Shown: positions 1 to 64,000 of the stretch, one piece after another
Layout: every line of letters starts with the position of its first letter
How positions within the stretch are numbered: the stretch's first letter is position 1
Translations under genes and position numbers: made by a program
From: Corallococcus coralloides DSM 2259
GTDB taxonomy: Bacteria > Myxococcota > Myxococcia > Myxococcales > Myxococcaceae
Reading direction: 5' to 3'
Length of the DNA stretch: 64,000 nt
NCBI RefSeq assembly: GCF_000255295.1
Contig: NC_017030.1
Coordinates: 4,774,001-4,838,000 of the forward strand
The notes under the pieces: generated by a model
The model's database searches: none
What the model saw: the letters and a program-made list of their open reading frames with translations, nothing else
Told to the model about the DNA's origin: nothing

Positions 1-1
1 G

Positions 2-994
2 GCGGCGCAGGAGATCGATCAGGCGCTCGACTCGCTCATCATCCTGGTGCGTGAAGGCGACCTGTCGCGCTGGAACACGTCCACCGAGGACCCCCAGCTC
101 GGGCCCCTGCTGGAGGGCTTCGGCAAGGTCATCGAGACGCTGCGCATCTTCGTGCGGGAGATCAACGAGGCCGCGCTGCGGCTGTCGTCCTCCGCCAACC
201 AGGTGCTGGCGGCGTCCACGCAGCACGAGACGTCCTCCACCGAGCAGGCCGCGGCCATCCACGAGACGACCGCGACCATGGAGGAGCTGAAGCACGCCTC
301 CGCGCAGATCGCGGAGAACGCGGGCAGCGTGGCGCGCGTGGCGGAGGAGACGCTGGGCGCGGCCCGCGCGGGCCGTGGCGCCATTGGCGAGTTCATCCAG
401 GCCATGCAGCAGATCCGCAGCGACGGCGTCGCGGTGGCGGACTCCATCTCCAAGCTGTCCAAGCGCGTGGAGCGCATTGGCACGGTGGTGGAGGTCATCG
501 ACGAGATCGCGGACCGCTCCGACCTCCTGGCGCTCAACGCGGCGCTGGAAGGCAGCCGCGCGGGTGAGGCGGGCAAGGGCTTCTCCATCGTCGCGGCGGA
601 GATGCGCCGCCTGGCGGAGAACGTCCTGGAGTCCACCAAGGAGATCAAGAACCTGATCACCGAGATCCGCGAGGCCACGCAGGCCGCCGCGGGCGCCGCG
701 GACGCGTCCAAGCACGCCACGGAGTCCGGCGAGAAGCTGGGCGCGGTGGCGGCGCAGGCGGTGGAGGGCATCCTCGCCGGCGTGCAGGAGACGAGCGACG
801 CGGCCCGGGTCATCAACCTGGCGACGCAGCAGCAGCGCACGGCCACCGAGCAGGTGGTGGCGTCCATGGCGGAGATCGAGGATGTGACGCGCCAGACGAC
901 GCAGGCGTCGAAGCAGGCCACCGGGGCGGCCGCCGAGCTCACCCAGCTCGCGGGCCGGCTCGCGGAGCTCATCAAGCGGTTCAAGGCCGACTAG
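2..994 (+). CDS. frzCD: FrzCD-like cytoplasmic methyl-accepting chemotaxis protein (C-terminal part)
   Basis: The open frame runs in from the left edge, so the N-terminus is missing. What remains is the MCP signalling module: a long Ala/Glu-rich coiled coil with the conserved hairpin tip (DRSDLLALNAALEGSRAGE, about residues 170-190 of the visible part), flanked by methylation-type helices. No membrane segment is visible in this part. Such receptors control CheA-type kinase activity through reversible methylation. The next genes are a CheA-CheY hybrid, CheB and CheR-TPR, the order of frzCD-frzE-frzG-frzF in Myxococcus xanthus, where FrzCD is a soluble receptor controlling reversals of gliding motility. 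The family call (MCP) is certain. The FrzCD identity rests on synteny and the sizes of the downstream genes. Confidence 0.85.
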   Translation, partial: AAQEIDQALDSLIILVREGDLSRWNTSTEDPQLGPLLEGFGKVIETLRIFVREINEAALRLSSSANQVLAASTQHETSSTEQAAAIHETTATMEELKHASAQIAENAGSVARVAEETLGAARAGRGAIGEFIQAMQQIRSDGVAVADSISKLSKRVERIGTVVEVIDEIADRSDLLALNAALEGSRAGEAGKGFSIVAAEMRRLAENVLESTKEIKNLITEIREATQAAAGAADASKHATESGEKLGAVAAQAVEGILAGVQETSDAARVINLATQQQRTATEQVVASMAEIEDVTRQTTQASKQATGAAAELTQLAGRLAELIKRFKAD

Positions 995-1056
995 GCGTTC
1001 TCCTGAGGGGAGAAATGGGTCGAGGGGCGCGCATAGCGCCCTGACGCCCGCGACCC

Positions 1057-3369
1057 ATGGACACCGAGGCCCTCAAGAAATCCCTCCTGAAGAAGTTCCA
1101 GGAGGTCACGGCCGACCGACTCCAGAAGATCCAGCTGGGAGTCATCGACCTGGAGAAGGAGACCGCGGATCAGGCCGCGGACGACGTCGCGCGCGAACTG
1201 CACACGATGAAGGGCGAGGCCCGCATGTTGGGCCTGGCCGCCATCGGGCAGCTCGCGCACGCCGCCGAGGACGTCCTGCGCGCCGAGCGCGAAGGCAAGA
1301 CGGCCACCGAGACGGCCACGGACGTCATGCTCCGTGCCTGCGACGTGCTGTCGGACCTCATCGAGGACCTGGACGCGGCCCACACCGGCACGTCCGTCAC
1401 CGAGGAGATGGTGAAGGCGTTGTCGGAGGTGTCCGGCCACCCCGTGCCCGCGCTGGGCCCGGTGCGCAAGCCCGCCGCCCAGCCTCCGCCCGCCGCGCCG
1501 CCCAAGCCCGCGGTGCAGGCGCCGGTGGCACCTCCCGCCGCGGTGGTGCAGGCCCCCGTGCCTGCCCCGGCGCCCGCGCAGGCCACGCCCCGTGTGGCGG
1601 AGCCTGTCGCCGTGGCCGCTCCGGCCGCGAAGGAAGAGGAAGCTCCGAGCGCCGCGAAGAGCAACTCCATCGCGGACCGCAGCATCCGCGTGAACGTGGA
1701 GGTGCTGGACTCGCTGGGCCTGCTCGCCGGCGACCTGCTGGTGGAGAGCGCACGCGGCCGGCTTCGCAGCACGGAGACGGCGCAGCTCTTCGAGCGCTTC
1801 AGCCGGCTGGGCGACCGCTTCCTGCGCATCTCCGAGGACGTGGACGTCCCGGACGCCATCCGCGCGGAGCTGGAGCGCGCGGAGGCGGACCTGCACATGC
1901 TGCGCGACGACGCGTTCCGCTTCGTGCGCCGCAACGGGGACGGCATCAACACGCTGCACGGCAACCTGGCCCAGCTGGCGGACCACGTGGCCGAGGCGCG
2001 CCTGGTGCCGCTGTCCACCGTGTTCGACGCGTTCCCTCGCGCGGTGCGCGACATCGCGAAGACGCAGAACAAGGAAGTGGACCTGGTCATCGAGAACGCC
2101 GACATCGGCGTGGACCGGTCCATGCTGGCCGACGTGCGCGACGCGCTGGTGCACCTGCTGCGCAACGCCGTGGATCACGGCCTGGAGTCGCCGGACTTCC
2201 GCCAGCAGATGGGCAAGCCCGCCCAGGGCCGCATCCGCATCCGCGTGCGCGTGGACGGCGATATGCTCCACATCGAGGTGGAGGACGACGGCCGCGGCAT
2301 GGACACCGAGCGGCTCAAGCAGGTGGCCATCAACAAGCGCCTGCTGTCGCCGGTGCAGGCCGCCGCGCTATCGGAGCGCGAGGCCATCGAGCTCATCTTC
2401 CGCCCCGGCTTCTCCACGCGCGAGCAGGTCAGTGAGCTGTCCGGCCGCGGCGTGGGCATGGACGTGGTGAAGCGCAAGGTGGAGACGCTGGGCGGGTCCG
2501 TGGGCGTGCAGAGCCGCCAGGGCCGCGGCACCACCATCACGCTGCGCCTGCCCCAGTCGCTGGCCCTCATGAAGGTGCTGCTGGTGCGCCTGGGCGACGA
2601 CGTCTACGGCATGCCCGCCGCGGACGTGGTGGCCGTCATGCGCATCAAGCCGGATGACCGCATGGAAGTGTTTGGCACGCTGGCGGTGCGGCACCGGGGC
2701 AAGCCCACGGCGCTCGTGGCGCTGGGGCCGCTGTTGGGCCTCAACGGCGGCAACCGCTTCGACAAGCCCCCCGCGGTGGTGGTGCGCCACGGCGACGACT
2801 ATGCCGCGCTGGTGGTGGACGGCTTCGTGGACGAGCGCGAGGTGGCGGTGAAGCCCTGCGGAGGCGAGTTCCTCAAGGGCGCGCCGTTCATCGCGGGCAC
2901 GGCGGCGCTGGAGGACGGGCGCATCGCGGTGCTCTTGCACGTGCCGGACATCATGACGGAGGTGCGCCGCATGGCCCGCCCCGTCACCCAGGCGCCCGCC
3001 AGCCGCCGGCTGCGCGTGCTGCTGGTGGACGACTCGCCCATCGCGCGTGCGACGGAAGGCGCGCTCGTCAAGGCGCTGGGCCACTCCGTGGAGGAGGCCC
3101 AGGACGGCGAGGAGGCGTACGTGAAGGTGCAGTCGAACACGTACGACCTCATCCTCACGGACGTGCAGATGCCGAAGTTGGACGGCTTCTCCCTCACGCG
3201 GCGGCTGAAGGGCACGCCCGCCGTGGCGCGCATCCCTGTCATCATCCTGTCGTCGCTCGCGTCGCCGGAGGACAAGCGGCGCGGCCTGGATGCGGGCGCG
3301 GATGCGTACCTGGTGAAGGGCGAGCTGGGGGTGGAGATCCTGGCGCAGTCCATCGATCGGCTGACCTGA
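1057..3369 (+). CDS. frzE: FrzE, hybrid CheA histidine kinase with CheW and receiver domains
   Basis: 770 residues, against about 777 for M. xanthus FrzE. Domains: HPt (1-115) with the phospho-acceptor in ELHTMKGEA at His49; a Pro/Ala-rich linker (about 130-200); dimerisation and HATPase regions with N box HLLRNAVDHGLES (about 367-379) and glycine boxes DDGRGM and GRGVGMDVVK; CheW-like domain (about 495-630); and a C-terminal receiver starting RVLLVDDSP with phospho-acceptor Asp702 in LILTDVQMP. From knowledge of the M. xanthus protein, the kinase takes input from FrzCD, and the fused receiver modulates output to FrzZ-type regulators. ATG lies 62 bp after the receptor stop codon. The next gene follows within 11 bp, so an operon is likely. 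Confidence 0.9.
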   Translation: MDTEALKKSLLKKFQEVTADRLQKIQLGVIDLEKETADQAADDVARELHTMKGEARMLGLAAIGQLAHAAEDVLRAEREGKTATETATDVMLRACDVLSDLIEDLDAAHTGTSVTEEMVKALSEVSGHPVPALGPVRKPAAQPPPAAPPKPAVQAPVAPPAAVVQAPVPAPAPAQATPRVAEPVAVAAPAAKEEEAPSAAKSNSIADRSIRVNVEVLDSLGLLAGDLLVESARGRLRSTETAQLFERFSRLGDRFLRISEDVDVPDAIRAELERAEADLHMLRDDAFRFVRRNGDGINTLHGNLAQLADHVAEARLVPLSTVFDAFPRAVRDIAKTQNKEVDLVIENADIGVDRSMLADVRDALVHLLRNAVDHGLESPDFRQQMGKPAQGRIRIRVRVDGDMLHIEVEDDGRGMDTERLKQVAINKRLLSPVQAAALSEREAIELIFRPGFSTREQVSELSGRGVGMDVVKRKVETLGGSVGVQSRQGRGTTITLRLPQSLALMKVLLVRLGDDVYGMPAADVVAVMRIKPDDRMEVFGTLAVRHRGKPTALVALGPLLGLNGGNRFDKPPAVVVRHGDDYAALVVDGFVDEREVAVKPCGGEFLKGAPFIAGTAALEDGRIAVLLHVPDIMTEVRRMARPVTQAPASRRLRVLLVDDSPIARATEGALVKALGHSVEEAQDGEEAYVKVQSNTYDLILTDVQMPKLDGFSLTRRLKGTPAVARIPVIILSSLASPEDKRRGLDAGADAYLVKGELGVEILAQSIDRLT

Positions 3370-3379
3370 GGAGCCTCTC

Positions 3380-4408
3380 GTGGGCGGCGGCACGGCGGTG
3401 ATGGGACTGGCGTTCCGGGTACTCCTGGTGGGGCGGGGCCTGCGCGCGCTCGTGCGCGGGCTCTTCGAGGGCGAGTCGCTGGTCGCCGTGGGCCCACCCG
3501 AGGCGGACTTCGTGGGTGCGGAAGCGGTGGTGCGCAGGCACTTCCCGGACGTGCTGCTGGTGGACCTGGTGTCCTCAGAGGCGCTCAACGCCATCGAGCG
3601 CATCATGGCCCAGCGCCCCACGCCCATCCTCGCGCTGCACCCGGGGGTGCTCACCGGCCAGCAGGCGTTCCAGGCGCTGGCCCTGGGCGCGCTGGACGTG
3701 ATGGACCGGCCCATGACTCCGGGGCCGGACTTCTGGCACTCGGTGAACCGCAAGCTGGTGATGCTGGCGCAGGTGAAGGGGGTGCGCTCGCCGCCTTCCT
3801 CGTCCAAGGCAAAGCAGCCGGTGCTGGAAGGGCCCACCGCGCCGTTCCCCCTGGTCGCGCTGGCTGCCTCGCTGGGCGGGCCGAAGGCCGTCGCGACGGT
3901 GCTGCGGATGATTCCGCGGGGATTCCCTGCGCCCATCGCCTACTGTCAACACATCAGCCAGGGCTTCACGGAAGGCCTGGCGCACTGGCTGTCCACGGAG
4001 ACGGCGCTGCGCGTCGTCGAGGCGACGCATGACGCGTGGATGGAGCCGGGCACGGTGTACATCGCCCCTTCGGGAGGACATCTGCTGGTGAAGCCGGACG
4101 GCCGTCTGGAACTGGATACAGGACCTGCCCTGCGGGGCTTCCGCCCCTCGTGTGACATGCTGCTCACTTCGGCCGGGGAGTCTTTCGGCAAGAGGTGCAT
4201 TGGCGTCATCCTGACGGGCATGGGCCGAGACGGCGCCAGGGGGTTGAAGGAGATTCGCGAGCGGGGCGGGCGCACCATCGCGCAGGACGAGGCCACGTGC
4301 GTCGTCTACGGCATGCCTCGCGAAGCCGTGCTCCTGGGGGCGGCGCAGCAGGTGCTGCCGCTGGACACCATCGCGCCGACGCTCGTGCAGTGGGTGGACG
4401 CGTGCTGA
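3380..4408 (+). CDS. frzG: FrzG, CheB-type protein-glutamate methylesterase
   Basis: 342 residues. The N-terminal third is receiver-shaped (FRVLLVGRG to about residue 115), but the acidic pair that normally follows beta-1 is replaced by Gly-Arg; an Asp remains in VLLVDLVSS. The C-terminal methylesterase domain carries the family triad: Ser164 ([11 protein letters not shown]), His191 (YCQHISQGF) and Asp284 ([10 protein letters not shown]). The family removes methyl groups from MCP glutamates, here presumably from FrzCD. The GTG start is chosen because GAGGAG at 3368-3373 is placed 6 nt upstream; the first ATG is 7 codons in. Phosphorylation control of this enzyme looks lost or altered, which is an inference from the missing acidic residues. 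Confidence 0.88.
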
Positions 4409-6180
4409 ACGTGGGCAACAAGGTGCTCCAGCAGCTGTCCGCGCTCCTCCTGGAACGCGCGGGGCTGAAGATCACGCTGGATGGCTACCACAGCCTGCGG
4501 CTCGCCCTGTCCACGCGCATGCCCGTGCTGGGGCTGAGCGACCCGGAGAAGTACCTGCAGAAGCTGACGAGCGTGAGCGGCGAGGAGGAACTGCGCGCGC
4601 TCCTGCCGCTGGTGACGGTGGGGCACACGGAGTTCTTCCGCGACGCGAAGCAGTTCCGCGCGCTGGAGCAGAGCGTGCTGCCGGAGCTGCTCGCGCGGGC
4701 CCGGCGCGAGATGCGCAAGGTGTCCATCTGGTCCGCGGGCTGCGCCACGGGCGAGGAGCCCTACAGCCTGGCGCTGGTGATGGCGGAGCTGGGCGCGCTC
4801 GCGGTGGAGGTGGACCTATGGGCCACCGACCTGAACCTGGCTGCGGTGGAGGCCGCGCGGCAGGGGCGCTTCACCACGCGTCGCGCGATGGCCATTGGGC
4901 CGGAGCGGCTCAAGCGCTTCTTCCGGCCCGTGGAGGACGGCTACGAAGCGTCGCCCATCCTGCGCGAGTACATCCGCTTCGATGGTCAGAACCTGGCCGC
5001 GCCGGTGTTCGACAAGGTGGCGCCCGCGTCGCTGGATCTCATCCTCTGCCGCAACGTCATCATCTACTTCGACCTGCCCACCATCCGCGGGCTGATGGAC
5101 CGCTTCCTCGCGGCGCTGCGTCCGGGCGGGCTGCTCTTCCTGGGGTACTCGGAGAGCCTGTTCAAGGTCTATGACCGCTTCGAGATGATCGAAGTGGACG
5201 GCGCGTTCGTGTACCGGCGCCCCCTGGGCGAGCGCCCCCGTCCGCCCCCGCCGCTGGCGCCCCTGGCGACGGAGCCGCGGCCGGGCAGCCCCGAGTCCTT
5301 CGCCGTGGAGCTGCGCCAGCGGATGCAGACCAACGCGGAGACCGCGGCGAGGCTGCGCGCGGGGGGCCTGGCCGACGCGGCGAGTGCCAAGGTGCCGGAT
5401 GCGCCCGTGCGCAGGCCCACCCTGGAGATGCCCGCGTTGGGCGCGCTGGGACGCCGCACCGGAGAGTTCCCCGCGGTCCGGCCGGAACCGACCCGCACCG
5501 GGGAGTTCCCCGCCATCAAGCTGGATGCGTCCCGGCCCGTGGAGCCTCCGCGCCGGACCGCGACGACCGGTTCCTTCGCGGCGGTGCGCGTGGAGCCGCC
5601 CGCGTCCCGGCCCCTGGCGGAAGCGCCGCCCGCGCGCCCCAGCGGTTCCTGGCCGCAGCTGCTGCCGCCCGCGGAGCGCTTGAACATGGCCGTGCGGAAG
5701 ATGGGGCAGGGCGACTTCCCCGCCGCCATCGACGGGGTGAAGCGGCTGCTGGTGGACGAGCCCTCCGACCTGGACGCGCTCCTGACGCTGGGCAACCTGT
5801 ACTCGCTCACCGGCCGCATCGACGAGGCGCGCGACACCTTCGGTCAGGCGCTCCAGCGCGAGCCGCTGTGCGTGGAGGCGCGCGTCTTTGGCGGGGTGGC
5901 GGCGATGCAGGCGGGGAGCCTGGCCGAGGCGCGCTCCGAGCTATCCAAGGCGCTGTTCCTGGAGCCCACGCTGGCCATTGGCCACTACCTGCTGGCCCAG
6001 GTGCAGGAGCGCACGCAGGACTTCGAGGCGGCCCGGCGCAGCTACCGCAACGCCGTCGCGCAGCTGAAGTATCCGCAGCGCCCGTTGGCGGGGCACTACC
6101 CGGAGATGCTCGACTCCGCGGAGGCCATCTCCCGCGCGGCCCGCTATGCGCTGGCCGCGCTGGAGGAGCAGCCGGGCTGA
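4402..6180 (+). CDS. frzF: FrzF, CheR-type MCP methyltransferase with C-terminal TPRs
   Basis: 592 residues from a GTG that overlaps the FrzG stop by 7 bp; GTG 4411 is an alternative. This length agrees with the roughly 593 residues of M. xanthus FrzF. CheR N- and C-domains occupy about 1-275, with the SAM-site motif [14 protein letters not shown] and the family motif [14 protein letters not shown] low-complexity linker (about 275-425) contains three TGEFPA/TGSFAA-type repeats. The end (about 430-560) holds at least three tetratricopeptide repeats. The enzyme methylates receptor glutamates. In M. xanthus the TPR part tunes site choice on FrzCD. The reading frame continues open upstream of 4402, but that part is the shadow of frzG. 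Confidence 0.88.
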
Positions 6181-6195
6181 ATCACACAGCCCGGC
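6171..6195. terminator. Hairpin between convergent frzF and PHA-system gene
   Basis: Perfect 9-bp inverted repeat: GCCGGGCTG at 6171-6179 and CAGCCCGGC at 6187-6195, with a 7-nt loop. It spans the frzF stop codon and sits 9 bp from the end of the oppositely oriented gene. There is no T-run. Its place between two converging genes suggests a bidirectional terminator. Confidence 0.55.
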
Positions 6196-6204
6196 GGAAC
6201 GACG

Positions 6205-6528
6205 TCAGTCCAGGTTGCCCTTCACCTGATCCAGGCTCTTGGACGGATCCAGCACCGCGCCGAACTTCTTCTGGATGTACGTCTTGGCCTGGTTGCGCAG
6301 CAGCATGCCGGGGTCGGTGCCCTCGCCAGAGATGGCCTTGTCGGTAATCACGAAGCTGGCGTCCAGGTTGATGCCCATCACCTTGCCGACGAGCTTCGCG
6401 CCTTCCTCGCCCTGCCAGTCGGACTTCACGCCGTACTTGGAGCCCCAGTACTGCAGGAGCTGCTCGACGCGCTTCTTGACCTCGTCCTTGGGAAGGTTGT
6501 GGGGGACCTCGAACTTCATCGTGCCCAT
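6205..6528 (-). CDS. Polyhydroxyalkanoic acid system family protein
   Basis: 107 residues, begins MGTMKFEVPHNLPKDEV and matches by eye the small PHA-granule-region family (PF09650 type): an N-terminal amphipathic stretch with a conserved Leu-Pro-x-Asp-Glu, a central Tyr-Trp-rich segment, and a C-terminal GMLLRNQAKTYIQKKFG helix. The family is linked with PHA granules in some proteobacteria, but many members lie far from PHA genes, as here. ATG 6528 has AGGAG about 8 nt upstream. No signal peptide or membrane segment. The function in this organism is unknown. Confidence 0.65.
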   Translation of the reverse strand: MGTMKFEVPHNLPKDEVKKRVEQLLQYWGSKYGVKSDWQGEEGAKLVGKVMGINLDASFVITDKAISGEGTDPGMLLRNQAKTYIQKKFGAVLDPSKSLDQVKGNLD

Positions 6529-6572
6529 GGCTGACTCCTGAGTTCATTCCGCGAAAGCGGGTGCGTCCGTCC

Positions 6573-6601
6573 GGTTTAGTGACCTCGGGCCGGAAAGTGA
6601 A
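6573..6601 (-). promoter_or_regulatory. Candidate sigma-70 promoter of the PHA-system gene
   Basis: On the minus strand, TTCACT (6596-6601) and TAAACC (6573-6578) are separated by 17 nt, about 45 nt upstream of the start codon at 6528. A moderate match found by eye only. Confidence 0.35.
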
Positions 6602-6633
6602 CCGCCGTCTTCAGAAGTGTGTCCACCGGCTGC

Positions 6634-8046
6634 CTACCGGGCGCCCCAGCGCTCCAGGTACGGGCCCAGGTCGAACTTCTCCGCGGTGCGCAGCGAGCTC
6701 ATGGGCCGGACCTTTCCAATCACCGCGCGCTCCTGGAAGGGCCGGTCGTGCAGCCCCAGGACCCACATGAAGTTGGAGACGCTCGCCGGGTCGCGCCCGT
6801 CCACCGCGTAGGTGTCGTTGAGCCGCGCGATGCGGGCCAGCGCCTCCTCCGGCGTGGGGCTCCACTCCAGGATCTTCTTCCCCCACAACATGCGCAGGTA
6901 GTTGTGGATCCGCCCGCGCTCCCGCAGCTCGCGCTGCGACGCGTTCCAGAGCGCGTCCTGCGTGCGGCCCTGATCCAGCTCCTCGAAGGAATAGAGATGC
7001 GGGCGCGGATCCTTCCGGTGGCGCGACAGCGTCTCTCGCGCCCACGGGGGCAGGGAGTCCACGCTCAGCTGCTTCGGGCCGGGCGTGTGGAAGCAGTAGT
7101 TGAAGCCCAGCTCGCGGCGCACGAGCAGCTCCTCCACGAAGGACTGCACGGCGGGGTGGTCCTTGCCCTTCGCCGCGATGGCCGCGCGCGCCGCCTCGCC
7201 GGGGAAGAGGTTGCCCCAGTGGAACCAGGGCGACAGGTTGGACTGCTGGCCCAGGCCCGGATCATTCCGGCCGGTGTCGTAGCCCTCCAGCCGCTCGTCG
7301 AGGAACGCGTCCAGGGCCTTGAGGCCCGCCTTGCGTCCGCCGCGCTCGGAGAGGGGCTTCACGGAATGATCCAGCGCGAACGTGTCCAGCGCGGCGCGGG
7401 CCTGCACGGCGTCGGACAGCTCGAAGTCCGGCTGGAGCTTCGCGCCCGACACGTGGACCTTGCGCCTGGGCAGCGTGCGCTCCAGGTACTCCGGCCACAG
7501 CTTGCGCAGCTTGGGGCGCAGCGCGTACGCGCCCACCTGGGCCGCGGGGATGCGCTGCATGGGCACCACGCAGGAGGCATCCACGGCGATGAGCGGCACC
7601 CGCAGCGCCTTCGCCGCGCCGCGCAGGTGGCCCGGGATGATGTACGTGGGGAACAGGTCCGACACGACGGCCGCCGCGCGCCGGCCCAGGCTCGCGAGCC
7701 GCGGCTTGTGTTCCTTCTTCGTGCGCGGCAGCTCCAGCCAGTACGGAAGGCCACGCGCGGTGCAGCCCTTCGCCATGTCCGCCATGCCCTCCAGGGCCCA
7801 CGCGTGGAGCCGCTCCGACGCGTAGGGGTAGTCCGGGCGGATGGCCTGGTACACGACGACGGGCAGGCCCAGGTGGTTGCCCAGCGCGATGGCGGCGTCC
7901 AGCGCGTGGTTCTCCTCCCACCGATGGTTCACCATGCACCAGTAGAGGACGAAGTCGCGCTGACCCGGAGGGAAGGGGGCCTCGTTCACCGCCTGCACGC
8001 GGGCGGAGTCGACGCCGAGTTCGGACCACGAGATGCCTTCAGGCAT
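6634..8046 (-). CDS. phr: Class II CPD deoxyribodipyrimidine photolyase
   Basis: 470 residues. Light-dependent repair of cyclobutane pyrimidine dimers using FADH. Class II hallmarks are visible: FVLYWCMVNHRWEENHAL near the N-terminus, VVSDLFPTY and VDASCVVPM in the Rossmann half, then SFVEELLVRRELGFNYC, DALWNASQRELRERGRIHNYLRM-type FAD-site helices (split here only for description), and GKKILEWSPTPEEAL followed by LNDTYAVDGRDP. The ATG at 8046 starts the conserved part; the frame is open for 34 more codons upstream, but that stretch overlaps the divergent gene and is not protein-like. The gene is divergent from the membrane-protein gene at 8142, with an inverted repeat between them. Confidence 0.88.
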   Translation of the reverse strand: MPEGISWSELGVDSARVQAVNEAPFPPGQRDFVLYWCMVNHRWEENHALDAAIALGNHLGLPVVVYQAIRPDYPYASERLHAWALEGMADMAKGCTARGLPYWLELPRTKKEHKPRLASLGRRAAAVVSDLFPTYIIPGHLRGAAKALRVPLIAVDASCVVPMQRIPAAQVGAYALRPKLRKLWPEYLERTLPRRKVHVSGAKLQPDFELSDAVQARAALDTFALDHSVKPLSERGGRKAGLKALDAFLDERLEGYDTGRNDPGLGQQSNLSPWFHWGNLFPGEAARAAIAAKGKDHPAVQSFVEELLVRRELGFNYCFHTPGPKQLSVDSLPPWARETLSRHRKDPRPHLYSFEELDQGRTQDALWNASQRELRERGRIHNYLRMLWGKKILEWSPTPEEALARIARLNDTYAVDGRDPASVSNFMWVLGLHDRPFQERAVIGKVRPMSSLRTAEKFDLGPYLERWGAR

Positions 8047-8070
8047 GGGCGCGCGAGAATCTTCGACACG

Positions 8071-8114
8071 CGGCGGAAAACCAACACGCGCGCAACGGTT
8101 GTGGTTTTCTGCCG
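8071..8114. promoter_or_regulatory. Inverted repeat in the photolyase/membrane-protein divergent promoter region
   Basis: CGGCGGAAAACC (8071-8082) faces GGTTTTCTGCCG (8103-8114). This is 11 of 12 positions paired, with a 20-nt centre. It fills most of the 95-bp gap between two divergent start codons, so a shared operator is plausible. No regulator gene is adjacent. Confidence 0.4.
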
Positions 8115-8141
8115 GACGGCCGGACCCAAGGAGCCCCTCGC

Positions 8142-9398
8142 GTGTCACACCGTCGAACCTGGAACCTCCCTGTCACCGTCCTCGCGATCGCGCTGATGCT
8201 GCCGGGCCTCGCCCTCGCGCAGGCGGGTGGCACGGGCGTCTATCCTGCGCCGCAGCCGCCGCCTCCGCCCGCGCCGGGCATGTACCCCGCGCCGTCCTCG
8301 CAGGCCGAGCCACAGGCCGAAGAACCCCGGCCCGTGACGCCCTCCGGCGACGCCGACGGGCAAGCGTATCCGCCGCCCACACAGGCCGCGCCCCAGGCGA
8401 ACCCGGATGAAGAGCCGCCCCGCGCGAGCGACGCGCCCCTCGCGCCGCCGGATCCGGACCGCCTGCGCACCGAGCCGCAGGCCCCATTGACGGAAGGCAC
8501 GCGGGAGGTGCGTCCGGAGTCCATCCGCGACGAGACGGCGACGGCCGCCTCGCGGATCCGCCCGCCGCCGGAGGACAACGGCGTGTTCCTGGATGGCCAG
8601 CGCCGCCGGGGGCCGTTCCTGTCCGGTCCGGGCAGCACGCGCTTCGTGCTGCACCACACGGCCCTGGGCGCGCTGGGCGGCTTCTTCACGCAGGCGTTCA
8701 ACAAGGAGTTCAACTTCGACCGCAGCTCGCGCGAGTCCATGCTCGCGGGCACCCTCATTGGCGCGGGCCTGGGCTTCGGCGCTTCCGCGTGGTGGCAGTT
8801 CAACAACTGGGTGGACACGCCCATGGCGAACTTCACCATCCTCAACTCGGGCATCGGCGGCATGTTCCTCGCGGGCTTCATGGACCTCATCACCCAGGAC
8901 CCGGGCGTGCTCACCTGGTCCGCGTTCCTGGGCGCGGAGCTGGGCGCGTGGCTGACGGCGGGCATCGGCGGCGGGCAGCTGCCGCTCTCGGATGGCCTGC
9001 TGGTGGCGTCCGGCGCGGGCTGGGCGGCGGCGTACAGCGCGCTGTTCCTCGCCATCGTTCACTTCTCCGGCACGTCCATCTCCGGCAAGACGTGGAAGGA
9101 CATGCTGCTCATCTCCCCGGGAGTGGGCGCGGGCGTGCTGGCCCTGGCGACCATGCGCTACAATCCCACGGCGTCGCAGATCCTCCGCGCGGACCTCTTC
9201 GGCGGCGGTGTGGGCGCGGCGGTGCTGCTCATCTCCGGCCTGGTGCTGGGCGGCTTCAACCAGTCCACCCCCTACGTGCTGTCCTTCCTGGGTTCCGCGG
9301 GCGCCATCACCACGGTGAGCCTGCTGTGGGAGGAGAGCGTGGACCGGTCCGCCCTGCGCAGCGCGAAGGACCGGCCCTACAAGAACGTCTGGTGGTAG
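8142..9398 (+). CDS. Membrane protein with Pro-rich N-terminus, unknown function
   Basis: 418 residues from GTG 8142. A signal peptide (residues 1 to about 27, ending ALAQA) precedes a Pro/Ala-rich stretch (about 28-145) with two MYPAP/VYPAP-type repeats. The remainder holds about eight Gly/Ala-rich hydrophobic segments with short loops, for example GTLIGAGLGFGASAW and LFGGGVGAAVLLISGLVLGG. No catalytic motif is recognisable. The layout suggests an inner-membrane protein with a disordered periplasmic N-terminal region. It could be a channel-like or rhomboid-size scaffold protein, but I do not recognise the family. It is divergent from photolyase; the next gene is 67 bp downstream on the same strand. 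Confidence 0.6.
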   Translation: MSHRRTWNLPVTVLAIALMLPGLALAQAGGTGVYPAPQPPPPPAPGMYPAPSSQAEPQAEEPRPVTPSGDADGQAYPPPTQAAPQANPDEEPPRASDAPLAPPDPDRLRTEPQAPLTEGTREVRPESIRDETATAASRIRPPPEDNGVFLDGQRRRGPFLSGPGSTRFVLHHTALGALGGFFTQAFNKEFNFDRSSRESMLAGTLIGAGLGFGASAWWQFNNWVDTPMANFTILNSGIGGMFLAGFMDLITQDPGVLTWSAFLGAELGAWLTAGIGGGQLPLSDGLLVASGAGWAAAYSALFLAIVHFSGTSISGKTWKDMLLISPGVGAGVLALATMRYNPTASQILRADLFGGGVGAAVLLISGLVLGGFNQSTPYVLSFLGSAGAITTVSLLWEESVDRSALRSAKDRPYKNVWW

Positions 9399-9465
9399 AC
9401 GGCCTGGCGGACGGGCGAGCAGGCGTCATGGCGCGGGGGAAGGGGCGGCATCACCTTTCCCCGGT

Positions 9466-10611
9466 ATGGCGCGCGTCCTCCCGTTCTCGGCCCTCCTGAC
9501 GTCGCTGGACTCCTCGCTGGAGCCCGGGGACGGTCCTCCTCGCGGCAACGCGGCCCCGCTGCCCACGCACGTGCGGCCCCTGCTGGAGGCCGCGAACCCG
9601 AGCGCCGAGCTGCGCCGGCTGCGGGACTCGGGCGGGTTGCTGAAGGACGCGCGTCCCGCCCTCTACGTCGTGGAGCTGCACGGCCCCGCGGGCCGCTTCT
9701 CCGGCCCTCCGGTGCGCTACCTGCTGTGCGCGCTGACGCCGGACGCGGTGCCGTCGCTGGAGCAGGACCCGTACCGGCCCCGCGCGTGGGAGGTGGAGCC
9801 CGCCGTCACGCTGGTGGCGGATGACCACGGCGCCCTCCGGGCCCTGCTGGCGGAGGCCGCCGCGCGCGGCATCTCCGTCTGGAAGGGGCAGTACGACGGC
9901 AGCCCGGTGTCGCTCCTGCGCATCGAACCGTCCCCGGTGTCCAAGCGCCTGCAGGCGGTGCTGGACGAGGCCCCCATGCGGCCCCTGGCGGCCCTGAGCG
10001 AGCAGGGCCAGACGCTGGCCGCAGTGGTGCCGCTGTCCGAGCCGGGCCTGGAGCTGTGCCCCATCCACCGTGCCCTGAAGGGCGTGGAGACGTTCAAGGA
10101 AGACACCTTCCTCACCCTGGTGGCCGCGTACGCGCGCGTGACGGAGCTGGACGCGCCCCTCACCACGCCGCAGGGACTCTCCGCCGCGCGCGAGCGGCTG
10201 GCCACGCTGGTGCCCGGACAGCACGCCGTGCTGCTGGTGCTGCCGGGAGGCCGGGGCCGCATCCTGCGCTTCCGCCAGGGGCTGGACCTGGCGCACCTGA
10301 AGGGCGCGCCTCGAAACCCCACGCTGCGCAGCCTGGACCTGGCGCTGCTCAACGCGCTGGTGCTGCGCACGGTGCTGGGCATCCAGGAGCCGGAGGCGTC
10401 CGGACATCCGCAGGTGTTCCCGGTGCACGGCCTGGAGTCGCTGGTGGCGGGTGTGGAGTCCGGCACGTTCCAGGCGGGCTTCGCGCTCAACCCACCGCCG
10501 GTGTGGGAGGTGAGGGCGGTGATGGAGGCCCAGGCCACGCTGCCGCCGCGCACCCTGCGCGTGGAGCCGCGTGTGCCCGCGGGATTGCTCTTCCTGGATC
10601 CCGAAGTCTGA
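9466..10611 (+). CDS. DUF1015-like family protein
   Basis: 381 residues, soluble, no signal peptide. The C-terminal region (FPVHGLESLVAGVESGTF, then a run ending PRVPAGLLFL) resembles the end of DUF1015 proteins, where a His, a conserved proline-rich loop and a Gly-Leu-Leu terminus recur. The family's function is not established. The protein is followed after 11 bp by a methyltransferase gene, so the two are probably cotranscribed. Assignment rests on remembered family patterns and would need a profile search. Confidence 0.55.
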   Translation: MARVLPFSALLTSLDSSLEPGDGPPRGNAAPLPTHVRPLLEAANPSAELRRLRDSGGLLKDARPALYVVELHGPAGRFSGPPVRYLLCALTPDAVPSLEQDPYRPRAWEVEPAVTLVADDHGALRALLAEAAARGISVWKGQYDGSPVSLLRIEPSPVSKRLQAVLDEAPMRPLAALSEQGQTLAAVVPLSEPGLELCPIHRALKGVETFKEDTFLTLVAAYARVTELDAPLTTPQGLSAARERLATLVPGQHAVLLVLPGGRGRILRFRQGLDLAHLKGAPRNPTLRSLDLALLNALVLRTVLGIQEPEASGHPQVFPVHGLESLVAGVESGTFQAGFALNPPPVWEVRAVMEAQATLPPRTLRVEPRVPAGLLFLDPEV

Positions 10612-10622
10612 CGGCCCCCCGC

Positions 10623-11417
10623 GTGCGTGCGCTGACCGGCACCGCGCAGGACTGGCCCCATCGGGTGCGGCTGCGGTTGGAGCCCGGCCCGGGGGAGACG
10701 CTCGACGCCATCTGCGGCGGCGAGGTGCAGGTGCTCCAGCGACGGCTGGGCTACCGCTTCACGTTGGACCCCGTGCTGCTGGCGCACTTCGCGGTGTTCG
10801 ACGCGGGGGCGCATCGGGGGAGGCTGCTCGACCTGGGCACCGGGTGCGGCATCATCCCGCTGGTGCTGGCCCGCCGGCTGGGGAGAGTGGACATCACCGC
10901 GCTGGAGCTGCAGCCGAGCCTCTTCTCCCTGGCCGAGCGCAACGTGTACCTGAACCGCTGCGAGGGCGCGGTGACGCTGGTGCAGGGCGACCTGCGGCTC
11001 GTGGCGGAGACGTTCCCCGCGAGCAGCTTCGGCCACGTGCTGTGCAATCCGCCGTACCGGGCGCGCACCGCGGGCCAGAGCAACCTGTCCCGGGAGAAGG
11101 CGCTCGCGCGGCATGAGATTGCCTGCGAGCTGCCGGACGTGGTGCGTGCCGCGGCGTACCTGCTCGTGCCCCGGGGCGCGCTGTGCATGGTGTATCCGGC
11201 GTCGCGCTTCAGCGAGCTGGTGTCGGTGCTGCGCACGTTGCAACTGGAGCCACGCACGGTGCGCATGGTGCATCCGCGCGCGGACCGGCCCGCGAAGCTG
11301 GTGCTGCTCCACGCGGTGAAGGGCGGACGGGCGGACCTCACCGTGCTGCCTCCGCTCGTGGTCCACGCGGACGAGGACGCGGCCTTCACGGAAGAGGTCA
11401 ACGCCATGGTGGGCTGA
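10623..11417 (+). CDS. SAM-dependent methyltransferase, tRNA1(Val) A37 N6 (TrmN6/YfiC) type
   Basis: 264 residues from GTG 10623, 11 bp after the preceding stop. The fold is read from LLDLGTGCGIIPLVLARR (SAM motif I), ITALELQPSLFSLAERN (motif II) and VLCNPPYRA (the NPPY motif of N6-adenine or N5-glutamine methyltransferases). The N-terminal part contains a YRFTLDPVLLAHF segment typical of the TrmN6/YfiC family, which methylates A37 of tRNA1(Val). An open frame extends upstream but is the shadow of the DUF1015-like gene. Substrate specificity is inferred, not shown. Confidence 0.75.
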   Translation: MRALTGTAQDWPHRVRLRLEPGPGETLDAICGGEVQVLQRRLGYRFTLDPVLLAHFAVFDAGAHRGRLLDLGTGCGIIPLVLARRLGRVDITALELQPSLFSLAERNVYLNRCEGAVTLVQGDLRLVAETFPASSFGHVLCNPPYRARTAGQSNLSREKALARHEIACELPDVVRAAAYLLVPRGALCMVYPASRFSELVSVLRTLQLEPRTVRMVHPRADRPAKLVLLHAVKGGRADLTVLPPLVVHADEDAAFTEEVNAMVG

Positions 11418-11521
11418 CACACCCACACGCCTTTCATGTCACCCCGGGTGCGGTGGGGCAGGGTAGACTCCTCGGCTTCGGGGCCGGGACCGGCAGCCCC
11501 GTCTCGTGAAGGCAGGGTGTG

Positions 11522-12508
11522 ATGCGCGTGGACTTCCGTCGCGCCGTGCAATGGCGAATCCGGGCCCGGATGGCGGTGGGCTTGAGCAGTTGGGTCGCGG
11601 CGCTCGTGCTGTTCATGGGCACCCACGCGCTGGCCCAGACGCAGGCGGACCGGCTCTATCTGAGCTACGGCCTCTCCGGCGGAGGCTCGCTGGACGCGGG
11701 AGGTGCCCGCATCAAGGAGCGGCGGACCCTGGAGCTGCGCGTGCCGCTGCCGCCGCTCGTATTGGGGCGCACGTACCTGCTGCCGTCGGTGGGCTACGAG
11801 ACGCGGTGGATGGGCGCGGACGTGCCCTCCGTGGGCGATGACGCGGTGGATAAGCAGTTCCACCGCATCCAGCTGGGGCTCACGCTCATCCGGCCCGTGG
11901 CGCCGCGCTGGTTGATCGTCACGGGCGTGATGGCCAGCACCCGCACGGACTTCCAGTCGTCCTTCGACCTGGCGCTGGACACGTCGTGGGTGGCGTTCGC
12001 GATGGCCAACTACCAGTTCGAGGACACGCCGGGGCTCGGCGTGACGTTCGGCGCGGTCGTGCTGTGGCCGTTCGACGCTCTGCCGGTGATCCCCATGCTG
12101 AGCCTGACCTACAACCGGGGCCCGTACGTCCTGGAGGTGGGCCTGCCCCGGCTCACGCTGCTGCGCAAGCTGGGCGACACGGTGGAGCTGGGGCTGGTGG
12201 GCGCGCTGGACATGCAGGTGCTGCGCACCCGGTTCGACCCGGAGCTCCGGGCGCTGAACGCCAGCTACCTGCGCGAGACGCAGGTCCGCGTGGGGCCCAC
12301 CGTGAACGTCCACCTGGGCCGTGACCTGTGGCTCAGCTCGTCGGTGGGCCTGTCGCTGATCAACGACTACGCGTTGCTGGACCGCCAGCGCGACAGCCTG
12401 AACGTGCGCGGGCTGGACATGGGGACCGCGCTGTATGGTCGCGTCGTCCTGGGCTGGCGCCCGCAGCGGCCCCAGGCGAAGGCGAAGAGCCCTCGCCCGG
12501 CGCCCTGA
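11522..12508 (+). CDS. Outer-membrane beta-barrel protein, unknown function
   Basis: About 328 residues. The signal peptide ends near HALAQT (residue 40). The rest alternates hydrophobic and polar residues in strands with many Tyr, Trp, Arg and Gly (GRTYLLPSVGYETRW, PVIPMLSLTYNRGPYVLEVG) and ends in an aromatic-rich strand, as in outer-membrane barrels; it may be a DUF6268-like protein. GTG 11519 and ATG 11522 are adjacent in-frame starts. It begins 104 bp after the methyltransferase. No ligand can be inferred. Confidence 0.6.
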   Translation: MRVDFRRAVQWRIRARMAVGLSSWVAALVLFMGTHALAQTQADRLYLSYGLSGGGSLDAGGARIKERRTLELRVPLPPLVLGRTYLLPSVGYETRWMGADVPSVGDDAVDKQFHRIQLGLTLIRPVAPRWLIVTGVMASTRTDFQSSFDLALDTSWVAFAMANYQFEDTPGLGVTFGAVVLWPFDALPVIPMLSLTYNRGPYVLEVGLPRLTLLRKLGDTVELGLVGALDMQVLRTRFDPELRALNASYLRETQVRVGPTVNVHLGRDLWLSSSVGLSLINDYALLDRQRDSLNVRGLDMGTALYGRVVLGWRPQRPQAKAKSPRPAP

Positions 12509-12615
12509 GCATCGCGTAACGGGGTGGTCGCACCGTCTCCGCGTTGGACTTGCGTCCCGAGGCGTGGACGCAGGCCCCTTGCTGGCCACGGTCGGTGACA
12601 CGTCCGGCCTTGAGC

Positions 12616-12631
12616 TGGCATGGGCCTTGAT
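12616..12631 (+). promoter_or_regulatory. Weak sigma-54-like -24/-12 element
   Basis: TGGCATGGGCCTTGAT keeps the spacing of the sigma-54 consensus but has A instead of the conserved C at the -12 GC. It lies about 70 nt before the glycosidase-like gene. Possible only; myxobacteria use sigma-54 widely. Confidence 0.2.
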
Positions 12632-12688
12632 ATCAACCAGCTCGGGACCGTCGCGCGAGGACTCACCCGTGGTTCGGTCTCTTTCCCC

Positions 12689-12706
12689 ATGAAGGATTCC
12701 CCATGA
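12689..12706 (+). promoter_or_regulatory. Possible five-codon leader ORF coupled to the secreted glycosidase-like gene
   Basis: ATG at 12689 reads Met-Lys-Asp-Ser-Pro and stops at a TGA that overlaps the main ATG at 12703 (ATGA). CCCCATGAAG occurs twice, at 12686-12695 and 12700-12709. The main gene's GAAGGA ribosome site lies inside this mini-frame. It could be a duplication of the start region or a real coupling leader. Confidence 0.25.
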
Positions 12707-15171
12707 AGCGTGCTGCACCGTTTGTCCTGACCGCGAGCCTCGCGGTGTCCCCGGCCGCCTTCGCGACCGACCCCTTCCAGACGTCGTCGCGGACTTCCCT
12801 CACGCTTCCAGCCAACGAGTTCTGGAACATCTACGGCCTGGGCTGGCACCTGACCGGGACGACGATCAACCCAGGCAACATGAGCAATGATTCCTATGGC
12901 GATAACAGCCCATGGAACGAATGGGACGCGCTCAAGTTCGCCTGGACCAATGACTACGGCGCCCGAACCAAGGTGAGAGGGTTTCTTGAAGAGACGAAAG
13001 TCAACGGAGTGTATCTCCCAGATCCCAGCACGCCGGTCGAGCAACCGACAGGGTTCGTCTGGTCGTGGAAGCTGAATGAGCGCTGGCCGGACGATTGTCT
13101 GGATTTTGATCCAGATAAGCCACTTCCCGAGCGTTGCTGGGACATCCATGCATGCACGCGCTCCTTCCACTTCGATCAGGTGCCGGCGTACATCAATGGC
13201 ATCCACCTCATGTACCTGTGGACGCGGGACGCGGACTTCCTGAATCTGATGCTGCCCCGCGCGGAGGTCGTCATGGACTCCTACCTGCTAGGAACCATGC
13301 AGGGCGCCTCCGGCCTGCTGGTGATGCCGGGGACCGACAACGATGGCACCGCGAACGGGCGCCCCAGCACGTACATGGATCAGGTCCGCTCGGGCCACAA
13401 GGATGGCTGGGTGAATGCGTCCTTCTACTCGGCGCTCCGGGCCATGGAGGACCTGGAGACCGCGGCGGGCAACACCGTCAAGGCCCTGGCCTATCACAAC
13501 CGCGCCAACGCCTTCCCGTCGCAGTACCGCGCGGGCCTCTGGACGGGCACCCGGTACGCCGGCTGGCGTGACGTGAACGGGAACCTCCACGACGCGGGTT
13601 TCACCTACGTCAACCTGCCGGCCTTGGTGCGCGGGCTCCCGTCCCCGGCGGACGCCGATCGTGTCCTCGAATGGCTGGATTCCCCCGCCGCGCCGACCCA
13701 GGGAGGAGCAGCCGCCAACAAACCCTACAACACGTCCGTGTACCAGGCCGTCTCCTCGCCGCGGTCCAACACGTTGCCGCTCACGAGCGACGAATGGGAT
13801 CCCTGGTCGAACCCCGATCAGTCGACGAGCCCCAGCGGGGGGCTGCCGCTGATCTACGGCTCGCATTTCCAGAACGGTGGCACGTTCTTGTGGTTGTCGT
13901 ACTACGACATCATGGCGCGGCTGCGTTACCGCCACGCGGACGATGCGATGCCCCGGTTCCAGCAGATGCTGACCCGGATGACGCGGGACTCGCGCCGTCT
14001 CACCTTCGACGTTCCGACCATGCCCTGGCATGTCACGGGCAGTTTCCGCGACATGAACGATTTCAATGAGTACAAGAATGAGGTTGGCACCAGCGGTGAG
14101 TTTTCAGAGTCTGGTTTGAGCGTCCTGCCACTGCTCTATGGATTCATGGGCGTGAGCGCGGACCTGCAGGGCCTGCACGTGAAGCCGGAAATGCCCACGG
14201 CGCTGCTTCACGCCTCGGTGGCTGACGTGGACTACCGGGGCACGCTCCGGAGCATCCAGGTGATCCGAGGCGAGGCGGTCGCGCAGCAGGACCGTGAAGA
14301 CTACTCCCTGGACGTCGCGACCGAAGTCGGCACCGCCGTGCTGTCTCAGTCGTTCTTCCCGATGGCTGCCTTCAATGAAGTCGGCGTGCGCGTGGGCAGC
14401 TACGATGTGGACAGTGGCGTGGAGTTCGACCTGTCGCTGGAGTCCTCCAGCGACAATGGTTTGAGCTGGGCGCCCATCGTGACACGCCGTCTGTCTGGGG
14501 TTCATAACAGCGCGTGGGTGTATATGGCCGTGCCGCCGCAGCCCGCGAACAACTGGCGCTACCGCTTGACGATGCAGGCCCCTTCCAGCCGACTGGCGTG
14601 GTGGCGTGACCCGAACTCCACCGTGTTTGGCACTGCCATCCAGGGGGGCACGCTGCTGGCCGGGGACTTCAACTTCCGCGCCGTGCAGGCCCCGCAGACC
14701 GTGCTGCTCAGCCAGACGGGGGGGAGCGTACCGGATGCGCTGAACGGCACGCTGGGACAGGTCTTCGACGCCGCCCAGCCCTTCGATCGGGCCACGCTGC
14801 GCATCGGCACCTACGTCACCAGCACGTCGGGCTTCACCGCGAAGCTCTTCCGCGACAACGGCGAGGGCTGGAAGCTGATGGCGAAGCAGATCTTCAAGAA
14901 CGTGGTGGACAACTCGGACGTGCCGATGAACTTCGCGTCCATGAAGCCCGGCCGCTACTACCTGGAGATCAGCGACGAGGTGGGCTCTATCGCGTGGTAC
15001 CGCGACAGCGCGAGCAACCTGGGGCCCACGTTCTGGTCGGCCCAGAATGGCATCCCGCAGCCGGGCAACCGCACCTTCCAGCTCTTCCGTGGACAGTACA
15101 CCGTCAACGTGCCGGAGCGGGGTGTGAGCACCACGGTGCTCGCCGGTGACCGCTACACGATGAGCAACTGA
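12703..15171 (+). CDS. Large secreted glycoside-hydrolase-like protein with duplicated C-terminal modules
   Basis: 822 residues; signal peptide cleaved near AFATDP (residue 22). The middle part (about 60-470) has Trp/Asp/Glu-rich helices (LWTRDADFLN, DGWVNASFYSALRAMEDLE, SEWDPWSN-like segments) that look like an (alpha/alpha)6-barrel glycosidase of the six-hairpin clan. I cannot name the family or the catalytic acids. The C-terminal 280 residues contain two similar beta-rich modules, each with an AW(W/Y)RD motif (LAWWRDPNS and IAWYRDSAS). Around 12950-13150 the DNA is less GC-rich than its surroundings. Role likely in polysaccharide breakdown outside the cell. The 194 bp upstream hold weak promoter-like signals only. 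Confidence 0.55.
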   Translation: MKRAAPFVLTASLAVSPAAFATDPFQTSSRTSLTLPANEFWNIYGLGWHLTGTTINPGNMSNDSYGDNSPWNEWDALKFAWTNDYGARTKVRGFLEETKVNGVYLPDPSTPVEQPTGFVWSWKLNERWPDDCLDFDPDKPLPERCWDIHACTRSFHFDQVPAYINGIHLMYLWTRDADFLNLMLPRAEVVMDSYLLGTMQGASGLLVMPGTDNDGTANGRPSTYMDQVRSGHKDGWVNASFYSALRAMEDLETAAGNTVKALAYHNRANAFPSQYRAGLWTGTRYAGWRDVNGNLHDAGFTYVNLPALVRGLPSPADADRVLEWLDSPAAPTQGGAAANKPYNTSVYQAVSSPRSNTLPLTSDEWDPWSNPDQSTSPSGGLPLIYGSHFQNGGTFLWLSYYDIMARLRYRHADDAMPRFQQMLTRMTRDSRRLTFDVPTMPWHVTGSFRDMNDFNEYKNEVGTSGEFSESGLSVLPLLYGFMGVSADLQGLHVKPEMPTALLHASVADVDYRGTLRSIQVIRGEAVAQQDREDYSLDVATEVGTAVLSQSFFPMAAFNEVGVRVGSYDVDSGVEFDLSLESSSDNGLSWAPIVTRRLSGVHNSAWVYMAVPPQPANNWRYRLTMQAPSSRLAWWRDPNSTVFGTAIQGGTLLAGDFNFRAVQAPQTVLLSQTGGSVPDALNGTLGQVFDAAQPFDRATLRIGTYVTSTSGFTAKLFRDNGEGWKLMAKQIFKNVVDNSDVPMNFASMKPGRYYLEISDEVGSIAWYRDSASNLGPTFWSAQNGIPQPGNRTFQLFRGQYTVNVPERGVSTTVLAGDRYTMSN

Positions 15172-15184
15172 CGCACCGCTTGCC

Positions 15185-15213
15185 CCGGGGAGTGGGACGT
15201 CGCCGCTCCCCGG
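15185..15213. terminator. Hairpin between convergent genes
   Basis: CCGGGGAG (15185-15192) pairs perfectly with CTCCCCGG (15206-15213) across a 13-nt loop. It lies between the stops at 15171 (plus) and 15221 (minus) and is a likely bidirectional terminator without a strong T-run. Confidence 0.5.
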
Positions 15214-15220
15214 TCCGTTG

Positions 15221-16345
15221 TCACGGGGTGGAGGCCCCGCGCTGCTCGGCGGCCTGGCGCTCCTGGCGGCACCAGGCGAGCTGCTCCTGGAGGGTGGCCA
15301 GCGGCACGGCCAGCTCCAGCTTGAAGGACGAGCCGTCCGGCCGGACCTTCGCGAAGTCCAGGAGCTGCGCCAGGTCGTCCTTGCCGTCCGCCTGCGCCTT
15401 CATGCGCGCCATGGACAGCGCGCCGCCCAGGGACTTGCCCAGGTCCGTCATCTTGTCCGCGTCCAGGCCCGTCACGTTGGCCACCATGGCCACGTCGCCG
15501 CTGGTGTCCAGGTGCAGCTCCACGTTCTGGGCCACGTCCGTCAGCCGCTGTGCCAGCTCCGCCTGATCCGGGCCCAGCAGCTTCGCCAGGGTCTCCACCG
15601 CCAGCACGCCGTACATCTCGCCGTAGGTGCTGTTCTCATCCAGCAGCGGTGGGCCTTCCTCCTGACCGCGCCCGTCCATGCGGTCCAGTACCGTCTTCAC
15701 GGAGTCCGGCGACTTGCCGAACACCAGCATCTGGTTGTTCCAGGTGCCCACCGCGTTGTCCATGCGCCCGCGCTGCGTGCCGCCGTCCGGCAGGGCGAAG
15801 GTCGTGTCCCCCGGCTCGTACACGCGCGCGCCTGCGCCGTAGTCAGAGGACACGCGCTCGCCCAGCAGCTCCTGGTACTTCGCCTTGCTGAAGTCGCCGG
15901 AGAGGATGACGCCCTCGTCGGTGACGACCAGCCGGTCCAGGTCCTGGAGCGGATCCACGCCGCTCATCGCCTTGAACTGCTCCAGGTTCTTGCCGCCGTC
16001 GCGCAAGAGGCAGTCCATGAGCAGCTCGCCCACGGGCGAGTAGCGGAGCGCGTTCGCCTCGATGACCACCGCCGTGCGGCCCGGGCCTCGGGGCAGCGCC
16101 GCGAGCAGCGGATCCCTCGGCTTCACCGGCGCGGCCACGCCCGCGTCCACCACCGCGGGCATCACCCAGGTGCGCCGCTTCTCCGCGCGCTCCAGGTCCG
16201 GGCCCCGCATGCGCCGGGGAAACTCCACGTCCGGAGCTTCCGCGGGCGGCTTGTCGCCCTGGCCCGTGAACATCAGGACCGCGCCTCCGGCGAACAACAG
16301 CAGCGCCCCCACCAGCCACACCCTCCTGCGCCCGCGCGAATCCAT
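15221..16345 (-). CDS. Membrane-anchored protein of the ABC exporter operon, unknown function
   Basis: 374 residues: a short basic N-terminus, one transmembrane helix (about 9-26, WLVGALLLFAGGAVLMF), then a long soluble domain outside the inner membrane. The domain shows repeated surfaces of the type seen in DUF3352-like or lipoprotein-like scaffolds (DFAKVRPDGSSFKLELAVPL near the end), but no enzyme motif. It starts 3 bp after the permease gene and is surely cotranscribed with it, so it probably acts as the periplasmic partner of the exporter or on its substrate. Confidence 0.6.
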   Translation of the reverse strand: MDSRGRRRVWLVGALLLFAGGAVLMFTGQGDKPPAEAPDVEFPRRMRGPDLERAEKRRTWVMPAVVDAGVAAPVKPRDPLLAALPRGPGRTAVVIEANALRYSPVGELLMDCLLRDGGKNLEQFKAMSGVDPLQDLDRLVVTDEGVILSGDFSKAKYQELLGERVSSDYGAGARVYEPGDTTFALPDGGTQRGRMDNAVGTWNNQMLVFGKSPDSVKTVLDRMDGRGQEEGPPLLDENSTYGEMYGVLAVETLAKLLGPDQAELAQRLTDVAQNVELHLDTSGDVAMVANVTGLDADKMTDLGKSLGGALSMARMKAQADGKDDLAQLLDFAKVRPDGSSFKLELAVPLATLQEQLAWCRQERQAAEQRGASTP

Positions 16346-16348
16346 GGT

Positions 16349-17188
16349 TCAGCAGTCCTTTCCTTCGAAGTGCCAGAAGCCCACGGAGAGGGCCCCCAGT
16401 CCGAACACCAGCACGCCGCCCAGCAGCATGCCCAGCGAACCCTTCTCCAGCGGCGTGGAGCTGGCCAGGTCCGCCGCGCGCGACGCCAGCGCGGACAGCC
16501 GGGGCAGCACCAGCGTCACCGCGTCGAACGCCGTGCGGCCGAAGCCCGATTCCAGGTAGCGCGACACGTCCGCGCGGAAGCCCGCGAGGATGCCGCCCAC
16601 CAGCAGCACGAAGCCCGCCGCCGAGCACAGCGCCGCGCTGCGCACCAGCGTCGCCGTGGTGAGCATCACCGCGTACACCGCCGCGAACCCCACGCACGCC
16701 AGTCCCCCGGCGATGAGCGGCCCCACCGTCCAGTACCCCGTCTTCACCCCGAAGATGAGCGTCAGCCCGCCCGCGGCGTACACCGTGCCGCCCAGGGCCA
16801 GCGTCATCACCCCCACGAACGTGCCGGCCAGCAGGTGCCAGCGCTGCAAGGGCAGGGCGAGCAGGTGCTCGATGCGGCCGGGGGACAACAGCCCCGGCGC
16901 GAAGTCCGAGCACGCGACGATGCCGAAGAGGATGCCGCCGTAGAACACCAGGTACGCCGCCGCGCGGTACATGGGCCGCAGCGCCACGTCCACGGACATG
17001 ATGTTGGAGCGCATCACCTCGCCGAACAGGCGCGTCGCCGCGAGCGCTCCGTCCACGACCTCCAGCTTGAGGCTGAGCGCCACGGTGGCCAGCACCAGCG
17101 TGAGCCCCACCATGAAGGCCATGATGAACTTGCGCGACGCCGCCTCGCGCAGCACGTAGCCGGCGATGACGAAGACAGGGCTCTTCAT
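16349..17188 (-). CDS. ABC-2 type transporter permease
   Basis: 279 residues with about six hydrophobic helices (VIAGYVLREAASRKFIMAFM at the start, then FYGGILFGIVACSDFAPGLL, GGTVYAAGGLTLIFG and others), the layout of ABC-2 exporter membrane subunits including the re-entrant region LLSPGRIEHLLALPL. The ATG overlaps the ATPase stop codon by 4 bp (ATGA), indicating translational coupling. With the neighbouring ATPase it should form an exporter; the substrate is unknown. Confidence 0.8.
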   Translation of the reverse strand: MKSPVFVIAGYVLREAASRKFIMAFMVGLTLVLATVALSLKLEVVDGALAATRLFGEVMRSNIMSVDVALRPMYRAAAYLVFYGGILFGIVACSDFAPGLLSPGRIEHLLALPLQRWHLLAGTFVGVMTLALGGTVYAAGGLTLIFGVKTGYWTVGPLIAGGLACVGFAAVYAVMLTTATLVRSAALCSAAGFVLLVGGILAGFRADVSRYLESGFGRTAFDAVTLVLPRLSALASRAADLASSTPLEKGSLGMLLGGVLVFGLGALSVGFWHFEGKDC

Positions 17189-18186
17189 GCCGCCACCCCC
17201 GGCCCGCCGACAGCACCCACGAGCACCGCCTCCAGGTCCGCGCCCTCGCGCTTGAGCTCCATCAGCAGCGCGCCCGAGGCCCGGGCCTTGTCCAACGCCG
17301 CGTTGAGCACCGCCACGTCCGCCGCGTCCACCGAATACACACCGTCCTCCCGGCCACCGCCCATAGGTGCCACATCACCGCCCGGCGCCGCGCCAGTCCT
17401 TCCACCCCTCGCTGGATCCGCCACGGCCATGAAGCCCGCCGCCGTCAGCGCCGCCCGGTCCGCGCCGGGCGCGAAGCGCACGCGCCAGCGGGCCCCGGCC
17501 TTGGCCAGTTCCTCCAGCCGTCCCTCGCGCAGCACGCGCCCGTCCGCGAGGATGGCCACGCGGTCGCACACGCGCTCCGTCTCCGCCAGCAGGTGCGAGT
17601 TGAGGAACAGCGTCACGCCCTTCTGGACCTCCTCCTGGAGGATGCGGCGCACCTCCAGCCGGCCCATGGGGTCGATGCCGTCCGTGGGCTCGTCCAGCAC
17701 GAGCAGCGCCGGGTCCCCCAACAGCGCCGCCGCCAGCCCCAGTCGCTGCCGCATGCCCTTGGAGTAGCCGCCGATGCGCCGGTCCACCGCGTCCGACAGG
17801 CCCACGCGCTCCAGCAGCCGCGCGTGCGCATTCGCGTCCGGCTTCAGTCCCTTGAGCCGCGCAACGGTGGCCAGGAACGCGGGCGACTTCCACGTGCCGG
17901 GCAGGTGCAGCCGCTCCGGCAGGTAACCGATGCGCGCGCGGATGGCGGGATCCTCCGGCGACCCGCCCAGCACGCGCACCGTGCCCGCGGTGGGCCGCAC
18001 GATGCCGAGCACGCTCTTGATGAAGGTCGTCTTGCCCGCGCCGTTGGGGCCAATCAGCCCGAACGCGCTGCCCGCCGGGACGTGGAGGTCCATGCCCCGG
18101 AGGGCTTCATGGCCGCCGCGTCCGAACGCTCGGCGATACGTTTTTCGCAGGCCCTGCACTTCAAGGGCGGGAGGAGGAGTCGTCAC
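17185..18186 (-). CDS. ABC transporter ATP-binding protein
   Basis: 333 residues from GTG 18186, chosen because the conserved domain starts at once (ALEVQGLRKTYRR); the frame is open for another 101 codons upstream but that part is not protein-like. Walker A GPNGAGKTT, signature YSKGMRQRLGL, Walker B ALLVLDEPTDGID and H-loop FLNSHLL are all intact. The C-terminal 100 residues form the usual accessory domain of ABC-2 ATPases. First gene of a three-gene operon (ATPase, permease, membrane-anchored protein). The 284 bp upstream, shared with the divergent small gene, hold no feature I can support. Confidence 0.85.
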   Translation of the reverse strand: MTTPPPALEVQGLRKTYRRAFGRGGHEALRGMDLHVPAGSAFGLIGPNGAGKTTFIKSVLGIVRPTAGTVRVLGGSPEDPAIRARIGYLPERLHLPGTWKSPAFLATVARLKGLKPDANAHARLLERVGLSDAVDRRIGGYSKGMRQRLGLAAALLGDPALLVLDEPTDGIDPMGRLEVRRILQEEVQKGVTLFLNSHLLAETERVCDRVAILADGRVLREGRLEELAKAGARWRVRFAPGADRAALTAAGFMAVADPARGGRTGAAPGGDVAPMGGGREDGVYSVDAADVAVLNAALDKARASGALLMELKREGADLEAVLVGAVGGPGVAA

Positions 18187-18470
18187 GGTTATGACTGTAG
18201 ACGACCCGCTGGGCGGATGATTGCACCCGCATGGAACCAGGGGGAGGGACGAGCGGCCCTGCATGCGGGCTTCCCTCCGCGTTCCCTCGTTCGCGCCGAT
18301 GGGAAACGCCTTGCGCACCCGGAGAGCGCGTGGCGCGACGCGACACCTCGTCATTCCCGGGCGTTGCACTCCTGGGGGTTCCAACGGTGCCGCTGGTCCG
18401 GGCCCTGCAATGCCTGTCAGCGACCCGCGGGACACGCAGCCAACCCTCGCGGCCACACCACACAGGAGAC

Positions 18471-18686
18471 ATGGGCATGACGTGGGCAAACGGGACCGAG
18501 CAGCAGCTTCAGGACGCGCGCCGTGAGCTGGAGGCCGCCGAGCGGGAGCTGACCACCGGGACCGAGGCGGCGCGGGTGCGCTACGCCCGGGCGCTGTACG
18601 AGGCGGACCTGGCCGGCCGGCGGGCCGACCGCATGGCGCGCGATTCCCGCCGCCAGCAGCTGACCTGGCGCCCTGTCGCCGGCTGA
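18471..18686 (+). CDS. Small coiled-coil protein, unknown function
   Basis: 71 residues, starting MGMTWANGTEQQ, with AGGAG at 18464-18468 giving a good ribosome site. The protein is nearly all charged helix (QDARRELEAAERELTTG, then RYARALYEADLAGRRADRM), predicted to be a single coiled coil with no membrane segment. I do not recognise it. It stands alone between the ABC operon and hemB. Confidence 0.5.
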   Translation: MGMTWANGTEQQLQDARRELEAAERELTTGTEAARVRYARALYEADLAGRRADRMARDSRRQQLTWRPVAG

Positions 18687-18749
18687 GCAGGCGGATTCGC
18701 GACGCGGAAGGGGTGAAGCGCGGGGCCCGGCGGTTTATACCGGCGACCC

Positions 18750-19718
<969 letters not shown>

Positions 19719-19793
19719 GCGACACCCGGGCGCGCGTGTTCGGCGGAAGGCTTGATCGCTTCCGCCGCTTGCGCCCAAATGCTCCGCACAACG

Positions 19794-20339
19794 ATGCCCA
19801 CCCAGAAGAAGCGGCCCGGACGCAGAACCGAGAAGCCTCCGCCCAGACGTGGCGCGACGTCCAAGGCTCGTAAGAGCCCCGCGCCGCGCTCCAGGTCGGG
19901 CCAGCGCCCCGGGAAGGGCCGCGCTCCCGTCATCCGTGAGCCGGGGCCGTTGCAGTACAAAGTGGTGGAGCTGTCCACCGTGGACGAGGGAGCGCTGGAG
20001 CGCACCTTGAACGAGTGGACGGCCAAGGGCTGGAACCTGGACGGCGTGCAGTTCGCGATGCGCGAGTCCTCCAAGCGCCCGGCCATGGCCTTCGTCTTCT
20101 TCACCCGCGAGGGCGAGGCCGCGCGGCACGACGAGGACGACGCGCGGCAGAAGCTCCTGCGCATGTCGGAAGGCGGAAGCCCCACGGCGCAGCTGGCGGC
20201 GGAAGCGGCCGGAGAGCACGCGCAGACGGTGGTGCCCTTCGTCCACCCGCTGTCCGCGCACGAGCGGCTGGCGAAGCTGGCGGGGCTGGACGAGCCGGAG
20301 CCCACGGAAGAAGGGCTCACGCTGGAGCCCGAGGAGTGA
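19794..20339 (+). CDS. DUF4177-like protein with basic N-terminal tail
   Basis: 181 residues from ATG 19794 (19779 is an alternative). The first 45 residues are Lys/Arg/Pro-rich and probably disordered. Residues about 50-105 contain QYKVVELSTVDEGALERTLNEW and KGWNLDGVQFAMRE, the small beta-alpha-beta pattern of DUF4177 proteins. The C-terminus is acidic. Role unknown. Its stop overlaps the GTG of the RDD gene, so the two are translationally coupled. Confidence 0.55.
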   Translation: MPTQKKRPGRRTEKPPPRRGATSKARKSPAPRSRSGQRPGKGRAPVIREPGPLQYKVVELSTVDEGALERTLNEWTAKGWNLDGVQFAMRESSKRPAMAFVFFTREGEAARHDEDDARQKLLRMSEGGSPTAQLAAEAAGEHAQTVVPFVHPLSAHERLAKLAGLDEPEPTEEGLTLEPEE

Positions 20340-20980
20340 GCACCTCTCCCGAACGCAGCCTCATGGCGGAAGGCCGGAGCGCGGGCCGCGTGCTGCGGCT
20401 GGTGCAGGAGGACGCGGGGCCGGATTCGCCGTACCCGAAGGCGTCGCTGCTCCTGCGGCTGGGCGCGCGCATCATCGACTGCGCGGTGGCCTGGGGCCTG
20501 TACGTGGTCTGCGGCGCCGCGGGCGCGGTGGTGGCGCTGCTGTTCCTGCTGCTCGCGGACGGGATGCTCCAGGGGCAGAGCGTGGGCAAGCGCATCTGCG
20601 GCGTGAAGGTGATGCACCTGCCCACGCGCTCGGCCGCACGGCACCGGGACAGCACGCTTCGCAACGCGCCGCTCGCGCTGGTGGTGCTCTTGGGGATGAT
20701 GCCCGCGCCGCATGGCGTGGTGGCCGCCCTGGCGGGCTTCGTGGTGATGGGCGGCGTGGAGGCGTGGCGCGTGCTGCGCGACCCGCTGGGCCTGCGGCTG
20801 GGGGACACCTGGGCGCAGACGCAGGTGGTGGACGGGAAGGTTGTCGCGGGCGCGACGGTTGCAGCCCGCACGCCGGTGGCCGCCACGCGCGCCCCGGGTC
20901 GTTTGATGTCAGCGGCGAAAGTGCGCCGCGGCAAGGCGTTCAGGAAAGGGAGACGGGGTAAGCCATGCGCATCGCGCTGA
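20336..20980 (+). CDS. RDD family membrane protein
   Basis: About 214 residues from GTG 20336, which overlaps the previous stop (GTGA); ATG 20363 is the alternative. The RDD pattern is clear: LLLRLGARIIDCAVAW in helix 1 (conserved Arg and Asp), then GQSVGKRICGVKV between helices. Three hydrophobic segments follow. The family includes membrane proteins tied to ion or small-molecule transport. The last 16 bp overlap the start of the double ATP-grasp ligase gene. Confidence 0.7.
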   Translation: MSTSPERSLMAEGRSAGRVLRLVQEDAGPDSPYPKASLLLRLGARIIDCAVAWGLYVVCGAAGAVVALLFLLLADGMLQGQSVGKRICGVKVMHLPTRSAARHRDSTLRNAPLALVVLLGMMPAPHGVVAALAGFVVMGGVEAWRVLRDPLGLRLGDTWAQTQVVDGKVVAGATVAARTPVAATRAPGRLMSAAKVRRGKAFRKGRRGKPCASR

Positions 20981-23148
20981 CCTACAACCTGCGGCTTTCG
21001 GACTCGGAAGAAGAGGCGGAGTTCGACACGCAGGAGACGGTGAACACGCTGGCGGGAGCCATCGAGCGGCTGGGCCACCGCCTGGAGCGCTTCGAGGTGA
21101 GCGGCCCCGCGTCGCGCACCGTCGCCCGCCTGGAGGCGTACAGCCCGGACCTCATCTTCAACACGGCGGAGGGGCGCCGCGGCCGCTTCCGCGAGGCCTT
21201 CTACCCGGCGCTCTTCGACGAGCTGGGCTTCGCGTACACGGGCTCGGACGCGTACGCGCTGGCGCTCACGCTGGACAAGCAGCTCACCAAGCTCATCCTC
21301 TCCAAGCACGGCATCCGCACGCCGGGCTGGCAGTACGTGGAGAAGCTCAGCGAGCTGCAGCCGGAGAACCTGCGCTTCCCCGTCATCGTGAAGCCCAACT
21401 TCGAGGGCTCCTCCAAGGGCATCACCCAGGACTCCGTCGCGGAGACGCTGGAGCAGGTGCGCGAGAAGGTGGCGAAGGCGCTGGAGAAGTACCCGGCGGG
21501 CGTGCTGGTCGAGGAGTACATCAGCGGGCGCGACCTCACGGTGCCGTTCCTGGCCGCGGTGGACAACGACTACGACGGCGTGCTCGCGCCGGTGGAGTAC
21601 GTCATCGACCCGGAGGCGTCCCAGGGCCGCAAGTACGCCATCTACGACTACGAGCTGAAGACGCGCCGGGAGAAGTCCGTGTCCGTGCGCGCCCCCGCGA
21701 ACATCCCGGCGAAGATGTCCGAGGACGTCCGCACCATGGCGCAGAAGATCCTCCAGGTGCTGGACTGCCGCGACCTGGGCCGGCTGGACTTCCGCGTGTC
21801 CGACGCGGGCGTTCCGTACTTCCTGGAGATCAACGCGCTGCCCAGCCTGGAGCCGGGCGCGGGTATCTACGCCGCGGCGGAGCTGGAAGGGCTGCACCTG
21901 GACGGGGTCATCAACTCCATCATCCAGAGCGCGGGCAAGCGTCACAAGATCCGCGACAACAAGAGCCGCCAGGGCAGGCCCGCGCGCAAGTCCGGTCCGC
22001 TGCGCGTGGGCTTCAGCTTCAACGTGAAGCGCGTGAAGCCCAGCGCCACGGCGGAGACGGTGCAGGAGGACAGCGAGGCCGAGTACGACTCGCCCAACAC
22101 CCTGCAGGCCATCCGCGAGGCCATCGCCTCCTGGGGCCACGAGGTCATCGACCTGGAGGCCACGGCGGAGCTGCCCACGGTGCTCTCCAGCACGCCGTTG
22201 GACATCGTCTTCAACATCGCGGAGGGCTTCAAGGGCCGCAACCGCGAGAGCCAGGTGCCGGCGATGCTGGAGCTCCTGGACATCCCGTACACGGGCAGCG
22301 ACCCCGCGACGCTGTCGCTCGCGCTGGACAAGGCGCTGGCGAAGAAGATCGTCCGTCAGGCGGGCATCCTCACGCCCAACTTCCAGCTGATGGTCACGGG
22401 CAAGGAGCGCCTCAACAAGGAGTTCACCACCTTCCCGCTCATCGTGAAGCCGGTGGCGGAGGGCAGCTCCAAGGGCGTCGTCACCAAGAGCGTCTGCTAC
22501 TCCGAGGCGGAGCTGCGCGACGTGGTGAAGGAGATCGCCGGCAAGTACCAGCAGCCCGCGCTGATTGAAGAGTACATCGGCGGCCGTGAGTTCACGGTGG
22601 GCCTCCTGGGCGAGCGGCGTCCGCGCGTGCTGCCGCCCATGGAGATCGTCTTCCTGGACAAGGCGGAGAAGAACCCGGTCTACAGCTTCCAGCACAAGCT
22701 CGATTGGACGGACCGCATCCGCTACGACGCGCCCGCGAAGATCGAACCCGCGCTGCTGGAGAAGCTGCGCACGGCGGCGCGCAACTCGTTCATGGCGCTG
22801 GGGTGCCGCGACGTGGCGCGCATCGACTTCCGCATGGACGACAAGGGGCGCATCTACTTCATCGAGTGCAACCCGCTGCCCGGCCTCACTCCCGGCTGGA
22901 GCGACCTGGTGCTGATCGCGGCGGGTGCCGGCATGGACTACCGGACGCTCATTGGCGAGATCATGGCGCCCGCCATCCGCCGCTACAAGGAGCGCGAGGC
23001 ACGCCGGGCCCAGACGGAGAACCCGGCCGGTACGCAAGCGCCGCCGCTCAATAAAGTCGTGCAGCGGATTGAGGAGCAGAACGCGCGGGCCAATGCGTCG
23101 GCCCCCGCGGAGAACACGCCCGCGCCGCGTCCGGAGCTCAAGTCCTGA
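20965..23148 (+). CDS. Fused tandem D-Ala-D-Ala-ligase-like (double ATP-grasp) protein
   Basis: 727 residues, about twice the size of a D-alanine-D-alanine ligase. Two homologous halves (about 1-330 and 345-690) each start with a Rossmann-like part containing an IFN(T/I)AEG motif, then YTGSD and an ATP-grasp core. Half 1: KPNFEGSSKGI, EEYISGRDLTV, FLEINALPSLEPG. Half 2: KPVAEGSSKGV, EEYIGGREFTV, FIECNPLPGLTPG. Both halves keep the glycine-rich loop, the Glu-Glu-Tyr and the Glu-x-Asn metal site, so both may bind ATP. The expected chemistry is amino-acid or peptide ligation through an acyl phosphate; substrates are unknown. It overlaps the RDD gene and ends before a good terminator. Confidence 0.8.
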   Translation: MRIALTYNLRLSDSEEEAEFDTQETVNTLAGAIERLGHRLERFEVSGPASRTVARLEAYSPDLIFNTAEGRRGRFREAFYPALFDELGFAYTGSDAYALALTLDKQLTKLILSKHGIRTPGWQYVEKLSELQPENLRFPVIVKPNFEGSSKGITQDSVAETLEQVREKVAKALEKYPAGVLVEEYISGRDLTVPFLAAVDNDYDGVLAPVEYVIDPEASQGRKYAIYDYELKTRREKSVSVRAPANIPAKMSEDVRTMAQKILQVLDCRDLGRLDFRVSDAGVPYFLEINALPSLEPGAGIYAAAELEGLHLDGVINSIIQSAGKRHKIRDNKSRQGRPARKSGPLRVGFSFNVKRVKPSATAETVQEDSEAEYDSPNTLQAIREAIASWGHEVIDLEATAELPTVLSSTPLDIVFNIAEGFKGRNRESQVPAMLELLDIPYTGSDPATLSLALDKALAKKIVRQAGILTPNFQLMVTGKERLNKEFTTFPLIVKPVAEGSSKGVVTKSVCYSEAELRDVVKEIAGKYQQPALIEEYIGGREFTVGLLGERRPRVLPPMEIVFLDKAEKNPVYSFQHKLDWTDRIRYDAPAKIEPALLEKLRTAARNSFMALGCRDVARIDFRMDDKGRIYFIECNPLPGLTPGWSDLVLIAAGAGMDYRTLIGEIMAPAIRRYKEREARRAQTENPAGTQAPPLNKVVQRIEEQNARANASAPAENTPAPRPELKS

Positions 23149-23174
23149 GCTTCCGCTGAAGCGCGGGCAGGGAA

Positions 23175-23212
23175 GGGGACGGTGCCCGAAAGGCGCCGTC
23201 CCCGTTTCATTT
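23175..23212. terminator. Terminator hairpin between convergent genes
   Basis: GGGGACGG (23175-23182) pairs with CCGTCCCC (23196-23203), with further GCC/GGC pairing inside, followed by GTTTCATTT. A convincing intrinsic terminator for the ligase gene; it may also serve the opposing PLD gene. Confidence 0.75.
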
Positions 23213-24495
23213 CAGCCGTCGTTGAGGGCCTGGGCCCAGCCCTTCTCGAAGTTGTCGTGGTACGCCTGCCACAGCGCGTCCGAGTAGTACTTCACCAGGT
23301 TCTCGTCGTTGTAGCGCAGCGAGTTCTTGGACAGGTTGTGCGAGCCCGTCAGCACCATCTTGCGCACCGTCCCGTTGAAGTTCCCCGAGTAGACGAAGTG
23401 CTTGCTGTGCGTGAGGACCACGCGCGGCGTGCCGTCGCCCTGCTTCACGTTGTTGGCGGAGGCGTCCTGCAACTGCCGCAGGGTGATGTTCTTCGCGCCG
23501 GTGAGCTTCGTTTTGATGCCCGCGTCCATGTCCGTGTAGAGCACGCGCACCCGGCAGCCCAGCTTGCCAATGCGCACCAACTCCGTGGCCACGATGGCGC
23601 GGCTGTCATTGAAGTGGTTCTGGTTCACGTCCAGCGTGCAGCCCGACACGTACGTCTTGATGTAGTCCGTGAAGTTGTTCGTCACGGTGTCGCTGGACAG
23701 CTCGTTGTCGTTGCCCTCGCGAGGGAAGAAGTACGCGGTCCACGGCGCGTTGGGGGAGTTGTAGTAACCCTGGCCCGTGGTGGGGTTGTAGTAGTCCGTC
23801 GTCTTCGTGCCGCCGCGCAGGTCGTTGTGGTAGCCGACCCAGTAGTCGTACCAGTCCCAGTCCTCGTAGCTGACGACCATGTCGTTCCAGTAGTTGTTCT
23901 GGGAGTAGGTGTTGTTCCACGAGCCCTGCACCACGACGCGCTGGATGCGGTTGCCCTGCGGATCCGTGGTGGTGGAGAAGGTGAAGATCTTGTCGTGCAT
24001 GATGGTGCCCTCGCGGTCGAAGCCCGCGATGCACGCACTGCCCGCGCCCGTGCCATTGCAGCGCGTGAGCTCCAGCCTCAGGCCGTCCGGGCACGTCGCC
24101 GCCGGGGGCACGTAGCTGCTCAGGTCATGGATGACGCCGCCGGAGGCGAACTCCGAAGCGGCGCCGCCGTTCTGCTCGTCCACCACCAGCCGCACGATGA
24201 CGCCCCGGCACAGCGCCGCCTTGATGGCCGCGTTCAGGTGGTCCGTCGTCCACAGGAACATGGCGATGCGGATGTAGGAACCCTTGGGGCTGTTCTGGAT
24301 GAGCCGGGCAATCTCATCCTTGATGCGGTAGTCCCGCGTGCCCGTGTTGTCCGGCTGGTTGAAGACGGCGTAGAGCCCGGGCACGTTCGTCGCGCCCTGG
24401 GCCTGCTCCGCCAGGTTCGGATCCGTCTGCGCCTCGGGCTGACACCCGGTGAGCGCCAGCACCACCAGTCCTGCCACCGCCAACAGCCGTCTCAT
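23212..24495 (-). CDS. Phospholipase-D-like domain lipoprotein
   Basis: 427 residues from ATG 24495, with GGAGG-like sequence upstream. Lipoprotein signal peptide LAVAGLVVLALTGC puts it in the envelope. Two half-sites of the PLD superfamily: MHDKIFTF followed by VVVQGSWNN, and HSKHFVYSG followed by VLTGSHNLSKNSL. Each keeps His, Lys and the GS-x-N but not the classical Asp four residues after Lys, as in many PLD-like proteins. Members act as phospholipases, nucleases or phosphatidyl transferases through a His-phosphoenzyme. Substrate not inferable. Downstream end faces the terminator above. Confidence 0.8.
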   Translation of the reverse strand: MRRLLAVAGLVVLALTGCQPEAQTDPNLAEQAQGATNVPGLYAVFNQPDNTGTRDYRIKDEIARLIQNSPKGSYIRIAMFLWTTDHLNAAIKAALCRGVIVRLVVDEQNGGAASEFASGGVIHDLSSYVPPAATCPDGLRLELTRCNGTGAGSACIAGFDREGTIMHDKIFTFSTTTDPQGNRIQRVVVQGSWNNTYSQNNYWNDMVVSYEDWDWYDYWVGYHNDLRGGTKTTDYYNPTTGQGYYNSPNAPWTAYFFPREGNDNELSSDTVTNNFTDYIKTYVSGCTLDVNQNHFNDSRAIVATELVRIGKLGCRVRVLYTDMDAGIKTKLTGAKNITLRQLQDASANNVKQGDGTPRVVLTHSKHFVYSGNFNGTVRKMVLTGSHNLSKNSLRYNDENLVKYYSDALWQAYHDNFEKGWAQALNDG

Positions 24496-24570
24496 GACCT
24501 GCCTCCGTTTCTCCGCTGCCAACCATTTAAGCTGAAATGGTAAGGAAAGCGGAGAAAGCGGGAGTCAGTG

Positions 24571-26001
24571 TCATTTCGCGGGCGCGAAGCCGCCGTGGAA
24601 CGTGGGCGGCAGGGCATGGTCGAAGTGGCAGCGCGCCACGGGCCCGTCCTCCAGGTGGCGCGCGTCCAGCACGGCGATGTGGGACGTGTCCGACTTCGCG
24701 TCGAACACCTGGGTGAGCACCCAGCCGTCGTCCTCCGCGCTTCCGCCGGGGCGGGGGACGACGACGGGCTCGGAGGGGTAGGTGCCCTCGCCCAGGGACA
24801 CCTTCGTCATTCGCCCCGTGGCCATGTCCACGCGCGCCACGCCGTCGAAGAGGCCGCGCCGGGCTGCATCGCTGAGGTGCACGCCCAGGTAGAGCGTCTG
24901 GTGCGAGCGGCCCACGACGCCGGGGGCCACGCGGGGGAACTCGCAGCTGATGTCCGCACGCTGCTCGGTGCGGAAGGTGCGTGCCTTCAGGTCCACCACC
25001 GCCCGGTGCAGCATGCCCTTCGCGTCCAGGGACGTGGTGCCTCGCACCAGCTCGCCCAGCCACTGGTTCGTCGTGAAGTCGGGGTAGCGCACGTAGTCCA
25101 CCACCAGCGTGTCGCCCTCTTCGTACGCATTGCCGAAGTGCCACAGGTAGAAGGCCTCCGTGGTGATGCGCACCGGGTGCGCCACGTCGTCGATGGGCAC
25201 CACCAGCACGTCCGTGCCCGCCTCCGGCCGCCACCGCAGGTTCTCCGAGTACGAACCCACCCGCAGGAGCGCGCGGAAGAGGTTCAGGCGCAGCGGTGAC
25301 AGGAAGAAGACGAGGTAGCGGTCCGTGGCGATGAAGTCGTGCACCATGGTCGCGCCGGGCAGCTTCACCGTGCCCAGCCGCTGGGCCTTGCCGCCGTCCG
25401 GCAGCGCGTAGAGGTCCGCCAGCGTCTCGCGGCCGTAGCGGATGCCGAAGTTGTAGGACGCCTTGCGCGACGGCACGCGGTGCGGGTGCGCGGAGAACGT
25501 CTCCACCACCGTGCCGTCGAAGTCCGTCTCGCCCAGCGTGGACAGGTCGTCCTGGGACACCTCCACCGGAATGCTTCCCTCGAAGAGCGCGTACAGCTTG
25601 CCGTTCCACGCCATCACGGACGTGTTCGCGGAGTTCTTGCGCACGTCGCGCAGCTTGTGCAGCAGCGGCGTGGGCGTGCCGTAGGCGCCGTAGCGCTGCG
25701 AGGACGCGTTGCGCTCCGCCACCATGGTGGGCGTGTCCAACAGCCGCGACGCGCCCGTCACCTCGTCCGCGCCGAAGCGCACGCCCAGCATCCCGCCGTC
25801 CCCGTCGAACCAGTGCTGGTACGGCCGACCATGCACGTCGAACGTCCACGGCCCCACCCGGTATAGCGAGCCCCGCAGCCCTTCCGGCACCTGGCCCTCC
25901 ACCCGCAGCGGTTCGAATCCGTGCTGGCGGGGGAGCGTGCGGAACGCCCGCAGCCAGCCCGGCGCGGAGGAGGACATCGTCTGCTTCGTCGCGGTCGTCA
26001 T
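24571..26001 (-). CDS. Carotenoid oxygenase (RPE65/CCD family)
   Basis: 476 residues from ATG 26001, preceded by AAGGGAG. The family cleaves or otherwise oxidises carotenoids (or stilbene-like polyenes) with a non-heme iron held by four histidines. Four candidate ligands are in family positions: SAHPHRV, TMVHDFIAT, LWHFGNAYEE and the C-terminal FHGGFAP. LYRVGPWTF near the N-terminus and FEGSIPVEV are also typical. The open frame continues upstream to 26226, but that stretch crosses the regulatory palindromes and is not coding. Divergent from a TetR gene, which probably represses it through the operators described below. Confidence 0.9.
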   Translation of the reverse strand: MTTATKQTMSSSAPGWLRAFRTLPRQHGFEPLRVEGQVPEGLRGSLYRVGPWTFDVHGRPYQHWFDGDGGMLGVRFGADEVTGASRLLDTPTMVAERNASSQRYGAYGTPTPLLHKLRDVRKNSANTSVMAWNGKLYALFEGSIPVEVSQDDLSTLGETDFDGTVVETFSAHPHRVPSRKASYNFGIRYGRETLADLYALPDGGKAQRLGTVKLPGATMVHDFIATDRYLVFFLSPLRLNLFRALLRVGSYSENLRWRPEAGTDVLVVPIDDVAHPVRITTEAFYLWHFGNAYEEGDTLVVDYVRYPDFTTNQWLGELVRGTTSLDAKGMLHRAVVDLKARTFRTEQRADISCEFPRVAPGVVGRSHQTLYLGVHLSDAARRGLFDGVARVDMATGRMTKVSLGEGTYPSEPVVVPRPGGSAEDDGWVLTQVFDAKSDTSHIAVLDARHLEDGPVARCHFDHALPPTFHGGFAPAK

Positions 26002-26064
26002 GACGGCTCCCTTTCCAGTGCAACGTAGGGCGCGAGAGAACCCCGCGCCGCCCATCGTGTAGAC

Positions 26065-26094
26065 ACTGTAAACATCACATGTTTCCGCTGTCAA
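26065..26094 (-). promoter_or_regulatory. Sigma-70 promoter of the carotenoid oxygenase gene
   Basis: Minus strand: TTGACA (26089-26094) and TACAGT (26065-26070) with an 18-nt spacer, about 65 nt before the ATG. The -35 box lies inside one palindrome and the spacer holds the other, a classic repressible layout. Confidence 0.6.
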
Positions 26095-26107
26095 CATGGA
26101 TGTTGAC
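26070..26107. promoter_or_regulatory. Two palindromic operators, probable TetR-family binding sites
   Basis: Site 1: AAACAT-CAC-ATGTTT, perfect 6-bp arms (26070-26084). Site 2: GTCAACAT-GG-ATGTTGAC, perfect 8-bp arms (26090-26107). The half-sites share the AACAT/ATGTT core and the centres lie about 21-22 bp apart, so two dimers could sit on the same face of the helix. They overlap the oxygenase promoter. Confidence 0.65.
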
Positions 26108-26176
26108 GCTGGCAACTTCGCGCGGCGGATGGTCAAGTCACGCAGGCGACAGTGGGCGCATGAGGAGGCAGGGACG

Positions 26177-26836
26177 TTGGCGACGCGGGGCAAGCGGAAG
26201 CAGGCGGCGGAGGCACCGGAGGACAAGGGCCGCTACCACCACGGAGACCTGCGCCAGGCGCTGGTGGACGCGGCGGTGGCGCTCATCGACGAGGAGGGCT
26301 TCGGCGCGCTGTCCCTGCGGGAGGTGGCCCGGCGGGCGGGCGTCACCCACGCGGCGCCGTACCGGCACTTCGCGGACAAGGAGGCGCTGCTGGAGGCGGT
26401 GGCGCACGAGGGCTTCCGCGCCATGTCGCGCGAGATGCGCGAGCGCATGGCCCCGCACACCAGCCCCCTGGAGCGGCTGTACGCGGCGGGTGAGGCCTAT
26501 GTGCTGTTCGCCGTGCGCCACCGGCCGCACTTCCGGGTGATGTTCGGCCCGCACTTCACCCGGCCCATGTCACCGCCGCCGGAGCCGGAAGGAGAGCAGG
26601 GCGCCTTCACGCTGCTGGTGAGCAGCATCGAGGCCGGACAGGCGGCGGGCCTCCTGCGCCCCGGCGAGTCGCGGCCCCTCACGCTCACCGCGTGGTCGCT
26701 CGTGCACGGGCTCGCTTCGCTGTTCGTGGATCGGCAGCTGGGTGAATCGCCTCAGGGCGCGGAGGCCGCGGAGGCGCTCGCCCGCGTGCAGACGCGGCTG
26801 CTCGTCGAGGGGCTGAGGCCGCCCGCACGCGGCTGA
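26177..26836 (+). CDS. TetR/AcrR family transcriptional regulator
   Basis: 219 residues from TTG 26177, chosen because GAGGAGG (26162-26168) sits 8 nt upstream; ATG 26129 is the alternative, and ATG 26096 lies inside an operator. The N-terminal HTH is clear: QALVDAAVALIDEEGFGALSLREVARRAGVTHAAPYRHFADKEALL in pieces gives helices 1-4, with recognition helix THAAPYRHF. The C-terminal domain resembles the WHG-type TetR C-domain (VRHRPHFRVMFGPHF). It likely represses the divergent carotenoid oxygenase gene and itself in response to a small hydrophobic ligand; this is inferred from position. Confidence 0.82.
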   Translation: MATRGKRKQAAEAPEDKGRYHHGDLRQALVDAAVALIDEEGFGALSLREVARRAGVTHAAPYRHFADKEALLEAVAHEGFRAMSREMRERMAPHTSPLERLYAAGEAYVLFAVRHRPHFRVMFGPHFTRPMSPPPEPEGEQGAFTLLVSSIEAGQAAGLLRPGESRPLTLTAWSLVHGLASLFVDRQLGESPQGAEAAEALARVQTRLLVEGLRPPARG

Positions 26837-26866
26837 ACCTTGGCGACAGTTGGTAGGGAAGCAGGG

Positions 26867-26894
26867 TTGACCGTCGGAGATTGTCGGGTACGGT
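26867..26894 (+). promoter_or_regulatory. Candidate promoter for a possibly leaderless P1 peptidase mRNA
   Basis: TTGACC (26867-26872), 16-nt spacer, TACGGT (26889-26894). The -10 ends 7 nt before ATG 26902, so transcription would start at or next to the start codon. No Shine-Dalgarno sequence is seen. Confidence 0.35.
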
Positions 26895-26901
26895 CGGCGC
26901 C

Positions 26902-28299
26902 ATGGTGCGGATACCGGAAGAGAATGGGCCAAGGGTCCGGGCGCGGGAGCTGGGGCTTCCGCTGGGGCGCTTCAAGCCGGGGAAGTACAACGCCATCACC
27001 GACGTCGAAGGCGTGCTGGTGGGCCACACCACCATCATCGAAGGCTCGGGGCCGCTGCGGCCCGGCTACGGTCCGGTGCGCACGGGCGTCACGGCCATCC
27101 TGCCCAACCTGGGCAACATCTTCATGGAACGCATGAGCGGAGGCGGCTTCGTGCTCAACGGCGCGGGCGAGGTCTCCGGCATGACGCAGCTCATGGAGTG
27201 GGGCCTCATCGAAACGCCCATCCTCCTCACCAACACCATGGCCGTGGGCGCCGTGTCCGACGGCGTGGCCAACTACCTGGTCCAGCGCTACCCGGGCATC
27301 GGTGACGAGCACGACGTCATCATCCCCGTGGTGGGCGAGTGCGACGACTCGTGGCTCAACGACATCTCCGGCCGCCACGTGCGCCAGGAGCACGTCTTCG
27401 CCGCCATCAACGCCGCGAAGTCCGGCCCGGTGCAGGAGGGCAACGTCGGCGGCGGCACCGGCATGGTGACGTGCGACTTCAAGGGCGGCATCGGCACGTC
27501 GTCCCGCAAGCTGCCGGAGGTGCTGGGCGGCTACACGCTGGGCGTGCTCGTGATGTCCAACTTCGGGAAGATGCACAACCTGCGCGTGGGCGGCCTGCCC
27601 GTGGGCGAAGTGCTGGTGGAGAAGTTCAAGAACACCCCCCACCGCGGCAAGTCCTACGGCTCCATCATCGCGGTGGTCGCCACGGACGCGCCGCTGCTCA
27701 GCCATCAGATCAACCGCCTCTGCAAGCGCGTGGGCCTGGGCATTGGCCGGGTGGGCAGCTACGCGGCGCACGGCTCGGGTGAAATCGTGGTGGGCTTCTC
27801 CACCGCGAACATCATCCCCAGGCGCACCCAGAAGATGGTCTACAAGATGAAGATCCTCCTGGATCAGCGTCTGGACCCCCTCTACGAGGCCGTGATGGAG
27901 GCCACGGAGGAGGCCATCCTCAACGCCATGTGCATGGCGGAGCCCATGACGGGGGTGAACGACAACTACTCGCCCGCGCTGCCCCTGGACGAGGTCCGCC
28001 GCTTCGTGGACGCCTGCCGCCCCATCTTCGCCTCGGTGAAGAAGCGCCCCCACCAGACGAGCGTGCCGGCCTCCAAGGAGCGCCCCAGCGACGAGGACCG
28101 GGAGGGGGACGTGACCCTGGGCGCCGCCCAGCCCACCCGGGTCCGCAGCGCGGAGGGCATTCCCTTCCCGACCCGGCCCGCCCCCAACGAGCCCCCCGCG
28201 GACGGGGAGCCCGGGCCTTCGCCGGAGGCAGCCCGGGCCCCCGACCCGGAGGACCCCGAGGGTTCCTCTTCCGGGAGCCCTAAGGCTTCTGATAGGTAA
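26902..28299 (+). CDS. P1 family peptidase (DmpA/BapA-type aminopeptidase)
   Basis: 465 residues. Ntn-hydrolase that self-cleaves to free a catalytic serine; members act as D-aminopeptidases or beta-peptidyl aminopeptidases. Family landmarks: GKYNAITDVEGVLVGH near the start, NTMAVGAVSDGV, EGNVGGGTGMVTCDFKGGIG, and the probable processing site SYG/SIIAVVATDAPLL where Ser becomes the new N-terminus. The last 75 residues are Pro/Glu-rich and probably disordered, an extension beyond the usual family length. No signal peptide, so cytosolic. It may be transcribed from its own promoter just before the ATG. Confidence 0.85.
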   Translation: MVRIPEENGPRVRARELGLPLGRFKPGKYNAITDVEGVLVGHTTIIEGSGPLRPGYGPVRTGVTAILPNLGNIFMERMSGGGFVLNGAGEVSGMTQLMEWGLIETPILLTNTMAVGAVSDGVANYLVQRYPGIGDEHDVIIPVVGECDDSWLNDISGRHVRQEHVFAAINAAKSGPVQEGNVGGGTGMVTCDFKGGIGTSSRKLPEVLGGYTLGVLVMSNFGKMHNLRVGGLPVGEVLVEKFKNTPHRGKSYGSIIAVVATDAPLLSHQINRLCKRVGLGIGRVGSYAAHGSGEIVVGFSTANIIPRRTQKMVYKMKILLDQRLDPLYEAVMEATEEAILNAMCMAEPMTGVNDNYSPALPLDEVRRFVDACRPIFASVKKRPHQTSVPASKERPSDEDREGDVTLGAAQPTRVRSAEGIPFPTRPAPNEPPADGEPGPSPEAARAPDPEDPEGSSSGSPKASDR

Positions 28300-28339
28300 G
28301 CCCCCCTTTGCTCCATTCCGGAGACCAGGAGCCACCCAC

Positions 28340-28462
28340 ATGGCCAACAGCAAGAGCAAGCACCGCCGCGTGCAGATGAAGATCCGTCAGCACTGGAAGA
28401 AGCGGATCAAGAAGCAGAAGGAGGCCGCCAAGGCCGCCGCCGCCGAAGGCAAGAAGAAGTAG
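28340..28462 (+). CDS. 40-residue Lys/Arg-rich basic protein
   Basis: Starts MANSKSKHRRVQMKIRQ and ends in Lys-Lys-Lys; 17 of 40 residues are Lys or Arg. GACCAGGAG lies 9 nt upstream. A single Trp sits in the central basic helix (QHWKKRIKKQKE), followed by an Ala-rich stretch. Size and charge suit a ribosome- or nucleic-acid-associated protein, but I recognise no named family. It lies 40 bp after the P1 peptidase gene, perhaps in the same transcript. Confidence 0.55.
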   Translation: MANSKSKHRRVQMKIRQHWKKRIKKQKEAAKAAAAEGKKK

Positions 28463-28499
28463 TTCGTCTTCCCTGGCGCCGCTCCCGGCGGCCCTGGCT

Positions 28500-29018
28500 T
28501 CACTGCCGGGTCGCCGTGAAGGGGCGCGCCAGGTTGCATCTGAGGGCGCTGGTCCCCTGGATGCGTGAGAATTGGCCGGTGAAGTTCCCGGACAGGCTGC
28601 CGCCCGGGCCGCCGTCCTCGGGTCCGCCGGTGTGGGTCGCGGTGATGCTGAAGAAGGTGCTCACCCCGCCGTCGCTGCTGGGCAGCGGCATGCCGGTCAG
28701 CGTCAGATCGCCGGTCGCGTACACCTGACCCGTCAACATCACCCCCGCCAGTGAGCCCGTGAGCATGCCGCCCTCGGTGCGCTGGATGGCCAGCAGCTCG
28801 CCGTCCGCCAGGGGCTGGACGTTCAGGTTCACGCACTCGCTGGGCAGGCCCGCGTCCCCCGTGAACGTCAGGGGATACGTGCCCTCCACGGTGGGGCAGT
28901 CGTCGGCGCAGGCCACGCTCTGGCTCTCGTCGCAGCCGGCCGGCCCGAGCATCAGGAAGGTGCTGGACACCACGGCGGTGGCGACGGCTGCCAGGGGAAC
29001 GAAACGTCCAGAAGTCAT
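28500..29018 (-). CDS. Putative lipoprotein, unknown function
   Basis: 172 residues from ATG 29018, with AAGAGG upstream; the frame extends 17 codons further without a better start. Lipoprotein signal ends LMLGPAGC. The mature part is Gly/Thr-rich with beta-strand character (TGSLAGVMLTGQVYATGDLTL, GGSLSGNFTGQFSRIQG) and four cysteines that may form disulfides. No catalytic motif. Likely an outer-surface or periplasmic beta-sandwich lipoprotein common in myxobacteria. Confidence 0.6.
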   Translation of the reverse strand: MTSGRFVPLAAVATAVVSSTFLMLGPAGCDESQSVACADDCPTVEGTYPLTFTGDAGLPSECVNLNVQPLADGELLAIQRTEGGMLTGSLAGVMLTGQVYATGDLTLTGMPLPSSDGGVSTFFSITATHTGGPEDGGPGGSLSGNFTGQFSRIQGTSALRCNLARPFTATRQ

Positions 29019-29111
29019 GGATGGCCTCTTGGTGAAGGGAGGTGCGGACTTCCTGGTGGGAATAACCATTCCTACGTTGCGTGCAGTCGTTCTGGGGGAC
29101 GGGGTGGGGCG

Positions 29112-30263
29112 GTGACGGCGGGCGATTCGAAGCGGTGGTCCAATTTCATCTTCGCGGGGCTGTTCGCGCTCGCGCTGATTCTCTTTTCACGCATCTTGCT
29201 GCCGTTCCTGATGCCGGTGCTGCTGGGCGGCTTCCTGGTCGTCCTGTTCATGCCCATCCAGGACTCCTTGGACCGGCGGCTCCAGGGCCGCAAGTCCCTG
29301 GCGGCCGGACTGTCCACCCTCGCGGTGTTCCTGCTGATTCTCGCCCCCCTGGCGCTGGTGGGCTGGATGGTGGCCCGCGAGGTGCTCCAGTTCGTGGGCC
29401 AGGCGCAGGACCTGTTGGATCAGGTCGACCTGCGCCACCACTTCCTCAACAGCCTGCCCCGGGGCCTGTCCCGCTACGTGCACTTCGACCCGGAGAGCTC
29501 GGAGACGGAGCGCCTGCTGATGACGGCGGTGTCGGGCGGCGCGGGGCTGCTCGCGGACCTGGTGGGCGCCGGCACGGAGCTGCTCGTCAACATGTTCCTG
29601 ATGACGGTGGCCATGTACTACTTCTTCCTGGACGGCCGTCGTCTGGTGAACGAGGTGGCCCGGCTGATTCCCCTGGAGCGCCGCTACTTCGACGCCTTCT
29701 CCCACGAGTTCACGGACGTCGCGTACGCCATCATCTACGGCAACACCGTCACCGCGCTGGTGCAGGGCGCGGTGGGCTTCGTGGGGCTGCTCATCGCGGG
29801 CGTGCCGCACGCCGGGGTGTGGGGCGCGGCCATGGTGCTGGTGGCGCTGGTGCCGGTGGGGGGCACCGCGCTCGTGTGGGGGCCCATCGGCGTCATCCTC
29901 ATCGCGGCCAACCGGGTGAGCGAGGGCGTGTTCCTGCTCGCGTGGGGCACGTTCCTGGTGGGCAGCATCGACAACGTCATCCGCCCCCGGCTGTGCGGCT
30001 CGCGCATGGCGCTGCACCCGCTGCTCGTCTTCCTGTCCATGTTCGGCGGGCTGGCGGTGTTCGGGATGATGGGCCTGCTGGTGGGGCCGCTCATCGCGTC
30101 CATCTTCATGGCCATGGTGCGCATCTACCGGCGCGACTTCCTGGGTCGTGCGCAGGAATCCCAGCCTGCTCCCGTGGTGTCCCAGGATTCCTCGCCTTCG
30201 CTCACCCCGCAGCCCGCGCCAGTGTCCTCCACGGCCAGCGTGGGTCACGTGATGAACGCCTGA
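29112..30263 (+). CDS. AI-2E family transporter (YdiK/PerM type)
   Basis: 383 residues from GTG 29112. About eight transmembrane helices, with the family pattern of two N-terminal helices (FIFAGLFALALILFSRILLPF), a soluble loop (about 85-150), and C-terminal helices with GGTALVWGPIGVILI and the conserved IDNVIRPRLCGSRMALHPLL segment. Members export or exchange small molecules or ions; the name comes from autoinducer-2 export in one case and does not prove that role here. The C-terminal tail is polar and short. Next gene starts 48 bp downstream. Confidence 0.85.
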   Translation: MTAGDSKRWSNFIFAGLFALALILFSRILLPFLMPVLLGGFLVVLFMPIQDSLDRRLQGRKSLAAGLSTLAVFLLILAPLALVGWMVAREVLQFVGQAQDLLDQVDLRHHFLNSLPRGLSRYVHFDPESSETERLLMTAVSGGAGLLADLVGAGTELLVNMFLMTVAMYYFFLDGRRLVNEVARLIPLERRYFDAFSHEFTDVAYAIIYGNTVTALVQGAVGFVGLLIAGVPHAGVWGAAMVLVALVPVGGTALVWGPIGVILIAANRVSEGVFLLAWGTFLVGSIDNVIRPRLCGSRMALHPLLVFLSMFGGLAVFGMMGLLVGPLIASIFMAMVRIYRRDFLGRAQESQPAPVVSQDSSPSLTPQPAPVSSTASVGHVMNA

Positions 30264-30311
30264 GCCCCGAGCCTGGACTTCGCCCCGGCCCTGGGTGAAC
30301 CTGCCCGGAGC

Positions 30312-31349
30312 ATGACGACCACCCGAAGCGCGAGGGTCCTCTCGGGACTGCCGCGGACCCTGGCCCTCGTCGGAGCCCTGTCGGCTCCGGCCGCGGCGGC
30401 CTCCGACGTCCTGACGCCGCCGGCCTTCCATGGCACCCGGGAGTCCCCGGCGTGGCTGTCGCTGAGGCTGGGCAACGGGCCGTCGGGCAGGGCGAAGGCG
30501 GAGCCGGCACTGGAGGTGGGCGCGCCCACCTGGGTGCGGCTCAACCTGTCCTTCACCGCGACGTGGCGGCGCTACTGCGCGCGGCCCGGCGTGGACAGCT
30601 GCGGCGCGTACGACAGGCTGCCGGAAGAGGATCAGCTCGGGGACACGTCGGACTTCTCGTCGTCGTATCCGTACCTGGGGCTGGCGCTGGAGGCGGAGGT
30701 GCTGCCGCTGGCGCATCGCCCCACGTCGGTGCTGCGCGGGCTGGGGTTCCTGTTGGCGGCGCAGCGGGGCTTCTCCAGCTCCGACGTGACGCTCACCGGG
30801 GACGGCGGTCAGACGCCGGTGCGCGAGGTGGACGCCACGGACACGGCCTTCACCGCCCAGGCGATGTACCGCTTCTATTTCCGCTTCGGCACGACGCGGC
30901 CGCAGCAGGGCTACGTGGGCGCGCGCGCCGGCATCCAGACGCGCGCGTTCGACGTGGAGCAGTCCACGGACAACCCGCTGACCGGCACGCACCGCGTGTT
31001 CCCGTCCGTGGCGTTGGACCTGTCCGTGCCGCTGTTCAGCTCGGTGCGGCTGGACGCGTCGGGCGGGCTCTTCTTGTCCCCGAAGCCGGGGCACTCGCCG
31101 GACGCGGACGGGGGCCGGCGCGCGCTGGAGGTCCGCGACTACGGCACGTCCGTGTCCAGCTTCGGCTGGAGCGCGGAGCTGGGCGTGACCGGGGACATCT
31201 GGGGGCCGTTTGGCTACGACGTGGCCTGGCGGCTGGCGCACTTCAAGGACCGCTTCTCCGGGCCCGGCACGCTCACGGGTTGGAACAATGGCGGAGCGGC
31301 CGAGGAGACGTACTCCAGCCTGCACGCCGGCCTGATCGCGACGTACTGA
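30312..31349 (+). CDS. Secreted or outer-membrane beta-barrel-like protein
   Basis: 345 residues. Signal peptide to about residue 36 (LVGALSAPAAAAS). The mature protein is built of amphipathic strands with Tyr/Phe/Trp at strand ends (WVRLNLSFTATWRRYC, YRFYFRFGTTRPQQGYVGARAG) and ends in LHAGLIATY, fitting an outer-membrane barrel. Two cysteines lie in a YCARPGVDSCGAYD loop, perhaps a disulfide. No family recognised. Confidence 0.55.
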   Translation: MTTTRSARVLSGLPRTLALVGALSAPAAAASDVLTPPAFHGTRESPAWLSLRLGNGPSGRAKAEPALEVGAPTWVRLNLSFTATWRRYCARPGVDSCGAYDRLPEEDQLGDTSDFSSSYPYLGLALEAEVLPLAHRPTSVLRGLGFLLAAQRGFSSSDVTLTGDGGQTPVREVDATDTAFTAQAMYRFYFRFGTTRPQQGYVGARAGIQTRAFDVEQSTDNPLTGTHRVFPSVALDLSVPLFSSVRLDASGGLFLSPKPGHSPDADGGRRALEVRDYGTSVSSFGWSAELGVTGDIWGPFGYDVAWRLAHFKDRFSGPGTLTGWNNGGAAEETYSSLHAGLIATY

Positions 31350-31446
31350 CGTTGACGCTGTCGGGCGTGCGACATCGCCCTGAAGCGCGGGTGTCGGCAC
31401 TCCCGCACGATGACTACCCCTTGCCTCCACGGCCTGTCAGGGGCCG

Positions 31447-33222
31447 GTGACGCAAGGGGGACGCTTCTCGGTGCGAACAAGGCAATGGTGGGCGCGGGGA
31501 CTGGCGGGGCTGGCGTGCCTTGCTCTGGTGGCGTGCGGCGGGGGAGAGTCCACGACCGGTGCTCCTCCCGACCCGGGCTTCAGCGACGCCGAAGGGCTGC
31601 CTCGGCCCGACGCGGGCACGGTGGATGGGGGCACGCAGCCTTCGTCCGACGCGGGCACGGATCCACGGTCCGACGCGGGCACCGGGACGCCGGACGCGGG
31701 ATCAGGGGACGCGGGCACGGCCCCGCAGGCCTGCGCGCCCACGGCGGGTGATACGCGCTGGGTGCTGGAGGGCGAGTCCTTCACCGCGCAGGTGACGTGC
31801 GCGACGGGCCTCAAGGAGGCCGGGCTGCGCTTCGGGGTGAAGAACCTGCCCGCGGGCGCCACGTTCGATGAGTCCACCGCCACGCTGCGCTGGACGCCCG
31901 CGATGAACCAGGGCGCGGTGTGGATGCTCACGCTGGAGGAGCGCACCACCGGCGAGACGGGCACGCTCAAGGTGGGCGTGGCCAACAACGACAACGCGCC
32001 GGGCAAGGTCGACATCGTCGACCCCGTGGCCTACACGGAGGAGTACGGGCTGCCCGTGGTGCACCTGTTCTTCGAGGGTGGCCTGACGTCCGGCGGCTAC
32101 CGGCCCGCGCAGGTGGTGTACCGGGGCCACCGCTACACCATCGAGGCGAAGTTCCGCGGGGCCACGTCCAGCGTGTTCCCCAAGCGCAGCATGACGTTCA
32201 AGTTCGCGGAGGACGACCTGTTCTCCGAGCCCGTCTTCGGCGACGGCTTCAAGGACCGCAAGCGCGTGGTGCTGATCACCACGTTCAATGACAACTCCTA
32301 CCTGCGCTCGCGGCTGGCGTTCGACCTGTGGCACCGGCTGTCCCCGAACGCCGTGCGCATCCGCACCTTCAGCGTGGTGGTGTACGCGAACAACAAGTAC
32401 CGCGGGCTCTACACGGCGGCGGACCACGCGGACAAGCGGCTGATGGAGTGGAACGGCATCGACGATGACTCCGACCTCTTCAAGGCCGACACCGCGGACG
32501 CCAACTTCTCCCGCTTGAAGCGCAACGGGCAGACGAAGGAGTACCTCCACTTCGGCTTCGAGAAGTCCGAGGGTACGCCGCCGGGCAACTTCAGCACGCT
32601 GCACGACTTCGTCGCGTGGGTGGCGGACTCCAGCAACGACCGCTTCCGCCAGGAGTTTGGCACGAAGCTGAAGGCGCGTGACTACGAGGACTGGTGGATC
32701 TTCAATACGCTCATCCAGGGCAATGACTCGCAGGCGAAGAACGCCTATCACGCGTTTGACCCGAAGGCCGGCGGCCCGTGGCGCTACATCCCGTGGGACC
32801 TGGACGCGAGCTTCGGGCAGAACTTCGACACCACGCGCACCAGCGCCACGGCGCGGCCCACCTACGCGTCGGACAACCTGCTCTTCAAGCGGATGCTGGC
32901 GGAGCCCACCATCGCGGGCCCCATGCGTGAGCGCTACCGGCAGGCCTTGAAGAACGAGGTGAGCGAAGCCGCGGTGCAGGCGATGATCGACGGCTACGTG
33001 CAGGAACTGGGGCCCAATGCGCAGCGCGACGAGGCGCGGTGGGCCACGGAGTACCGGAACTTCGCGAAGCCGCCCACGGGGAACGAGGAGTACGAGACGG
33101 GGTACGGCAACTTCCCGGAGTGGCACCTGCGCCAGGACTTCAAGACCCACGCGGAGGAGGTCGAGTACATCCGGCAGTGGGTGCACAAGCGCTGGGGCGC
33201 GTTCCAGTCACAGCTGCCGTGA
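31447..33222 (+). CDS. CotH kinase family lipoprotein
   Basis: 591 residues from GTG 31447. Lipoprotein signal LAGLACLALVACGGG, then a linker with six or so DAGT/DAGS repeats (about 45-90), a cadherin- or Ig-like domain (about 95-180), and a CotH domain (about 200-560). CotH landmarks: KRSMTFKFAED, YRGLYTAADHADKRLMEW, YEDWWIFNTLIQGNDSQAKN and PWRYIPWDLDASFGQN, which hold the atypical kinase metal and ATP residues. CotH proteins phosphorylate surface proteins in Bacillus; in myxobacteria the targets are unknown. Exported and membrane-anchored here. Confidence 0.85.
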   Translation: MTQGGRFSVRTRQWWARGLAGLACLALVACGGGESTTGAPPDPGFSDAEGLPRPDAGTVDGGTQPSSDAGTDPRSDAGTGTPDAGSGDAGTAPQACAPTAGDTRWVLEGESFTAQVTCATGLKEAGLRFGVKNLPAGATFDESTATLRWTPAMNQGAVWMLTLEERTTGETGTLKVGVANNDNAPGKVDIVDPVAYTEEYGLPVVHLFFEGGLTSGGYRPAQVVYRGHRYTIEAKFRGATSSVFPKRSMTFKFAEDDLFSEPVFGDGFKDRKRVVLITTFNDNSYLRSRLAFDLWHRLSPNAVRIRTFSVVVYANNKYRGLYTAADHADKRLMEWNGIDDDSDLFKADTADANFSRLKRNGQTKEYLHFGFEKSEGTPPGNFSTLHDFVAWVADSSNDRFRQEFGTKLKARDYEDWWIFNTLIQGNDSQAKNAYHAFDPKAGGPWRYIPWDLDASFGQNFDTTRTSATARPTYASDNLLFKRMLAEPTIAGPMRERYRQALKNEVSEAAVQAMIDGYVQELGPNAQRDEARWATEYRNFAKPPTGNEEYETGYGNFPEWHLRQDFKTHAEEVEYIRQWVHKRWGAFQSQLP

Positions 33223-33229
33223 GGTTGGC

Positions 33230-33259
33230 GGCGCGGCGGGGGGAGGACCTCGCCGCGCC
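33230..33259. terminator. Hairpin between convergent cotH-like and lyase genes
   Basis: GGCGCGGCG (33230-33238) pairs perfectly with CGCCGCGCC (33251-33259) over a 12-nt loop. It lies between converging stops at 33222 and 33268, a probable bidirectional terminator. Confidence 0.5.
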
Positions 33260-33267
33260 CACCGGGA

Positions 33268-34035
33268 CTACCACTGCGCAGGGTCGGCGTCGGCGAACGT
33301 CGTGCCGGCGGCGATTTCGTCAATCCAGATGCTGCGGGTGCCTTGGGTGCCCTGCATGTACCCGCTGTCGTGCCAGCCATTGGCGTAGAGGCCGACGCGG
33401 AACTGGAGATAGCGGTCATCCGCCACGGTGGTGGCCAGGTTGAACTGCTCCAGGACCTTCACGCCGTCGAACCACAGCTTGATGAAGCCGGTGTTGTCGC
33501 TGGCCCACTTCACCTGCATGACGACCTTGTGCCACTCACCGGCGGTGACGGTGGCCAGGTTGCGGAAGGTGGTGGTCTTCTGGTCGCAGACGGTGCCGTA
33601 CTTCACGCGGGTCGTGAGCTGGTTGCCGGACAGCCACACCATGGTGGTGGGCATGTGGCCATCGCAGCCCGTGTCGGAGAAGTTCGCGATGAACTGGGCG
33701 ATGTTGAAGGACTGCGGCTGGAACTGCCAGTCCTGCTGCAGCCGGAACATGAAGCCATAGAAGCCCGTGTCGCCCCGGCGGTACACGTTGTGCTTCACGA
33801 CTTCCGAGTGGTAGCGCTCGGTGTAGTTCGGGTCGTAGACCTGCGTGGCCTTGATGGCGGTGGAGCCCTCATAGACGACGTTGGTCACTTCCTTCAGCGA
33901 ACCGTTGTGCTCCAGGTTGAGCGAGTTCCAGCCCGTGAGGGTTCCGGTGTTGCGGAAGATCTCCGCCGCCTGCGCGCCCAGCCCCAGCGCGAACAGCGAC
34001 ACGCCAGCGGCGACGGCGAAATGCTTGGACCGCAT
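33268..34035 (-). CDS. Secreted polysaccharide lyase (PF14099/PL20-like jelly roll)
   Basis: 255 residues. Signal peptide ends LGLGAQAAE. The mature domain has the heparin-lyase-I-like pattern: YEGSTAIKATQVYD, GFYGFMFRLQQDWQFQPQ, AQFIANF, EWHKVVMQVKWASDNTGFIKLWFDGVKV and a final strand with SIWIDEIAAG. These concanavalin-type jelly rolls cleave uronic-acid polysaccharides or alginate- or glucuronan-like polymers by beta-elimination. The exact substrate is not inferable. Divergent from a secreted esterase, with a shared inverted repeat, so the pair may act together on plant or algal cell-wall material. Confidence 0.65.
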   Translation of the reverse strand: MRSKHFAVAAGVSLFALGLGAQAAEIFRNTGTLTGWNSLNLEHNGSLKEVTNVVYEGSTAIKATQVYDPNYTERYHSEVVKHNVYRRGDTGFYGFMFRLQQDWQFQPQSFNIAQFIANFSDTGCDGHMPTTMVWLSGNQLTTRVKYGTVCDQKTTTFRNLATVTAGEWHKVVMQVKWASDNTGFIKLWFDGVKVLEQFNLATTVADDRYLQFRVGLYANGWHDSGYMQGTQGTRSIWIDEIAAGTTFADADPAQW

Positions 34036-34039
34036 TGAA

Positions 34040-34133
34040 AAGCCTCCACTGAAATTTTACGGCTTTGTTGCTATTTCTAGTTTTTCTAGCTTAGCAGGTT
34101 CGTGCCTCGTTTGTCTTGTTAGAGTGGAGGCTT
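34040..34133. promoter_or_regulatory. AT-rich divergent promoter region flanked by an 11-bp inverted repeat
   Basis: AAGCCTCCACT (34040-34050) and AGTGGAGGCTT (34123-34133) are perfect reverse complements. Each contains the GGAGG in front of its gene, so the two mRNAs carry the same leader sequence. The 72 bp between them are unusually AT-rich for this genome, with CTAGTTTTTCTAG near the centre. Confidence 0.5.
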
Positions 34134-34149
34134 CCTTCCAGGGGGCTCC

Positions 34150-34911
34150 ATGACGGCGATGCGTCGGCTGTTGCTGTGGTGCGTGGGCTGGGTGCTGTTC
34201 TCCGCGCAGGTGGCCCTGGCGGCACAGGGGGAGATCGTGGCGCGTCCCCAGTGGACGGTGCCGGGGATGAGCTTCGGGTACTGGGAGTACCTGCCGCTGG
34301 GGTACGACGACGCGCCCACGGAGAAGTTCCCGTTGGTGGTGTTCCTTCATGGGACAGGGGAGGCGGGCAACGGCACCGCAGTGGGGCTGGAGAAGATCAT
34401 GGCGCTGAACGCGCCGCCCCGGCTCATCCGCAACGGGCGCGACTTCCCGTTCATCCTGATCGCGCCGCAGCGGCACAACGCGTTCATCCAGGTGCCGGAG
34501 ATCGACGCGATCATCGAGTTCGCGAAGGTGCACTACCGGGTGGACACGAAGCGCATCTACCTGACGGGCATCTCGGCGGGAGCGTTCCAGACGTGGGCGT
34601 ACGCGGCGCAGCACTACGCGAAGCTGGCGGCGGTGCTGCCAATCGCGGGCAACGGCAACGGCCTGAACCTCTGCCCCATGGCGGCGGCGGGGCTGCCGGT
34701 CTGGGCCTTCCACGGCCTGGCGGACGGCACGGTGTCGCCATACGGCTCCATCGATCCGGTGAACCGGATGAACACCATCTGCTCGCCCGCGGCGAACCCC
34801 GCGGCGCTGCTCACGCTCTATCCCGGCGTGGGCCACGACTCGTGGGGTCTGACGTACGACGGCTCGGCGGGCCATGACGTCTACGCATGGCTCTTGAGCC
34901 ACAGCCTCTGA
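34150..34911 (+). CDS. Secreted alpha/beta-hydrolase (esterase/depolymerase type)
   Basis: 253 residues. Signal peptide ends ALAAQG (about residue 25). Alpha/beta-hydrolase landmarks: PLVVFLHGTGEAGNG (oxyanion loop), IYLTGISAGAFQTWAYA (nucleophile Ser in GISAG), FHGLADGTVSP (acid Asp) and GVGHDSWG (His). The layout fits CE1-like esterases or LpqC-type depolymerases that release acyl groups such as ferulate from polysaccharides. Divergent from the polysaccharide lyase gene. A 12-bp inverted repeat follows the stop codon. Confidence 0.75.
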   Translation: MTAMRRLLLWCVGWVLFSAQVALAAQGEIVARPQWTVPGMSFGYWEYLPLGYDDAPTEKFPLVVFLHGTGEAGNGTAVGLEKIMALNAPPRLIRNGRDFPFILIAPQRHNAFIQVPEIDAIIEFAKVHYRVDTKRIYLTGISAGAFQTWAYAAQHYAKLAAVLPIAGNGNGLNLCPMAAAGLPVWAFHGLADGTVSPYGSIDPVNRMNTICSPAANPAALLTLYPGVGHDSWGLTYDGSAGHDVYAWLLSHSL

Positions 34912-34927
34912 TTCGCTTCAGTCCGGT

Positions 34928-34970
34928 CCGCGAACGAAGTTCAATGACGTCCCATGAGCTTCGTTCGCGG
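34928..34970. terminator. Perfect 12-bp inverted repeat after the esterase gene
   Basis: CCGCGAACGAAG (34928-34939) and CTTCGTTCGCGG (34959-34970), 19-nt centre. It begins 17 bp after the esterase stop and ends 9 bp before the next ATG, with the GGGAG ribosome site touching its right arm. It could be a terminator, an operator or a leader hairpin controlling the next gene. Confidence 0.45.
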
Positions 34971-34979
34971 GAGCAGGCG

Positions 34980-35450
34980 ATGACGGACGGGCGTTCCTGG
35001 GAAGGCAACTGGAAGGTCCGCATCCAAGAACGGCTCCAGGAGCGCGGCTTCAAGTCGCTCACCGCGTTCGCTGACGCGCGGCCCGCCGTGCCGTTCGTGG
35101 AGCTCGCGGAGGAGCTTGGGAAGGACGATGTCGCGGGGGTGCAGGTTCTTCGTGGACTGCTCGCGGAGGCGGAGCGGAGCAAGAAGGTGACGCGTTTCGT
35201 GCGCGACGTGTTCGTGCGCCACTTTGCCTACAGCCTCCCGAACGGCTGGCCAGCCGTGATGGATGACCACTCCCGGTTCCTGGTCGCCAAGGCGCTCGCC
35301 TACTGGTCCACGGACATTCCTGAATCGCATCAAGCACGGGTCGATCAAGCAGGCGATGCGCTCGATGCCAATCCACCACCGCCGGGATGGCGTCCCCTAG
35401 GTCCCGATGACGAGCTCCTCCTCACGTTGCTGCCGGACGAGGAAGCCTGA
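34980..35450 (+). CDS. Hypothetical soluble protein, unknown function
   Basis: 156 residues from ATG 34980, chosen for the GGGAG at 34969-34973; ATG 34944 is inside the inverted repeat. The protein has N-terminal segments ERLQERGFKSLTAFADARP and FVELAEELGKDDVAGVQVLRGLL, then a helical region with FVRDVFVRHFAYSLPNGWP and a short acidic end. No signal peptide or known motif. The style resembles immunity-like or small NTF2-size myxobacterial proteins, but nothing supports a function. Convergent with the DUSAM locus. Confidence 0.55.
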   Translation: MTDGRSWEGNWKVRIQERLQERGFKSLTAFADARPAVPFVELAEELGKDDVAGVQVLRGLLAEAERSKKVTRFVRDVFVRHFAYSLPNGWPAVMDDHSRFLVAKALAYWSTDIPESHQARVDQAGDALDANPPPPGWRPLGPDDELLLTLLPDEEA

Positions 35451-35453
35451 GCC

Positions 35454-35561
35454 TCAGCCGCCGAGGTCCTTCAGGAAGAGGGGGGCATGCCCGGTGACGG
35501 TGACGCCGGTGGCGGACGCGGCGCCGGACCAGTAGGACCGCCGGGCGCGGCTCCATGGTCG
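35454..35561 (-). pseudogene. Possible C-terminal gene remnant next to the DUSAM gene
   Basis: Directly after the DUSAM stop codon and in the same frame, 35 codons read to a TGA at 35454 with protein-like sequence (SYWSGAASATGVTVTGHAP, LFLKDLGG). There is no start codon. It may be the decayed end of a neighbouring gene. Chance cannot be excluded. Confidence 0.2.
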
Positions 35562-35933
35562 TCAAGGGTCCTCGTTCATGCCGTCAAGCTGCTCCGTCGC
35601 AAGGTCGCGGTAGAAGGGTACGACCTCGACGGCGAGCACATCGCGCATTTCCTGTCGCGCGCCGTCCCAATCTCCCTGGCGCTGGAGCTTCCACATCCGG
35701 TGCAGTGCGTCTGTCAGGCGATTGGACCCGTCGGTGATGCGGCGGGCGCACTCGCGCAGGAGCGCAAGGGCTCCGGCGTCCGTCTGGAGCGCTGATGCGG
35801 CGTCGGAGACGGCCACTTCGGCGGCGGTCTGGAGCAGGAGCGCGCGCACGTCGTCACTCAGGGTCAGCGGTGCATCCTCGCGAAGGACATGCCGTGCAAG
35901 GTCGAGGAGCGGACTCCAGTCGGGTGGGTTCAT
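35562..35933 (-). CDS. DUSAM domain-containing protein
   Basis: 123 residues from ATG 35933. The sequence follows the DUSAM pattern (a domain of unknown function found in Myxococcaceae, TIGR02267): WSPLLDLARHVLREDAPLTL, DDVRALLLQTAAEVAVS, LLRECARRITDGSNRLTDAL, QGDWDGARQEMRDVLAVEVVPFYRD (given in parts). All-helical, cytosolic. Function unknown; these genes are often clustered with small lipoproteins, and here a lipoprotein-like gene lies 7 bp upstream, so the pair is likely one operon. Confidence 0.8.
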   Translation of the reverse strand: MNPPDWSPLLDLARHVLREDAPLTLSDDVRALLLQTAAEVAVSDAASALQTDAGALALLRECARRITDGSNRLTDALHRMWKLQRQGDWDGARQEMRDVLAVEVVPFYRDLATEQLDGMNEDP

Positions 35934-35940
35934 TCGGCCC

Positions 35941-36279
35941 TCATCGCTTCGGCTTGGCGGGGCGGCAGAGATTGAAGGGCCATACGTGTTGGCCTTCGCA
36001 CCGTCGCAAGCAGTCGGTGCAAGGGCCGGAGAACAGGCCGTCCGCGCAGGCGTTCCAGTTTCGCATGCACCTGTTCTTCCACTCGGGTAGGCGCGGGTCG
36101 TCAACGTAATCGTTCACATCCGCGTCGGAGTTGCTGTGTGTGCCGGTGGCGCCGACGCCCGCGGCAAGGATGGCGGAGGCTTCTGCGGCGGTGAGGCCGC
36201 ATGCCTCCGGCAGACCGGGGTGTCGCTGGATGCAGTCCGTCTCGGTGTCCATGGCGATGGCGGCGCATCCCAGGCTCAA
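35941..36279 (-). CDS. Small Cys-rich lipoprotein, N-terminus apparently frameshifted
   Basis: 112 codons from TTG 36279. The frame upstream of TTG reads HFAPILTALSLGC, a lipoprotein signal with lipobox, but a TGA blocks it before any start codon. The nearest good ATG (36334, Met-Ile-Arg-Ser-Lys) is in another frame; a one-base change near the G-run at 36314-36318 would join the two. The mature part has many cysteines (CIQRHPGLPEACG, CMRNWNACADGLFSGPCTDC) suggesting disulfides. Either a sequencing indel or a recently broken gene. It precedes the DUSAM gene. Confidence 0.55.
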   Translation of the reverse strand: MSLGCAAIAMDTETDCIQRHPGLPEACGLTAAEASAILAAGVGATGTHSNSDADVNDYVDDPRLPEWKNRCMRNWNACADGLFSGPCTDCLRRCEGQHVWPFNLCRPAKPKR

Positions 36280-36535
36280 GGCCGTGAGGATGGGGGCGAA
36301 GTGGCGCCACCGAGGGGGCCTTCGAGCGAATCATGGTACGCGGACCCTACAGTGCGGCGCCGATGCGTCCACCCGCCTGAATGGTGTGTCACGGCGCGGG
36401 GCACGGCTCCTGTCGCGTGTCAGACCGGCCCTCGATGAGGAAGCCTGAGCCCCCGCCTCAAGTGGGTGGCGGAAGGCCGCCATCCCGGTTAGCTTCCGCG
36501 TCGCGTGCGGCGGCCCCAGGGTGGGGCTTCCGAGC
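36280..36535. other. Intergenic stretch between the DUSAM/lipoprotein operon and the gdx riboswitch
   Basis: Apart from the probable frameshifted lipoprotein N-terminus (36280-36334, minus), I see no gene here. Open frames in this stretch look like random high-GC frames. It should contain the two divergent promoters; none is clear by eye. Confidence 0.4.
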
Positions 36536-36576
36536 CCGGACGAGGTGCGCCGTACCCGGTCACGACAAGACGACGC
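36536..36576 (+). promoter_or_regulatory. Guanidine-III (ykkC-III) riboswitch aptamer
   Basis: The 41-nt stretch runs CCGGACGAGGTGCGCCG, then TACCCGGTCACGACAAGACG, then ACGC. It differs only at a few positions from the guanidine-III aptamer sequence I recall from the structural work. It keeps the CCGGA/CCGG pairing parts, the ACGAGGTGCGCCGTACCCGGT core and the ACAAGACG end. It lies 20 nt before the start codon of a guanidinium-exporter-type gene, the known target class. The ACGAC at 36570-36574 can pair with GTCGT at 36587-36591 around the GGGAG ribosome site, suggesting translational control: ligand binding would free the ribosome site. Confidence 0.92.
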
Positions 36577-36596
36577 CTTCACGGGAGTCGTGCGTC

Positions 36597-36926
36597 ATGT
36601 CGTCGTCTTGGATCCTCCTCATCATCGCCGGCCTGCTCGAAGTCTGCTGGACGCTGGGCCTCAAGTACACGCAGGGCTTCACCCGGCCGCTGCCCAGCGT
36701 GCTCACGGTGGCGGCCATCATCGCGAGCATGGGCCTCCTGGGCATCGCGGTGAAGCAACTCCCCATCGGCACGGCCTACGCGGTCTGGGTGGGCATCGGC
36801 GCGGCCGGTGCGGCCATCGCGGGCATGGTGCTCTTCCATGAGCCCGCCACGCCCTCGCGCCTGTTCTTCCTGGTGCTGATGATCGTCGCGATCATCGGGC
36901 TGAAGGTCACCAGCGGAACGCACTGA
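36597..36926 (+). CDS. gdx: SMR-family guanidinium exporter (Gdx/SugE)
   Basis: 109 residues, four transmembrane helices, normal size for small multidrug resistance proteins. Key features: membrane Glu15 in IIAGLLEVCWTLGLKY, the GTAYAVWVGIGAAGAAIAG segment of helix 3, and a short polar loop after helix 3 (FHEPATPSRL). The SugE branch acts as a guanidinium/proton antiporter (Gdx). The guanidine-III aptamer directly upstream supports guanidinium as the substrate. GGGAG (36583-36587) is the ribosome site; no neighbour shares the operon. Confidence 0.93.
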   Translation: MSSSWILLIIAGLLEVCWTLGLKYTQGFTRPLPSVLTVAAIIASMGLLGIAVKQLPIGTAYAVWVGIGAAGAAIAGMVLFHEPATPSRLFFLVLMIVAIIGLKVTSGTH

Positions 36927-37000
36927 CCGATATGGCCCCCCCTCGGTGACGTTTTCCCTCTCGCGAGGGACACGGACGTCCCGAGGGGGAGTCATCCATC

Positions 37001-39205
37001 ATGTTCAAGCAACGCTGGGCCCCGGTGCGGGGGCTCGTGGCCGGAGTGTGTCTGGTGTCAGCCTTTGGCACCGGATGCGCTCCGGCATCGTCGGAGTCGC
37101 CTTCCCGTGCGTCCTCCGACGCTGTCGTCCTCGACGGTCCCTTCGTGGCCATCCCACGCGCGGTCACGGCCGCGCTGGGGAGCACGCCTCCCGTGACGGG
37201 GCGCGTGGAGGGGGAGTCGTTCTACCTGGCCATCCGCAAGCGCGACCTGGGCGAGCGCTACTTCCTGTCCGCCTGGCTCACGAACCAACATCCGGTGTCC
37301 GTCTTCGGCACGGGCTTCGAATCCCTCGGCACTCGCGTCGTGTCGTTCCGGGTGCAGAACGGCAAGCTGTTCATGCTCGACGTGGACGACACCAAGGTGC
37401 GCAGTGAGCTGTTCGTTCCGGAGGTGCTCCTGGACGCGTGGCCCATCGTCACCGGCCACCCGGCCTTCGAACGGCTGCCCCACGCGAAGGACTACGTGCT
37501 CGTGGATCCTTCCGCGGGCATGGACCGGGTGGGCGGCATCGACTCGCTCACGGGCATGTACACGGATGTCTTCACGCAGGAGCTGGCCTACGCCCAGCGC
37601 TTCCGCGCGCTGCCGGAGGGGGTGGCCTTCGAAAAGCTCTTCTCGGGCCACGCCGTCGACTCCATCGCGAAGCTCTACGCGGAGTGGGAGAGCACGGCTC
37701 TACCCGAAGCCATGCGCGTCTCCGGCACGCTGTCGCTGTCCCTGCGTCGCTACCGGGAAGGGGAGGGCTTCGTCGCGAAGCCCGTGCCCTCCGTGGACCA
37801 CTACTTCGTCGGTGCCAGCAAGCTCGTGCCGAACACCGGGGGCGTGACCGAGCGGCTTGCCAGCCGGTGGAACGTCCATCCGGGCATGGCGCCCATTCCC
37901 TGGCTCGTGACGGACACCATCCTCCAGCTCCAGCAGGACCCTCGCTTCCAGGGCGTGGACCTGGTGGCCGCGGTGAAGCGCGGCGTGGAGGGGTGGAACC
38001 AGGCCTTCGGCTTCCCCGCGCTGTCGGCCCGGCTCGCCGGTCCGGGCGAGGCGCTCGGAGACCCTGGCAAGAACTTCGTCGTCGTGGACCTGGAGCCCAC
38101 CGCGACGTACGCGGTCGCGGATTGGATTGGCAACCCGAACACCGGTGAGGTGCAGCAGGCCAGCGTCTACATGGGGTCGGGATGGTTCGAGGCCGCGTTG
38201 CGCCTCCACGGCCCGCTGGGCGCCGCGCGGGTGGCCGAGCCGTCCAGCCCCGCGACGCCACGCCTGCGGATGACCTGGAGCGACCTGCGTCCGGAGCTGC
38301 CCTGCGCCATGGTGGCTCCGTCCCTCGCGGAGACAGCCTCGATGGATGTCCAGACGAACGCGCGCAAGCTGGAGGACTTCCTCACGAACGTTGTGCTGCA
38401 TGAGGTCGGGCACACGCTGGGCCTGCGCCACAACTTCAAGGGCTCCTTCGCGTTCCCCTCCAACTCCGTCATGGACTACGCCTACGCCCCCGAGCAGTCG
38501 GCCCGAGCCGTCCCGGGGCCCTACGACGTCGCCGCCATCCGCTACCTCTACGGACTGGCCTCCACGCTGCCGTCGGAGCCGTTCTGCACGGACGGCGACC
38601 TGTACGTGGATCCGGACTGCGCCCAGCGCGACACCACGGCCGCGCCGCTGGAGTTGTTCCACGGCGCCGCCTACCGGCAGCAGCTCCAGCTCGCGCTGAC
38701 CACGGGAGCCGCGCTCCCCACCAGCGCCCAGCTCAACGGCGTCCTGGCCTACGTGCGCGCGGGACCGGACATGCAGCACGCGCTCGACCTGGCGCTGGAG
38801 GGCATCCGGGCACCGCTGACGCCGCAACAGCTCGCGAGCTCGCCTACGTATGGCATTCGCGCGGAGGCCATGGCCCGCAGGGTCTTCCAGCGCCTGTACC
38901 TGGATGAAGAGTTCCTGCGCGGCACCTTCTACGCCGACCCCTCCGCGGATCCGTTCGTCATGTCGGACATCGTCGGTCAGCTGCGAGCCCACGTGCTCAA
39001 CCTGGACGGCGTGCGCACGCCCGCGTCGCGCCGTGTCGCGGTGGAGGTGCTCAAGAAGCTCCAGCGCTACGACGCGTATGGGGTCCTGCGCGAAGCCCGG
39101 ACGGCGCTCGAAGTAGAGCGCGCGGGCCTGAGCGGCGAAGCCCTGCTCGCGGTGGAGGACCTGTCCGCGCGCATCCACGTCGCGGTGACGCCGTACTTCC
39201 TCTAG
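37001..39205 (+). CDS. Zinc-dependent metalloprotease lipoprotein (metzincin motif)
   Basis: 734 residues. Lipoprotein signal ends SAFGTGC. The zinc site HEVGHTLGLRH starts at His467 (VVLHEVGHTLGLRHNFKG), the extended metzincin pattern with the third His, followed by a VMDYAY Met-turn. The regions before and after resemble the large DUF5117/DUF4953-type zinc-dependent metalloproteases, although this protein is somewhat shorter. Cell-envelope or secreted protease of unknown substrate. ATG 37001 is 74 bp after gdx; a stem-loop follows the gene. Confidence 0.85.
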   Translation: MFKQRWAPVRGLVAGVCLVSAFGTGCAPASSESPSRASSDAVVLDGPFVAIPRAVTAALGSTPPVTGRVEGESFYLAIRKRDLGERYFLSAWLTNQHPVSVFGTGFESLGTRVVSFRVQNGKLFMLDVDDTKVRSELFVPEVLLDAWPIVTGHPAFERLPHAKDYVLVDPSAGMDRVGGIDSLTGMYTDVFTQELAYAQRFRALPEGVAFEKLFSGHAVDSIAKLYAEWESTALPEAMRVSGTLSLSLRRYREGEGFVAKPVPSVDHYFVGASKLVPNTGGVTERLASRWNVHPGMAPIPWLVTDTILQLQQDPRFQGVDLVAAVKRGVEGWNQAFGFPALSARLAGPGEALGDPGKNFVVVDLEPTATYAVADWIGNPNTGEVQQASVYMGSGWFEAALRLHGPLGAARVAEPSSPATPRLRMTWSDLRPELPCAMVAPSLAETASMDVQTNARKLEDFLTNVVLHEVGHTLGLRHNFKGSFAFPSNSVMDYAYAPEQSARAVPGPYDVAAIRYLYGLASTLPSEPFCTDGDLYVDPDCAQRDTTAAPLELFHGAAYRQQLQLALTTGAALPTSAQLNGVLAYVRAGPDMQHALDLALEGIRAPLTPQQLASSPTYGIRAEAMARRVFQRLYLDEEFLRGTFYADPSADPFVMSDIVGQLRAHVLNLDGVRTPASRRVAVEVLKKLQRYDAYGVLREARTALEVERAGLSGEALLAVEDLSARIHVAVTPYFL

Positions 39206-39272
39206 CGAGCGGACAGAAGACCGCGCCGGACCGTAGGGGAGTGAACCCTCCTCGCGGATGGGTTTCCAGAGC

Positions 39273-39298
39273 GCGCATCCCGTGAGCACAGGATGCGC
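39273..39298 (+). terminator. Stem-loop after the metalloprotease gene
   Basis: GCGCATCC (39273-39280) pairs with GGATGCGC (39291-39298), 10-nt loop, no T-run. It lies between the protease stop and the GST start; terminator or leader hairpin. Confidence 0.4.
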
Positions 39299-39327
39299 CC
39301 CGGTTCCCATCACGCGAGGTGACGGCG

Positions 39328-40077
39328 ATGAGCGACGCGAAGTTCGAGCTGTACTACTGGCCCGGCATTCCCGGCCGGGGCGAGTTCGTGCGGCTGGTGC
39401 TGGAGGAGGCGGGCGCGGACTGGGTCGACGTGGGCCTCCTTCCCGAAGCCCAGGGCGGCGGGGCCAAGGCCGTCTCGGCCATGATTGGCAAGGGCCCCGT
39501 GCCCGCGTACGCACCGCCCGTGCTCAAGGTGGGCGACGTCGTCTTTTCCCAGGCGCCCAACATCTGCTCGTACCTGGGCGAGCGCTTCGGCCTGGTCCCC
39601 TCGGACGAGGCCTCGCGTCTCCACGCCCGCCAATTCCAGCTCACCGTCGCGGACGCGGTCGCGGAAGCCCATGACACGCACCACCCGCTCGCAGTGATGA
39701 AGTACTACGACGAGCAGAAGGACGCCGCGAAGCAGCGCGCCGAGGACTTCCGCACCCAGCGCATCCCGAAGTTCCTGGGCTACTTCGAGCGCGTGCTCAA
39801 GGCGAACACGCAGGGCGGCGGGAAGTACCTCCTGGGCCGCGACTTCTCCTATCCCGAGCTGGCGCTGTACCAGCTGGTGGAAGGCCTGCTGTATGCCTTT
39901 CCCAATGCCATGCGCCGCGTCGCCCCGGAGGTCCCCGGCGTGATGGCCCTACGTCAGCGCGTCTCGGAGCGTCCCCGCATCGTCGCGTACAAGCAGTCCA
40001 AGCGCGCGCAGCCCTTCAATCAACACGGCATCTTCCGGCACTACCCGGAGCTGGACGACCCGAACGCGACGAAGTGA
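39328..40077 (+). CDS. Glutathione S-transferase family protein
   Basis: 249 residues from ATG 39328, with AGGTGA upstream; GTG 39319 is an alternative. The N-terminal thioredoxin-like domain starts KFELYYWPGIPGRGEFVRLVLEE, with Tyr8/Tyr9 in the catalytic position and the cis-Pro region PPVLKVGDVVFSQAPNICSYLGE (split: PPVLKVGD, SQAPNICSYLGE). The C-terminal helical domain has LLGRDFSYPELALYQLVEGL. Typical detoxifying or thiol-transfer fold; substrate unknown. Its 3' end overlaps the convergent small gene by 37 bp. Confidence 0.85.
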   Translation: MSDAKFELYYWPGIPGRGEFVRLVLEEAGADWVDVGLLPEAQGGGAKAVSAMIGKGPVPAYAPPVLKVGDVVFSQAPNICSYLGERFGLVPSDEASRLHARQFQLTVADAVAEAHDTHHPLAVMKYYDEQKDAAKQRAEDFRTQRIPKFLGYFERVLKANTQGGGKYLLGRDFSYPELALYQLVEGLLYAFPNAMRRVAPEVPGVMALRQRVSERPRIVAYKQSKRAQPFNQHGIFRHYPELDDPNATK

Positions 40078-40337
40078 CCCTGGGGCACCTCGACGATCTC
40101 CCGGGCGAAGAAGAGGTCCTCGCCCAGACCGGCCACGCGCACCTGGATGAGCGGGTCGCGCGGGTACTGCATGGGCGGATCGTCGAACACCAGCGCCACG
40201 ACGACGCCCACGCGGCCCAGGAAGCGCTCCGACACGGAGTCATCCGCTTCGGTGCGGACGATCATCACCGCCGCGCCCATGCGCACCGGCGCGCCGTCCA
40301 CGTCTTCCGTCAAGATGAGCGAGGGATCGTGCTTCAT
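40041..40337 (-). CDS. Small conserved-looking hypothetical protein
   Basis: 98 residues from ATG 40337 (MKHDPSLILTEDVDG). Beta-rich: VRMGAAVMIVRTEADDSVSE, LGRVGVVVALVFDDPPMQYP, DPLIQVRVAGLGEDLFFARE. This resembles a small SH3/KOW-like barrel; no family recognised. The start overlaps the stop of the anti-sigma-like gene (40334), so it is the third gene of the sigma operon. Its last 37 bp run antisense into the GST gene. Confidence 0.55.
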   Translation of the reverse strand: MKHDPSLILTEDVDGAPVRMGAAVMIVRTEADDSVSERFLGRVGVVVALVFDDPPMQYPRDPLIQVRVAGLGEDLFFAREIVEVPQGHFVAFGSSSSG

Positions 40338-40993
40338 GGTGCGTAGGTCCGGGGTTTGAGTCGTTTCGACAGCGCCCAGGTCGCGAGCGTCAACAACGCC
40401 CATGCCCCCAGGTGATAGGTGGCCACATGGCCGGGGCCCTGCTCACACGCCAGCTCGCCCACGACCGCGCCCACCGTCCCCACCGCGAGTCCCGCCACCG
40501 CCGCGCGCAGCGGGTCGAACGCCGCCGACCGCAACGCCACCAGCGCGACCACCAAAGGCACCAGCGCCAGCGCCACGTGGCTCACCGTGCACACCCACTC
40601 GGGGAGGGTGGAGGGGCCCCGAGGGGCGGCCCGCGTCAGCACCAGCAGCGCGGAGCTCACCAGCGCCATGCCCACGCCCACCTGGCGCAGCCCGCGTCCG
40701 CGCGGGGACAGCGCGCCCCAGGAGCACACCGCGCTCGTGGACAGCAGCATCGCCAGCAGGGGCGCGCGGCCCATCAGCATCGAGCCCGTGGTGCGCCCCA
40801 GCGCCAGGAACACGCCCATCACCGCGAGCGCCAGGCCCGCGGACGCCGCGAACAGCCCCACCGCCTGCGAACGCCACCCTCGCACCGGCCGCTTCAGGGC
40901 CAGCTCCGCGCGCGATGCCGCCAGCGCGCGCTCCATCGCCTTCGGATCCAGGCGGGGCGGGGGGGAACGCCACGGGTCGTTCGGAGGGCTCAT
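40334..40993 (-). CDS. Membrane anti-sigma-like protein (NrsF/DUF1109 type)
   Basis: 219 residues: a polar N-terminal segment (1 to about 42) then six transmembrane helices. Size, helix number and motifs such as STLPEWVCTVSHVALALVPL and a conserved Cys in GELACEQGPGHVATYHLG fit DUF1109/NrsF proteins, which hold ECF sigma factors at the membrane. The gene overlaps the sigma gene stop by 4 bp (ATGA), the expected order for a sigma/anti-sigma pair. Signal unknown. Confidence 0.7.
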   Translation of the reverse strand: MSPPNDPWRSPPPRLDPKAMERALAASRAELALKRPVRGWRSQAVGLFAASAGLALAVMGVFLALGRTTGSMLMGRAPLLAMLLSTSAVCSWGALSPRGRGLRQVGVGMALVSSALLVLTRAAPRGPSTLPEWVCTVSHVALALVPLVVALVALRSAAFDPLRAAVAGLAVGTVGAVVGELACEQGPGHVATYHLGAWALLTLATWALSKRLKPRTYAP

Positions 40994-41532
40994 GACACGT
41001 CCTCCAGTCCACCCAGCAGCTCGCGCAGCTTCTCGTAGCCCCGGTGCGCCCGGAGCCGGGCCGCGCCCGCGCGGATGCCGCGCATCTCGGCGATCTCCTC
41101 GAAGGACCAGCCCTCCATCTTGCTCAGCACCACCGCCTCGCGCTGCTCCACGGGCAACTGCTGGAGCGCGTCCTCGATGCGCCGGCGCATGGCCGGGTCA
41201 CCGTCCGGCGCGGGCACCGACGTGGGCCCGTCCTGCGGCGCGTGCGCGTGCGCGTCCACGTGCTGCTGATGCCGCAGCGCGTCCCGGGCCGCGTTCGCCG
41301 CGATGGTGAGCAGCCAGGGGGTGAAGCGCGTGCCCCGCTCGTAGCGGCCCCGGGCGCGGATGACGGACAGGAAGGTCGTCTGCATGAGGTCCTCCGCCAG
41401 CGGTCCGTCCCTCACCATCCGAGCAAGGAAGCCATGCACACGCCCGGCGTGCCGGGCGAACAGCGCCTCGAACGCCGGCTCGTCTCCCTGGCGGAACTGG
41501 TCCATGAGCACTTCGTCCGTGACGCCTTCCAT
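40990..41532 (-). CDS. ECF-type RNA polymerase sigma factor
   Basis: 180 residues from ATG 41532; GTG 41544 is also possible. Sigma-2: DEPAFEALFARHAGRVHGFLARM, in which the first helix reads EALFARHAGRV, then AEDLMQTTFLSVIRARGRYE and FTPWLLTIAANAARDALR. Sigma-4: LQQLPVEQREAVVLSKMEGW and SFEEIAEMRGIRAGAARLRAH, the HTH. Divergent from the DUF2378 gene. Followed in operon by the membrane anti-sigma protein, which likely inhibits it. A hairpin covers the leader. The long open frame upstream to 41709 is not protein-like. Confidence 0.88.
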   Translation of the reverse strand: MEGVTDEVLMDQFRQGDEPAFEALFARHAGRVHGFLARMVRDGPLAEDLMQTTFLSVIRARGRYERGTRFTPWLLTIAANAARDALRHQQHVDAHAHAPQDGPTSVPAPDGDPAMRRRIEDALQQLPVEQREAVVLSKMEGWSFEEIAEMRGIRAGAARLRAHRGYEKLRELLGGLEDVS

Positions 41533-41552
41533 CGTCTGGTTCACGGACGGCC

Positions 41553-41579
41553 CTGCCCGGAAATCGTTTCCAAGGGCAG
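41553..41579. promoter_or_regulatory. Leader hairpin/palindrome before the sigma factor gene
   Basis: CTGCCC-GGAAA-TCG-TTTCC-AA-GGGCAG (41553-41579): 11 paired positions with a two-base bulge. On the minus strand it ends about 20 nt before ATG 41532 and just before GTG 41544, covering the only GGGCAGG-type ribosome site. It could be an operator or a translational control hairpin. Confidence 0.4.
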
Positions 41580-41720
41580 TCGATTGCCTCCCTGGACGCT
41601 CCAAAGCCTTGAAACGACAAGCGTTGGACGTGACATCGCCGGAGGGCTCGCTTCCAGGACCCGAAAGGGTAGTGTCGCGCGCCTTACCGGTTTCAACGCG
41701 TTTCCCCAATTCGAGCGTCC

Positions 41721-42257
41721 ATGTCCCCGGCCGAGGTCGTCATCCAGTCCACGCTGTTCGAATCGCTGCTTCGCTGCGTGCGGTTGGACAACGGATTGCG
41801 CGAGCGCATGGCGGCGGCGGGCTATGACCCGGACAGGCCCAGGGCCAGCTATCCGGCGTCGGTGTTCCTGCGCTGCCAGAACCTGGTGCTGCAGGCCGCG
41901 TACGCGGGCCGGCCTCGGGAGGAGGCCCTGCGGCAGATGGGCCGGGACCTGGTGCGCGGCTACTTCGAGACGCTGGTGGGCAAGGTCGTGAACGTGGCCC
42001 TGAAGGTCGCGGGTCCGGAGCGCGCGATGAAGCGGGTGGCGCTGAGCTTCCGCTCCGTGATGGAGCCGGTGGAGATCACCTCCACGGAGCTGGGCCCCAA
42101 GGACTGGCGGGTGACATTCCAGGGCTACCCCTTCCCGGCGGAGGCCGCGGCGGGGTGTTGCGAGGAGGCCCTGCGTCAGGCCGGGGCCGCCAATCCCAGC
42201 GCTGTCCTGGAGTCCGATGACGGCCACGGCCGCTTCGAGCTGCGCATGCGCTGGTAG
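41721..42257 (+). CDS. DUF2378 family protein (TIGR02265)
   Basis: 178 residues. Begins MSPAEVVIQSTLFESLLR and shows the myxobacterial DUF2378 pattern: FESLLRCV, RLDNGLRERMAAAGYD, ALRQMGRDLVRGYFETLVGK and a C-terminal part with GWRVTFQ-like strand and PFPAEAAAGCCEEALRQAGA. This family is expanded in Myxococcales; some members are linked to heme-NO-binding-like folds, but function is not established. Divergent from the sigma factor gene. Confidence 0.8.
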   Translation: MSPAEVVIQSTLFESLLRCVRLDNGLRERMAAAGYDPDRPRASYPASVFLRCQNLVLQAAYAGRPREEALRQMGRDLVRGYFETLVGKVVNVALKVAGPERAMKRVALSFRSVMEPVEITSTELGPKDWRVTFQGYPFPAEAAAGCCEEALRQAGAANPSAVLESDDGHGRFELRMRW

Positions 42258-42332
42258 GACGTCCGTGTGCACGCCGTAACGGTGATCATCATCCTTCCAC
42301 CGCGACATGACTGAATGCGCTATGAGGGCCCC

Positions 42333-42821
42333 ATGAAAATCGGCAAGGACAGTGTTGTCGCCATTGACTACAAGCTGCACCTCGGCGACGGGAAGATCGT
42401 GGACGAGAGCGAGGCGGGCGAGCCGCTCGTCTACCTGCACGGCTACGAGGAGATCGTCCCCGGCCTGGAGAAGGCGCTGGAGGGCAAGTCCGCGGGCGAG
42501 TCGCTGAAGACGGTCGTCTCCGCGGCGGACGGCTACGGCGACTACGATCCGGAAGGCGTCGAGGAGGTCCCCCGGACCGAGTTCCCCGAGGACCTGGAGA
42601 TCAAGGCCGGCGGCATCCTGAGCGCCACGGATCCGGAGGGCGACGAGGTCGACTTCCTGGTGAAGGAAGTGCGCAAGGACACGGTGCTGGTGGACTTCAA
42701 CCACCCGTTCGCCGGCAAGGAGCTGCACTTCGAGGTCAGCATCAAGGAAGTGCGCGCCGCCACGCCCGAGGAACTCGAGCACGGCCACGCGCACGGCCCT
42801 GACGACGACCACGATCACTGA
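42333..42821 (+). CDS. slyD: SlyD-type FKBP peptidyl-prolyl cis-trans isomerase
   Basis: 162 residues from ATG 42333. FKBP half with inserted chaperone flap: MKIGKDSVVAIDYKLHLGDG, EPLVYLHGYEEIVPGLEKAL, VVSAADGYGDYDPEGVEEVP (flap start), and DFNHPFAGKELHFEVSIKEV. The C-terminal tail is His/Asp-rich (HGHAHGPDDDHDH), likely metal-binding as in other SlyD proteins. Assists folding of proline-limited proteins and metal delivery in the cytosol. The last 7 bp overlap the convergent helicase gene. Confidence 0.93.
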   Translation: MKIGKDSVVAIDYKLHLGDGKIVDESEAGEPLVYLHGYEEIVPGLEKALEGKSAGESLKTVVSAADGYGDYDPEGVEEVPRTEFPEDLEIKAGGILSATDPEGDEVDFLVKEVRKDTVLVDFNHPFAGKELHFEVSIKEVRAATPEELEHGHAHGPDDDHDH

Positions 42822-44089
42822 CCGGCGGGGCCCTTCGGCCGGCCCTTGCCGTGCGTCCGGGCATGCCGCCCGGGCGCCGCGCCTTCGGGCCGCTTGGAGC
42901 GCCCATGGTCGGGCTGGCGCGGCCCCGGGTCGCGCTGCTTCGCCAGGAACGCCTCCATCTCCCGCTTGAAGATGGGGTCCCTGCGCGGCACCTCCGTGCG
43001 CGGAAGCTCCTGGCGGATGATGCGCTCGATGTCCTGGAGCGTGCGCCGCTCCACCTCCAGCGCGAACAACGACGCCCGTCCACTGGCCGCCGCGCGAGCG
43101 GTGCGGCCGATGCGGTGCACGTAGTCCTCCGGCCCGTGCGGCACGTCCAGGCTGATGACGTGGCCAATGTCATCCACGTCCAGTCCGCGCGCCGCCAGGT
43201 CGGTGGCCACGAGGCAGCGGTACTGCCCCCGGCGGAAGCCCTCCAACGCCTGACGCCGCTGGGCCTGGGTGCGGCCCGCGTGCAGGGCGGCGGACTTGTG
43301 GCCCGCGGCGGCGAGCAGCTCCTTCATCTTGTCCGCGCGCTGCTGGGTGCGCACGAACACGAGCGCGCTGGCCTGGTCCTGTGAGAGCAGGGTGAGGAGC
43401 AGGGGCCACTTCTCCTCGGGCTTCACGATGTAGAGGTGCTGTTCGGCGCGGGGCGCGGGGGTGCCGCTGGGCGTCACTTCCACGCGCACGGGTTTGTGCA
43501 GGGCGCGCTGTCCGAAGCGCGTCACGTCCGCGCCCAGGGTGGCGGAGAACAGCAGCGTCTGGCGCTCACGGGGCAGCGCGTGGAGGATCTGGTTGATCTG
43601 CGGCAGGAAGCCCATGTCGAGCATCCGGTCCGCCTCATCCAGCACCAGGGTCTGGATGCGATGGAGGTTCACGGCCTTCACGCCCAACAGGTCCACGAGC
43701 CGGCCCGGCGTGGCGACGATGAGGCTGGGGCGCTCGCGCAGCGCATCCACCTGCGCGTTCATGTCCTCGCCGCCGACGATGAGGACGGGCAGGACGCCCA
43801 GGGGCTCGCCGAAGAAGCGGGCCTGCTCCTCCACCTGCTGCGCCAGCTCGCGAGTGGGGGTGAGGATGAGGCCCCGCGTGCCCTTCTCGCCCGCGAAGCG
43901 TTCAATCATGGGGAGCAGGTAGGCGGCCGTCTTGCCGGTGCCGGTGGCCGCGCAGCCGATGACGTCGCGGCCGGAAAGCGCGGGCGGGATGGCCTGCGCC
44001 TGGATGGGCGTGGGGGTACCGAAGCGGGCACGCTTCACGGCGCCCAGCGTTTCGGGGGACAGGCCCAGGGACTTGAAGGAAGCACTCAT
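42815..44089 (-). CDS. rhlE: DEAD-box ATP-dependent RNA helicase (RhlE type)
   Basis: 424 residues from ATG 44089. Motifs in order: Q motif FGTPTPIQAQAIP, I ATGTGKTAAY, Ia PTRELAQQ, II DEADRMLDMGF, III SAT, IV LVFVRTQQ, V ATDLAARGLDVDD and VI HRIGRTARA. A short basic, Pro/Gly-rich C-terminal tail (after about 375) may help RNA binding. Remodels RNA or ribosome assembly intermediates. It stands alone, 71 bp downstream of fghA's stop on the same strand (fghA lies to its right). Confidence 0.93.
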   Translation of the reverse strand: MSASFKSLGLSPETLGAVKRARFGTPTPIQAQAIPPALSGRDVIGCAATGTGKTAAYLLPMIERFAGEKGTRGLILTPTRELAQQVEEQARFFGEPLGVLPVLIVGGEDMNAQVDALRERPSLIVATPGRLVDLLGVKAVNLHRIQTLVLDEADRMLDMGFLPQINQILHALPRERQTLLFSATLGADVTRFGQRALHKPVRVEVTPSGTPAPRAEQHLYIVKPEEKWPLLLTLLSQDQASALVFVRTQQRADKMKELLAAAGHKSAALHAGRTQAQRRQALEGFRRGQYRCLVATDLAARGLDVDDIGHVISLDVPHGPEDYVHRIGRTARAAASGRASLFALEVERRTLQDIERIIRQELPRTEVPRRDPIFKREMEAFLAKQRDPGPRQPDHGRSKRPEGAAPGRHARTHGKGRPKGPAGQ

Positions 44090-44160
44090 GCCCCCACGCC
44101 TCCCACGTCCGGGCCGGAGAGGGAAGGGGGATTGAGGGGCATGAGTGCCCGGGCTGCGGG

Positions 44161-45015
44161 TCAGCCCGCGTTCAGCGCGGTTCCGTGGTGGCGCAGGTGG
44201 TCTTCCATGAACGTGGAGACGAAGTAGTAGCCGTGGTCGTACCCCTCCTGCATGCGCAGGGTGAGGGGCTGGCCCGCCGCCTCGCAGGCTTCCTTGAGGA
44301 AGTGCGGGTGCAGCTGGTCCGGCAGGAACTTGTCCTTCGTCCCCTGGTCCACGAGCAGCGCCGGCACGCGCCGGCCGGCCTTCAGGAGCTCCGTGGCGTC
44401 GTACTCGCGCCACGTCGCCTCATCCGGCCCCAGGTAGCCGCCAAAGGCCTTCTTGCCCCAGGGGCTGCGGATGGGAGCGCCAATGGGAGCGAACGCGGAC
44501 ACGGACTTGTACCGGCCCGGGTTGCGCAGCGCCGTCACCAGCGCTCCGTGCCCGCCCATCGAGTGCCCGAAGATGCCCTCGCGGTCCATGCGCGCGGGGA
44601 AGTGCGCGCCGATGATGCCGGGCAGCTCCTGCGTGATGTACGTGCCCATGCGGTAGCGCGCCTTCCACGGCTCCTGGGTGGCGTCCAGGTAGAAGCCCGC
44701 GCCGGTGCCGAAGTCCCAGTCCGCGTCCTCGCCCGGGATGCCCGCGCCGCGAGGACTGGTGTCCGGCGCCACGAGCATCAGCCCCAGCTCCGCCGCCACG
44801 CGCTGCGCGCCACCCTTGATGGCGAACGTCTCCTCCGTGCAGGTGAGGCCCGCCAGGTAGTACAGCACGGGCACCTTGCCGTGCTTCGCCTGGGGCGGGG
44901 TGTAGACGCTGAAGCGCATCTCACCGCCGCAGGCTTCCGACGGGTGCTTCCAGAAGGACTGCGTCCCCCCGAAGCACGCGTGCTCGCTGACGAGCGTGGG
45001 CGTCACGGCGCTCAT
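44161..45015 (-). CDS. fghA: S-formylglutathione hydrolase
   Basis: 284 residues, normal size. Hydrolyses S-formylglutathione to formate and glutathione. Alpha/beta-hydrolase esterase-D family: [16 protein letters not shown], nucleophile Ser in [13 protein letters not shown], acid Asp in [15 protein letters not shown], His in [11 protein letters not shown] overlaps the adhC stop codon by 4 bp, so the two steps of glutathione-dependent formaldehyde oxidation are translationally coupled. Confidence 0.95.
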
Positions 45016-46124
45016 CCGTACTTCACCACGCTGCGGATGGACTTGCCCTCGTGCATCAGGTCGAAGCCGTGGTTGATCTCCTCCAGCTTCAGCGTGTGCG
45101 TGATCAGCGGGTCGACCTGGATCTTCCCGTCCATGTACCAGTCGACGATCTTCGGCACGTCCGTGCGGCCGCGGGCGCCGCCGAACGCGCTGCCCTTCCA
45201 CACGCGGCCGGTGACGAGCTGGAACGGGCGGGTGCTGATCTCCTGCCCCGCGCCAGCCACGCCGATGATGATGCTCTCGCCCCAGCCGCGGTGGCAGCAC
45301 TCCAGGGCCTGGCGCATCGTCTTCACGTTGCCAATGCACTCGAAGCTGTAGTCCGCGCCGCCGCCGGTGAGGTTGACCAGGTAGGGGACGAGGTCGCCTT
45401 CCACTTCCTTCGGGTTCACGAAGTGCGTCATCCCGAACTTCTCCGCGATCTCCTTGCGAGCGGGGTTCAGGTCCACGCCGACGATCATGTCCGCGCCCAC
45501 CATGCGCGCGGCCTGCACGACGTTCAGGCCGATGCCGCCCAGGCCGAAGACGACGACCTTCGCGCCGGCCTCCACCTTCGCGGTGTAGACGACGGCGCCC
45601 ACGCCCGTGGTGACGCCGCAGCCGATGTAGCAGACCTTGTCGAAGGGGGCGTCCTCGCGGATCTTCGCGACGGCGATCTCCGGCAGCACCGTGAAGTTCG
45701 CGAACGTGGAGCAGCCCATGTAGTGGTGGATGGCCTGCTTGCCCAGGCGGAAGCGGCTGGTGCCGTCCGGCATCAGGCCCTTGCCCTGCGTGGCGCGGAT
45801 GGCCGTGCACAGGTTCGTCTTCTGGGACAGGCACGACTTACAGCCGCGGCACTCCGGCGTGTAGAGCGGGATGACGTGGTCGCCCTTCTTCACGCTGGTG
45901 ACGCCCGGGCCCACGTCCACGACGATGCCCGCGCCCTCGTGGCCGAAGATGGCGGGGAACAGACCTTCCGGGTCCGCGCCGGAGCGGGTGAACTCGTCGG
46001 TGTGGCACAGGCCGGTGGCCTTCAGCTCGATCAGCACCTCGCCCGCCTTGGGGCCTTCCAGGTGCACGGTTTCGATGCTCAGGGGCTTGCCGGCCTCGAA
46101 GGCGACGGCGGCGCGGACGTCCAT
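45012..46124 (-). CDS. adhC: S-(hydroxymethyl)glutathione dehydrogenase (class III alcohol dehydrogenase)
   Basis: 370 residues from ATG 46124, CAGGAG upstream. Oxidises S-hydroxymethylglutathione, the formaldehyde adduct, with NAD. Catalytic zinc ligands in [11 protein letters not shown] and GHEGAGIV; structural zinc cysteines in [18 protein letters not shown] fold [14 protein letters not shown] with Asp in [11 protein letters not shown]. Typical class III length. First gene of the formaldehyde-detoxification pair with fghA; no dedicated regulator (FrmR-like) is seen next to it. Confidence 0.96.
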
Positions 46125-46224
46125 GGTGGGGCTCCTGTCAGTGGGGAACGAAGACTCCCCACCATAGAGGCCACGCACCGCGTCGTCCGTGAAAAGAAAC
46201 AGCCCGACCCATCAGGGCCCGCTA

Positions 46225-46974
46225 CTAGACGGAGATGAGGCCCTTGCGGATGCCCTCGGTGACGGCTTCCACGCGGTTCGTCACTTCGAGTTTCCGGTAG
46301 ATGTGCTCCAGGTGCGTGCGGATGGTCGCCTTGGAGAGCGACAGCAGCCGGGCCGCCTCGCTGTTGGACACGCCCTTGGCGATGAGCTGGAGGATTTCGC
46401 GCTCGCGGTCCGACAGCGGCTTGAGCAGCGGTTCGTGCGCGGACGCTTCTTCACCTGCTGGCGCGGACTCCGCGGCAGACGGCGCCACGGGCAGCGGCTC
46501 CGTGGGCACGGGCGCGGTGTCCGGCTCCACGCGGAAGTGACGCAACAGCCGGCGCGCGAGGTTCGGCTGGATGACCGTGCCGCCCGCGCGCACCTCCTTG
46601 ATGGCCTCCACGATCTTGTCCACCGTGGCGCCCTTGAGCAGGTAGCCGGACGCGCCCGCCTTCACGGCTTCGAGGACTTTGTCCTCCTCGTCGAAGATGG
46701 TGAAGATCAGGATCTCCACCTTCGGGAAGCGCGCCTTCACCTCGCGCGTCACGTCGATGCCGCTCATGCGCGGCAGTCCCAGGTCCAGCAGCAGCACGTC
46801 CGGCTGATCGCGCTCCACCTCGACCAACGCGGCCTCGCCCGACAGCGCGGTGCCCACGATGTCGATGTCCGGGTGGCCCTCGAAGAGGCGCAGCTGGTTC
46901 TTCAAAATCTTGGTCTGGTCCTCCACGACGAACACGCGGATGGGGATGGCGGCGGCATTCGGGGTCGGGTCCAC
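46225..46974 (-). CDS. LuxR-family (NarL/FixJ) response regulator
   Basis: 249 residues from GTG 46974. Receiver domain 1 to about 125: acidic pocket VVEDQ, phospho-acceptor Asp in VLLLDLGLPRMSG, Lys in GYLLKGATVD. An Ala/Pro/Glu-rich linker (about 145-175) is longer than usual. C-terminal HTH: LSDREREILQLIAKGVSNSE and AARLLSLSKATIRTHLEHIYRK, in short pieces. It lies 21 bp after the histidine kinase gene, so the two form a two-component system. Targets unknown. Confidence 0.92.
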   Translation of the reverse strand: MDPTPNAAAIPIRVFVVEDQTKILKNQLRLFEGHPDIDIVGTALSGEAALVEVERDQPDVLLLDLGLPRMSGIDVTREVKARFPKVEILIFTIFDEEDKVLEAVKAGASGYLLKGATVDKIVEAIKEVRAGGTVIQPNLARRLLRHFRVEPDTAPVPTEPLPVAPSAAESAPAGEEASAHEPLLKPLSDREREILQLIAKGVSNSEAARLLSLSKATIRTHLEHIYRKLEVTNRVEAVTEGIRKGLISV

Positions 46975-46995
46975 GGGGCGGATCTCCGGTGCGTG

Positions 46996-48279
46996 TCAGG
47001 CGGAAAGACAGGGAAGGGAGAAGGCCACCTGGGCCCCGGCGCCGGGCGCCGAGTCCACCACGATGGAACCCCCGAGCTTCATGGCCCGCTCACGCATGTT
47101 GAGCAGGCCGTAGTGTCCGCGCGGCGTGCGGCCCGGGTCGAAGCCCTTGCCGTTGTCGCGGACCACCAGGTGCACGCCCTCCGCGCTGAAGTCCAGGCGC
47201 ACCTGGACCTCCTTCGCCTCGGCGTGCTTCGCGGCGTTGGACAGGCACTCCTGGAGGATGCGGAACAGCGCCAACTGCGCGTCCGGGGGCAGCTTGCGCG
47301 TCAGGCCCGTGCGCTCGAAGCGGATGGCCTGCCCGGTGCGGTCGCGGAACGTCTTGACGTAGTCCTCCAGGCCCTGCGCCAGCTCGAAGTCGTCGCGCAT
47401 CATCCGCAGGTTGCGGCGCAGCTCTTCAATCGACTCCTCCGCGGTGGCCTTCATCTCGCGGATCTCCGTGCGCAGCCCGTCCTCGCGCGCGAGGTTCAGG
47501 ATGTACTCCGCCTGGATGATCATCGAGGACAGGGACGCGCCCAGACCGTCATGGATTTCGCGCGCCAGCCGGTTGCGCTCCTCCACCACGGCCAGCTCCT
47601 TCAAGTCGCCCTGCAGGGACACCACCTCGCGGTGCGCGGTGGCCTCGCGCTCGTTCAGGTACACGAGCACGTAGACGATGATGAAGTTGAGCCCCAGGTA
47701 CCAGAGCAGCGTGAGCAGCTCCACCGCCGTCACGGAGCGGTTGAGCAGCAGGTCCAACCGCGTGGTGATGGGCAGCGCCAGGAGCGGCGGCAGGATGGCC
47801 AGCGGTTTGGGGAAGAGGATGGCGAAGAGCGTGGTGAAGAGCAGCTGCGTCGCCAGGAGCGGGCTTTGAAGACCGCCGCCCACCTGCGGCCGGGCGATGA
47901 GCACCACGGTGATCAGCAGGTCGAAGCACAGCGACAGGTACGTCACCCACCGGCCCGCCTTCGGGTGGTCGATGACGAGCAGGTTCGCGACGCTGTAGAT
48001 GAGCATCGCGAAGTAGCCCAGGAAGGAGATGGGCCCGTTGAAGCCGAAGTAGCCGCTCCACGCGGGCACCGCGAGGATGAGCAGGCCCAACGTGAGGAAC
48101 ATCATCCGCGCGTAGAACAGCGCGCGGGCCCGGGCGACGAAGCGGTCCTGCTCCCAGGAAGCCGCCGCCTGCTCCGCGGACACGTTGTCCGTGAGGTTGC
48201 GGCGCTCCAGCACGGCGCGGACGCGGGCCTTCAGGTCATGGGCCGGGTGGTCGTCGCCGGGTCGGGGGTCGCTGTCCAT
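46996..48279 (-). CDS. Membrane sensor histidine kinase (HisKA_3, NarX/DesK-like)
   Basis: 427 residues. A cytoplasmic N-terminus, then about six transmembrane helices (about 55-200) forming a membrane-embedded sensor, a coiled linker, the HisKA_3 phosphorylation helix ERNRLAREIHDGLGASLS (His in EIHDG) and an HATPase with ECLSNAAKHAEA, VVRDNGKGFDP and GLLNMRERAMKLGG. No PAS or periplasmic domain. The signal is probably membrane-related (as in DesK, inferred from architecture only). Partner regulator directly downstream. Confidence 0.92.
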   Translation of the reverse strand: MDSDPRPGDDHPAHDLKARVRAVLERRNLTDNVSAEQAAASWEQDRFVARARALFYARMMFLTLGLLILAVPAWSGYFGFNGPISFLGYFAMLIYSVANLLVIDHPKAGRWVTYLSLCFDLLITVVLIARPQVGGGLQSPLLATQLLFTTLFAILFPKPLAILPPLLALPITTRLDLLLNRSVTAVELLTLLWYLGLNFIIVYVLVYLNEREATAHREVVSLQGDLKELAVVEERNRLAREIHDGLGASLSSMIIQAEYILNLAREDGLRTEIREMKATAEESIEELRRNLRMMRDDFELAQGLEDYVKTFRDRTGQAIRFERTGLTRKLPPDAQLALFRILQECLSNAAKHAEAKEVQVRLDFSAEGVHLVVRDNGKGFDPGRTPRGHYGLLNMRERAMKLGGSIVVDSAPGAGAQVAFSLPCLSA

Positions 48280-48371
48280 TCGAGCGGCAGCTTACGGGAC
48301 CTTCCGGGGGAGCGGAATTCCCGGCAAGCCGCCAGGTCAGCATCCTGGCGGGTGCGGAAGGGGAAAACGCG

Positions 48372-48791
48372 CTACTTGGGGGCGCCTTCGTCCACGCACG
48401 CCTTCTTGGCCTCGGGCTGGCGCTCCAGGACGAAGTCCAGGCGGTCCTTCGTCTCGCCCGTGCGCTCGTCGAACAGGGGCGTGCCGCCCGCGTACATGGT
48501 GCCCTTCTGGCTGCCGTACTTGTCCAGGTTGTGGGACTTGAGCCAGCCGTCCACGCAGGCCTCCAGGGCCAGGCGGTCGCTGGCGCCCGAGTCGTAGCTC
48601 ACGGAGCTCGCGTCCTTCGTGCCGGCCTCGGCGGTGGCCTCCGGGGGAGCGGCCTCGCGGCTCGACTGGAGCTCCTCCTTGACGGTGCCGGTCTGCGTGG
48701 CCGCGTCGGGGCTCTCCCCGGTGTTCTTGTGGCAGCCGACAGCCAGGGACAGCAGGGTGGAAAACACGAGCGCGCCGGTCAGGTTTTTCAT
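48372..48791 (-). CDS. Small lipoprotein, unknown function
   Basis: 139 residues from ATG 48791. Lipoprotein signal LVFSTLLSLAVGC. The mature part is acidic and polar, with a low-complexity stretch (residues about 25-70) and a globular end containing CVDGWLKSHNLDKYG, TMYAGGTPLFDERTG and ERQPEAKKACVDEG; two cysteines may pair. Downstream of nothing in operon; 92 bp separate it from the kinase start, which is transcribed the same way. The frame extends upstream past the ATG without a better start. Confidence 0.6.
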   Translation of the reverse strand: MKNLTGALVFSTLLSLAVGCHKNTGESPDAATQTGTVKEELQSSREAAPPEATAEAGTKDASSVSYDSGASDRLALEACVDGWLKSHNLDKYGSQKGTMYAGGTPLFDERTGETKDRLDFVLERQPEAKKACVDEGAPK

Positions 48792-48922
48792 ATGTCCTGG
48801 CAGGTGAGGGCCGCTGGTGAAGGCGGCGGGTAGGGAAGGCTTCGGGAGCGTCCTGAGGCTTCGAAGTCGGGACGTGGACTCGCCGCACCATATTCGTTCG
48901 TACCTCGCGGAGCACCAGCCCC

Positions 48923-49699
48923 ATGCACGGTTCCCCGGATACCGACCATCACGCACGCATTCCCCACGCCACCCGCATCGAGCGTGCGCGCGTGCTGGTG
49001 GTGGGAGTGGGCGGCCTGGGCTGTCCGGCGTCGCTCGCGCTGGCGCAGGGCGGTGTGGGCCACCTGACGCTGGTGGATCCGGACCGGGTGGACGTGACGA
49101 ACCTGCCCCGGCAGCTCTGGCACCGCACCCAGGACGTGGGCCGCTTCAAGGCGGAGTCCGCCGCCGCCGGCCTGCTGCGCGCCTTCCCCGGCCTGAGCGT
49201 GGAGGCCCTGCCGGAGCGGCTGGACGCGGGCAACGCCGAAGCGCTCTTCCGCGAGCACGACCTGGTGGTGGACGCCACCGACGGCGTCGCGACCAAGTTC
49301 TTCCTGTCGGACGTGGCGGTGCTCACAGGCGTGCCGCTCGTGTACGGCGGCGTGCTGCGCATGAATGGGCAGGCCCTGCGAATCGACCCCGGCGGCCCGT
49401 GCCTGCGCTGCCTCTATGAGGACGTGCCGCCCCCGGACGCGGTGCCCACCTGCGCGCAGGCGGGCGTGCTGGGCGCGATGGCGGGGCTCATCGGCGCGGT
49501 GCAGGCGCTGCTCGCGCTGGAGCTGCTGGCGGGCGCGGCCACGGGCCCCCGGGGACAGGCCACGCTGCATGTGCTCGACGGCGAGACGCTGGAGGGGCGC
49601 ACCGTGAAGGTGACGCGCGCGCCCGACTGCCCGGGGTGCAACATCCAGTCGCTGCCCCCGTACCCTTCGTCCCAGGAGGACACCGCATGCCCGACGTGA
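48923..49699 (+). CDS. ThiF/MoeB/HesA-type E1-like adenylyltransferase
   Basis: 258 residues. Adenylates the C-terminal Gly-Gly of a ubiquitin-like sulfur carrier. Motifs: nucleotide loop VLVVGVGGLGCPASLALAQGG (read as VGVGGLGCPASLAL), DPDRVDVTNLPRQLW, VDATDGVATKFFLSDVAV, paired zinc cysteines CLRCLY and CPGCN, and the cysteine of VPTCAQAGVLG. First gene of a tight cluster; its 3' end overlaps the tusA-like gene by 13 bp. Its carrier is most likely the ThiS/MoaD-like protein two genes down. MoeB, ThiF or MoeZ-type role cannot be separated from sequence; no rhodanese domain is present. Confidence 0.88.
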   Translation: MHGSPDTDHHARIPHATRIERARVLVVGVGGLGCPASLALAQGGVGHLTLVDPDRVDVTNLPRQLWHRTQDVGRFKAESAAAGLLRAFPGLSVEALPERLDAGNAEALFREHDLVVDATDGVATKFFLSDVAVLTGVPLVYGGVLRMNGQALRIDPGGPCLRCLYEDVPPPDAVPTCAQAGVLGAMAGLIGAVQALLALELLAGAATGPRGQATLHVLDGETLEGRTVKVTRAPDCPGCNIQSLPPYPSSQEDTACPT

Positions 49700-49926
49700 C
49701 GGCGACGTTGGACATCACCCGCGAGGTGTGTCCGATGACCTACGTGCGCACCAAGCTGAAGCTGGAGTCGCTGCCCCCTGACACGCTGCTGGAGGTGCTG
49801 CTCAAGGGCGACGAGCCCCTGAAGAACGTGCCCCGCAGCGCGAAGGACGAGGGCCACGACGTCGTCTCCCTGGATCCACGCGGGGACGGCACGCACCGGT
49901 TGATCATCCGCAAGCGGGGGAAATGA
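49687..49926 (+). CDS. TusA/SirA-like sulfur-transfer protein
   Basis: 79 residues. Two-layer alpha/beta sulfur-relay protein whose Cys carries persulfide. Cys15 stands in REVCPMTYVRTKLKLESL; the motif is Cys-Pro-Met rather than the usual Cys-Pro-x-Pro, a variant seen in TusA-like proteins beside E1/carrier genes. The C-terminal half (LEVLLKGDEPLKNVPRSA) is standard. Overlaps the E1-like gene and is 4 bp from the carrier gene, which points to a dedicated sulfur relay. Confidence 0.85.
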   Translation: MPDVTATLDITREVCPMTYVRTKLKLESLPPDTLLEVLLKGDEPLKNVPRSAKDEGHDVVSLDPRGDGTHRLIIRKRGK

Positions 49927-49930
49927 GCAC

Positions 49931-50203
49931 ATGGCCACGATTCGCATTCCGACACCCATGAGGACGCTGACGGGCAACAAGTCCGAGGTCCAGGCCACCG
50001 GCGCCACCGTGGGCGAGGTGCTGCGCGACCTGGAAGCGCGCTATCCCGGCATGGGCGCGCGCCTCTTCGACGACAAGGGGGGCGTGCGCCGGTACGTGAA
50101 CGTCTTCCTCAACGACGAGGACGTGCGCGCGCTCAAGGCCCTGGAGACGCCCGTGAAGGACGCGGACCGCATCACCCTCATCCCCGCCATGGCGGGAGGC
50201 TGA
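49931..50203 (+). CDS. ThiS/MoaD-family ubiquitin-like sulfur carrier
   Basis: 90 residues ending ITLIPAMAGG, the Gly-Gly tail that is adenylated and thiocarboxylated. Starts ATIRIPTPMRTLTGNKSEV and has the beta-grasp core with LRDLEARYPGMGARLFD and RRYVNVFLNDEDVRALK, closest in style to CysO/MoaD-like carriers. It lies between the TusA-like gene and a second E1-like gene. A peptidase of the JAMM class two genes down could free cargo from the carrier, as Mec does for CysO in mycobacteria (inference by analogy). Confidence 0.9.
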   Translation: MATIRIPTPMRTLTGNKSEVQATGATVGEVLRDLEARYPGMGARLFDDKGGVRRYVNVFLNDEDVRALKALETPVKDADRITLIPAMAGG

Positions 50204-50215
50204 AGAGAGGGCCGC

Positions 50216-50848
50216 ATGGCGCTGCGCGAGGATCAGATTCTCCGCTACTCCCGGCAGATCCTCCTGAGGGACGTGGGCGGGCGCGGGCAGGAGGCCCTGC
50301 TGGCGGGCGGCGCGCGCGTGGACGGGCTGGGCGCGTCCGGCCTCACGGCCACGGCGTACCTGGCGGGCGGCGGCACCCCGGTGACGGGCGTGGGCTCGCT
50401 GACCATGGGGCCCTGGTCGCCGGGGTTCCTCGCGTCCGCGCACGACGTGGGCCAGCCCGTGGCGGAGGTGCTGGCGCGCGTGGTGCCGGAGGTGAACCCG
50501 GACGCGGTGGGCACGCCCGGCGGCGGGCTGCTCGCGGAGCTGCCGGCGGCCTGGAGCGGCGAGGCCCCCTGGGTCGCGCTGGGCGGCGACGGCGCGCGCG
50601 GCGCGGTGGTGTTCCGGGGCGCGGACGGATGCGTCTGGTGCTTCGGAGAGACGGTGCGCCACCTGGGCACGCCGCCGGATGGAGCCATGGGCGTGGCCCT
50701 GGGCGCCCTGGGCGCGCTTGTCTTCCAGCGGCTGCGGCTGGGCCTGGGCCCGTCGCTGGGTGGCCGGTGGCTGAGCGCCCCGGGCGCGATGACGGAGCTG
50801 GAGCTCCGCCGGTGCTCGCGCTGCGCCGCGGCGGAAGCGAAGCCCTGA
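50216..50848 (+). CDS. Degenerate E1-like (ThiF-fold) protein
   Basis: 210 residues. The N-terminus is that of a MoeB/ThiF protein (LREDQILRYSRQILLRDVGG, RGQEALLAGGARVDGLG), but the nucleotide loop is lost: Gly-Ala-Ser-Gly-Leu replaces Gly-x-Gly-Gly-Leu-Gly, and the Asp-Arg-Val and DATD motifs are missing. Zinc-type Cys pairs remain (CVWC, CSRC). Probably a non-catalytic partner of the E1-like protein, perhaps a scaffold. It is 12 bp after the carrier gene and its end overlaps the JAMM gene by 37 bp. Confidence 0.7.
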   Translation: MALREDQILRYSRQILLRDVGGRGQEALLAGGARVDGLGASGLTATAYLAGGGTPVTGVGSLTMGPWSPGFLASAHDVGQPVAEVLARVVPEVNPDAVGTPGGGLLAELPAAWSGEAPWVALGGDGARGAVVFRGADGCVWCFGETVRHLGTPPDGAMGVALGALGALVFQRLRLGLGPSLGGRWLSAPGAMTELELRRCSRCAAAEAKP

Positions 50849-51291
50849 TCCCGCCGGAGGTCCTCGCCCGGATGATCCGCCACCTGGAGGCCGCGTGGCC
50901 CCAGGAAGGCTGCGGCGTGATCCTCCGGAGCGGGGCGGGGGAGGGTGGCTCCTGGCGGGTCATCCCCCTGCCCAACGTCTCTCCCACGCCGCACGTCGCC
51001 TACGCCTTCGCGCCGGAGGCGTGGCTCCAGGTCTGCCTGGACGCGGACGCGCGCCAGGAGGAGGTGGCCTGCGTCTTCCACTCGCACGTGGACGCGCCCG
51101 CGGTGTTCTCCGCGGAAGATCGACGCCAGGCTGCTCCCTCGGGAATCCCACTGCTGCCCCAGGTGTCGTACGTGGTGGTTGCCATACGCGGAGGCCGTGC
51201 CGCCTCCGCCTCCCGGTCAGTTTGGCGTGCAGGGGATTTTCAGACTGTTCCGCTTGCATTGGCGGATTTCAGGTTTGAAAAACCCGTGTAA
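50812..51291 (+). CDS. JAMM/Mov34 metalloprotease (Mec/CysO-peptidase-like)
   Basis: 159 residues from GTG 50812, inside the end of the previous gene. Zinc peptidase of the JAMM class: catalytic Glu32 (QEGCGVIL) and His90-Ser-His92 with Ser100 and Asp103 in CVFHSHVDAPAVFSAEDR, exactly spaced. The C-terminal part has PQVSYVVVAIRGG and VWRAGDFQTVPL typical of the Mec branch, which cuts amino acids from the Gly-Gly end of a sulfur carrier. Last gene of the five-gene cluster; a stem-loop and the cysC promoter follow. The last 100 bp are less GC-rich. Confidence 0.88.
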   Translation: MLALRRGGSEALIPPEVLARMIRHLEAAWPQEGCGVILRSGAGEGGSWRVIPLPNVSPTPHVAYAFAPEAWLQVCLDADARQEEVACVFHSHVDAPAVFSAEDRRQAAPSGIPLLPQVSYVVVAIRGGRAASASRSVWRAGDFQTVPLALADFRFEKPV

Positions 51292-51317
51292 GGGCGGGAA
51301 CTTGCCCTCCAGCCGAC

Positions 51318-51337
51318 CCCACCTGCGGAAAGGTGGG
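51318..51337 (+). terminator. Stem-loop after the JAMM gene
   Basis: CCCACCT (51318-51324) and AGGTGGG (51331-51337) pair perfectly around GCGGAA. It follows the sulfur cluster and precedes the cysC promoter; weak T content. Confidence 0.45.
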
Positions 51338-51343
51338 TCCGAA

Positions 51344-51373
51344 TTGTCAAGTCACTGGGTTTTCGTCTATAAA
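51344..51373 (+). promoter_or_regulatory. Sigma-70-like promoter of cysC
   Basis: TTGTCA (51344-51349), 18-nt spacer, TATAAA (51368-51373), 76 nt before the cysC ATG. The best -35/-10 pair in this part of the window, next to the stem-loop that ends the cluster. Confidence 0.55.
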
Positions 51374-51448
51374 GCGGCGGTCTATTGGATCTGCCGCGTC
51401 CCACGCCGCGTGCAAGAAGCGCTCCGGACGCAGGGAGTTAGAACCCTT

Positions 51449-52219
51449 ATGGCCACCAACACTGGATTCACCCTCTGGCTCACCGGCATGTCCGGAACCG
51501 GGAAGACCACGACGGCCGCCTACATCGCGGCCCGGCTCCGCCAGGTCGGACGTAACGTGGAGGTCCTCGACGAGGGCGAACTCCAGAACGACCTGTGGGC
51601 TGGCATCGGCGACACCAAGGACGAGCGCAACATGGTCGTGCGCCGCCTGGGCTTCGTCGCCGGCCTCATGGCCCGCAACGGCGTGGCGGTGCTCGTCCCC
51701 TGCGTGAGCCCCTACAAGTCGAGCCGCGAGGAAGTGCGCCGCTCGGTGGGCAAGTACGTGGAGGTCTACGTGGACTGCCCCACGGAGAAGCTCATCGAGC
51801 GCGACACCACCGGCAAGTACAAGAAGGCGCTCAACGGGGAGATCCCCAACTTCATCGGCATCACGGAGCCGTACGAGCCGCCCACCTCGCCCGAGGTGAC
51901 CATCTACTCCGACACGGAGTCGGTGGAGGACGGCGGGACGAAGATCTTCCAGGCGCTGCTGGACCTGGGCCTGATGTCCACGGACGAGCTGAAGACCATC
52001 ACCGGCAAGAAGATGAAGGCCAACCCGCTGCCGCCGAAGAAGGCGCGCCGCGACGAAGAGGACCCGCCGGCCCGCGTCGCCGCCGTGAAGGCCGCGAAGG
52101 CCCCCAAGGCGGACAAGGGTTCCAAGGGCGCCAAGGCGCGTCCGGCCACCCGCGCCGCCCGCGTGGGCAAGCCGGCCCCGGCCGCGAAGAAGAAGGCCGC
52201 CAAGGGCAAGGCCCGGTAG
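51449..52219 (+). CDS. cysC: Adenylyl-sulfate (APS) kinase with Lys/Ala-rich C-terminal tail
   Basis: 256 residues. Phosphorylates APS to PAPS in sulfate activation. Kinase core about 1-190: P-loop TLWLTGMSGTGKTTTAAYI (GMSGTGKTT), then VEVLDEGELQNDLWAGIGDT, in which the usual catalytic/lid Asp-Gly-Asp-x-x-Arg region reads Asp-Glu-Gly-Glu, and RRLGFVAGLMARNGVAVL and KYKKALNGEIPNFIGITEPY (each in part). About 60 C-terminal residues are histone-H1-like (repeated Lys-Ala-Pro/Lys-Gly units). No CysD, CysN or CysH lies near, but the sulfur cluster and larE flank it. Confidence 0.85.
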   Translation: MATNTGFTLWLTGMSGTGKTTTAAYIAARLRQVGRNVEVLDEGELQNDLWAGIGDTKDERNMVVRRLGFVAGLMARNGVAVLVPCVSPYKSSREEVRRSVGKYVEVYVDCPTEKLIERDTTGKYKKALNGEIPNFIGITEPYEPPTSPEVTIYSDTESVEDGGTKIFQALLDLGLMSTDELKTITGKKMKANPLPPKKARRDEEDPPARVAAVKAAKAPKADKGSKGAKARPATRAARVGKPAPAAKKKAAKGKAR

Positions 52220-52308
52220 TCCCCACCGCCGTCCTGACTGTCGAAGGGCTCCAGGTTGCCCGCGCGATGCGCGTGCAATCCGGGGCCCTTCCGTTTTAGG
52301 AGTCCCCC

Positions 52309-53211
52309 ATGCTGAGCCCCGAGCGTATTGAAGCCCTGTGTGAAGCGTCCCGCCCGAAGCTGGAGGCGATGCGCACCGCCCTGCGCGCCCACGGCAGCGC
52401 GCTGGTGGCGTTCTCCGGCGGCGTGGACTCCACCTTCGTCCTCGCGATCGCGGCGGAGGTGCTGGGCGAGCGCGCCCTGGCGCTCACCGCGCTGTCCGCG
52501 TCCGTCGCCCCGGAGGAGGAGCGCGAGGCCCGCGAGCTGGCGGACCGGCTGGGCGCCCGGCATGTCGTCGTCTCCAGCAACGAGCTGGCGAACCCCAACT
52601 ACGCCGCCAACCCCACCAACCGCTGCTACTTCTGCAAGACGGAGCTGTACGACCTCTGCGAGGCGAAGCGCGCGGAGCTGGGACTCTCCGTGGTGCTGGA
52701 CGGCTTCAACGCGGACGACTTCAAGGATCACCGCCCCGGCCACAAGGCCGCGAAGGAGCACCAGGTGGTGTCCCCCTTGGCCCAGGCCGGGCTCACCAAG
52801 GATGAGATCCGCGCGTGGAGCCGCAAGCTGGGGCTGCCCACCTGGGACAAGCCGCAGATGGCGTGCCTGGCCTCGCGCATCCCCTACGGCACGTCCGTGA
52901 CGCGCGACCGGCTCCTGCAGATCGCCGCGGCGGAGTCGGAGCTGCGCGCGCTGGACTTCAAGCAGTTCCGCGTCCGCTACCACCAGGACGTGGCGCGCAT
53001 CGAGCTGGCCAGCGAGGAGTACCCCCGCTTCTTCGAGGCCGGCATCCGCGAGCGGATCAACGGCGCCTTCAAGTCCCTGGGCTTCAAGTTCGTGGCCCTG
53101 GACCTGGAGCCCTTCCGCTCCGGCCGCCTCAACGAGGCCGCCGGCATCGCCCCCGCGGCCGGGGCAGGGCAGGGGAAGTCCGAGGGCTTCAAGCTCCCGG
53201 TGGTGGGGTGA
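52309..53211 (+). CDS. larE: LarE-type ATP-dependent sacrificial sulfur transferase (PP-loop)
   Basis: 300 residues. PP-loop SGGVDSTFVLAIA (about 34-46) for adenylation, then NRCYFCKTELY and PQMACLASRIPYGTSVTRD with Cys186 in the position of the sulfur-donating cysteine of LarE. In Lactobacillus LarE adds sulfur to a nicotinate dinucleotide to build the nickel-pincer cofactor of lactate racemase. No larB, larC or racemase is visible here, so the acceptor may differ. Stop codon overlaps the GTG of the following small gene. Position next to the sulfur-carrier cluster and cysC is suggestive only. Confidence 0.85.
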   Translation: MLSPERIEALCEASRPKLEAMRTALRAHGSALVAFSGGVDSTFVLAIAAEVLGERALALTALSASVAPEEEREARELADRLGARHVVVSSNELANPNYAANPTNRCYFCKTELYDLCEAKRAELGLSVVLDGFNADDFKDHRPGHKAAKEHQVVSPLAQAGLTKDEIRAWSRKLGLPTWDKPQMACLASRIPYGTSVTRDRLLQIAAAESELRALDFKQFRVRYHQDVARIELASEEYPRFFEAGIRERINGAFKSLGFKFVALDLEPFRSGRLNEAAGIAPAAGAGQGKSEGFKLPVVG

Positions 53212-53735
53212 AGCGTCTCCTGATCCCGCTGGCCCTGGCCGTGGCGACCCCCGCCGCGGCCGTGGAGTACCTGGACGACAGCCCCTACGCGCGCCGGCGC
53301 TCGCTGATCCTCACGGTGGGGCCCGGGGCCACGTACTCCGAACGGATCAGCGGGGATGCCGCCGTGTCCGGACTCGCCGGACAGCTGGACCTGGGGGCCG
53401 CGATCACCGTGGGCTATGAGGGGGATGAGGTGTTCCTCCTCGCGCGCGGCAGCACCGGCCGCCCGGGGGAGGAGCTGGCGCTGATCACCGGCTACCGCAG
53501 CATGTTTGGATCCGAGTCCTGGCGGACCTTCTTTGATCTCGGCGTTTCCGTGCGTCCGATTTCTGGGCCGTGGCTGGGGCCTCGCATAGGGTTCGGCGCC
53601 AGACACACCCTCTCGGATCATTTCGCGCTGTACGGCGGGCTCGGCTTCACGTTCGGGTTCGGCTCCGGACTGCGCGCGGACACCGAGCTCTTCACCGGGT
53701 TGCAGTGGATCATCCCGGTGGGTTCGGCCTCGTAG
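53208..53735 (+). CDS. Small outer-membrane or periplasmic protein, unknown function
   Basis: 175 residues from GTG 53208, which overlaps the larE stop (GTGA). Signal peptide ATPAAAVEY (about residue 18). The mature part is beta-rich with Gly-Tyr/Phe strands (RSLILTVGPGATYSE, ITVGYEGDEVFLLARG, FFDLGVSVRPISGPWLGPRIGFG, ALYGGLGFTFGFGSG), like an eight-stranded barrel. Translational coupling to larE is curious for such a different protein. Function unknown. Confidence 0.6.
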   Translation: MKRLLIPLALAVATPAAAVEYLDDSPYARRRSLILTVGPGATYSERISGDAAVSGLAGQLDLGAAITVGYEGDEVFLLARGSTGRPGEELALITGYRSMFGSESWRTFFDLGVSVRPISGPWLGPRIGFGARHTLSDHFALYGGLGFTFGFGSGLRADTELFTGLQWIIPVGSAS

Positions 53736-53798
53736 GTTGTTTTCTTGAGGTTGTCCGACATTGTGAGAGGGTGTGTGCATCTGTCGGAGGCCACGCAC

Positions 53799-53963
53799 TT
53801 GGACATGAATCCCCGCCTCACCTCGGTCGTGTTTCGTCTCAACCGCGAGAAGCTGGACGCCCTGAAGGAGCTGTCGCGCACCACGCGCATCCGTCAGAGC
53901 GAGTACCTCCGGGAGGCCATCTCGGATCTGCTGGCGAAGTACGAAGCGCGCTTCGTGGACTGA
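53799..53963 (+). CDS. Ribbon-helix-helix (CopG-like) DNA-binding protein
   Basis: 54 residues from TTG 53799, chosen because GGAGG (53786-53790) is 8 nt upstream and the conserved part follows at once; ATG 53805 is the alternative. RHH pattern: strand LTSVVFRLNREKLDAL, helix ELSRTTRIRQSEYLREAISD, C-terminal LAKYEARF. Dimeric RHH proteins bind DNA in the major groove. It is a lone gene convergent with truA, not followed by a toxin gene, so it is not an obvious antitoxin. Confidence 0.75.
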   Translation: MDMNPRLTSVVFRLNREKLDALKELSRTTRIRQSEYLREAISDLLAKYEARFVD

Positions 53964-53972
53964 AGCGCCACG

Positions 53973-54833
53973 TCAGCCCGGCGGCGCTCCCGTGAAGGGT
54001 GGCGCGTCGGGCAGACCGGGCGGGTGGAGGCGCTCGCCGGGCCCGAAAGGGTCCACCGCGGAAGGATAGCGGACCTCCCACAACACCAGCCCATGCGCCG
54101 GGGCCTTGAAGCCGGCCAGGGCGGTCCCCGAATCCAGCGCCGCGTGCCACTGCTCCTCGGACAGGAGCCCCGCGGCCACCTTCAGCGCGCTGCCCACCAG
54201 ATACCGCACCTGGTAGCGCGCGAAGCCGTCTCCTTCCAGCCGCGCCTCGAAGAGCCCTCCGCCCAGCTCCCGCAGGGTGGCGGACTGGAGCGTGCGCGGC
54301 TTCTGGGGACTGGAGCGCTCGTGGAACGCGGTGAAGTCCCGCGTGCCCACGGCGCGCTCGAGCAGCGCCCCCAGCTTCTCCGGCGTCACCCGGTGGCCTG
54401 CCTGGAGGGTTTCGTCCGCCGCCACATCCAGCGCGTACGGCCTCCAGGCTTCCGGGGGCGGAGTGCCCAGCGTCAGGTGGTAGCGGTACTCCTTGCCGCT
54501 CGCGCTCCACTGGGCGTGGAACGCGCCCGGCGGCCGCTTCGCGATGCACAGCCCCACGTCCGGGGACAGGTGGGGCGCGAGCTTCGCGGGCAGCGACTCC
54601 AGGGACACGTCCTCATTGAGGCGCAGGCTGATGACCTGCATCCGCGCGTGGACGCCCCGGTCGGTGCGCCCGGACGGCATCACCGTGGCGGGTGAGCCTG
54701 CCTGCTCCAGGGCGTTTTCGAGCGCGTCCTGGACCGTGGGACCTTCCACCTGGCGCTGGAAGCCGCGGAAGTTTCCACCGCGATACCAAGTCCACAGTAC
54801 GGCGGGAATTCGTTTGGGCGAGGACCTGGCCAC
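53973..54833 (-). CDS. truA: tRNA pseudouridine(38-40) synthase TruA
   Basis: 286 residues from GTG 54833. Modifies uridines 38-40 in the anticodon arm. Catalytic Asp in SGRTDRGVHA; further family motifs FHAQWSASGKEYRYHL, DFTAFHERSS and RYQVRYLVGSALKVAAGLLS (read as YQVRYLVGSAL). Length is a little over the usual 245-280 owing to N- and C-terminal extensions. Convergent with the RHH gene and divergent from the GYF/AgmX gene. Confidence 0.92.
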   Translation of the reverse strand: MARSSPKRIPAVLWTWYRGGNFRGFQRQVEGPTVQDALENALEQAGSPATVMPSGRTDRGVHARMQVISLRLNEDVSLESLPAKLAPHLSPDVGLCIAKRPPGAFHAQWSASGKEYRYHLTLGTPPPEAWRPYALDVAADETLQAGHRVTPEKLGALLERAVGTRDFTAFHERSSPQKPRTLQSATLRELGGGLFEARLEGDGFARYQVRYLVGSALKVAAGLLSEEQWHAALDSGTALAGFKAPAHGLVLWEVRYPSAVDPFGPGERLHPPGLPDAPPFTGAPPG

Positions 54834-54876
54834 GGCGTTGCGGTGTCGACGGGAGAAACACGATACTCCCGCGCGA

Positions 54877-55794
54877 ATGCTGGCCGCTCAAGAACTCGCG
54901 ATGGACAGTGATGGGCAGTGGCTTTTCCGACAGGGCGACCTGGTGCTGGGGCCCATCACCGCGTCCCAGGTGGTGGAGAAGCTCTACACGGGGGAACTGA
55001 CCCCCGACAGCCCGGTGGCCCCGGCCGGTGAGCGGGAGTTCCGCAACCTCCGGGACACCGCCGCCTTCCAGGTGCACATCGCGCGCTTCGAGGCGCAGGG
55101 CCGCGTCGCCCAGACGATGCTCGTCGAGCAGGCCCGCAACCAGAAGCGGGTGAAGGTGCTGGCCGGCGTCGCCGCGGGCGTGGCGCTCCTGTTGGGCGTC
55201 ACCGGCTGGTACCTGGCGCGCAACGCCGCCGTGTACGGCCTGTTCGGCGCGACGGAGGAGGGCGACGGCATCACCATGGACCCGCCCACCATCCGCCTGG
55301 CCCAGGCGCGCGGGGACGACGAGGACCTCTTCGCCTACCCGTCCAATGATCCGCGCCGCCCGGATCGCCCCGCGGGGCAGGGCAGTGGTGGCACCAAGAC
55401 AGGGGGAAGTGGCGCGGTGGCCACCGCCGCCGTCGCGGGCAACCGGCCGCCGCCCCGCTCGGGCAGCGTCTCCACGGATCCGGACGGCCTGGAGATGGCC
55501 CAGCAGTTTGATCAGGGCGCCATCAACCGCGTCGTCGCGGGCAACCAGTCCAAGCTCTTCCGCTGCTTCAAGGAAGAGGCCGAGCGCACGCCCGGCCTGG
55601 CCGCGAAGATCCCCATGGAGTTCGTCATCGGGAACGACGGGCGCGTGAACAAGCTCTGGGTGGACAACCCCCAGTTCAAGCAGGGCCCGCTCTACGAGTG
55701 CTTGTTCTCGGAGCTGAAGAAGTGGCCCTTCAAGGCCTACGACGGCGAGCGCGCCACCGTGGGGCTTTCGTTCAATATCGGCAAGCGAGGGTAG
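54877..55794 (+). CDS. GYF_2-domain protein with AgmX/PglI C-terminal domain
   Basis: 305 residues from ATG 54877; ATG 54901 is the alternative. N-terminal GYF_2-like domain (about 10-60): GQWLFRQGDLVLGPITASQVVEKLYTGEL in short, with SPVAPAGEREFRNL. One transmembrane helix at about 92-110 (VLAGVAAGVALLLGVTGWYL), a Gly/Pro-rich linker, and an AgmX/PglI C-terminal domain (about 210-305) with INRVVAGNQSKLFRCFKEE, IPMEFVIGNDGRVNKLWV and CLFSELKKWPF. This TonB-like C-domain family appears in myxobacterial motility-associated proteins. Likely an inner-membrane protein reaching both sides. Confidence 0.8.
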   Translation: MLAAQELAMDSDGQWLFRQGDLVLGPITASQVVEKLYTGELTPDSPVAPAGEREFRNLRDTAAFQVHIARFEAQGRVAQTMLVEQARNQKRVKVLAGVAAGVALLLGVTGWYLARNAAVYGLFGATEEGDGITMDPPTIRLAQARGDDEDLFAYPSNDPRRPDRPAGQGSGGTKTGGSGAVATAAVAGNRPPPRSGSVSTDPDGLEMAQQFDQGAINRVVAGNQSKLFRCFKEEAERTPGLAAKIPMEFVIGNDGRVNKLWVDNPQFKQGPLYECLFSELKKWPFKAYDGERATVGLSFNIGKRG

Positions 55795-55839
55795 GGCGAC
55801 TTTCTTGCCCACCCTGCGGACGTGCCCGATACAACAGGC

Positions 55840-56475
55840 ATGTCCGCCTCTGTCGCCGAAGTCGAAATCGCCAAGAAGGCCATGAGCGTCCCCCCGGGGA
55901 CGTTCCGCCACACCGTCCTGCTCGCCGCCAAGCGCTTCAAGTCCACCTGGGCGGAGCTGGGCAAGCTGCTCGTCCAGGTCCGGGACGAAGCGAAGTACGA
56001 GGAGTGGGGCCACGCCTCCTTCGAGGCCTACTGCCTCAAGGAACTGCACATCAAGAAGCAGACGGCGCTCAAGCTCACGCGCTCGTTCAGCTTCCTGGCC
56101 AAGCACGAGCCCCCGGAAGAGCTCCAGCAGCACGAGTTCCCGGAGAAGGCCCCCGCCTTCGAGGTGGTGGAAGTCCTGGCCGACGCCGAGGAGCGGGGCC
56201 AGCTGTCCCCCACGGAATACAAGTCCCTGCGCGACAGCATCTGGAGCCCGGAGAAGTCCCCCACGGAGCTCAAGAAGGAGTTCGCCGAGCGCTTCCCCCG
56301 GCCCCCGCCGGAGCCGCCCCCGGAGAGCATCCAGGTGCGGAAACTGGCGCAGCTGGCGCGAAAGCTCGCCTCCGAGCTGGCGGGAAGCCGTCGAGTCCCC
56401 AACGCTGTCGCCGAGCGGGCGGCCTCCCTGGCGGACGATGTCGAAGAACTCGCGTCGAGCGTGACGGACGCCTGA
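55840..56475 (+). CDS. Hypothetical protein, helical, myxobacterial type
   Basis: 211 residues from ATG 55840; GTG 55822 also possible. Begins MSASVAEVEIAKKAM. The first 110 residues look like a helical DNA- or protein-binding module (FRHTVLLAAKRFKSTWAELG, SFEAYCLKELHIKKQTALKL, FSFLAKHEPPEELQ), followed by a proline-rich hinge (PRPPPEPPPES) and a helical end. The HTH-like segment HIKKQTALKLTRS suggests DNA binding, but I know no family. Just upstream of clpX with a 224-bp gap. Confidence 0.55.
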   Translation: MSASVAEVEIAKKAMSVPPGTFRHTVLLAAKRFKSTWAELGKLLVQVRDEAKYEEWGHASFEAYCLKELHIKKQTALKLTRSFSFLAKHEPPEELQQHEFPEKAPAFEVVEVLADAEERGQLSPTEYKSLRDSIWSPEKSPTELKKEFAERFPRPPPEPPPESIQVRKLAQLARKLASELAGSRRVPNAVAERAASLADDVEELASSVTDA

Positions 56476-56545
56476 GTCGCTGTTATCCAAGTCCGACCCG
56501 TTGACCTGGGCTGAACGCTCCCAGGAAAGGGCGCTTCCACCGGGC

Positions 56546-56574
56546 TTCCTGCCCGACGGGGAGGGCCCTATAGT
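56546..56574 (+). promoter_or_regulatory. Candidate clpX promoter
   Basis: TATAGT (56569-56574) with a weak -35 TTCCTG (56546-56551) at 17-nt spacing, about 126 nt before the clpX start. The rest of the 224-bp gap shows nothing else clear. Confidence 0.35.
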
Positions 56575-56699
56575 GGGTTCAGGGCCTGTAGCAGGTGGGC
56601 CTGGAGCCGTCGTAAAGACGTGGGCGGCTTCGCGGGTGTTGGAGTGCGGTGGTCGGCGGAGAAGGTCCCGAACCGGGACCGGCGAACTCGGAGGCGGCA

Positions 56700-57967
<1,268 letters not shown>

Positions 57968-57977
<10 letters not shown>

Positions 57978-57994
57978 GGTTTCCCTCGGCGGTC
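57968..57994 (+). terminator. clpX terminator hairpin
   Basis: GACCGCC-t-GAGG-tttc-CCTC-GGCGGTC: 11 pairs with one bulged T, spanning the stop codon (57975-57977), then GTTGT. Likely terminator hairpin. Confidence 0.65.
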
Positions 57995-58006
57995 GTTGTA
58001 CCCACC

Positions 58007-58041
58007 CGGCGCCCCTCGCCTCACAGCAGGCAGGGGCGCCG
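58007..58041. terminator. Second hairpin between clpX and the Hsp70 gene
   Basis: CGGCGCCCCT (58007-58016) pairs perfectly with AGGGGCGCCG (58032-58041), with an inner GCCT/AGGC stem. It stands 30 bp before the convergent gene's end and is followed by TGGTGTTTC on the plus strand. Bidirectional terminator. Confidence 0.65.
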
Positions 58042-58070
58042 TGGTGTTTCTGGCGCCAGGTGCTGCGCGG

Positions 58071-59591
58071 TCAGCTCTGCGTGACGCGCACCGTGGTCTT
58101 CATCTCGCGGCCGGTGGCGGGGTCCTTCGCGCGCATGGTGAGGATGCCTTCCACGCTCACGTCGAAGATGATCTCCACGTTCACCGTGCCGGCCTTGGCG
58201 GGCATGATCCCGGAGAAGGTGAACTCGCCCAGCAGGTCATTGCGCGCCACCGTGTCGTGGTCGCCCTGGTAGATGCGCATGGCGAGCTCGGTCTGGTTGT
58301 CGATGCTCGTCGTGGCCAGCAGCTGCTTCGCGTTGGGGATGGACGCGTTGCGCGGGAAGACGACATGGAAGCCGCCGTCGCCGCGCTCCAGGCCAATGGC
58401 CATGGGAATCACGTCCAGCAGCTGGATGCGCAGGTTGGTGTTGTCCTCGAGCGAGTGCGCGTAGAGCGCCGCGCCAATGGCCACGGCCTCGTCCGGGTGC
58501 ACGCCCTTGCTGGGCGGCTTGCCGAAGAACTTGGTGAGCCGGTCCTGCACGACGGGCATGCGCGTCTGGCCGCCCACCAGCATGACCTCGTCGATGTCCT
58601 TGGTGGACAGGCCCGAGTCCACCAGCACGCGCGCCACCATCTGCAGGGTGCGGTCCACCAGCTGGTTCGTCAGCTGCTCCAGCATCTTGCGCGTGAACTT
58701 CATCTCGATGTTCAGCGGCTGGCCCTGCGCCGTCATCGTGATGAAGGGGATGTTGAAGGGGACTTCCTCGCGCGCGGACAGGTCGATCTTCGTGCGCTCG
58801 GCCAGGTCCTTGATGCGCTGCATGGCCACCGGGTCCGTAGCCAGGTCGATGCCCGTCTTGGCCGCGAAGTCCTTGAGGACGTGGTGGATGATGGCGTTGT
58901 CGAAGTCGATGCCGCCCAGGAACACGTCGCCGCCGGTGGCCTTCACCTCGAAGACGCGGTCGCGGATTTCGATGATGGAGACGTCGAAGGTGCCGCCGCC
59001 CAGGTCGTAGATGACGACCTTCTCCTTCAGCGTCTTGCCCACGCCGTAGGCGAGCGCCGCCGCGGTGGGCTCGTTGATGATGCGCACCACCTCCAGGTCG
59101 ATCAGCTTCCCGGCGTCCTTCACCGACTGGCGCTGCCGGTCGTTGAAGTACGCGGGCACCGTCACCACCGCGCGCTTGATGGGCGTCTTCAGGTAGTTGG
59201 ATGCGACATCCCGGATCTTCCCCAGGATCTTGGCGCTGATCTCCTGGAGGGAGAATTCCTTCTTGCCGACGTCCAGGGTGACGTCGTTCTTGGTGCCGGC
59301 GCGCATGTTGTACGCGACGGCCTTCTTCATCGTGCCGACGACTTCGCTGCTGTAGTTGACGCCGACCAGGCGCTTGGAGCCGTAGACGGTGTTGCGCGGG
59401 TTGAGCTGCCACTGGCGCTTCGCCTCGAAGCCGATGAGCTCGTTGCCCTTGTCGTCGATGGCGAAGATGGAGGGGATGGTGTACTCGCCGCCCTTGTAGG
59501 GGATGAGCTTGACGTTCCCGCTGTCCTCGACGATCGCCGCGCACGAGTTCGTCGTGCCGAGGTCGATGCCGATGATGGGCTCCTTGTGCAT
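58071..59591 (-). CDS. DnaK-family Hsp70 chaperone lacking the C-terminal lid
   Basis: 506 residues from ATG 59591. Complete ATPase domain: IIGIDLGTTNSCAAIVED, VPAYFNDRQRQSVKDAG, IINEPTAAALAYG, VIYDLGGGTFDVSII, DEVMLVGGQTRMPVVQ. The substrate-binding beta-sandwich is present (NLRIQLLDVIPMAIGLERGD, FTFSGIMPAKAGTVNVEIIF in parts), but the chain ends TTVRVTQS just where the helical lid of about 100-130 residues should start. Not adjacent to dnaJ or grpE. A specialised paralog, as myxobacteria have many DnaK homologs; open frame upstream of the ATG (to 59801) is not protein-like. Convergent with clpX, divergent from prkA. Confidence 0.9.
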   Translation of the reverse strand: MHKEPIIGIDLGTTNSCAAIVEDSGNVKLIPYKGGEYTIPSIFAIDDKGNELIGFEAKRQWQLNPRNTVYGSKRLVGVNYSSEVVGTMKKAVAYNMRAGTKNDVTLDVGKKEFSLQEISAKILGKIRDVASNYLKTPIKRAVVTVPAYFNDRQRQSVKDAGKLIDLEVVRIINEPTAAALAYGVGKTLKEKVVIYDLGGGTFDVSIIEIRDRVFEVKATGGDVFLGGIDFDNAIIHHVLKDFAAKTGIDLATDPVAMQRIKDLAERTKIDLSAREEVPFNIPFITMTAQGQPLNIEMKFTRKMLEQLTNQLVDRTLQMVARVLVDSGLSTKDIDEVMLVGGQTRMPVVQDRLTKFFGKPPSKGVHPDEAVAIGAALYAHSLEDNTNLRIQLLDVIPMAIGLERGDGGFHVVFPRNASIPNAKQLLATTSIDNQTELAMRIYQGDHDTVARNDLLGEFTFSGIMPAKAGTVNVEIIFDVSVEGILTMRAKDPATGREMKTTVRVTQS

Positions 59592-59934
59592 CGCGTGTGG
59601 GCTCCGGGTGAGGCGCTGCGGCGTGAAGGGGTGTGGCTTCCCGGGACCGTATCTCACCCATCCCGGGTGCGCGAATCGCGAACCATCCGTCATCCGACGG
59701 ACGCCCTCAAACTTCCAGCGCGCCTGAACCTTCCACCCCCGGGCTGCCCGCCTGGCCGGGTGGGACACGGCCGGCGTCCAAGCGCGCGACCCCGAACACA
59801 CCGCCCGCGAGGGCAGGGCGGGTCGCTTTACATCCCAAGGGCCGGGAACGAAGGTCAGCCCCGGGGGTTCACATGCGACGGCGAAGCGCCGTGGCTACAT
59901 CCGAGAGACCACCCATCCACAGAGGGGAGCCGCC
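59592..59934. other. Divergent intergenic region between the Hsp70 and PrkA genes
   Basis: 343 bp without a gene. It holds a perfect palindrome TCCGTC-ATCC-GACGGA (59686-59701), about 95 bp upstream of the Hsp70 start, and two CCCGGG-centred repeats near 59639-59666. A TTTACA at 59829-59834 could belong to a promoter on either strand. No strong promoter is clear. CAGAGGGGAG just before 59935 is the prkA ribosome site. Confidence 0.4.
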
Positions 59935-62190
59935 GTGGAAGCGAAGGGCTATCTGCAGGAGGTGGGCGCACAGGTCAGCGCCGACTTCGTCAAGAACCGG
60001 TCCATCCTGTCCTTCGAGGAGTACCTGTCGCTCTTCTTCACGGACCCGAAGGGGCAGTCGCGCAACGCGGCGCAGTACCTGCGGGACGTGATGGACCACT
60101 ACGGCACGGAGCTGGTGCCGCACCCCACCGGCACCATCCGGCGCTTCAAGGTCTTCGACGTCCCTTCCGCCGAGCATGACGGCCGCGTCGCCGGGCAGGA
60201 GGAGGTGCAGAACGCCCTCTACCGCATCCTGGGCAACTTCGTGCGCGCCGGCCGCATCAACAAGCTCATCATGCTGCACGGCCCCAACGGCAGCGCGAAG
60301 TCCAGCCTGGTCAACGCGCTGAAGCAGGGCATGGAGGACTACTCCCGCCAGGCTCAGGGGGCCCTCTACCGCATCGCGTGGGTGTTCCCGTCGGAGAAGC
60401 TGATCAAGGGCTCCATCGGCTTCGGCGAGCGCGCGGGCGCGAAGTCCGCCGAGGATGACCTCACCACGTACGCCCACCTGGACGCGGAGGCGCTGGACCT
60501 GCGCATGCCCTGTGAGCTGCGCGACCATCCGCTGTTCGCGGTGCCTCCGGCGGAGCGCAAGGGCCTGCTGGAAGGGGCGCTCAAGAAGAAGGGCCTGGGC
60601 AACGGCGACGGGGCGACGGGGGACTTCCTGTTGTCCGACTACGTGCGCGAAGGCGAGCTGTGCGCCAAGTGCCGCCGCATCTATACGGCATTGCTCAATG
60701 CCTACGGCGGGGACTACCTCAAGGTCCTGCGCCACGTGCAGGTGGAGCGCTTCTACGTGTCGCGCCGCTACCAGGTGGGCACGGTGACGGTGGAGCCGCA
60801 GATGAGCGTGGACGCCGCCGCGCAGCAGATCTCCGCGGACCGCACCCAGCTCAACATGCCGGCCGCGCTGCACAGCACGGTGCTCTTCGAGCCGCACGGC
60901 CCGCTGGTGCACGCCAACCGCGGCCTCATCGAGTACGCGGACCTGCTCAAGCGCCCGCTGGAGGCCTTCAAGTACCTGCTGGGCTTCAGTGAGACGGGGG
61001 AGGTGCCCCTGGAGCCCTTCGTGCTCCAGCTGGACGAGGTGCTCATCGCGTCCTCCAACGAGAAGCACCTGGGGGCCTTCAAGGAGCTGCCGGACTTCGC
61101 GTCGTTCAAGGGCCGCATCGAGCTGGTGCGCGTGCCGTACCTGCGCCGCTACAAGGTCGAGCAGGAGATCTACGACGCGCAGATCACCGCGACGTCCGTG
61201 GGCAAGCACGTGGCGCCGCACGCGACGGAGGTGGCCGCGATGTGGGCGGTGCTCACGCGCCTGAAGAAGCCCATCCCGGACCGCTACCCGGCCCACGTGA
61301 AGCCGCTGGTGGATCAGGTGGCCCCGGTGGAGAAGCTGCACCTGTACCAGGAGGCGGGAGTGCCCGCGCGGCTGTCCTCCGCGAACACCAAGGAGCTGCT
61401 CAAGCTGCGCGAGGAGATGTACGAGGAGTCCGACGCGTACCCCAACTACGAGGGGCGCTCCGGCGCGAGCGCGCGCGAAATCAAGACGGCCCTCTTCAAC
61501 GCCGCGCAGAACCCCGACTACAAGTGCCTCCACGCGCTGGCGGTGCTGGAGGAGCTGCACGCGCTCTGCAAGGACAAGAGCGTCTACGAGTTCCTCCTCC
61601 AGGAGGTGATGGACGGCTACCACGACCACGAAACCTTCGTGCGCGTGGTGGAGGGCGAGTACCTGGACCGTGTGGATTCAGAGGTGCGCGACTCCATGGG
61701 CCTGGTGTCGGAGGGCCAGTACCGCGAGCTGGTGGAGCGCTACATCCAGAGCGTCAGCCATTGGGTTCGCGGGGAGAAGATGCGCAACCGCGTGACGGGG
61801 GAGATGGAGAAGCCGGACGAGGCGCGCATGGCGGAGGTGGAGGCCATCGTGATGCCGCAGGGCGAGGCCCCAGCGGACTTCCGCCGAGGGCTGATTGCCA
61901 GCATTGGCGCGCACCGGCTGGACAACCCGGACGGCGCCATGGACTACCCGCGCATCTTCCCGGACATGTTCAAGCGCCTGCGCGACCACTACTTCGAGGA
62001 GCGCAAGCGCGTGCTGCGCAAGAACAAGGAGAACGTCCTCAAGTACCTCTCCGAGGACCGCAACCAGCTCTCCGCGCGCGAGCAGTCGCAGGTGCAGGAC
62101 ACGCTCAAGACGATGGCGGAGCGCTACGGCTACTGCGAGTTCTGCGCGAAGGACGCCATCCTGTTCCTGATGCGTCAGCGCTACACCTGA
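59935..62190 (+). CDS. prkA: PrkA-family serine protein kinase / AAA+ protein
   Basis: 751 residues from GTG 59935. PrkA proteins join an N-terminal AAA+ module to a C-terminal kinase-like domain. N-terminal part: LSFEEYLSLFFTDPKGQSRN, Walker A in MLHGPNGSAKSSLVNAL (about residues 113-129), VHANRGLIEYADLLKRPLEA and IIDGIL-like sensor region DEVLIASSNEKH. C-terminal kinase-like part: MDYPRIFPDMFKRLRDHYFEE, and a Cys-x-x-Cys near the end (YCEFCAKD). About 100 residues longer than typical PrkA, mostly in the middle. Related proteins act in stress and sporulation (Bacillus PrkA, enterobacterial YeaG). Stop is followed by a hairpin. Confidence 0.9.
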   Translation: MEAKGYLQEVGAQVSADFVKNRSILSFEEYLSLFFTDPKGQSRNAAQYLRDVMDHYGTELVPHPTGTIRRFKVFDVPSAEHDGRVAGQEEVQNALYRILGNFVRAGRINKLIMLHGPNGSAKSSLVNALKQGMEDYSRQAQGALYRIAWVFPSEKLIKGSIGFGERAGAKSAEDDLTTYAHLDAEALDLRMPCELRDHPLFAVPPAERKGLLEGALKKKGLGNGDGATGDFLLSDYVREGELCAKCRRIYTALLNAYGGDYLKVLRHVQVERFYVSRRYQVGTVTVEPQMSVDAAAQQISADRTQLNMPAALHSTVLFEPHGPLVHANRGLIEYADLLKRPLEAFKYLLGFSETGEVPLEPFVLQLDEVLIASSNEKHLGAFKELPDFASFKGRIELVRVPYLRRYKVEQEIYDAQITATSVGKHVAPHATEVAAMWAVLTRLKKPIPDRYPAHVKPLVDQVAPVEKLHLYQEAGVPARLSSANTKELLKLREEMYEESDAYPNYEGRSGASAREIKTALFNAAQNPDYKCLHALAVLEELHALCKDKSVYEFLLQEVMDGYHDHETFVRVVEGEYLDRVDSEVRDSMGLVSEGQYRELVERYIQSVSHWVRGEKMRNRVTGEMEKPDEARMAEVEAIVMPQGEAPADFRRGLIASIGAHRLDNPDGAMDYPRIFPDMFKRLRDHYFEERKRVLRKNKENVLKYLSEDRNQLSAREQSQVQDTLKTMAERYGYCEFCAKDAILFLMRQRYT

Positions 62191-62203
62191 CGGGCAGGGG
62201 AGG

Positions 62204-62230
62204 GCAGGCATCCTGGAAGCCGATGCCTGC
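62204..62230 (+). terminator. Hairpin after prkA
   Basis: GCAGGCAT (62204-62211) pairs with ATGCCTGC (62223-62230), 11-nt loop, then TCGTCTGCTTCCC. Probable terminator 13 bp after the prkA stop. Confidence 0.5.
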
Positions 62231-62339
62231 TCGTCTGCTTCCCAATCCGGGCCGAGGCTCGGGATGATGGGACTTCGCACCGAGTTTGCGCGTGTGTCGT
62301 CGTCTTTCGTCCCGCCTCATCCTTGCGCCTGGAGAGTTG

Positions 62340-63230
62340 ATGAACCGGTTGCTGTTGGGCACCCCCCTCCTGTGGGCCCTCGTGTCGTGCGCCAGTGCCC
62401 CGTCGCAGTCCTCCGAGGACACTCCGGTCGCGACGCACACGCAGGCTCCGCTCCGGGTGGAGCGGGCGCTGTCCCGGCCCGAGCCCACGCCGCAGCCCAC
62501 GCGCAAGGCGATGGTGCGCCGCATCCTCCCGCTCAACGTGCGGCTGGTGACGACGGAGGACGGCAAGGTGCGCCGCTCTGCATCGGGCGTCGTCATTGGC
62601 ACGGAGGCCGGTGAGGCCGGGCCCGTCAGCTACGTGCTCACCAACGCGCACGCGGTGGAGCAGGGCGACCTGAAGGACCCCGTGCTCAAGGTCATGTTGG
62701 ACCGGCGCGCGGAGACGCACGAGTACCTGGCGGAGGTGGTGGCCACGGGCCAGGTGCCGGACCTGGACCTGGCGCTGCTGCGCGTGACGGGCGTGACGTG
62801 GCCCGTGGCGGAGCTGGCCTCGGACGACGAGCCGGAGCCCGGCGAGGACGTGGTGGTGGCGGCGTCCCCGTACGGCCGCGCGCTGTCCATCTCCGGCGGC
62901 ATGGTGTCCCAGGTGGAGTGGGACAAGGAGACGAAGCACCCGCGCATGCTGAAGACGGACGCGCCCATCGGCTACGGGGCCTCCGGCGGTGGCATCTTCA
63001 GCCTGGAGACGGGGCGGCTGTTGGCCATCGTGGAGGGCTACCGCACCGCGAAGGTGGACTTCGAGGTCGCCTCCCAGAACTTCAGCTTCGACGTGCCCAT
63101 GCCCGGCGAGACGTTCGCCGCGCCCAGCGCCAAGGTGCGCGGCTTCCTCCAGGCGAAGGGCTTCGGCCGGCTCCTGGAGCGCTCCGCGGACGCGGAGGGT
63201 GCGGGGCCCCAGAAGACCGCGAGTCGTTGA
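62340..63230 (+). CDS. Trypsin-like serine protease lipoprotein
   Basis: 296 residues from ATG 62340. Lipoprotein signal LLGTPLLWALVSC (Cys17). S1C-like protease domain with the triad: His in VLTNAHAVEQ, Asp in PDLDLALLRV, Ser in IGYGASGGGIFSLE. No PDZ domain follows, unlike DegP. Likely a membrane-anchored periplasmic or surface protease; substrate unknown. Stop at 63230 is followed 39 bp later by a large symmetrical stem-loop. Confidence 0.82.
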   Translation: MNRLLLGTPLLWALVSCASAPSQSSEDTPVATHTQAPLRVERALSRPEPTPQPTRKAMVRRILPLNVRLVTTEDGKVRRSASGVVIGTEAGEAGPVSYVLTNAHAVEQGDLKDPVLKVMLDRRAETHEYLAEVVATGQVPDLDLALLRVTGVTWPVAELASDDEPEPGEDVVVAASPYGRALSISGGMVSQVEWDKETKHPRMLKTDAPIGYGASGGGIFSLETGRLLAIVEGYRTAKVDFEVASQNFSFDVPMPGETFAAPSAKVRGFLQAKGFGRLLERSADAEGAGPQKTASR

Positions 63231-63269
63231 GCCAACAGCCCCGGACCGAGAAATTGGTGCGGGCCTGAT

Positions 63270-63300
63270 CCAGCGTTAGAGCTGCGGGCTCTTTCGCTGG
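63270..63300 (+). terminator. Symmetrical stem-loop before the dCMP deaminase gene
   Basis: CCAGCG-TT-AGAGC-TGCGG-GCTCT-TT-CGCTGG (63270-63300): 11 pairs with a TT/TT internal loop. Its last two bases belong to the GGAGGG ribosome site of the next gene. Either the terminator of the protease gene or a leader structure controlling deaminase translation. Confidence 0.45.
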
Positions 63301-63313
63301 AGGGTTCACGCGC

Positions 63314-63772
63314 ATGTCCGCTCGGGGCAATTGGGATCAGTACTTCATGGACATCGCCCAGCAGGTGGCCACCCGCGCCACCTGCGACCGCAAGCACGTG
63401 GGCGCGGTGCTGGTGCGGGACAAGACCATCCTGTCCACCGGCTACAACGGCGCCATCCGCGGCCTGCCCCACTGCGATGAAGTGGGCCACATGATGGAGA
63501 ACGGCCACTGCGTGGCCACCGTCCACGCGGAGGCCAACGCCATCATCCAGGCCGCGAAGAACGGCGTCGGAATCGACGGGGCGACCATCTACACGACCGC
63601 CAGCCCCTGCTGGCCGTGCTTCAAGCTGATCGCCAACAGCGGCTGCACCCGCATCGTCTTTGGCGAGTTCTACCGGGACCCGCGCATCTTCGAGTACGCG
63701 GCCCGGCTGGGCCTCCAACTCGTGGGCCTGGGCGCCGCCGCGCAGCCGCCGTCGCCCGCAACCGGCACCTGA
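63314..63772 (+). CDS. Deoxycytidylate (dCMP) deaminase
   Basis: 152 residues, GGAGGG (63299-63304) as ribosome site. Converts dCMP to dUMP for thymidylate synthesis. Zinc site: His-Ala-Glu in VATVHAEANAII and the two cysteines of ASPCWPCFKLIANSG; an extra CDRKHVGAVLVRD region and LPHCDEVGHMM with a second metal-type Cys/His group are typical of the ComEB/Dctd branch. No signal peptide. Last gene of the window. Confidence 0.92.
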   Translation: MSARGNWDQYFMDIAQQVATRATCDRKHVGAVLVRDKTILSTGYNGAIRGLPHCDEVGHMMENGHCVATVHAEANAIIQAAKNGVGIDGATIYTTASPCWPCFKLIANSGCTRIVFGEFYRDPRIFEYAARLGLQLVGLGAAAQPPSPATGT

Positions 63773-64000
63773 GGGCGGACGCGGTGTCCGGGGGTGGACA
63801 ACCCCTGGACACGCTGATCGCCCGGGATGAGGTTCCCGTTCGTTGAATGACACTTGTGAGTGGTCCTAAGTGGCTGTTCCGACACGGGAATTTTAGAACT
63901 CCGGCAAGAATTACCGACCCAGGGTTGACGATCCCAGGGGTGCTCCCTAAATCCTGGCCTCGGTAGGGCGGCGGCGGGGGTGGGGCGACGGAAATTCCTA
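63773..64000. other. Right-hand intergenic region
   Basis: 228 bp with no gene that I can support. It becomes less GC-rich from about 63840. It contains one promoter-like pair (next entry). The next gene probably starts beyond the window edge. Confidence 0.4.
63925..63953 (+). promoter_or_regulatory. Sigma-70-like promoter reading out of the window
   Basis: TTGACG (63925-63930), 17-nt spacer, TAAATC (63948-63953). Good -35 and spacing; would drive a gene beyond the right edge. Confidence 0.45.

Follow-up and report, generated by a model that had tools for sequence, protein, structure and literature searches.

A putative triple TetR operator across the promoter of a carotenoid cleavage oxygenase gene in Corallococcus coralloides, built from a 19-bp unit that recurs beside related TetR genes

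Two perfect palindromes lie across the predicted promoter of a carotenoid cleavage oxygenase gene of Corallococcus coralloides DSM 2259, and the gene divergent from it encodes a TetR-type regulator (PF00440, PF13305), as a preliminary description of this DNA had noticed. The arrangement raises the question of what the regulator would recognize here and what its binding would do to the oxygenase gene. The window analyzed is a stretch of 64,000 nucleotides (NC_017030.1, positions 4,774,001 to 4,838,000), whose relevant features are collected in the table. It is very likely that positions 26057-26118 form a triple operator of the divergent TetR, with a dimer or a pair of dimers on each unit, that would shut the oxygenase promoter, probably limit the regulator's own gene and be vacated upon binding of a ligand.

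Table. Genes, promoter elements and putative regulatory sites of the oxygenase-TetR locus (window coordinates)
Feature	Position	Strand	Remarks
Carotenoid cleavage oxygenase gene	24571..26001	-	476 aa; Pfam RPE65 PF03055, E 2.6e-118
Putative operator site A, GTGTAGACACTGTAAACAT	26057..26075	+	19 bp; poorest match among the three sites, with 3 mismatches against the 19-mer pattern
-10 box TACAGT (predicted)	26065..26070	-	inside site A; TAC--T in 18/18 orthologs, positions 4-5 vary
Palindrome 1, AAACAT-CAC-ATGTTT	26070..26084	.	perfect; right arm of site A plus left arm of site B
Putative operator site B, ATGTTTCCGCTGTCAACAT	26079..26097	+	19 bp; contains the -35 box
-35 box TTGACA (predicted)	26089..26094	-	inside site B; TTGACA in 17/18 orthologs, TTGACG in L007
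Palindrome 2, GTCAACAT-GG-ATGTTGAC	26090..26107	.	perfect; right arm of site B plus left arm of site C
Putative operator site C, ATGTTGACGCTGGCAACTT	26100..26118	+	19 bp; nearest the TetR gene
AGGAGG ribosome-binding site of the TetR gene	26163..26168	+	8 nt before the TTG at 26177
TetR-family regulator gene	26177..26836	+	219 aa, TTG start; TetR_N PF00440, E 6.2e-16; TetR_C_33 PF13305, E 2.8e-13

The two genes are separated by an intergenic region of 175 bp (26002-26176). The RPE65 domain covers residues 31-474 of the 476-residue oxygenase (396.5 bits), whose closest solved relative is the Synechocystis apocarotenoid-15,15'-oxygenase (2biw, E 3.1e-65). His172, His221, His288 and His469 all align with histidines of 2biw, and these we take to be the iron-binding positions. 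The protein scores 185.1 bits against a curated cut-off of 675 for the 8'-apo-carotenoid 13,14-cleaving dioxygenase (NF052295), and so falls below it. Three matches above cut-off to the squalene/phytoene-synthase family (PF00494) are present in this genome, and rhodopsin (PF01036) is matched in none of the genus's 16 genomes and in 2 of the family's 92; a role in breakdown or signalling is on these grounds likelier than retinal formation for a rhodopsin. Supply of retinal to a rhodopsin was considered as the role of the enzyme and is disfavoured by the near-absence of PF01036.

The regulator has an N-terminal TetR_N helix-turn-helix (58.4 bits, cut-off 24) and a C-terminal ligand-binding fold, TetR_C_33 (50.8 bits, cut-off 26.8), and its AlphaFold model (pLDDT 89.2) matches TetR structures. 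The nearest solved structure in the fold search is 3on2 (Z 19.1, 189 residues aligned, rmsd 2.8), nearly tied with 5d1r at Z 19.0, and 3on2 is also the nearest solved relative in the sequence search (E 1.5e-27); it is an uncharacterized TetR-like protein of Rhodococcus RHA1, with a title that gives no function and with no operator seen. QacR- and DarR-like proteins, which share the TetR fold, are both among the structure matches of the model, and one of the titles names dimer-of-dimers DNA binding by DarR. Some TetR proteins bind their operator as a pair of dimers, and QacR is one of these.

The promoter of the oxygenase gene is predicted on the minus strand as a sigma-70-like TTGACA (26094-26089), an 18 bp spacer and TACAGT (26070-26065), the sole promoter-like site in 25900-26300 (mean of 0.0 in 50 shuffles). 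Both palindromes are where the preliminary description had placed them: the first fills the promoter spacer, with its initial base, 26070, belonging to the -10 box as well, and the second covers the -35 box. Letter shuffling of the intergenic region produced two palindromes of this kind (arms of at least 6, gap of 2-3) in 12 of 2000 rounds. AACAT-N2/3-ATGTT occurs in just these two places in the 10,080,619 bases of the genome (0 for the reversed pattern), which the preliminary description had proposed to search for further copies.

The same letters can be read in another register, as three 19-bp near-palindromes of the form ATGTTGAC-N3-GTCAACAT arranged in tandem with gaps of 3 and 2 bp. AACAT-N2/3-ATGTT, proposed earlier as the binding unit, is the product of two abutting 19-bp sites and disappears when the gap between them is a different one; the claimed number of sites, two, likewise gives way to three (A, B and C). 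What stands of the original model is that the divergent TetR very probably uses these sites as its operators, and that they are placed so as to block the oxygenase promoter. Elsewhere in the genome only two 19-mers come within 2 mismatches of the pattern; the first is internal to a frame of 980 aa and the second lies 24 bp beyond the end of a frame. At up to 3 mismatches the genome as a whole gives 63 matches vs 12 for the reversed pattern. Inspection of the non-local matches with at most 2 mismatches gives no support for a wide regulon in this genome.

Orthologs were sought by a TetR search over 96 family genomes, which gave close orthologs (at least 61% identity) in 31, this locus included. 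The oxygenase gene is divergent and next door in 24 of these (18 from the genus together with Citreicoccus, the sister genus, and 6 further out), lies 1.4 kb away in 1, and is absent within 5 to 7.5 kb in the remaining 6. Within the near set of 18 (16 from the genus and 2 from the sister genus, this locus counted), the block at ~26058-26118 is near-invariant and the DNA to either side is variable up to the ribosome-binding site. Invariant columns per 20 bp number 15, 13 and 13 in 26062-26121, as against 3, 0 and 4 in 26002-26061 and 3 and 0 in 26122-26161, past which the ribosome-binding site is the next conserved stretch (AGGAGG in 15/18). The promoter boxes account for some of the conservation of the block; the spacer between them is 18 bp in all 18.

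The cores of both palindromes are found in 18/18 near orthologs and in 0/13 orthologs of the outer family, so that the conservation asked of them extends to the genus and sister genus and stops there. The full palindromes are less constant even among the 18, GTCAACAT-N2-ATGTTGAC being present in 17 and AAACAT-N3-ATGTTT in 3. The 19-bp unit, at 12 or more of 17 consensus letters, is present in 11 of the 13 outer orthologs, and the other two (L023 and L029) have 11/17 letters (shuffle p 0.03 and 0.04). L022, L027 and L032, which have no oxygenase gene beside the TetR gene, still have a copy of site C, with 16, 16 and 17 of 19 letters, respectively. The triple form is not general, since L024, L026 and L030 show a single unit on reading; L030 is without an oxygenase gene within 5 kb.

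Recurrence of the unit was followed further, beginning from the operator alone. The exact 17-bp core, TGTTGNCNNTGNCAACA, was scanned against 195 genomes of the phylum and matched in 26 of them (6 for the reversed pattern). The match falls at this locus, at site B, in 12/16 genus and 2/2 sister-genus genomes; C. coralloides DSM 2259 is itself missing from the 26 because its site B is one letter off. At the 14 scan loci outside the two genera, a count that leaves out one further match (G194:C96), a TetR homolog of 42-47% identity starts within 80 bp of the site in 6, and the regulator query found none at the other 8. Reading of the sequence shows a further unit, at a distance of 3 to 14 bp, in all 6 TetR-linked loci, and AACAT-N2/3-ATGTT occurs in 0/6; one of the 6, L113, is a TetR-oxygenase pair with two units.

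Beginning instead from the regulator, a scan of named genomes with TetR alignment gave at least 584 confirmed stretches, of which the best 80 were used. A unit lies within 200 bp upstream of the matched stretch in 73, 66 and 59 of these best 80 of at least 584 (at 12, 13 and 14 or more of 17 letters, respectively), as against 3, 0 and 0 in a downstream control at the same 80 loci and means of 2.7, 0.3 and 0.05 in 20 rounds of dinucleotide shuffles. The tie between unit and TetR is partly built in by selection, because one of the two peptide patterns by which the 80 loci were chosen is the DNA-reading helix itself; what the 80-locus result says is that this DNA-reading helix goes with the 19-bp site. 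Some of the loci are near relatives, so the 80 are not 80 independent cases. Two or more units (at least 12 letters) are present in 49 of the best 80 of at least 584, and 44 of the 49 have them at 21-22, 26-28 or 30-35 bp.

A floating-spacing test, in which ATGTTG-Nx-CAACAT was sought over the upstream 200 bp and up to 2 mismatches were allowed, makes no prior assumption of a 19-bp length. It peaks at x = 7, with 60/80 of the best 80 of at least 584 loci; the next highest count is 28, at x = 1, where the letters of the unit itself are echoed, and x = 10 gives 17. The palindrome arrangement, CAACAT-Nx-ATGTTG, gives 9 at x = 2 and 8 at x = 3 in the same best 80 of at least 584, with its highest value, 18, at x = 8, and thus no peak at 2 or 3. 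The test is weak for 12 outer-family orthologs, in which x = 7 is found in 6/12 vs 4/12 at three other spacings, and the palindrome arrangement (at most 2 mismatches) in 3 at N2 and 1 at N3.

Carriers among the best 80 of at least 584 loci, many of them metagenome bins, span about ten phyla (Cyanobacteriota, Actinomycetota, Acidobacteriota, Pseudomonadota, Chloroflexota, Planctomycetota, Gemmatimonadota, Bacillota, Thermodesulfobacteriota and Myxococcota). Since the unit precedes genes of this TetR subfamily across phyla (the 73/80 above), it is very probably the operator of the regulator at this locus. An oxygenase gene is found in only 4 of the best 80 of at least 584 loci, in flanks of up to 3 kb and with the C. 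coralloides DSM 2259 oxygenase as the query, by which distant oxygenases may be missed; the 19-bp site therefore goes with the TetR and not with carotenoids. Clustering of the neighbouring genes at the best 80 of at least 584 gives no common target gene. Upstream genes of opposite strand at the 80 loci include, by eye, RND efflux parts, an epimerase/reductase and a crotonase-like enzyme. Six loci (L152, L175, L176, L181, L194 and L202) hold mycobacterial members of the TetR subfamily, with sites like ATGTTAATGTCGTCAACAT; all six have on the minus strand an alpha/beta-hydrolase-like gene (by eye), which in L194 lies behind the TetR gene and faces it. At L207 and L218, from gammaproteobacterial MAGs, a TetR gene of the subfamily is divergent from an oxygenase gene and the sites are variants (ATGTTTACA...); these loci perhaps represent a separate joining of the two genes.

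These distributions bear on three other accounts of the block. If the operators were instead the two palindromes, AACAT-N2-ATGTT and AACAT-N3-ATGTT, bound by the same TetR, the perfect symmetry at this locus and the retention of both cores in every near ortholog would be well explained; however, the palindromes are missing from all outer orthologs and from the vicinity of the 6 TetR homologs of the operator scan, they occur in 2 of the best 80 of at least 584 loci, and the spacing test that peaks for the 19-bp arrangement shows no peak at 2 or 3 for theirs, so that we regard this account as very unlikely. No more credit can be given to the proposal that the conservation reflects two back-to-back promoters and little else, with the regulator acting elsewhere or not at all. 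Both promoter boxes are indeed inside the block, and the -10 letters vary as in a promoter (T1, A2, C3 and T6 fixed in 18/18, 4 and 5 variable), but the conserved DNA covers much of the spacer and extends past both boxes, and related TetR genes with other neighbours also have the 19-bp unit beside them; we consider this proposal highly improbable.

Alternatively, the block could serve as an operator for CarA/CarH, the light-regulatory repressors of myxobacterial carotenoid genes. The enzyme is probably carotenoid-acting, TnnACA motifs are present on both strands, and the CarA site is described as having inverted repeats that lie upstream of a -35 and across it (PMC9304148). The CarH operators of the same account are tandem 11-bp TnnACA direct repeats (PMC9304148), but in 26045-26130 the distances between TnnACA starts are 9 and 22 bp for the plus strand and 12, 22 and 9 bp for the minus strand, never 11, and the motif tracks the TetR gene across phyla and not carotenoid genes, leaving this account barely credible. 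CarH-type direct repeats, sought in their own right, were rejected for want of any TnnACA pair 11 bp apart on either strand of that interval.

With the 19-bp unit taken as the operator of the divergent TetR, a mechanism can be proposed, of which binding, repression, autoregulation and ligand release are inferred and the units, their conservation, their tie to the TetR subfamily and their overlap with the predicted promoter are seen in the DNA. Each unit would take one TetR dimer, or a pair of dimers. The units follow one another at 22 and 21 bp, i.e. about two helical turns, because of which the bound proteins would sit on about one face of the DNA. Protein on site A would cover the -10 and protein on site B the -35 of the oxygenase promoter, with site C lying toward the TetR gene; bound TetR would thereby exclude RNA polymerase from the oxygenase promoter, would probably also limit its own gene, and would be released from the operator by a small molecule. 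Most likely the TetR represses the oxygenase gene and itself.

Known systems, too, make repression the likeliest mode of action. In streptomycetes, a gene that is divergent from a TetR gene and under 200 bp away is considered a likely target of repression by that TetR (PMC3511530), and here the distance is 175 bp. In Mycobacterium kansasii the ccoR and cco1 genes (orthologous pair Rv0653c-Rv0654 in M. tuberculosis) are likewise a divergent TetR/AcrR-family gene and carotenoid cleavage oxygenase gene, and disruption of ccoR is reported to raise the oxygenase transcript ~100-fold and to leave cells unpigmented (white), independently of light (PMC9861118). Section 2.4 of that paper names no operator or ligand for CcoR. 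Light control of the oxygenase is not indicated, because the M. kansasii pair is unresponsive to light. The preliminary description had suggested an apocarotenoid or other polyene as the ligand; a polyene ligand for the whole family has no support, in view of the 4/80 loci with an oxygenase (best 80 of at least 584) and the unrelated neighbour genes.

The mycobacterial system is similar in architecture and differs in its parts. A divergent oxygenase-TetR pair was found in 5 of 6 mycobacterial genomes searched; these pairs are counterparts of CcoR-cco1 by architecture only, the comparison being made with the genomes searched. Their TetR is ~31% identical to the one here over residues 25-210 and their oxygenase ~28%, the DNA-reading helix is different, and the conserved intergenic stretch is a different one, in which the 19-bp unit reaches at best 10-11 of 17 letters (five regions). 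The three mycobacterial TetRs placed on the tree form a clade of their own (100/100), separate from the regulator here. A motif for Rv0653c is given in a survey of mycobacterial TetRs, below the survey's own significance cut (PMC4482099).

A second divergent TetR-oxygenase pair, paralogous to this one, is found within the same family at 13 loci of three genera (L071-L083; G002, G003, G005, G006, G007, G031, G032, G033, G059, G062, G075, G077 and G078), chosen for having TetR and oxygenase genes side by side. Its TetR is 35-40% and its oxygenase 42-44% identical to those of the C. coralloides pair, and on reading it has a different palindrome, AAGTAAGT...ACTTACTT, in 13/13. A similar palindrome is present at L084 (G004), where an oxygenase gene was not found within 3.5 kb.

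A tree of 91 TetR proteins, some of them chosen because they have an oxygenase, with an unsettled bootstrap and a poorly resolved backbone, requires 8 label changes for the 20 proteins with an oxygenase, at least 3 of them forced by well-supported branches. With moderate confidence, we picture the regulator as a member of a cross-phylum TetR subfamily that keeps one DNA-reading helix and one 19-bp operator and changes the gene it guards. In this picture the subfamily would supply local repressors of a plug-in kind, whose sites are mostly paired 21-35 bp apart, and would have been joined to oxygenase genes more than once. Since TetRs with other intergenic palindromes have been joined to such genes too, the oxygenases would repeatedly gain a repressor of their own. 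That carotenoid oxygenase genes are paired with several kinds of TetR points to a cost of cleaving carotenoids without control.

Repression of a divergent carotenoid oxygenase gene by a TetR is already published, for M. kansasii (PMC9861118), the one relevant work on carotenoid cleavage or oxygenase together with TetR in listings of the open-licence PMC literature. In that literature, judged mostly from listings, no report was found of the operator, the triple array, the myxobacterial presence or the cross-phylum spread with one reading head. The myxobacterial papers met here concern light-induced carotenoid synthesis; the present analysis offers an exact operator prediction for the control of carotenoid breakdown in these bacteria. 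The prediction extends to many unstudied TetR genes of several phyla, whose target genes, and via screening their ligands, can therefore be sought directly.

Several further features of the locus and its relatives were observed. The gene at 26881-28299, which follows the TetR gene, resembles by eye a P1/DmpA-type aminopeptidase; a homolog is present in 8 of 14 other-genus loci with longer flanks (L091-L104), mostly adjoining the TetR gene, even where there is no oxygenase gene. Further paralogs of the oxygenase (L105-L108) are 55-65% identical to it, and in the 300 bp upstream of them the best matches to the 19-bp unit reach 9, 10, 12 and 10 of 17 letters; these paralogs may be expressed outside this control. 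At 20965-23148 a 727-aa frame appears by eye to contain two similar ATP-grasp (D-Ala-D-Ala-ligase-like) halves in one protein.
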